IMG/VR virus record: IMGVR_UViG_3300028498_000012
Coordinates: 3,210 to 24,693 of that record
Length of the DNA: 21,484 nt
Source of the DNA: a virus
Reading direction: 5' to 3' (one strand)
Position 1 is the stretch's first letter. The number at the start of each line of letters is the position of its first letter. Shown here in pieces: positions 1-21,484 of the stretch. The translations under genes were made by a program, and so were the position numbers. The notes under the pieces were generated by a model, which saw nothing but the letters and a program-made list of their open reading frames with translations, was not told the DNA's origin and did not search any database.

Positions 1-164
1 TCCACATCAATATCTAGCAGCTCAAAAAAAGCGTCTTGCACGTTGATTAATGGATTAAGGGTTTTCGCTATCCATAACCTAAATAGCAGCGATTGTCCGT
101 ACTGGTGCCCATGCCTTGATAAGCCTGTCTGCACTATGTCAAACGGCTCTAATTCGTTAGCCAT
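1..164 (-). CDS. DUF2612-like tail/baseplate protein, 3' part outside window
   Basis: This is the first 54 codons of a gene running off the left edge. It starts at the ATG at 162-164, which shares one base with the TGA stop of the baseplate J gene (TGATG), so the two are translationally coupled. The visible part holds a QYGQS motif near residues 22-26 followed by a helix-rich stretch ending in AFFELLDIDV. This order (a QY.nS motif, then a '.aF..l..iD' segment) matches the start of the DUF2612 family, which follows baseplate J proteins in Mu-like and related contractile-tail phages, in the position of Mu gp48 / P2 gpI. Inferred role: a baseplate-periphery protein that links the wedge to tail fibres. 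The family call rests on a short N-terminus and on position. Confidence 0.6.
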   Translation of the reverse strand, partial: MANELEPFDIVQTGLSRHGHQYGQSLLFRLWIAKTLNPLINVQDAFFELLDIDV

Positions 165-1312
165 CAAATCACCTCGACATTGTTAGTGCTGATTGATATG
201 CGCTCATTAAAATCAAGATAGATGGACTTTTCAGCCAGTGGCTCATTGCCTTTTGCAAGCTCGATACGGTCAATCGCAAAGCCGCCTATCTCGTTCAATG
301 GTGTGTATAAAGCCGAGTTGATAATGTCGCCACCAATCGCAATGTCATCGTTTAGATAATCAATGACAGCTTGTTTGATTAGGCTTGCGGTGCTGAATGA
401 GTAACCACTTAACGGCGTGATATAAACGGCAATTCTGATAGTCACATCGACCGGACGGCTAAACTTCATTATCTGCTCGTTGCCGACTTCATCAATGATG
501 ATGTATTCCTCTGTACCTGCGACCAACGTACCGCCTGTCTTGCTTGCCCAGATGGTTTGTGCTATCTCGCCCTCATCACCGCCTGATATAACAACGTGTA
601 TGCTGTGGGGTGGCAATCCGCGACTGTCTGTATATTGCGTGGCGTTCTCAAGCACTGAGACTTCAATTACACCTGACAAGTCGGACAATTTCGCCCAAAG
701 TGCCTCGGTCATATTGCGATTGCCTTTTGATACGCTGCCTCGTCTGCGAGTGCGTAACGCTTGATCGCTTTCTCTCATTTTGCCAACCGTCATTGCAGCA
801 GCATTAGTCACGCCTGACCAACCAAACAATGGTGACTTGATAACGGTCAACGTGTCAGCACTGGCACTGATTGCGCCCATACTCTCAGGCATGGCCTCAA
901 CTATCGCTGTGCCTGTCTCATCAATGCGAACGTCCTCAGTGGTATAAACCTCAACCGTACCGCTTGCATTGCTAACGCTGCTACCTTTGGGTATCAATAC
1001 GAGTGGCGTACCTGTAACGGTCAAATTAACGATGCTGTACGCGCCTTGACTGCGCTCAATGCCGTTAATCTTGACTAGCCGTGACAAGCTATTGCCAAAC
1101 GCTAAATCGGGATCAAACGACATCCAAACCAGCTCGGCCAATTCATCAAGGTCAGCAATCGCCTCGGCAAATAGACTAATGTGCTGTCCGTCCATCGTGT
1201 CGCTAGATAGGTCGATGTCTTGACCAAAGATTGCCCTGGCATCACCTTGTATCTCGGCTAATCGGTCAATAAGCCGTGTGCGCTCAAACCCTGTATCAGT
1301 TAATTGCGTCAT
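164..1312 (-). CDS. Baseplate J-like wedge protein
   Basis: A 382-aa protein of the Baseplate_J family (P2 gpJ / Mu gp47 / T4 gp6 type), which builds the wedge ring around the baseplate hub. Features seen are an N-terminal helical region with the segment DLSSDTMDGQHISLFAEAIA, a central beta-rich domain beginning around LTVTGTPLVLIPKGSSV, and the family-typical block GVIEVSVLENATQYTDSRGL followed by PPHSIHVVISGGDEGEIA around residues 215-250. Length is normal for the family. The start overlaps the end of the gp25/gp46-like gene by 17 nt, and the stop overlaps the next gene's ATG, as usual for a tightly coupled baseplate operon. Its place between the gp25-like and DUF2612-like genes supports the call strongly. 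Confidence 0.9.
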   Translation of the reverse strand: MTQLTDTGFERTRLIDRLAEIQGDARAIFGQDIDLSSDTMDGQHISLFAEAIADLDELAELVWMSFDPDLAFGNSLSRLVKINGIERSQGAYSIVNLTVTGTPLVLIPKGSSVSNASGTVEVYTTEDVRIDETGTAIVEAMPESMGAISASADTLTVIKSPLFGWSGVTNAAAMTVGKMRESDQALRTRRRGSVSKGNRNMTEALWAKLSDLSGVIEVSVLENATQYTDSRGLPPHSIHVVISGGDEGEIAQTIWASKTGGTLVAGTEEYIIIDEVGNEQIMKFSRPVDVTIRIAVYITPLSGYSFSTASLIKQAVIDYLNDDIAIGGDIINSALYTPLNEIGGFAIDRIELAKGNEPLAEKSIYLDFNERISISTNNVEVI

Positions 1313-1673
1313 TTTCGATTAGCTCCAGAATGTTGAGTGATTGTGTAAGGTTGATATTCCCGTAAACTGTGCCAATGCTTGCAATAACCAATGCCTGACG
1401 TTCGCCCATATCGACGCTGATAGCATCAACGGTTGTCACGGCATCAATGCCTAGCAACGTCTTTTTGATTGTCTCAGTGAGTAGCTGCGTGTCTGTTCGT
1501 TGCCCTAGCACATCGCCCCACGGCACACCGTCACGGCTATCTAAGAACCACTCACCGCGTAATTGCATTAGCGTGGTTTTGCACTTTTGCAAACACTCAT
1601 CAAGCCCCGTGATAATGTCAGCCTGACCATTGCCGAAGCTGTAATCGTTATTTATTAGCCGTCTTGTGGACAT
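1296..1673 (-). CDS. Baseplate wedge protein, gp25/Mu gp46-like
   Basis: A 125-aa protein with the motif GEWFLDSRDGVPWGDVLGQR at about residues 40-59. This is the signature of the Mu gp46 / XkdS / T4 gp25-like baseplate family (EWFLD..GVPW). The C-terminal half is an alternating beta region (TTVDAISVDMGERQALVIAS). In the virion this protein bridges the sheath and the wedge and starts sheath assembly. The start ATG at 1671-1673 has a good Shine-Dalgarno sequence, AAAGGA, 7 bases upstream. An intrinsic terminator (1693-1719) lies just before it, so expression needs read-through or antitermination from upstream, or an unseen promoter. Confidence 0.85.
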   Translation of the reverse strand: MSTRRLINNDYSFGNGQADIITGLDECLQKCKTTLMQLRGEWFLDSRDGVPWGDVLGQRTDTQLLTETIKKTLLGIDAVTTVDAISVDMGERQALVIASIGTVYGNINLTQSLNILELIENDAIN

Positions 1674-1692
1674 AGCACTTTCCTTTAGGCAT

Positions 1693-1719
1693 AAAAAAAG
1701 CCACCGATGAAGGTGACTT
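1693..1719 (-). terminator. Intrinsic terminator after the lipoprotein gene
   Basis: Read on the minus strand, AAGTCACC and GGTGGCTT pair (8 bp, one G-U) around a 6-nt loop, followed by seven T's. It ends the lipoprotein transcript only 20 nt before the wedge gene's start codon. The 17-bp string around its T-run (plus strand 1686-1702, taggcataaaaaaagcc) recurs exactly at 19850-19866 in another terminator. Confidence 0.85.
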
Positions 1720-1738
1720 GTTTGGATCTGTTTTTGTT

Positions 1739-2116
1739 TTAGCAGTGAGCGTCGCCCAGCTTAACCCATTCTTTGGTTTTCATTAGCTTGTCGTAATCAA
1801 CTATCTGGACCCAAACGCCTTGCTCTTTAGCGCCAAACTGATTGTTTATTTCTTCACAAGCATACTGTGCAAAACCATCACGGCGGCTACCATCGTCTTT
1901 TACGCCAATCTTGAATATTTTATCATCTGTCCATGTTGCATCTAACACGGTGGGTTCTTCATCACTCAAAAAATAATCAGTTATTTCTTGTCTTTGAGCG
2001 TCCGTAAATTCATTAGTTGCCACTTGCTCAGTTTCAGCACCTACCTGTTCAGCTTTGTCTGAGCTACAAGCTGCTAGCAATAAGACTGACGATAATGCTG
2101 CAATTATAGATTTCAT
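1739..2116 (-). CDS. Small lipoprotein (accessory cargo gene)
   Basis: A 125-aa protein with a classic lipoprotein signal: MKS, a hydrophobic stretch (residues 4-16) and the lipobox LLAAC with the lipidated Cys at residue 17. Serine at +2 suggests outer-membrane sorting. The mature part is acidic and carries a second Cys in YACEEINN and a third as the very last residue (DAHC), which might form a disulfide in the periplasm. I chose the ATG at 2114-2116; an upstream in-frame ATG at 2149 would put 11 residues before the signal peptide. The gene is inserted between the spike and gp25-like genes and has its own terminator, so it is probably a moron expressed from the prophage. Phage lipoproteins in such places often block superinfection or alter the host envelope, but nothing in the sequence proves the function. 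Confidence 0.8.
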   Translation of the reverse strand: MKSIIAALSSVLLLAACSSDKAEQVGAETEQVATNEFTDAQRQEITDYFLSDEEPTVLDATWTDDKIFKIGVKDDGSRRDGFAQYACEEINNQFGAKEQGVWVQIVDYDKLMKTKEWVKLGDAHC

Positions 2117-2145
2117 TGTTATTGTCCATGTATGAGATATAACAA

Positions 2146-2874
2146 TCATACATTAATCGGCAATGATCTGCCAGTATCAGTGCTGCTACCGCCTGACTCT
2201 ACGCCACCGTGAATGTGTAAGTTAGTATCAAACGCTGACGTAATAAGGTTGGGCGCGTGTACTGGCACACTTGAATAAACACCATCAGAACTTATCGAGA
2301 ATGAAGCACCTCCAGCTTGCATATTGATAGATGATGGGTTTAGCTTTGCGTAAGTACCGCTATTTGTTTTAGCCTCTACGCTGCTATCATCTATCCGCAC
2401 ATGGTTGCCGTTACCGTGTAGCTCAACTCCATCCGTCCACACTGGCTGCTTATTGGCAAGGCTGCGAACGCCAACGATAGCAAACGCATCGGATAAATCA
2501 TGCTGTCTAAAGTCATTCGGCTGTGTTGGTTGTCCAGACTCAAACCACCCATCAATACAACGCTCAGCAAACATCAATAAACACTCGTCACCTGCATTGA
2601 TAGGAAATGTCAGCTCATAGCCACCGCCCATCGGAAATATTACTGGTACGTCCACACAAGGCGGTAAATTGGTCGCACCCTCTAAGCCTTCGCCCTCACT
2701 GAATACGCGCTGTATGGTTGGCTGTGCGGTCACTGTGCGCGTATTGGCATCAAAGCTGATAATGATAGCAGGTAATGCCGTGTGAACGTCCATGAGCTTG
2801 CTTTCAATCTGTGCCTGACCATCAGCATAATTATCGCCTGACACCTCACGAGCTTTGTCATTGATTGCTGTCAT
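2146..2874 (-). CDS. Baseplate spike, Gp138 family membrane-puncturing protein
   Basis: A 242-aa protein of the Gp138 (phi92) / P2 gpV-like central spike group. The N-terminal OB-like domain shows the family pattern: MDVHTALPAIIISFD, then LPPCVDVPVIFPMGGG, then INAGDECLLMFAERCIDGW and RQHDLSDAFAIVGVRS. The C-terminal part is a repetitive beta region (HGNGNHVRIDDSSVEAKTNS) typical of a trimeric beta-helix. Near the end, LHIHGG holds an H-x-H pair (His220, His222), which in this family binds a metal ion at the spike tip. The start chosen is the ATG at 2872-2874, which overlaps the hub stop as ATGA; an in-frame ATG at 2904 lies deep inside the hub gene. In the virion the spike trimer sits below the hub and pierces the outer membrane. 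Confidence 0.9.
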   Translation of the reverse strand: MTAINDKAREVSGDNYADGQAQIESKLMDVHTALPAIIISFDANTRTVTAQPTIQRVFSEGEGLEGATNLPPCVDVPVIFPMGGGYELTFPINAGDECLLMFAERCIDGWFESGQPTQPNDFRQHDLSDAFAIVGVRSLANKQPVWTDGVELHGNGNHVRIDDSSVEAKTNSGTYAKLNPSSINMQAGGASFSISSDGVYSSVPVHAPNLITSAFDTNLHIHGGVESGGSSTDTGRSLPINV

Positions 2875-3674
2875 ACTCGTAAGCCCTCTAATTCGCTTGA
2901 CCATTCGCTTGAGTGCGTATCACCGCTATGTCTGATTGATTCGATACGCACACCGCCTTGATATATCTCACTGTCAATCTTAGCGACACCGCCGATCAGA
3001 TAGGCAGGGTTGAGCAGCGTCTTAACTTTCACACCGTCTTGTGTCGGCTCTGGACTGCCTAGCATACCTGTCGATTGATTAATCAGCCATACCGCATTTG
3101 GTCGCACGTTATCGCCTTTTAGCAACAGCATTTGACCGTCTTGTATCGACCACTGCGCCCCATCTTGCTTTGTCTGCTTAGTGAGTACGTCACTTGCACG
3201 ACCTGACAGCACACGACCACGCGCATAAACCGTTTCTAAGTCGTCTTTGTGAGCATTAGGCACACCAAACATCGATGACTGACACGCTGCTACTACTTGA
3301 TTGGCTGTGCAGCCTTTGGTTAATGTCTTATTAACAAAGCCGCGTAATATCTCACGGTCTCCGTCACCACTCTCTATCGTAATAATGCGGTCAGTGCCTT
3401 GTATCTTTGGGGTCGCTGTTCTGATTTGACCACTAAAGATAAGGCGTTCTGCACCTTGATATCCTGCGAGCAATTGAATGTCTGCCCACTCTTTTAATAA
3501 CTGGTTTTGATGCTCAGGGTTTAGATTGTAGATTTCAATCTTTGCCGTGTTAGGGTTTTCATCGCTGCTCTTTTTAATATCAAAGCGCATCCGCAATTCG
3601 CTGATCTTAATACCGCTACCATCTTTACCAACGATTAGCTGACAGACGCGCCCAAATTGAGTGACGTTATTCAT
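2871..3674 (-). CDS. Baseplate hub protein (gpD/gp27-like)
   Basis: A 267-aa protein with the fold pattern of baseplate hub proteins such as P2 gpD, Mu gp44 and T4 gp27. The N-terminus (RMRFDIKKSSDENPNTAKIE, then IYNL) is a very common start for this family. A middle segment, IQLLAGYQGAERLIFSGQI, forms the second beta domain. The hub forms a trimer that carries the spike below and meets the tail tube above. It overlaps the plug gene by 8 nt and the spike gene by 4 nt. I see no lysozyme motif, so it is a pure hub without a built-in cell-wall hydrolase. Confidence 0.8.
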   Translation of the reverse strand: MNNVTQFGRVCQLIVGKDGSGIKISELRMRFDIKKSSDENPNTAKIEIYNLNPEHQNQLLKEWADIQLLAGYQGAERLIFSGQIRTATPKIQGTDRIITIESGDGDREILRGFVNKTLTKGCTANQVVAACQSSMFGVPNAHKDDLETVYARGRVLSGRASDVLTKQTKQDGAQWSIQDGQMLLLKGDNVRPNAVWLINQSTGMLGSPEPTQDGVKVKTLLNPAYLIGGVAKIDSEIYQGGVRIESIRHSGDTHSSEWSSELEGLRV

Positions 3675-3978
3675 CTAATTCATCGCTCCATATTAGCCCG
3701 TATTCTGCCAAGTTATCGCCTGTAGGGTCTGCATTTTGACCAGTGTAATCCGTTAGAAACAGCATACCGTAAGTAAATCGCTCGTTAGATAGCAGGTCAA
3801 CACCAAGCGTTAATGCCACACCCTGTAGTATCGGTTCATCATCAGCGGTGCTCACGTCCATTGTCCACAAGTCACCGCGTACATTAAGCTGTATGCGAAA
3901 TAGGTAGTTTGTACCGCCTATCTCACAAGTAAACTCTTGAGACGGCTCATCAGACATAGGTAATTCAAAAAGACTCAT
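3667..3978 (-). CDS. Baseplate plug protein (Pam3 gp18-like)
   Basis: A 103-aa protein with the block FTCEIGGTNYLFRIQLNVRG, then DLWTMDVSTADDEPIL and GVALTLGVDLLS. This matches the small 'baseplate plug' family named from cyanophage Pam3 gp18, seen just upstream of the hub gene in many contractile phages. The N-terminus is consistent with a domain that closes the tube/hub interface. It overlaps the Dit-like gene by 4 nt (ATGA) and the hub by 8 nt. Position and the W-x-M-D-V core make the call fairly safe. Confidence 0.75.
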   Translation of the reverse strand: MSLFELPMSDEPSQEFTCEIGGTNYLFRIQLNVRGDLWTMDVSTADDEPILQGVALTLGVDLLSNERFTYGMLFLTDYTGQNADPTGDNLAEYGLIWSDELDE

Positions 3979-4583
3979 TTAATTTTACCTCGCTGCTTGG
4001 TTGCCGCTGCCGCCTTTGCTTGCTCTTTACTTGATGATGATACATCGCGTGTTGAGGTGCGTTTACGACCTTTTGTTGCTGTCTCTAACTTCTTTTTGGG
4101 CTTCGTGCCACGTTTGCTCGTTGGCTTGGTTTTCTTCTCCGTCTTTTTCTCAGCAGGTAATGCCTGATACTCTGTCTGCTCGGTTGTGACGATGATGACT
4201 TCTTCGAGATCCAAATCAAAGATGACCGCATGAGGGTTAGTGTCATCCGTTGACCAACCAATGCCAGTCAGCAGCATATTGTTGTATTCACCGCCATTGA
4301 TAGTCTTGACGTTTAGAAACGTCTTACTATTTTGCAGCTCGTACAGTTTTGTCCTTGCCTCCTCCACACGGTCAATATCGGTAAAGCTGTCACTACCATC
4401 TAAAGGTGTATTGCTTACGCCAAAACTAACAGATAGCGTCCGAGGTTTTACAAAAGCATGGTCTGTGACTGGCGCACCGTATTCAACAGGGTTTTGCGTC
4501 ACCTCCATTTCACGACGATGACGCTCGCTAACCCATACATCGGCAACCAAATCGCCTAGCTGTGGTATTTTAGCTTTTAGCAT
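3975..4583 (-). CDS. Dit-like baseplate protein with a long basic tail
   Basis: A 202-aa protein. Residues 1 to about 140 resemble the N-terminal Dit-like domain found after short tape measures: MEVTQNPVEYGAPVTDHAFV, then KPRTLSVSFGVSN, and a C-terminal beta segment ending FDLDLEEVIIV. The 'E.t.nPVE.G..vtDH....P..l.v.g.vs' pattern is diagnostic of this group. Residues about 145-202 are an unusual Lys/Arg/Thr/Ala-rich, low-complexity tail (KKTEKKTKPTSKRGTKPKKK). The gene starts at an ATG that shares one base with the tape measure stop (TAATG). Role: a ring at the tube/baseplate junction. The tail is odd for a structural ring protein and could bind nucleic acid or the tape measure during assembly. 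Confidence 0.75.
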   Translation of the reverse strand: MLKAKIPQLGDLVADVWVSERHRREMEVTQNPVEYGAPVTDHAFVKPRTLSVSFGVSNTPLDGSDSFTDIDRVEEARTKLYELQNSKTFLNVKTINGGEYNNMLLTGIGWSTDDTNPHAVIFDLDLEEVIIVTTEQTEYQALPAEKKTEKKTKPTSKRGTKPKKKLETATKGRKRTSTRDVSSSSKEQAKAAAATKQRGKIK

Positions 4584-6163
4584 TACTGTTTAACCCCTGT
4601 ATTGCTGCGACGCTGTGCGCCAGTGCTGCCTTTTGCAATGCTTGTTGCCTCACTTGCGCTAGCCACGTTAAACGTCTGATTGACATTTGATGTATTGCTA
4701 CCACCACCAATACCAAGTTTGCCAGCCGCCCAACTTGCCGCCTTGCCGCCCAATGCCACTGGATTATAAGCCGCCAATTCTTTGACCTTGCCGATAGCAC
4801 CACCAATCATAGAGATAACCGCTTGTATCTTGCCGATGACAAAATCAATCGCACCGCTTGCCATAGACTTAACGCTAGCCCAAAGCCCTGACCATATAGC
4901 AGATACTTGAGCTGCTACTGAGCTAAACACGCCTAACAGTTTTTGCCACTCAGCCGCTATCCCTGCCGCAATCTGTTGCCAGTTCTGATAAATCAACCAT
5001 AGAAGACCGATAACCACAGCGATGACCGCGCCTATCAATAGGAATGGCGCAAATGCTACGAGCCAAGCTGCTGCCGTTGCTGCTGCACTGGCAATCGCTG
5101 CTGCCTGTAGCATCAGAAAAGATAGGATACCAGTCGCTTGCATCAGGATAAAACCTGCAATAGCTGGGGCGTACATCAGCACTAATGCCCCCGCTATGAC
5201 TGCCGCAATACCACCAATTACTTTTAACGTGGTGATAATCGTTTCTGAGTTAGCTGATAGCCAATTCATAAACTCTTGTACTTTATTGTAGATAATCACG
5301 ATAGCGTTGTAAGCAGCAACAAGACCATCTATCAAAATCATAAAACCTTCGCCTATCTGCTCGGCAAAAGCTGTAATTTTATCGCTATTTTGATTTACCC
5401 AGTCAGCAATAACGCCTAGTAACTCTTTTAATGTATCAAAGACACCTGCGTCAGCAATAGCTAAAAGAAAACCGTTGTAAGCATCTTTCATGTTTGAGAC
5501 AGTACCATCCCAAGTTTTAGCCATAGCATCCATACCGCCAGCATAATTCTCTTGCAGTATGTCCCTTAGAGCCTTTTCGATCTCCACCTTGTCGCCAGTG
5601 GTGATAGTCTTTACTTTTTGCTCACCTGTTTTATTGTTGGTGTAGGTGTAGTCAGTTGTACCCGCCTTCTTATCCACTCTTGCTTTAATATTAAAAGCTT
5701 CTTTTAATCGCTCGTTCTCACCATTGACCGCATCAGCAATAGCCTCAACGCCAACCATAATATCCTTACCAAGACCACTCGCGGCATTACCTAAATCCTC
5801 AAGTAGTCCAGTCGTTGGGTCAAAGCCATATGCTTTTAATTTAACAAAAGCATCTGTAACACCTGCTAACTCATAAGGGGTTTTTTTAGCAAACTCTCTA
5901 ATCCAAGATAGTGACTTCTCAGCCTTTTGGGAGTCACCCTCGATTGTGGTCAACTGTGTTCTGAACTGCTCAAACTGACTAGCAGCATCGAGCATACCAT
6001 TACCCAAGAACCCAGCAGCAGCCACGCCAACACCTGTCAGCACAGCGCCAACCTTGCCGACTGTCTTGATAATGCCACCTAGACGGTTATCAAATCTATC
6101 TGCACCGCTAGTATTGGCTCTAAAGCCTAAGATAACGAGTAAGTCGTCAATTACTGTTGCCAT
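4583..6163 (-). CDS. Tail tape measure protein
   Basis: A 526-aa protein that sets tail length and chaperones tube assembly. The N-terminus (MATVIDDLLVILGFRANTSG followed by DRFDNRLGGIIKTVGKVG) and the PYELAGVTDAFVKLKAYGFD block (about residues 95-115) are typical of phage tape measures. The middle carries several strongly hydrophobic, Ala-rich helices (about residues 310-395), expected for the part that crosses the host inner membrane at DNA entry. The C-terminal NVNQTFNVASASEA stretch recurs in many tape measures. At roughly 1.5 angstrom per residue this length predicts a tail of about 75-80 nm, short for a contractile tail. Shine-Dalgarno AAAGGTGA precedes the ATG by 4 bases. Confidence 0.92.
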   Translation of the reverse strand: MATVIDDLLVILGFRANTSGADRFDNRLGGIIKTVGKVGAVLTGVGVAAAGFLGNGMLDAASQFEQFRTQLTTIEGDSQKAEKSLSWIREFAKKTPYELAGVTDAFVKLKAYGFDPTTGLLEDLGNAASGLGKDIMVGVEAIADAVNGENERLKEAFNIKARVDKKAGTTDYTYTNNKTGEQKVKTITTGDKVEIEKALRDILQENYAGGMDAMAKTWDGTVSNMKDAYNGFLLAIADAGVFDTLKELLGVIADWVNQNSDKITAFAEQIGEGFMILIDGLVAAYNAIVIIYNKVQEFMNWLSANSETIITTLKVIGGIAAVIAGALVLMYAPAIAGFILMQATGILSFLMLQAAAIASAAATAAAWLVAFAPFLLIGAVIAVVIGLLWLIYQNWQQIAAGIAAEWQKLLGVFSSVAAQVSAIWSGLWASVKSMASGAIDFVIGKIQAVISMIGGAIGKVKELAAYNPVALGGKAASWAAGKLGIGGGSNTSNVNQTFNVASASEATSIAKGSTGAQRRSNTGVKQ

Positions 6164-6177
6164 AAATCACCTTTACG

Positions 6178-6324
6178 TTATTTGTTTTTGGCTTCGTATC
6201 GCCGTCTGTACTCGTCCATTTCATCTAGTGCTTCGTGCATATCTGCCAAGTCGTTGAGCGTGTACGTGCCGTCACACAGCTCGATATACTTAGCTAATGG
6301 AGGCTCACAGACGCAAACCCTCAT
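6178..6324 (-). CDS. Second tail assembly chaperone ORF (DUF6889-like)
   Basis: A 48-aa ORF from the ATG at 6322-6324 to the TAA at 6178-6180, between the first chaperone and the tape measure. The protein contains EPPLAKYIELCDGTYTLNDL, then ADMHEALDEMDEYRRRYEA, matching the small second chaperone of such phages (an aromatic N-term, 'l.dG.ysl.dla.mneAld..dE..RR'). The same frame stays open upstream through IETANIDWYLMRVCV and beyond 6360, and it is -1 relative to the first chaperone. The conserved 'DWYLMRVC' part lies before the only ATG and would be made only by a -1 ribosomal frameshift or a non-ATG start. No Shine-Dalgarno sequence precedes the ATG. This parallels lambda G/GT, where the frameshift extension recruits the tape measure. 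Confidence 0.6.
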   Translation of the reverse strand: MRVCVCEPPLAKYIELCDGTYTLNDLADMHEALDEMDEYRRRYEAKNK

Positions 6325-6350
6325 TAGATACCAGTCAATATTGGCAGTCT

Positions 6351-6782
6351 CTATTTCTTTAATGCCGTCATCGCCTGGAGCTGTGGAAAACGTAAGCGGA
6401 CGGCGTCGATAAAACCGCCAAACGTCTCACGTAGGAAATACCAAAGCACCTCGTACATATCAAACAGCGTGTCAGCGTCAAACTGCGCGTTCTCATCAAA
6501 CTGTTTACCTTCTACCAAGATAAACGGCTTGCACTGGTCAATCAGTAAATCTAAATCACCATCGTTCAGTTTTGGCAAGATACCGGCGATGCCTTTTAGA
6601 CCTGCCAATACTTGCTGACCTTGCGTTTTAATATCACCGCCTGATTGCTGACCTAATGCCTCGGCCAGTGGTTCAGCAACCATTGCGATCAGCATCGTTT
6701 GAATTTTACGAGCATCACGCGCAGGTACTTTTTTGAGTACGATGTTTTTACCACCGATACTCGTATGTTTTAAATCACTCAT
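6351..6782 (-). CDS. Tail assembly chaperone 1
   Basis: A 143-aa protein placed between the tube gene and the tape measure, the usual site of the lambda G-type chaperone. It begins MSDLKHTSIGGKNIVLKKVP and continues ARDARKIQTMLIAM, resembling chaperones with the 'g..y.l..lpa.ka...l..l' start. The C-terminal half has the acidic/aromatic stretch FDADTLFDMYEVLWYFLRET. Such proteins coat the tape measure during assembly and are absent from the virion. The stop (TAG at 6351-6353) lies inside the -1 reading frame that continues to 6178, so a longer fusion product is likely. Shine-Dalgarno AAGGGTAG precedes the start. Confidence 0.75.
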   Translation of the reverse strand: MSDLKHTSIGGKNIVLKKVPARDARKIQTMLIAMVAEPLAEALGQQSGGDIKTQGQQVLAGLKGIAGILPKLNDGDLDLLIDQCKPFILVEGKQFDENAQFDADTLFDMYEVLWYFLRETFGGFIDAVRLRFPQLQAMTALKK

Positions 6783-6791
6783 AATCTACCC

Positions 6792-7223
6792 TTATGCGAT
6801 TGCTTGTAGAATTGACAGCTTAGGCACAATGATTGTCCACTCTCTATCCTGTGCATTAGTACCACGGGCAAAGTTGGCAATCTTTGGAATATAGCCAGTG
6901 GTCGATAACACGCCTTGACCAGTTACCGCATTGATTACTGCGATAGATATACCTGCAATTTCACCATTCACAAATTGCTGATGTAGCGACTCAAGGTAGT
7001 CATTTTCTGGTGCCATATTTAACAGCTTAATCATGACCTCGGCTGACTGGTTAGCACTAACAGACGCTTGCATATTGCCGTCTGCACCTACCGTGTCAGT
7101 CACTCTATCTTCGCGATACTCAGCGGTGATAACGTCGTCACCCTCGCCAAAGTTTTCAATTTCACGACCATTAATCATAATCATGTGATGCGTGAACGAG
7201 TACGTTCTCATTTGTCCTGCCAT
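6792..7223 (-). CDS. Tail tube protein (DUF3277)
   Basis: A 143-aa protein of the DUF3277 family, the inner tube of contractile tails whose sheath is DUF3383. Seen are MAGQMRTYSFTHHMIMINGR and EIENFGEGDDVITAEYRED near the start, and DTVGADGNMQASVSANQSAE and MIKLLN in the middle. This matches the family pattern 'ysf..v...i.G..i.gf.eGD.v.....d......VGaDG....s...d.s..v...l'. It lies 12 nt after the sheath gene, as expected. Hexamers stack to form the DNA channel. An AGGG sequence lies just before the ATG with a better GGGG a few bases further up. Confidence 0.9.
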   Translation of the reverse strand: MAGQMRTYSFTHHMIMINGREIENFGEGDDVITAEYREDRVTDTVGADGNMQASVSANQSAEVMIKLLNMAPENDYLESLHQQFVNGEIAGISIAVINAVTGQGVLSTTGYIPKIANFARGTNAQDREWTIIVPKLSILQAIA

Positions 7224-7235
7224 AACCCTATCCCC

Positions 7236-8336
7236 TTACGCTTCTGGAATTAATGTAATATCTGTGTCGTGAATTGCGCCTGCACCTTTAACCAAGATGG
7301 TAAATGGCGGTGCGATACGTTGCTCACGGATAACTTGTGGCTGGTCACGGATTGACTCGTTGTAAACGTAGTAACCAGTAGGCAAGTAGTCATAGGTTTC
7401 AATCTCGCCTAGTGCTGCGCCATTCCAAGTGCCAGCCGCTACCAGTCCAGCTTTTACCGCTTCTTCTAGGCCGTTCACAATATCCGCTTTAATCATCATC
7501 ATGCCGCGATCTGTCTGAGGTGTTAATCGGCGCAGACGTTGACCATTGAAAACGTTTGTCTCAATGACGTTACGCAGCCAATCAAAGCCCATGACGAAAT
7601 CAAAGAACTTGCCGCCACCTGCATGACCATTGGCAAAGATAGGCAATGAGTTATCAGGATTGCCGTAGTCGCTGTAATAGTTGATACAGGCTGCTTTTAG
7701 GTTCGCTGCTTGCGTTTGGCTAATATCGGTACTCACCACGCTTACAAGTGATTTAAGGTGCAGTGTTTTAACCCCATCGGTCTTGTCATATCGTTGGTCT
7801 AGTGCCATACCTGCCACCGCGCCAACCGTGTCATAATCTTCATGATAGGTGATGCAGTAGTGATACTGGCCTAACTCTTTAAGCGTGTTACCAGTTGTCA
7901 CCGCTTCGGTATCGTCAGTCATGACCGTCATAAACATACGGTTATTAGACTGCGCCCATTCTGCTAGACCTTGAATGTTTGCCGCTGCAACTTCGCCTGC
8001 AAAACAAAAGGCGTAAAAGCCTAGCGTCTTGGCTGCTACTTCACCAATGCTCGCTAATGGGTCGGTCAATGCCGTTACCGTTGCAATCATCAAATCGCGT
8101 GGTTTTGGGTTCTGAGCAAAATACTTTTGTGCAATCGTGTACTCAGGTGCTTCTACGCCATAATCGAGCTTTACACCGTCAATTGACGTATAGATGCCTG
8201 TATCGGTAGCGCGTCCGTTTGTAGTGCTACCAACAATCAATAGTCGATTGAAAGCGTCACGGCTCAATAGCTTGGCTTGATACTCAATGCTGACATTGAC
8301 CAACATATTAATTGGCAGTGTTAATGAACCAGCCAT
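7236..8336 (-). CDS. Tail sheath protein (DUF3383)
   Basis: A 366-aa protein of the DUF3383 sheath family. Diagnostic stretches are LSRDAFNRLLIVGSTTN near the start, YGVEAPEYTIAQKYFAQNPK followed by PRDLMIATV (about residues 80-100), GKFFDFVMGFDWLRNVIETN around 243-262, and a C-terminal block YDYLPTGYYVYNESIRDQPQ, then VIREQRIAPPFTILVKGAGA IHDTDITL. The sheath surrounds the tube and contracts to drive it into the cell, so its presence identifies the phage as a myovirus. Start has GGAG 7 bases upstream. It is directly preceded by a terminator (8367-8394), so in infection it must be transcribed by read-through. Confidence 0.92.
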   Translation of the reverse strand: MAGSLTLPINMLVNVSIEYQAKLLSRDAFNRLLIVGSTTNGRATDTGIYTSIDGVKLDYGVEAPEYTIAQKYFAQNPKPRDLMIATVTALTDPLASIGEVAAKTLGFYAFCFAGEVAAANIQGLAEWAQSNNRMFMTVMTDDTEAVTTGNTLKELGQYHYCITYHEDYDTVGAVAGMALDQRYDKTDGVKTLHLKSLVSVVSTDISQTQAANLKAACINYYSDYGNPDNSLPIFANGHAGGGKFFDFVMGFDWLRNVIETNVFNGQRLRRLTPQTDRGMMMIKADIVNGLEEAVKAGLVAAGTWNGAALGEIETYDYLPTGYYVYNESIRDQPQVIREQRIAPPFTILVKGAGAIHDTDITLIPEA

Positions 8337-8366
8337 AGGTGTTCTCCATCGTTAAAAATAGGTAAT

Positions 8367-8394
8367 AAAAAACCCCACTATTTCTAGTGAGGTT
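8367..8394 (-). terminator. Intrinsic terminator after the 69-aa gene
   Basis: On the minus strand AACCTCACTA pairs with TAGTGGGGTT (10 bp, one G-U) around a GAAA tetraloop, followed by a T-run. This is one of the strongest terminators in the window. The 17-bp plus-strand string at 8364-8380 (aataaaaaaccccacta) is repeated exactly at 10415-10431. A T-run also follows on the plus strand, but there the stem has an A-C mismatch, so the minus direction is favoured. Confidence 0.9.
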
Positions 8395-8419
8395 GTTTTT
8401 TTGTTTAATGTTACGAGAC

Positions 8420-8629
8420 TTAGTATTCAAACACTCTTATTTCAAAATCTTCATTAGGGTACTGTTCTTTGCACCTATCCAACATAACTATAGCCTCATG
8501 CTGCCAGTTGAAAAAAGTCGCTGAGTTTGGTGCTACGTCCAAAATTATCATCAGCTTTCTTGAGGATGAAGTTCCGCAGTGTATAAATTTTCCATTACTA
8601 CCAACTATCCCACAAAATATATTTCCCAT
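8420..8629 (-). CDS. Unknown 69-aa accessory protein
   Basis: A small protein beginning MGNIFCGIVGSNGKFIHCGT, with two cysteines in the first 18 residues and a C-terminal FNWQHEAIVMLDRCKEQYPN EDFEIRVFEY. I do not recognise a family. There is no signal peptide and no membrane segment. It is a free-standing cassette: it has its own extended -10 promoter (8721-8729), an approximately 85-nt structured leader, a weak Shine-Dalgarno sequence (GAGTGA) and a strong terminator. It sits between the neck terminator and sheath genes, where structural genes usually adjoin, so it is probably a moron expressed in the lysogen. Confidence 0.7.
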   Translation of the reverse strand: MGNIFCGIVGSNGKFIHCGTSSSRKLMIILDVAPNSATFFNWQHEAIVMLDRCKEQYPNEDFEIRVFEY

Positions 8630-8663
8630 ATCATCACTCGCTTAGTAATCGCTAATAGAAGTT

Positions 8664-8714
8664 GTCGGAAACAAGTTAGCGTCACTTGCTTTCAGGTGTA
8701 CAGCCCTATCCGAC
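8664..8714 (-). promoter_or_regulatory. Structured 5' leader RNA element, copy A
   Basis: In the minus-strand transcript, GUCGGA (8714-8709) pairs with UCCGAC (8669-8664). Inside are UAGG facing ACCUGAAAG, then a 5-bp hairpin CAAGU/ACUUG (8688-8684 with 8676-8672) with a 7-nt loop. The loop side CGCUAA (8681-8676) is complementary to UUAGCG at 8655-8650, close to the start codon, giving a possible pseudoknot. The predicted +1, seven bases after the -10, is exactly the first G of the outer stem. The same order of elements is found in the leader at 20529-20588 with a compensating base-pair change. See Findings. Confidence 0.55.
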
Positions 8715-8720
8715 CTATCT

Positions 8721-8729
8721 ATTATAGCA
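8721..8729 (-). promoter_or_regulatory. Extended -10 promoter for the 69-aa gene
   Basis: Minus strand TGCTATAAT, a perfect TGn extended -10 with consensus TATAAT. No good -35 is seen 16-18 bp upstream, which an extended -10 can tolerate. It begins 12 nt after the neck gene's stop codon. Confidence 0.7.
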
Positions 8730-8740
8730 AAAACAAGGCG

Positions 8741-9226
8741 TTAAGGCTCGACAATCATACCAATCGGTACGGTTTCAATATTCGTTTCATCTTGATATTC
8801 ATCAGGCACAGTATCGGGCATTGCATAGCTCGTTAGATAAGACAGTTGCAGCCTTACTTGAAAGCGTTTTGTGCGCTCTAATTCTAACGCTGTGAGGTTA
8901 CGAGGGTCTGAGCAACTCAGATAGCCAACGCCCAAATCAAATAGCATGTCTAGCGCGTAAGGCGTTTGCATAGCTATCTTTAACTGGTTGGCATAGTGCG
9001 CTGCATTGTCGCCCATAAAATCAATAGTCAGTGTGACGATAGATGATTGCCTTGCGTGTTTATAGCCACCTGCCCACCCTTGCCCCACCATGTCCGTTTG
9101 TTGGACAATGGCGTAATTACTGCCAGTAGTCGGCTGTGAAGTATCAGCAGGTCTAACGCTGTTTTCAGGCATACCTAAGAGCCGCTGTATCAGCACTCTA
9201 AGCTCTATTTGCGTGTTGTTATCCAT
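8741..9226 (-). CDS. Phage neck terminator-like protein
   Basis: A 161-aa protein resembling the small neck/tail-terminator family that precedes DUF3383 sheaths. Seen are LRVLIQRLLGMPENSVRPAD, then GSNYAIVQQTDMVGQGW, a beta-rich centre (SSIVTLTIDFMGDNAAHYAN) and LFDLGVGYLSCSDPRNLTAL. The C-terminal portion (RFQVRLQLSYLTSYAMP) fits a ring protein that caps the tail tube and joins it to the head. It overlaps the preceding gene by 8 nt. Family naming is from the sequence pattern and gene order. Confidence 0.7.
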   Translation of the reverse strand: MDNNTQIELRVLIQRLLGMPENSVRPADTSQPTTGSNYAIVQQTDMVGQGWAGGYKHARQSSIVTLTIDFMGDNAAHYANQLKIAMQTPYALDMLFDLGVGYLSCSDPRNLTALELERTKRFQVRLQLSYLTSYAMPDTVPDEYQDETNIETVPIGMIVEP

Positions 9227-9581
9227 CTGTCACCACCTGTACCGCCAATGCTTGCCAATAGCCATATTGTGACCAGTCTTTAACGTGGACAATCCGATGC
9301 TCGTCATCATGCCATGTGATTTTGTCGCCTAGCTTGGGTACGCGCTCATCACTCATTGATAGATATTCGCCTGACCATATTTTTATAACTTGCCGAGACT
9401 TGTCACCATCAACTAAGTATTGCGTGTCTTTAGGCGTAGCAGGTTGGATCACACCGCGTCTATCTTCCTCCGTCAGCGTTTCAACCCATACCCCACCACG
9501 CTCATAATGACCGCTAGCGACAAACACCGTGAAGTCAGTGACAAAATCAGGGTCATGTAATAACTCGCTCATGTCATTCAT
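9219..9581 (-). CDS. Head-tail joining protein, unknown subfamily
   Basis: A 120-aa protein in the connector block. It contains VFVASGHYERGGVWVETLTE and IQPATPKDTQYLVDGDKSRQ, then VIKIWSGEYLSMSDE and GDKITWHDDEHRIVHVKDWS. This beta-barrel-like pattern is common in proteins placed between HK97 gp10-like and neck terminator genes. It starts with an ATGA overlap with the upstream gene. I infer a head-closure or stopper role from position; the sequence alone does not name one. Confidence 0.65.
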   Translation of the reverse strand: MNDMSELLHDPDFVTDFTVFVASGHYERGGVWVETLTEEDRRGVIQPATPKDTQYLVDGDKSRQVIKIWSGEYLSMSDERVPKLGDKITWHDDEHRIVHVKDWSQYGYWQALAVQVVTDG

Positions 9582-10039
9582 CGTGTTATCTCGTATGTAA
9601 TGGCGTTACGCATCTGACCGCTATCAATCAATGGCTTACTCGAACCTTTAGCCTCAATCGTGGACGCTGCCAGTGGCTTGAAGTTAGCACTGAGCATATA
9701 TTTCTGTATGTCTGCTTTACCTGCCTCACCGACCAGTGATAACGCATTGTGTAGGCTTGTGCGTCTGAATAGCAAACGTGCTGCCTGTTTACGCATTATC
9801 TTTTTGTACTTGTCCACGTTGTCTTTAATAGGCGGCCCGATAAAAGGACGCGCTGGAATATTGCGAGTAGGACTGCCGTATTCGTGAACCATGCCTAATT
9901 CGTGCATACTCAAATCAGTACCGCTATGTCGACCACCGCTAGGCAAGCCCACCTCGACCTTGTTTAAGCCCATCGAGCGCACGTTGTCAATAATCCGATT
10001 CAATGCGCCTGCATCTCTACGTCTGATAATTGCGGTCAT
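9578..10039 (-). CDS. HK97 gp10-like / virion morphogenesis protein
   Basis: A 153-aa basic protein with two family signatures: HEYGSPTRNIPARPFIGPPI at about residues 52-71 ('hEfG....iPaRPFlgp'), and KPLIDSGQMRNAITYEI near the C-terminus ('plidTG.m..sity.v'). Both are typical of HK97 gp10-like and Mu gpG / P2 gpS-type tail-completion proteins. It acts at the head-tail interface during assembly. It overlaps the DUF4054 gene and the next gene by 4 nt each. Confidence 0.8.
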   Translation of the reverse strand: MTAIIRRRDAGALNRIIDNVRSMGLNKVEVGLPSGGRHSGTDLSMHELGMVHEYGSPTRNIPARPFIGPPIKDNVDKYKKIMRKQAARLLFRRTSLHNALSLVGEAGKADIQKYMLSANFKPLAASTIEAKGSSKPLIDSGQMRNAITYEITR

Positions 10040-10392
10040 ACGACAAATGCCCCACTGTAGTTTGGTAGTAAGTCAATCAGCATAAGTAATTGCTGGCCAT
10101 AGCCTGTTAGGTTGTACCACTCCTTGTTACTCTCACCAGTGGCATACGAAAACTGCACATCACCGACCTTTTTCGAGGTTTTAGCTTGCACTGAGTTAGT
10201 ACCGCCATTGGTAATCGTGTCCACGGTCAATAGGTGAGCTGTGAGCAATCCTAGCGCGTCATCACGCATATCATCAAAGTAGCCCATCTTATTAATGAGT
10301 AAATCTGCAAACTTTAGCTTTGCCGTCACTTGCTCGGTAGTGGCTGACTGGCTAAAACTTGGATATAGCAGTAAAAATTCTTCGGTTGTCAT
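10036..10392 (-). CDS. Head-tail connector (DUF4054)
   Basis: A 118-aa protein matching DUF4054, an adaptor of the gp6/gp15 type that binds beneath the portal. Family pattern seen: LLLYPSFSQSATTEQVTAKL (residues 7-26), ALGLLTAHLLTVD, and VGDVQFSYATGESNKEWYNL TGYGQQLLML. Shine-Dalgarno AAAGGA precedes the ATG by 8 nt. A terminator lies directly upstream (10418-10442). Confidence 0.8.
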   Translation of the reverse strand: MTTEEFLLLYPSFSQSATTEQVTAKLKFADLLINKMGYFDDMRDDALGLLTAHLLTVDTITNGGTNSVQAKTSKKVGDVQFSYATGESNKEWYNLTGYGQQLLMLIDLLPNYSGAFVV

Positions 10393-10417
10393 TAGCTCAG
10401 TCCTTTATTTTGGCAAT

Positions 10418-10442
10418 AAAAAACCCCACTATGAGGTGAGGT
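10418..10442 (-). terminator. Intrinsic terminator after the two-gene accessory cassette
   Basis: Minus strand ACCTCAC pairs with GTGGGGT (7 bp, one G-U) around a 6-nt loop, then TTTTTT. It closes the 10923-11297 / 10460-10930 cassette, and shares a 17-bp identical string with the terminator at 8367-8394. Confidence 0.85.
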
Positions 10443-10459
10443 CTTGTTTTAAGTCTTAC

Positions 10460-10930
10460 TTACTGTATTGTCTGCACTTTCACATCGGTTGAATGATTAC
10501 GAACCAAATCTATAGCGTCAATTTTTACATCTTTATATAGTATTTCTGATCGGTCTAGCTTTTCAGTTGGTATCATAGATAATGCATTACTTGCTACCGC
10601 CTCTAACCACTTAGCTAACTGCAAAGCCGTGTCTTTGTTTTTAATGCCTGACAGATACGTGTTAGCACTTCCAGCATTAGTATATTCAGCGTTTTTTGTT
10701 ATAGAGCCAGTATCACCAAAGCCATAAAACATTTCGCGCAAGTCATCTTGGTAATTTTCAAATATAGCGCCAATAATGCGATTATCAACGTCACTGAATA
10801 AGTATTCAGAACCCGATACTGAGTAAGTTCGACCTAATTTAACAGCTTTTACCACCCATTCAGCACGACCGTCACCTTGATAGTGGGTTACTGGCACTCT
10901 AGCCTCGTAAACAACATTAGATTTACTCAT
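10460..10930 (-). CDS. Unknown 156-aa accessory protein
   Basis: The second gene of a two-gene cassette. The start chosen is the ATG at 10928-10930, with AGGGAG 7 bases upstream; it overlaps the preceding gene by 8 nt. The protein opens MSKSNVVYEARVPVTHYQGD and contains a hydrophilic, mixed alpha/beta sequence (EYLFSDVDNRIIGAIFENYQ, LALQLAKWLEAVAS-like helix around residue 105). No signal peptide, membrane segment or catalytic motif is apparent. I do not recognise a family. Being paired, promoter-driven and terminator-bounded inside the head-neck operon, it may act in the lysogen, for example in superinfection control, but that is only an inference. Confidence 0.75.
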   Translation of the reverse strand: MSKSNVVYEARVPVTHYQGDGRAEWVVKAVKLGRTYSVSGSEYLFSDVDNRIIGAIFENYQDDLREMFYGFGDTGSITKNAEYTNAGSANTYLSGIKNKDTALQLAKWLEAVASNALSMIPTEKLDRSEILYKDVKIDAIDLVRNHSTDVKVQTIQ

Positions 10931-11297
10931 AGTGAGTCTCCCTGTCAATCGAAGTTTCGCCAGCCAACTTAATAACAGGCAAATACTTAGCTAGGAAATC
11001 AAAAAGAGATGGATTGTCTTTAATAAGCACGTACTGAGATGAAGTATCACAAGCGCACATAGTAACTAAAAAATCAAATCGCTTTGTTAGTTCGCTAATA
11101 ACGTGATTTGAGTAAACCTGAATACCCATGCCCTCTATATTTCCGCTAGGGTAATACTCTGATGACAAGTGAAAACCAAGCCCTTTTAGCGCCTCTGAGC
11201 AATTACCATCAAACTCACTTTCGGCATCAGCAATTAAACCATCGAAATCCTTTATCTTGACAATCCTGCCGTCATCATACGCAAATGTAGTAACCAT
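10923..11297 (-). CDS. Unknown 124-aa accessory protein
   Basis: The first gene of the two-gene cassette. It starts MVTTFAYDDGRIVKIKDFDG and has an ideal Shine-Dalgarno sequence (AAGGGG, 6-nt spacer). The middle segment, VISELTKRFDFLVTMCACDT, has two close cysteines (C-A-C), and FDFLAKYLPVIKLAGETSID follows near the end. I know no family for it. The promoter at 11324-11332 puts its transcript start about 20 nt before the ATG. Overlap of 8 nt with the next gene implies coupled synthesis of the two proteins. Confidence 0.75.
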   Translation of the reverse strand: MVTTFAYDDGRIVKIKDFDGLIADAESEFDGNCSEALKGLGFHLSSEYYPSGNIEGMGIQVYSNHVISELTKRFDFLVTMCACDTSSQYVLIKDNPSLFDFLAKYLPVIKLAGETSIDRETHYE

Positions 11298-11323
11298 AAT
11301 AAACCCCTTGTTAATGAGGTTTT

Positions 11324-11332
11324 ATTATAGCA
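11324..11332 (-). promoter_or_regulatory. Extended -10 promoter of the two-gene cassette
   Basis: Minus strand TGCTATAAT. The 26 nt from the -10 to the ATG include ACAAGGGGTTTATTATG and have exactly the same length as in the promoter at 15093-15101. No good -35 is seen. Upstream (11387-11415) lie two copies of CTATCTCGT, 20 bp apart. Confidence 0.75.
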
Positions 11333-11386
11333 CTCAAACGGCTGAACCAAACGTGTCTAAAGGGCTGCACGATATACTACATCGTC

Positions 11387-11426
11387 CTATCTCGTGTTAT
11401 CACAGGCTATCTCGTATTACTACGGA
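11387..11426. repeat. Two imperfect 20-bp direct repeats upstream of a promoter
   Basis: CTATCTCGT occurs at 11387-11395 and 11407-11415. The 20-bp units match at 14 of 20 positions. They lie about 55-95 bp upstream of the -10 of the two-gene cassette, where an activator or repressor could bind. Nothing else coding is present in 11298-11521. Confidence 0.4.
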
Positions 11427-11476
11427 CAACATACAAGAAATATCTTGTTACTAATTATCTATTAAATCAATCGGCA

Positions 11477-11502
11477 TTAAGTGCTGCCTTAACAACACTT
11501 AA
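11477..11502. repeat. 10-bp-stem hairpin in a non-coding gap
   Basis: TTAAGTGTTG and CAGCACTTAA (minus strand) form a 10-bp stem with one G-U pair and a 6-nt loop, just after the capsid-block stop codon at 11522. No T-run follows on either strand, so it is not a standard terminator. It may protect or process the capsid mRNA 3' end, or be a protein site. Confidence 0.45.
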
Positions 11503-11521
11503 TAACTATCAATCTAACTAC

Positions 11522-11752
11522 TTACTTTTTCTTTGCTGTGGTCTTGCTCTCAGCTTTAGGCTCATCTTTTGCCTTTGGCTCGTCAATTTTAATGACGCCT
11601 TTATCAATCATAATCTTAGTAAGCGGACGCTTTTGTAAGATTGCTAATTGGTCGGCTGTGACCTTGACTGGCTGACTAGGTGCAAGGCGAATCGCTTTAC
11701 CCTGCACATCGAGAGTAAGAGCCGTTTGCGTACCTTGATACGTGATAAACAT
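11522..11752 (-). CDS. Small capsid-block protein with basic tail
   Basis: A 76-aa protein directly after the major capsid gene (Shine-Dalgarno AGGAG, 7-nt spacer). The first 55 residues form a compact beta pattern (FITYQGTQTALTLDVQGKAI RLAPSQPVKVTADQLAIL). The last 20 residues are Lys/Glu/Ala-rich and end in AKKK. Small proteins of this shape commonly follow DUF2184 capsid genes; some are thought to be accessory head proteins. No function is assigned with confidence. Confidence 0.7.
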   Translation of the reverse strand: MFITYQGTQTALTLDVQGKAIRLAPSQPVKVTADQLAILQKRPLTKIMIDKGVIKIDEPKAKDEPKAESKTTAKKK

Positions 11753-11761
11753 TTCTTACTC

Positions 11762-12772
11762 CTATAATCCGTCTAAGTAGATAACTGCTTTGGCTGATTT
11801 AATCCAAAGCCCTGCATACAAGTAATGACCTGGCACATAAATATCCAAATCTTTAGCTTGCGGCGCGACAAATTCCAAATCTTGCGGCAAGATAAGCTCA
11901 AGTGCTGATGGATCACGATTGTAGATAACAGCGCGTGGCACATCGCCTTCACCTGCGGTATTCAGCTCAGGTAGTGACTCGATAGTGACATCAACACCGT
12001 TTACCGTGAGCAAGTTGTTAGCGCGAATATAAGACAAGATGCTAGTTTCTGAGTTGGCACTTACTGTGCGAGTGCTTAACAAACGGAACTTAGTAGATGG
12101 CAGCAAGATAGTGTTAGGCAGACCGCTTGTATCGCCTGTCATTTCACTTTCATCAAATGCCACACCGATAGCGTTAGCCAAGTCAGTGATGATGCTCTGT
12201 GCGCTTGCGGTATCCCAATCGGCGGTAGCTGTTACCACTTCGGGAATATCGTGATTCAATAGACCTTTAAGACCTTTCTCAGGCTCACCGACCATTGCAA
12301 CCTTATACATGTGGCGCTCATAACCCAAACGCGCAGCAGCGGCTTTGTCGCTTGATAGTGGAATGTTGCCACGGCTAGCAGCTTGCATCTCAGCAATCGA
12401 ATACTGATAAGCGATTGAACCCATGACCACTTTGAGCTGTTGGTCACCATACATGACTTCGGCTAGTGGAATATCACCACCAGTACCGCTATGAGTGCGA
12501 CCCATGCCGACAGCATCAGTAAAGCCTTTCACGATAGCAGTACCGACTACCGCAGTCGTTGAGGTATCAACTGGCACCAAGCGAGTGTAACGCTGTGCAG
12601 CAGTCACGCGAGTATCAATCAGTGATTGAGTTTCAGCGCGAGCAATAGCGTTTGCCAAGTTGGTTTGGTTAAACGCATCACCGACAGCGGCTTTAATGCC
12701 TTCTAGCTGATGACTGCGCTGATCTGCGCCTACTACCGTCAAAGCATCTAGTAATTCTTTTGTAAATTTCAT
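11762..12772 (-). CDS. Major capsid protein (DUF2184)
   Basis: A 336-aa protein matching the DUF2184 / HK97-fold major capsid family. Seen are YTRLVPVDTSTTAVVGTAIV near the start, a spine-helix region (AEMQAASRGNIPLSSDKAAA ARLGYERHMYKVAMVG), the P-domain segment TILLPSTKFRLLSTRTVSAN, and a C-terminal block PQAKDLDIYVPGHYLYAGLW. Length is right for an HK97-fold protein with no N-terminal delta domain, which fits the separate DUF2213 protease/scaffold gene upstream. Shine-Dalgarno AAGGGG, 5-nt spacer. It assembles into the icosahedral head shell. Confidence 0.92.
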   Translation of the reverse strand: MKFTKELLDALTVVGADQRSHQLEGIKAAVGDAFNQTNLANAIARAETQSLIDTRVTAAQRYTRLVPVDTSTTAVVGTAIVKGFTDAVGMGRTHSGTGGDIPLAEVMYGDQQLKVVMGSIAYQYSIAEMQAASRGNIPLSSDKAAAARLGYERHMYKVAMVGEPEKGLKGLLNHDIPEVVTATADWDTASAQSIITDLANAIGVAFDESEMTGDTSGLPNTILLPSTKFRLLSTRTVSANSETSILSYIRANNLLTVNGVDVTIESLPELNTAGEGDVPRAVIYNRDPSALELILPQDLEFVAPQAKDLDIYVPGHYLYAGLWIKSAKAVIYLDGL

Positions 12773-12781
12773 GTTATCCCC

Positions 12782-13231
12782 TTAACCTAAATGCACAACG
12801 GCAAGACCGTCTGAGTTTGTTGGTACGTCCCAATACGCATTAGGAACTAAAGTACCGCTTTCGGCTGTCTGACCTAGCGTACCGTCTGCTACGTTCACAT
12901 AAACAGCAGCAGTAGCACCACGCGCTGTGATAGCTTCGTTAGGCTTAACCCATACACGACCTTGTGTCATTACTGGCAATGTATCGTGCTGAATGTATGC
13001 CTCGGCTTTACCGTCAGCGGTGCGACCCGATTTGCCAATGTGCTGGAATACAACCACACCAAAGCCAGTAGCATTAGCAGCCGCTTTACCGCAAGTCTCA
13101 CCAGTAGCAAGTACAGATACCGTTTCACCATCAATCACAGTGACGTTTTCAGTCAGTGGCAATGAGCGTACATCTTCAGGCGTAGATTTAAGGCGTAAAC
13201 CTGCAATCGCCATACGTGTTTCATGTTGCAT
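12782..13231 (-). CDS. Structural cement protein (Gp24-like)
   Basis: A 149-aa protein between the protease/scaffold and capsid genes, the standard place for a capsid-stabilising cement protein of the Gp24 / DUF2190-like type. It begins MQHETRMAIAGLRLKSTPED and has an all-beta sequence: NVTVIDGETVSVLATGE, GFGVVVFQHIGKSGRT, VMTQGRVWVKPNEAITARGA, AAVYVNVADGTLGQT. The 'g.vwV....i..g..vy.....g......' pattern is shared with trimeric surface cement proteins. Shine-Dalgarno AGAGGG precedes the start. Confidence 0.82.
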   Translation of the reverse strand: MQHETRMAIAGLRLKSTPEDVRSLPLTENVTVIDGETVSVLATGETCGKAAANATGFGVVVFQHIGKSGRTADGKAEAYIQHDTLPVMTQGRVWVKPNEAITARGATAAVYVNVADGTLGQTAESGTLVPNAYWDVPTNSDGLAVVHLG

Positions 13232-13242
13232 ATTAATACCCT

Positions 13243-14436
13243 CTATTTAGAATCATTTTTCCAAGCGTTAGACTTGGCACTTGCTGCCATCGCCTTAGCA
13301 TCGGCAATTAGGTTTTGACTGTTTAGGCCATTCAATGCTTTAGCGGCTGCGCTATCGCCTGTATTGGTCTTAATTGTCTTATCTTGTGGCTTAATAGCCT
13401 TTAGCACCTTAAACGCTGTAGATAGCTGCTCAGGCTTGGCATCACCGATTGAGATACCTGCCAAGATAGCAACCACGGCTGCATCACCTGCATGGGCTGT
13501 GACCGTTTCACCGATGATTTCATCAAGTGACTTGCCGCTAGGCTCTAGGTCAGGTTTAAGCTCTTTAGCATCTGCGATTGTCTCCGCACGTTCAGCCGCT
13601 AGCTTTTCAACGTCCTCGGCTTTGATACTGTTTTGCTCAAGCTCATTAGCTTTAGTCTCAGCGTCAGTCTTTTGCTGTACGATTGCATTAAATGCTGCTT
13701 GAATCGCCACAACGTCAGTCGCTTTGAATACTTGCTCACCGATTTTTACCTCGGTATCAGCTAGCTTTTTAGCCTCTGTTAGCTCGTTAGTTTGTGCGTC
13801 AATGGCTTGCTGCATCGGCTCTAAATTACTGCCCTCAACAACAAACGTTTGACCGTTTGCCAGTTTAATTTCCATCATTCTCTCCGTCATTTCATCACCG
13901 ATACGAACGCTACTACCACCGCGCCCCCGTTTTACTAAAGCCACATGATCGCCAACCATCGAGGTTACGACCACATCATATTCTTGTCCGTCATCTGTCT
14001 TGCCTGATTGCAGCTCAGCCGCTAATTCATAGCCTAGTGACAGCTCTACTTTCTTGCCGTCCTGAATAGTCTTAATAGCCGCCTTATCCTTTACGAGTAA
14101 GTCACCTATCAATCGATTACCATCACGACGAATGTTTTTTGCATCACCGATGGCAAACTTGCGCCAATTCTCAGGCGTTACTTGATTGCCGTCTGGGTGG
14201 TTATCTACAAAGTCGGTTATGTTGTCCATCACAGCAGGGCTGAATAGCGTGTCAGCAGGGGTGAACATACGAATCATCTTACCGTCACCGACTGGAAGCC
14301 CAAGCTCTGTAGGGTGATATTCTCGCACTTGTGGAGCTACTGCCAATACAGCATCACGACACAACAATCCTTTAGTTGTCATCGTTCGGCTTGATGGCGC
14401 AAAGTCACCGACCTTTACGTTAAGTTTGAATTTCAT
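13243..14436 (-). CDS. DUF2213 prohead protease/scaffold fusion
   Basis: A 397-aa protein. Residues 1 to about 185 match DUF2213: RDAVLAVAPQVREYHPTELG, FVDNHPDGNQVTPENW (His80), VELSLGYELA (Ser133) and VGDHVALVKRGRGG (His164). These three blocks resemble the His/Ser/His sites of herpes- and HK97-like prohead proteases, so a self-cleaving protease is inferred. Residues about 190-300 are charged and helical (EAKKLADTEVKIGEQ, KTDAETKANELEQNSIKAED), as expected of a scaffold coiled coil. The C-terminus is Ala/Lys/Ser-rich. The protein would fill the prohead, guide capsid assembly and then be degraded. Shine-Dalgarno AAAGGTGA, 3-nt spacer. Confidence 0.85.
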   Translation of the reverse strand: MKFKLNVKVGDFAPSSRTMTTKGLLCRDAVLAVAPQVREYHPTELGLPVGDGKMIRMFTPADTLFSPAVMDNITDFVDNHPDGNQVTPENWRKFAIGDAKNIRRDGNRLIGDLLVKDKAAIKTIQDGKKVELSLGYELAAELQSGKTDDGQEYDVVVTSMVGDHVALVKRGRGGSSVRIGDEMTERMMEIKLANGQTFVVEGSNLEPMQQAIDAQTNELTEAKKLADTEVKIGEQVFKATDVVAIQAAFNAIVQQKTDAETKANELEQNSIKAEDVEKLAAERAETIADAKELKPDLEPSGKSLDEIIGETVTAHAGDAAVVAILAGISIGDAKPEQLSTAFKVLKAIKPQDKTIKTNTGDSAAAKALNGLNSQNLIADAKAMAASAKSNAWKNDSK

Positions 14437-14451
14437 AATTCACCTTTGCTT

Positions 14452-14751
14452 TTATGTTTGGGCTTTTCTCGTAAACATACCGCTTGGCGGCACAATCCCA
14501 TTAACGCGCACTTCGACAGTATCAATATCACGCTCAGGCGCGTACTTGCTTTTAGCGTCAATAACCGTTGGCTCAACATCAGCATCAAAGTCATTGCTAT
14601 TGCTTACTTCAATATTAACGCCGTTAAATAGCACTTTGCCGCCATCACAAACCACCCTATCATCGCCAGAATCAACCATACTGTTATAAAAATCGACTGG
14701 CACATAAATAGTTTTGACTTTTAGGTTTAAGCTTAAATTAACAATAGCCAT
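14452..14751 (-). CDS. Unknown 99-aa protein before the protease gene
   Basis: I chose the ATG at 14749-14751 with GGGTGA five bases upstream; an earlier in-frame ATG at 14775 lies in the T-run of a terminator. The protein starts MAIVNLSLNLKVKTIYVPVD and ends VRVNGIVPPSGMFTRKAQT, a mostly beta sequence with an acidic middle. Its stop lies 15 nt before the protease/scaffold ATG, overlapping that gene's translation signal region, so the two are probably co-translated. No family recognised. It may be a small head protein or a residual accessory gene. Confidence 0.65.
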   Translation of the reverse strand: MAIVNLSLNLKVKTIYVPVDFYNSMVDSGDDRVVCDGGKVLFNGVNIEVSNSNDFDADVEPTVIDAKSKYAPERDIDTVEVRVNGIVPPSGMFTRKAQT

Positions 14752-14763
14752 TATCATCACCCA

Positions 14764-14787
14764 TAAAAAAACCACCCGTTAAGGTGG
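14764..14787 (-). terminator. Intrinsic terminator upstream of the 99-aa gene
   Basis: Minus strand CCACC pairs with GGTGG around TTAACG, then eight T's. With the terminator at 14806-14826 it forms a tandem pair behind the 72-aa gene at 14848-15066. Confidence 0.8.
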
Positions 14788-14805
14788 CTCGTAAATATCA
14801 GATAT

Positions 14806-14826
14806 AAAAAATCCCACAGAAGTGAG
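14806..14826 (-). terminator. Intrinsic terminator after the 72-aa gene
   Basis: Minus strand CTCAC pairs with GTGGG (one G-U) around TTCT, then a T-rich tail ATTTTTTAT. The stem sequence is of the same type as the terminators at 8367 and 10418, though weaker. Confidence 0.65.
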
Positions 14827-14847
14827 CTTTGTTTAATTAGGTTAATA

Positions 14848-15066
14848 TTAGTCTTGTTTCATGAATGCTCGGAAGTCGCTTTCAGACATTTCAGTCCAAC
14901 CCATAATGACAACATTTTTGACATGAGGGTTGCTTTGCTCGACTTCTTTAGCGTATTGGTACATATTAAACATACCATCCGAAGCCACTGTGCTAGCTCC
15001 AAAACCGTTTCTACATGAATAGGATACTCGAAAATATCTTTTCTCTTTATTGCTAGTATCAGACAT
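14848..15066 (-). CDS. Unknown 72-aa accessory protein
   Basis: Begins MSDTSNKEKRYFRVSYSCRN and ends MGWTEMSESDFRAFMKQD. It is a soluble, mixed-charge protein with no signal or membrane segment, and I do not recognise a family. It has its own extended -10 promoter (15093-15101), an ideal Shine-Dalgarno sequence (AAGGGG, 6-nt spacer) and two terminators downstream, so it is a self-contained cassette within the head operon. Confidence 0.75.
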   Translation of the reverse strand: MSDTSNKEKRYFRVSYSCRNGFGASTVASDGMFNMYQYAKEVEQSNPHVKNVVIMGWTEMSESDFRAFMKQD

Positions 15067-15092
15067 AATTAACCCCTTGTTTTGATAGAGTT

Positions 15093-15101
15093 ATTATAGC
15101 A
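15093..15101 (-). promoter_or_regulatory. Extended -10 promoter of the 72-aa gene
   Basis: Minus strand TGCTATAAT, 26 nt before the ATG. From the -10 to the start codon it matches the promoter cassette at 11324-11332 in length and in the strings TGCTATAATAA and ACAAGGGGTT. The hexamer overlaps the stop codon of the 36-codon ORF at 15094-15204. Confidence 0.75.
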
Positions 15102-15204
15102 TTTCATCGTCACCATCACTAGATAACTTCTCGTCACTAGCCTTAATCTTTTTATCCATGTATCGCAGTAAACGCTCAGCAAATATCAGTAGTATTAGTT
15201 TCAT
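15094..15204 (-). CDS. 36-aa micro-ORF
   Basis: A very short ORF starting at the ATG at 15202-15204 with a good Shine-Dalgarno sequence (GGAGA, 6 bases upstream). It overlaps the preceding gene by 29 nt. The peptide is MKLILLIFAERLLRYMDKK followed by an acidic, Ser/Asp-rich tail ending DDEML. The first 15 residues form a hydrophobic, amphipathic helix. Its TAA stop lies inside the TATAAT of the next promoter. The tight fit suggests it is real, but a coding call at this length is uncertain. It could be a small membrane-active peptide. Confidence 0.45.
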   Translation of the reverse strand: MKLILLIFAERLLRYMDKKIKASDEKLSSDGDDEML

Positions 15205-15394
15205 TGCCATTCTCCAGCCTCAAGAGTATTAGCAAAACCTTTTTGATATGCTCGATATGGTCAACTAAATAAAACTCTTGGCACAAAATATTACTAAGAA
15301 TGTCAACCCTATCATCTGTAGTTAGTTTTGATAACTCAACCTCAAGCTCTGCATAGTCTAAACCTTCATATCTTTCATAATTAAACTTACTCAT
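15176..15394 (-). CDS. Unknown 72-aa protein after the minor head gene
   Basis: I chose the ATG at 15392-15394, 4 nt after the minor head protein's stop, with GGGG as ribosome binding site. It reads MSKFNYERYEGLDYAELEVE LSKLTTDDRVDILSNILCQ, then a Leu-rich helix (HIEHIKKVLLILLRLENG). It looks like an all-helical soluble protein, with no recognised family. It is co-transcribed with the head genes and followed immediately by the 36-codon ORF. Confidence 0.65.
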   Translation of the reverse strand: MSKFNYERYEGLDYAELEVELSKLTTDDRVDILSNILCQEFYLVDHIEHIKKVLLILLRLENGNETNTTDIC

Positions 15395-15398
15395 AGCA

Positions 15399-16223
15399 TT
15401 ACCCCAATAAATCACCCAAATCAGGTATAGGCGTACATCGGCATTGGATGGCTTGTCCGGGGTGACCATCAGGCGGTGGACTATTCCACGCTATCAAGTC
15501 ACCGTCATAACCCTTGTGTCTGCGCCTGACACGCTCGTCATTGCTCGTTGACCAGTAGTAATGCGTTATCCCTAACGATTGCTGTCTAAGCTCGTTAAAA
15601 CGCCCATTTAGCTTGCCCATCTGGTCACGCGCTATCAGTCTTGCCCTAGCATCAGTTGACTGCCCTAATGCCTTTATTTCACCCTCAATGAACGCGCTAC
15701 TCTTACCTTCTTGCAGACCAGTTAAGATAATTGTTTCTAGTCGCTGTTGATACTGGCTCGGTATTGACTCAATGAGCTGTACGTTTGCCGTGATAGCCGT
15801 ATTGACCGCCTCGGTTAATGCGCCAGTTTTCATCACGCCTGTTATGTCGATACCTGACACTGATTTGATTTGATCGGCAAGCTGCTTGTCTGTTGCCTTG
15901 GCTTGCTTATTGGTCACTTTCTCAGCGATACCTTGTGATACTTTGCCAACCTTGCTCGCTACATCGCTAAACTTTTGCGTTAGCCTATTGAGCCATGCAG
16001 GTGCATCACCAATAGCAGCATCACCGACAAACAACCCTGTGGTCTGCATATACTTGGCAATCTCTACGCCCTCGGTTTTACATAGCTTGCTGACTTGTAG
16101 TAGCTCTTTAGTGTATGCAATCTCAGCGGCTCGGCTAAACACCACTGGCTTAGCTTGAGCCTTGCGACCTCGCTTTGTCGCCCTACCCTGTTTAAGTAAG
16201 GGCGCTATCGTCTGTAGTGTCAT
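15399..16223 (-). CDS. Minor head protein, Mu F-like
   Basis: A 274-aa protein. The C-terminal 80 residues carry the Mu gpF / SPP1 gp7 signature: RARLIARDQMGKLNGRFNEL RQQSLGITHYYWSTSNDERV, then RRRHKGYDGDLIAW and the Cys/His-rich end GHPGQAIQCRCTPIPDL. The N-terminus is basic and the middle helical. Such proteins bind the portal, enter the prohead and help DNA leave the head. The start overlaps the portal gene by 32 nt and has AGGGG six bases upstream. The length is at the short end for the family. Confidence 0.88.
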   Translation of the reverse strand: MTLQTIAPLLKQGRATKRGRKAQAKPVVFSRAAEIAYTKELLQVSKLCKTEGVEIAKYMQTTGLFVGDAAIGDAPAWLNRLTQKFSDVASKVGKVSQGIAEKVTNKQAKATDKQLADQIKSVSGIDITGVMKTGALTEAVNTAITANVQLIESIPSQYQQRLETIILTGLQEGKSSAFIEGEIKALGQSTDARARLIARDQMGKLNGRFNELRQQSLGITHYYWSTSNDERVRRRHKGYDGDLIAWNSPPPDGHPGQAIQCRCTPIPDLGDLLG

Positions 16224-17532
16224 CTAGTGCCCCTGCCATGCTATCGAGTAGCGCAATGTGCGCTTCATCAATCACTGTATAAGTACCGTCATCAACAAGC
16301 TGTCTTGCAATCATCGCCTCTGTTACGATACCTAGTGTTAGATAATTGCTGTCACGCTCACTGTTTGATTTCTCAATGGTTGCCTTGACTGCATCGTCTA
16401 TCTGCCAAAGCGGATTGAATACAAGCCCCAAATCGTCAATATCAAAGCCTAGCGACTTCGCCATAATTGATAGTAGTACCTCAAGCGGCTGCCTGATTTC
16501 GTTCTCTTGAATCGAGCTGATAAAGTCATAGTAACTCCGCATCTCAAAATCACCGCTGCTATTTAGTCCGCCAACCGACTGACCAAACAACAATGAATAA
16601 GGCATATTAGCAGCGCCAGCCGTGACAACTTGAAACTGTTGCATAAGCTGTGGCAATCCACCGAACGAATAAGCCTTGCTTTGGTAATCCTCGTCTTTAT
16701 CCATAACGAGCATACCGTTGTTGCCCTTCATAGTGGCAAGGCTTGTAAACCTTTGCACCATCTGACTAACAGCAGCAGCAGGGCTTGTACTTAGTGCTTT
16801 CATGAGTCCAGGCACTTTGAATATATCAACCTTAGCTTCATAGACTAGGCTTGCAGCATTAGCATTCACTGACGCGTGTTGCTTGATAGCCTCGTATATC
16901 TTTTGCAGCGTTGGCTTTGGTAGCCCGTCCTTATCCTTGATTAGTCCTGACGCATCAATACGCACTAAGCGTGTATGGTGGATATACTTCTTTTCCCAGT
17001 CCTGACCAATCTGATAATATTCCGGCTCGTTCCATTTGCCTTTAGCTAGGTCAGCAGAAAGATAGGTTGTACCGCGCTTAGGTCTGCACTCGTTACGCTT
17101 TAACACACTAAAGAACGACAGGTTAATGCCGTCAATCTCTAGCGGCTCAGTTAGGTCGGCTTCACCATGCTCACCGATTAAGACATAACACCAACCATGC
17201 AATCGAGCATAGGCAGTCGCCTCAATTAACACATCACTAAAACCGATACGCTTTGATAACGTTTTAATAGCTGCGTCCTGATCGGCATCAACATTAGCCA
17301 AATAATACCCTGCGCGAAAACAATCATAAGCAGGCTTATCAATGATACGCTGTGCCACCCAATCACCGTCATAGACGTTCTCAAGTGCGCGCACTTCCAT
17401 GCGGCTAGTTGGCATAAACTCAGCTTGTGTGGCCTTATCTCTGCTCGTGCCAAGCCCTGCTACGAAGTTTACAAAGGCATTATCACCGATAGCAACTTGT
17501 AAGGCTTTTTTAAATAAACTGTCTTTACTCAT
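16192..17532 (-). CDS. Portal protein (DUF1073)
   Basis: A 446-aa protein of the DUF1073 portal family, the dodecameric ring at the head vertex through which DNA is pumped. Seen are EFMPTSRMEVRALENVYDGD near the N-terminus, GLPKPTLQKIYEAIKQHASV around residue 205, and the family-diagnostic GGLPQLMQQFQVVTAGAANM PYSLLFGQSVGGLNSSGDFE. RSYYDFISSIQENEIRQPLE follows. The length fits a portal only, with no C-terminal extension. Shine-Dalgarno TAGGA precedes the ATG. Some databases label DUF1073 members after the anti-CBASS enzyme Acb1; no extra nuclease domain is present here. Confidence 0.9.
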   Translation of the reverse strand: MSKDSLFKKALQVAIGDNAFVNFVAGLGTSRDKATQAEFMPTSRMEVRALENVYDGDWVAQRIIDKPAYDCFRAGYYLANVDADQDAAIKTLSKRIGFSDVLIEATAYARLHGWCYVLIGEHGEADLTEPLEIDGINLSFFSVLKRNECRPKRGTTYLSADLAKGKWNEPEYYQIGQDWEKKYIHHTRLVRIDASGLIKDKDGLPKPTLQKIYEAIKQHASVNANAASLVYEAKVDIFKVPGLMKALSTSPAAAVSQMVQRFTSLATMKGNNGMLVMDKDEDYQSKAYSFGGLPQLMQQFQVVTAGAANMPYSLLFGQSVGGLNSSGDFEMRSYYDFISSIQENEIRQPLEVLLSIMAKSLGFDIDDLGLVFNPLWQIDDAVKATIEKSNSERDSNYLTLGIVTEAMIARQLVDDGTYTVIDEAHIALLDSMAGALDDTTDDSALT

Positions 17533-17540
17533 TGCTATTC

Positions 17541-19130
17541 CTATAAATCAAACATGGTGACGGCTGGGCGCTCAATTAAGTTGTCAGCAAAGACAATCAT
17601 TACCGAATCTGCCCTATTTGGTGATGGTGTGCCGTCTGGCTGCTTATCAATAATTATCTTGCCTGACTTGCTTTTTGAGTAAGTCGGCTGTGACAACTCC
17701 ATGATTAGCTGTGAATATTCAGGCATTGAGCTATCAATACTTATCAGCTCGCTTTCGTTGTAATCCATACCCTCAGCCACCGCCCTATGAGTATGCAAAA
17801 ACCTAAAACGTAATGCCCACCACGCTTGCGCCTTTTTATTTTCAAAGTAGTCTTTATTTGTCCGACCTTCCACGGCTTGCTCATCTGGAGCATAGACGCC
17901 TGACGAACCCCTAAACTGGTGTGCGATAACGTCTTTTTGAGTAGGTCTTAACTCATTGATAACCCTAACATCACCTTTGACACCTGCGCCCAATCCATCG
18001 GCATCATATAAAAAGTATTCAGCATTGTTATCTACGCAAGCGTCAACGGCTCGCTGCGCTGTGGCAAATATATCTGAGCCTTTACCACTCCATGTATCTA
18101 AGTGATTAAGTAAGATGCCGTGACGACCTGCGATAGAGTTTTTATCCTTACCTTCGTCTGCCACATCAAGTGCCATTAGCTTTTGACCGCTTGGTTTTAT
18201 ACCTAGCTTGATATGAGCATCAACGGCTGACTGCACCCATGCTGACGGTATTACTACACCCTCAACTGATGCCGCATAGTCAATGTCAATCTCTTGAGCC
18301 ACTGTTACCGCATCAAGTATCTCTAACTGCTTGTTGTACCACTTGTCATCTTTGCGCGGATCATCACGCCAATGGAACGTAAACACACGAATACGCCCAC
18401 CATGCCGACGTTGAGCAAATGAATTGCCCATACCGTTTGGTGTCGATATATCGTTACGACTGTTTGTAGTAGCAGACAATGAAGCATCGACAAGCTGTGG
18501 TCGCTCTAGGAACGCTGATTCATCAACAAAGTACAATGATGTACGATCACCACGTCCAATGCCGTCACCTGCCTCACCAGTAATCACGCTATTGGTTTCA
18601 GGCAAGATAATGCGCTTGAATGGACTGTGCTTCTCACGAATCCAACCACCCCTAAACTCAGGCGGCAATCCACTTAAAAACATACGTCCTTTTTCAAACA
18701 AGCCTTTTGGATTGCCGATTTGGTCAACATATTCTTCTTTACGACTACCAACACCAACCGATAAGCCGTTGTTATGCAGCCCTAACGAGCATGACAAGCC
18801 CATCATGAGCCATGACATACCCATGTCGCGTGTTTTCTCCGTAATGGACGGCTCTTGCAACTTCCAACCGTCCATTAGCCAATGAATCCACTCCTCTTGT
18901 TTTGGGAATAGTAAAAACGGTATGTATGAAGGCAAGCCACGCTCAATATTACGTGGATCGTAAGTCACACCCCAATCGATAATGAATTGAGCTGGATTGT
19001 CTTTATAAAATGCTTTTAATGCAGGTAATGACTCAGGGTTTTTTCTAATGCGCTGTAATCGCTCGATACGCCATTCAAAAACCTGTGCATAATCAGGATT
19101 ATTAAAATCAAATGCAAAAGGGATAGGCAT
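17541..19130 (-). CDS. terL: Terminase large subunit
   Basis: A 529-aa packaging motor. Residues 98-107 ([10 protein letters not shown]) are a Walker A variant; 197-208 ([12 protein letters not shown]) are Walker B with Asp203 and catalytic Glu204; [11 protein letters not shown] (228-238) is the coupling motif. The RNase H-like nuclease follows, with Asp322 ([11 protein letters not shown]), Asp376/Asp378 (YDADGLGAG) and Asp508 (RADSVM). It hydrolyses ATP to pump DNA through the portal and cuts the concatemer. Its ATG shares one base with the small subunit's stop (TAATG). All core residues are present, so it should be active. Confidence 0.96.
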
Positions 19131-19606
19131 TATTTACCACCCATAATATCCTGATAGGCTTGGCTTGCTGCTTGAGCGTCACCGTTGAAGTTGTTTACTG
19201 TAATCTTTGAGCTGCCGTCACTAGATATATTATCGACCTGCTGCTTATCACCGTACTTAGTTGGGTTCATGCGTGACAGTATCCATTTGCGAGTATCAAT
19301 CTGAACTTTAGCTTTCGATACCGCTGCTGTTTCTTCTTTTACCGCATCAGCAATATCAAGCATTTCATCAAAGTGAAATTCAGCTCTTTGGTTTGTTGCC
19401 TCGCGATACTTGTCCTGAAACCCATCGTATTTCGCAAGCCATTCATAAACATTCGACTTACTAGGCATGTCTTTGCTTCTACACACTCTATTCAAGCTAC
19501 TACCGTTAGCAATACGCAAACATATATCATCTGCTAATTCTTCACTGTAGATTGTAGGTCTACCGCCTTTATCTACTTCTACGCCCTCAGGCATATCATT
19601 ACTCAT
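19130..19606 (-). CDS. terS: Terminase small subunit (Sf6-like)
   Basis: A 158-aa protein of the Sf6 gp1-like family. The DNA-binding domain spans about residues 14-60: [20 protein letters not shown], then [20 protein letters not shown]. The oligomerisation helices follow, ending in the highly characteristic [18 protein letters not shown] (104-121). It binds the packaging start site and brings the large subunit to it. Strong Shine-Dalgarno GGAGG, 5-nt spacer. It follows a terminator at 19628-19658. Sf6-type small terminases usually go with headful (pac) packaging, an inference here. Confidence 0.9.
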
Positions 19607-19627
19607 GTACGCCTCCAGCGTTAATAT

Positions 19628-19658
19628 AAAAAACGCCCATCTAAATCAATAGTGGGCG
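19628..19658 (-). terminator. Intrinsic terminator before the terminase genes
   Basis: Minus strand CGCCCA pairs with TGGGCG (6 bp, all Watson-Crick) around a 13-nt loop, then TTTTTTATATT. It closes the 57-aa gene and lies 22 nt before the terminase small subunit's start codon. Confidence 0.8.
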
Positions 19659-19665
19659 AAAGTGG

Positions 19666-19839
19666 TTACTTATTACCTACCGCATCCATAGCATCGACTA
19701 CAGCTTGTGCGCCTTCACGTCCACACTGAGCGCGTTTAACCATGAAGTCATACCAATAGTCTTTGGCTGTCTGCTTCTTTGCAAACTTCCATCGGTTGTA
19801 TATCTCGGCATTTGATAAGTCACACATAATGCAGTCCAT
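19666..19839 (-). CDS. Unknown 57-aa protein
   Basis: Starts MDCIMCDLSNAEIYNRWKFA and continues KKQTAKDYWYDFMVKRAQ, a basic helical protein with a CxxxC pair at the N-terminus and no recognised family. The frame is open further upstream, but that would translate the terminator at 19857-19891. No Shine-Dalgarno precedes the ATG. TATAAT at 19846-19851 puts the predicted transcript start on the start codon, so a leaderless mRNA is possible. The alternative is translation from the ATG at 19825-19827. Confidence 0.55.
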   Translation of the reverse strand: MDCIMCDLSNAEIYNRWKFAKKQTAKDYWYDFMVKRAQCGREGAQAVVDAMDAVGNK

Positions 19840-19856
19840 CGCTAAATTATAGGCAT

Positions 19857-19891
19857 AAAAAAAGCCCGATATGTGATTATCCATATCGAGC
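19857..19891 (-). terminator. Intrinsic terminator after the AP2-domain gene
   Basis: Minus strand GCTCGATATG pairs with CATATCGGGC (10 bp, one G-U) around an 8-nt loop, followed by seven T's. The 17-bp string around the T-run (plus 19850-19866) is identical to that at 1686-1702. Confidence 0.92.
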
Positions 19892-19913
19892 ATAAAATAA
19901 AAGCAAAATACTA

Positions 19914-20492
19914 TTAAGAATCTAAAGACCACTGCATGAGCGCATCAAAAACATCGCTAGCAATTTTATCTTGCCACTCTAACGCCTTTTTTTTGACATG
20001 CCGTTCTTTGGTTGACTTATAAACATCATAAGCTTCTTGTGGGCAATCAAAATAACCAAGATGCTGTTTTTTGCCGTCGACTTTCATACTGGCAAAATAC
20101 TTACCCATTGGTTTATTAAAACTAACACCTTGTGGATTTTTACTTCTTGCCGCTCTTGAGTCTGTTAATATCTTATTCAGCTCTTGAGGTACAAAGCAGC
20201 AAGTAATAGACGAATATATTTTATTGCTAGGAGTTAACAAGTCCTTATCTAAGTCGTAGCCTAAGTCTGAATATTTGTGATTAGCATACCACTCTGCGAA
20301 AGCTTGGAAATCACACCAATCATCAGCAACACTACATCCGATATATGTTGGATATCTAGCCTGATACCTTTCTGAGTAACATCGCTCAATCATGTTACGC
20401 CAAACAATGTAAGTCCTATTAGGCTTAGAGTTTTCCCCCGTGCGGTACTTGCCGCCTGAATTAAAAGCAACACCACAAAGCAACTTACTCAT
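19914..20492 (-). CDS. AP2-domain homing-type protein (HNH-like relic)
   Basis: A 192-aa protein. Residues about 25-115 follow the pattern of phage homing-type proteins: YIVWRNMIERCYSERYQARY PTYIGCSVADDWCDFQAF, then LDKDLLTPSNKIYSSITCCF VPQELNKIL. Residues about 125-170 are an AP2-like DNA-binding domain: GVSFNKPMGKYFASMKVDGK KQHLGYFDCPQEAYDVYKS. A complete HNH catalytic set (two His and Asn in the usual places) is not evident, so cutting activity is doubtful. Free-standing genes of this type spread by homing into phage late regions. It has its own promoter, a structured leader and a terminator. Shine-Dalgarno AGAGG, 7-nt spacer. Confidence 0.75.
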   Translation of the reverse strand: MSKLLCGVAFNSGGKYRTGENSKPNRTYIVWRNMIERCYSERYQARYPTYIGCSVADDWCDFQAFAEWYANHKYSDLGYDLDKDLLTPSNKIYSSITCCFVPQELNKILTDSRAARSKNPQGVSFNKPMGKYFASMKVDGKKQHLGYFDCPQEAYDVYKSTKERHVKKKALEWQDKIASDVFDALMQWSLDS

Positions 20493-20496
20493 AATA

Positions 20497-20545
20497 ACAC
20501 CTCTGTTATTTACAACCTGATGAAAGGTGTCGGCAACTTTCAGGT
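20497..20545 (-). promoter_or_regulatory. Candidate translation switch hiding the ribosome binding site
   Basis: In the mRNA, ACACCU (20530-20525) can pair with AGGUGU (20502-20497), which contains the Shine-Dalgarno sequence of the AP2-domain gene. Two bases of ACACCU (20530-20529) also belong to the outer stem of the leader element, so stem and sequester compete. A 7-bp alternative, AACCUGA (20546-20540) with UCAGGUU (20520-20514), competes with the inner leader stem. Confidence 0.45.
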
Positions 20546-20588
20546 TAAAAGTGTTTCAGTAGGGGTAATTAATCCCTACCTAGCCGAC
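20529..20588 (-). promoter_or_regulatory. Structured 5' leader RNA element, copy B
   Basis: Outer stem GUCGGC (20588-20583) with GCCGAC (20534-20529). Inside are UAGG, a hairpin UAGGG/CCCUA (20578-20574 with 20564-20560), then CCUGAAAGUU before the closing strand. The outer stem differs from copy A (8664-8714) at its last pair, C-G instead of A-U, which keeps pairing. The predicted transcript start falls on the first base of the stem, as in copy A. Confidence 0.55.
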
Positions 20589-20594
20589 ATAGTT

Positions 20595-20603
20595 ATTATA
20601 CCA
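20595..20603 (-). promoter_or_regulatory. Extended -10 promoter of the AP2-domain gene
   Basis: Minus strand TGGTATAAT, with no good -35. The outer leader stem begins 7 bases after the hexamer. The promoter lies directly after the terminator at 20611-20643. Confidence 0.7.
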
Positions 20604-20610
20604 TAATACA

Positions 20611-20643
20611 TAAAAATAAGCCCCACAAATTAATGTAGGGCTT
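20611..20643 (-). terminator. Strong terminator ending the late leader RNA (tR'-like)
   Basis: Minus strand AAGCCCTACA pairs with TGTGGGGCTT (10 bp, one G-U) around a 6-nt loop, then ATTTTTA. It stands between the late promoter candidate and the terminase genes, where lambda has tR'. Confidence 0.88.
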
Positions 20644-20720
20644 GAATAGGTTTGCAAGGCAACTGGGATCTCCCAATCCGACCTATCGCAGCTTTTCTCG
20701 TTCCTGCGATTGGCTTAACC
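20611..20720 (-). ncRNA. Structured late leader RNA (6S-like), downstream of Q
   Basis: A transcript from the promoter at 20727-20735 would be about 110 nt and end at the terminator. It contains a 7-bp hairpin AUCGCAG/CUGCGAU (20710-20704 with 20691-20685) with a 12-nt loop, a small hairpin UGGGA/UCCCA (20675-20664), and a closing stem GCAAGG/CCUUGC (20724-20719 with 20659-20654), whose 5' strand straddles the predicted start. CCAAUC (20713-20708) and GAUUGG (20678-20673) offer a competing pairing. No ORF of note is inside. The position after a Q-like gene and before a terminator matches the lambda 6S leader. Confidence 0.6.
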
Positions 20721-20726
20721 TTGCAT

Positions 20727-20735
20727 ATTTTAGCA
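20727..20735 (-). promoter_or_regulatory. Late promoter candidate (pR'-like)
   Basis: Minus strand TGCTAAAAT, an extended -10 with one mismatch to TATAAT. It lies about 70 nt after the Q-like gene. No clear -35 is seen, as expected if late transcription is controlled by Q. I could not define a Q binding site by eye. Confidence 0.6.
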
Positions 20736-20803
20736 CCGCTTTACACTATTCTGTTCAGCGTATATCAATACTATACTACACTGTTTAACAATGCAAGCCC
20801 TAT

Positions 20804-21217
20804 CTACGCTATATCTCTTGCTAATACACCACTTACGAACCCTATGCCTAGATTGAGCAATGGCTTCACATGATAGACGCCTGCTTGTTTCTCGCTGTCT
20901 GGATATTCAAAGTCTGACCAGTAATCCCTTGCAATCTTGCGCTCACTCCAATTGTAGATAAAATGATATGTCACGATGTTATGCAAGTGGACAGAATGGC
21001 GTAAGAGCTTGTTCATTGCCCTATCTATGGCAAGTGCATCTTCATCGCTAATATAACTCACTGTGCGACGACTAGACGGCTTTACGCTATCCTTACACAG
21101 CTTAGGTGCTGACTTGATGAGCATTAGACTTGGACTCTTACACCCTAATTCGCTGTTATCATCATTAACCCATGCACCATAGGCGAACATCAAATCCGTT
21201 ATTGATAAATCACTCAT
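20804..21217 (-). CDS. Late antiterminator Q-like protein (phage 21 Q family)
   Basis: A 137-aa protein. Residues 54-72 (SYISDEDALAIDRAMNKLL), 81-97 (IVTYHFIYNWSERKIAR) and 113-132 (GVYHVKPLLNLGIGFVSGVL) follow the Phage_antitermQ pattern: an Asp-rich lead-in, a 'l..yY..g.s.r.iA' DNA-binding helix pair and a C-terminal helix ending in '..iegvL'. These proteins bind near the late promoter, join the paused RNA polymerase and narrow its RNA exit channel so that terminators are ignored. ATGA overlap with the upstream gene. The next elements are a promoter, short leader and terminator, exactly what Q proteins act on. The family call is by pattern. Confidence 0.75.
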   Translation of the reverse strand: MSDLSITDLMFAYGAWVNDDNSELGCKSPSLMLIKSAPKLCKDSVKPSSRRTVSYISDEDALAIDRAMNKLLRHSVHLHNIVTYHFIYNWSERKIARDYWSDFEYPDSEKQAGVYHVKPLLNLGIGFVSGVLARDIA

Positions 21218-21484
21218 TTGCCCTGCTCCGTTTCTCTAGCCCATTGAAGTTCTTGCGGTGTCGTTAACATAAAATCATTTGCGTAGCAGTAACGCTCTAC
21301 TCGGTCTAAATACTCGGTCATCTGTTTTACGCTTGCGTCTGTCGTACTGGTCTGTCTAATCACATGAGCCGCTATTTTGTCGTAATGTCCTCGGTCAATC
21401 CCTTTTAGTACTTTGACCGAATCGCACATCGCAGCGTATTGAGCATCGTCACGATAGAATATAGGCACTAGAAACTTATACTTG
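21214..21484 (-). CDS. Unknown protein, 5' end outside window
   Basis: At least 84 residues, ending EYLDRVERYCYANDFMLTTP QELQWARETEQGK. The frame remains open to the window edge (…KYKFLVPIFYRDD), so the true start is probably upstream of 21484; a GTG at 21466-21468 has no Shine-Dalgarno sequence. It overlaps the Q-like gene by 4 nt (ATGA) and so belongs to the same early/middle operon. Helical, soluble, no recognised family. Confidence 0.6.
   Translation of the reverse strand, partial: KYKFLVPIFYRDDAQYAAMCDSVKVLKGIDRGHYDKIAAHVIRQTSTTDASVKQMTEYLDRVERYCYANDFMLTTPQELQWARETEQGK

Follow-up and report, generated by a model that had tools for sequence, protein, structure and literature searches.

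The stretch of DNA analysed here (21,484 nucleotides, called the window below) belongs to a Psychrobacter-type phage and carries two structured mRNA leaders, A (8714–8627) and B (20588–20490), both on the minus strand and each in front of an accessory gene. They have in common an extended -10 box, a predicted transcript start at the first base of the outer stem P1, and a three-way-junction fold. Phages and prophages yielded more than 100 related leaders. The structured leader, and the covariation of its P3 loop with two separate sites further along the same mRNA, are well supported by these sequence comparisons; control of translation by the leader is likely, and we regard it as probable that A and B act in cis at translation initiation through two mutually exclusive pseudoknots. 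The elements of the two cassettes are as follows.

8721–8729, minus strand: A, extended -10 box TGCTATAAT, six bases 5′ of P1
8709–8714, minus strand: A, P1 5′ strand GUCGGA; 8714 is the predicted +1
8694–8708, minus strand: A, J1/2 'UA' (8708–8707) and P2 hairpin GGGCUGUACACCU
8690–8693, minus strand: A, J2/3 'GAAA'
8671–8689, minus strand: A, P3 hairpin GCAAGU-GACGCUA-ACUUGU, with CGCUA in the loop (8683–8677)
8664–8669, minus strand: A, P1 3′ strand UCCGAC
8650–8655, minus strand: A, site 1 (decoy) UUAGCG, complement of the P3 loop
8633–8649, minus strand: A, P4 hairpin AUUAC (8649–8645)/GUGAU (8637–8633)
8642–8639, minus strand: A, site 2 AGCG in the P4 loop, which also holds a weak Shine-Dalgarno (SD) sequence GCGAG
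8420–8629, minus strand: A, downstream ORF of 69 aa
8371–8394, minus strand: A, terminator-like hairpin at the end of the cassette
20618–20643, minus strand: B, terminator-like hairpin 5′ of the promoter
20595–20603, minus strand: B, extended -10 box TGGTATAAT, six bases 5′ of GUCGG
20583–20588, minus strand: B, P1 5′ strand GUCGGC; 20588 is the predicted +1
20558–20582, minus strand: B, J1/2 'UA' and P2 GGUAGGG (20580–20574)/CCCUACU (20564–20558)
20536–20557, minus strand: B, J2/3 GAAAC and P3 ACUUU-UAACCUG-AAAGU, loop 20547–20541
20529–20534, minus strand: B, P1 3′ strand GCCGAC
20514–20519, minus strand: B, site 1 CAGGUU, complement of the loop AACCUG and compensatory relative to CGCUA/UAGCG in A
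20493–20510, minus strand: B, P4 AAUAAC/GUUAUU, its loop containing the SD AGAGGUG, with site 2 AGGU (20502–20499) inside the SD
19914–20492, minus strand: B, downstream ORF of 192 aa
19864–19891, minus strand: B, terminator-like hairpin 3′ of the ORF

Both cassettes look self-contained, each consisting of a promoter, a leader, a single ORF and a terminator-like hairpin. The initial annotation had described two leaders with a common promoter and fold, and these are present: the TGnTATAAT-type box stands six bases 5′ of GUCGG in each (8729–8721 and 20603–20595), RNAfold predicts the three-way junction in A (z −1.8) and in B (z −4.3), and the exchange of A-U for C-G in the outer stem keeps the pairing (GUCGGA/UCCGAC in A, GUCGGC/GCCGAC in B). 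Its reading of the interior has to be revised. The supposed common box CCUGAAAG is made of different elements, closing P2 and forming J2/3 in A, and supplying the P3 loop and the P3 3′ strand in B; the RNAfold structures and the comparison of homologues rule out that the two are homologous, and the real counterpart in B is CUACUGAAAC (20562–20553). The hairpins that had been equated as variable parts of the element are P3 in A and P2 in B. The proposed extent of 51–60 bases covers only the first half of the element, and the decoy site, P4 and the ribosome-binding site continue it to the start codons at 8629 (A) and 20492 (B). Two more accessory ORFs of the phage (15101–15066 and 11332–11297, minus strand) have the same extended -10 box TGCTATAAT; their leaders are short and unstructured, with ACAAGGGGTT in common ahead of the ATG, and are a second leader type within the same phage.

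Close relatives were found in viral contigs with a gapped pattern, among them a locus (L007) with P2 GGUUGAG/CUUAACU where B has GGUAGGG/CCCUACU. BLAST located the leader in the Psychrobacter phages pOW20-A and Y8A and in Shewanella phage Y11, P1 being changed yet paired in Y8A (GCUGCC/GGCAGC) and in Y11 (GUUGGA/UCCAAC). Restricted to site 1 and P4, which follow P1, a further pattern matched 28 viral stretches; some half of these have the full structure, the remainder being by inspection without a complete one. The two common P2 cores added, among the matches listed, at least well over 100 further leaders. Named hosts are Vibrio, Aeromonas, Pasteurella, Acinetobacter, Edwardsiella, Pantoea, Salmonella, Enterobacter, Klebsiella, Pseudomonas and Rhizobium, a list in which part of the BLAST matches span the core alone and were not individually inspected; a related leader is present in 52 of 5,426 E. 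coli genomes. Searches with the covariance model R1 (see below) in 296 genomes of one bacterial order, and with the site 1/P4 pattern in 369 genomes of one bacterial class, gave no match, and since Moraxellaceae may be missing from both samples these blanks do not count as negatives for the hosts. In the same class, the Rfam family int-alpA (RF02996) has matches in 34 of 274 genomes. Eleven strict-pattern matches in genome contigs were set aside as chance, none of them combining fold, promoter and start codon. One locus (L046, 10330–10386) has a degenerate leader in which P1, site 1, P4 and the SD are kept and P2 and P3 are gone; this is a natural deletion, useful for asking what P3 does.

The helices show the compensatory changes of a structured RNA family, as had been proposed from the two copies. 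Among 13 aligned leaders, 96.9% of paired cells can pair, the covariation score is 0.424 against 0.170 after shuffling, and both sides have changed in five of the six P1 pairs and all six P3 pairs. For 27 leaders of other types the score is 0.875 (0.195 shuffled), with P1 figures that are inflated because only members with a pairable P1 were admitted. A P1 partner was found in 130 of 146 matches, and in 72 of 146 when the 5′ strands were swapped. The model R2, built from the 27 leaders and holding no A-type sequence, has a single match in the window, which is A (8716–8662, 28.7 bits, E 5.6e-7); B was not matched. With filters off, R1 picks out two copies in the window and no others: A, a training member, at 94.7 bits, and B, which was left out of training although its homologue L007 was included, at 26.1 bits (E 1.6e-4), the next match having an E of 2.6. 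The initial annotation would have been undone by a lack of homologues or of covariation; with over 100 relatives and strong covariation in P1 and P3 the observation is secure, where two copies by themselves would be weak evidence. As the phage carries the element twice, with one promoter type and one 5′ half of P1 common to both, a recent duplication of one promoter-leader cassette, without any function at the RNA level, might also be considered. This is already refuted by the family-wide compensatory changes in P1 and P3, to which the change in the pseudoknot between A and B is added, and its probability is negligible.

In the second half of the element, P1 is followed by site 1, after which P4 encloses site 2 and the SD between its two strands, ahead of the start codon. 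In a set of 96 leaders, each with a different loop, 82 can form at least four Watson-Crick pairs between the loop and both sites; when loops were exchanged between leaders (300 trials), the mean was 10.8 and the maximum 20. The other 14 have no clear second site by this test. Site 2 overlaps the SD in 62 of the 82, and its end lies a median of 8 nt from the start codon. P4 itself has 5.27 pairs on average, against 3.71 ± 0.10 with swapped 3′ strands. Two-site pairing also holds among the distinct-loop leaders selected independently with RF02996 (16 of 21, compared with 8.4 and a maximum of 13 for swapped loops). A triple change is seen between two leaders of pOW20-A, in which the loop goes from CGCUA to CACUA, site 1 from UAGCG to UAGUG and site 2 from AGCG to AGUG. 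In the window, loop, site 1 and site 2 read CGCUA/UAGCG/AGCG in A and AACCUG/CAGGUU/AGGU in B. The site 2 pairing amounts to only 4 bp in each, the SD of A is weak, and for B the automatic search chose another 4-base match, GUUA, so that AGGU:ACCU at the SD is a manual reading.

The covariation shows that both pairings are kept, not in itself that the leader switches; a switch between them is what we propose. The transcript would begin at P1 and fold into the P1/P2/P3 three-way junction around its UA and GANA core. In one state (PK1), the P3 loop would bind site 1, which lies immediately 5′ of P4; in the other (PK2), with site 2 in the P4 loop, overlapping the SD. As PK1 and PK2 are mutually exclusive, the leader would have an SD-released and an SD-masked state, PK2 presumably being OFF and PK1 ON or poised, and P4 would either present the SD region or mask it further. 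Mean duplex energies at the two sites are similar (−6.4 kcal/mol for site 1, −5.6 for site 2), as expected of a bistable element. Pairing with site 1 is the stronger in 56 of the 82 leaders, so that masking of the SD may be a minor state. The same bias would suit a static leader, in which nothing is switched: the fold would serve to insulate the ribosome-binding site, to position it or to protect the 5′ end of the mRNA, and site 1 would complete a compact pseudoknot beside P4. In roughly half of the family P1 coincides with the predicted start of transcription, and the functional diversity of the genes behind it would befit such a generic device. A static PK1, however, would not need a site 2 that tracks the loop across some 80 different loops, and we consider this alternative unlikely.

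The nucleotides of the core (UA in J1/2, GANA in J2/3) are conserved while the helices vary. In the two-pseudoknot reading, the junction might tune the balance between the states, perhaps with a ligand or protein. The conservation would also suit an operator at which a phage- or host-encoded RNA-binding protein reads the core and either obstructs or frees the ribosome-binding site, and phage translational repressors, which are said in the T4 literature to exist, offer a precedent. No candidate protein has been linked to the leaders, and their spread over phages of many hosts means that it would have to be host-encoded; of the two alternatives to switching, this is the more improbable.

That the leaders precede genes, as first proposed, is borne out: 110 of 130 structured core matches have an ATG-initiated ORF of at least 50 aa starting 18–60 nt after P1 (23% at random positions), and by inspection many of the other 20 seem to use GTG or TTG. 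The distance from P1 to the start codon is narrow (median 35 nt, quartiles 32–39), and a -10 box 4–9 nt before P1 occurs in 45 of 99 leaders against 1–9 of 99 at control positions. A trans-acting small RNA, which is how Rfam types int-alpA, would be compatible with the U-rich (43%), G-poor (6%) stretch after P1. Such a role is hard to reconcile with so narrow a spacing and with a P3 loop that matches sites within its own mRNA, and we judge it very improbable. Among 115 downstream proteins, the HNH, GIY-YIG, endonuclease VII, AP2 and NUMOD families are frequent, others being DUF1376/primosomal, Rha or Bro proteins, and many belong to no known family. The 69-aa product behind A matched no Pfam or PHROG family. 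That behind B has a trace of an AP2 domain (E 0.008, below the Pfam cut-off) and is 54% identical to the product of the leader-bearing gene in L007, its only relative in the viral contigs; it is probably homing-endonuclease-like. The A and B proteins, otherwise unlike, start similarly (MGNIFCGIVGSNGKF, 8629–8580, and MSKLLCGVAFNSGGKY, 20492–20440), and the product of A could be a relative that was trimmed, or a case of a fused start. At another locus (L090, 1883–2892), a leader of the family stands 5′ of an HNH-type gene, and a group I intron core (RF00028) comes directly after that gene; the endonuclease may be intron-borne and have a leader of its own.

The purpose of cis-acting control through the two pseudoknots would be to hold down or time the output of phage accessory genes, among which homing-endonuclease genes are common. 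A broader proposal, which we put forward only tentatively, is that translational riboswitches dependent on a ligand or factor are widespread in phages, their loop shuttling between decoy and SD ahead of hundreds of homing-endonuclease and accessory genes, int-alpA itself being a cis switch and not an sRNA. Were control through the two pseudoknots borne out, what Rfam lists as an orphan 'sRNA' family would become a cis translational leader, present in the phages and prophages that infect many Gram-negative hosts; mobile homing-endonuclease and accessory genes would bring their own dose control into busy late operons; and a loop that is free to vary while the SD region follows it would be a natural re-programmable translational switch. 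With its three short complementary segments, the mechanism is specific enough to test.

Among known RNAs the nearest is int-alpA, and since the core relates to it the RNA is not wholly new, contrary to what the initial annotation had thought possible; of 35 loci scanned with RF02996, 9 exceed its cut-off. Searched with RF02996, A and B themselves gave no match at the gathering cut-off (35.8 bits) or at E values up to 10, and for this reason they are not counted as members of the family as defined. The model R2, made from other phage leaders, matches A as well as loci picked with RF02996, which unites int-alpA and these leaders in one superfamily. On these model matches A is within the wider superfamily, and both A and B are outside the part of it that Rfam describes. 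The likeness extends to the P1-UAG-P2-CGAAA-P3-P1 junction, in which a short P2 and the UAG...CGAAA feature appear as UAGG...CCUGAAA in A and UAGG...CUGAAA in B (the first C of CGAAA is U in both), to an Rfam consensus that ends at the site 1 sequence, and to two RF02996-selected loci (L257, L266) with the identical P2 core UAGGGUAGCUCCCGAA. By contrast, the printed Rfam structure is typed 'Gene; sRNA' and shows neither a pseudoknot nor site 2 nor P4, whereas the A/B-type element is a cis-acting leader whose loop has two competing targets; in both respects it exceeds that description. In the literature searched, which did not extend to the original motif paper, int-alpA was mentioned only as a genome annotation. 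In Pasteurella phage Pmp7 (L243, a small, satellite-sized phage with a 10.7 kb record), a core match at about 1501–1580 lies 5′ of a hypothetical gene that adjoins an excisionase/regulator gene, a setting in keeping with the association of int and alpA implied by the name. At E values up to 10, the only Rfam matches were weak look-alikes of isrJ, Betaproteobacteria_toxic_sRNA and snoR80, at the terminator 5′ of B and its surroundings, all below their cut-offs. Identities as a hammerhead, twister, pistol or group I intron RNA were discarded, there being no matching cores and no Rfam match.

In flavivirus xrRNA, a three-way junction is followed by pairing of the P3 loop just downstream and then by P4. 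The likeness is one of topology only: no sequence relation has been shown, and A and B are mRNA leaders of a bacterial virus, with a ribosome-binding site. Riboswitches of the preQ1 and SAM-II type have a loop that pairs with the SD region, as do A and B, for which the same function is suggested; A and B differ in that no Rfam riboswitch model matched either of them and that the downstream genes share no pathway. The T4-type homing endonuclease genes I-TevI, mobE and segB also have an SD that is masked by structure in the leader RNA (PMC2988022), and are thus alike in being phage homing-endonuclease genes with leader structure over the SD. Theirs is a simple hairpin on read-through transcripts, bypassed by a late promoter (PMC2988022). 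In A and B, on the other hand, the -10 box is 5′ of the complete structure, not internal to it as a bypass promoter would be, and the promoter thus precedes an entire element with a conserved junction and pseudoknots.
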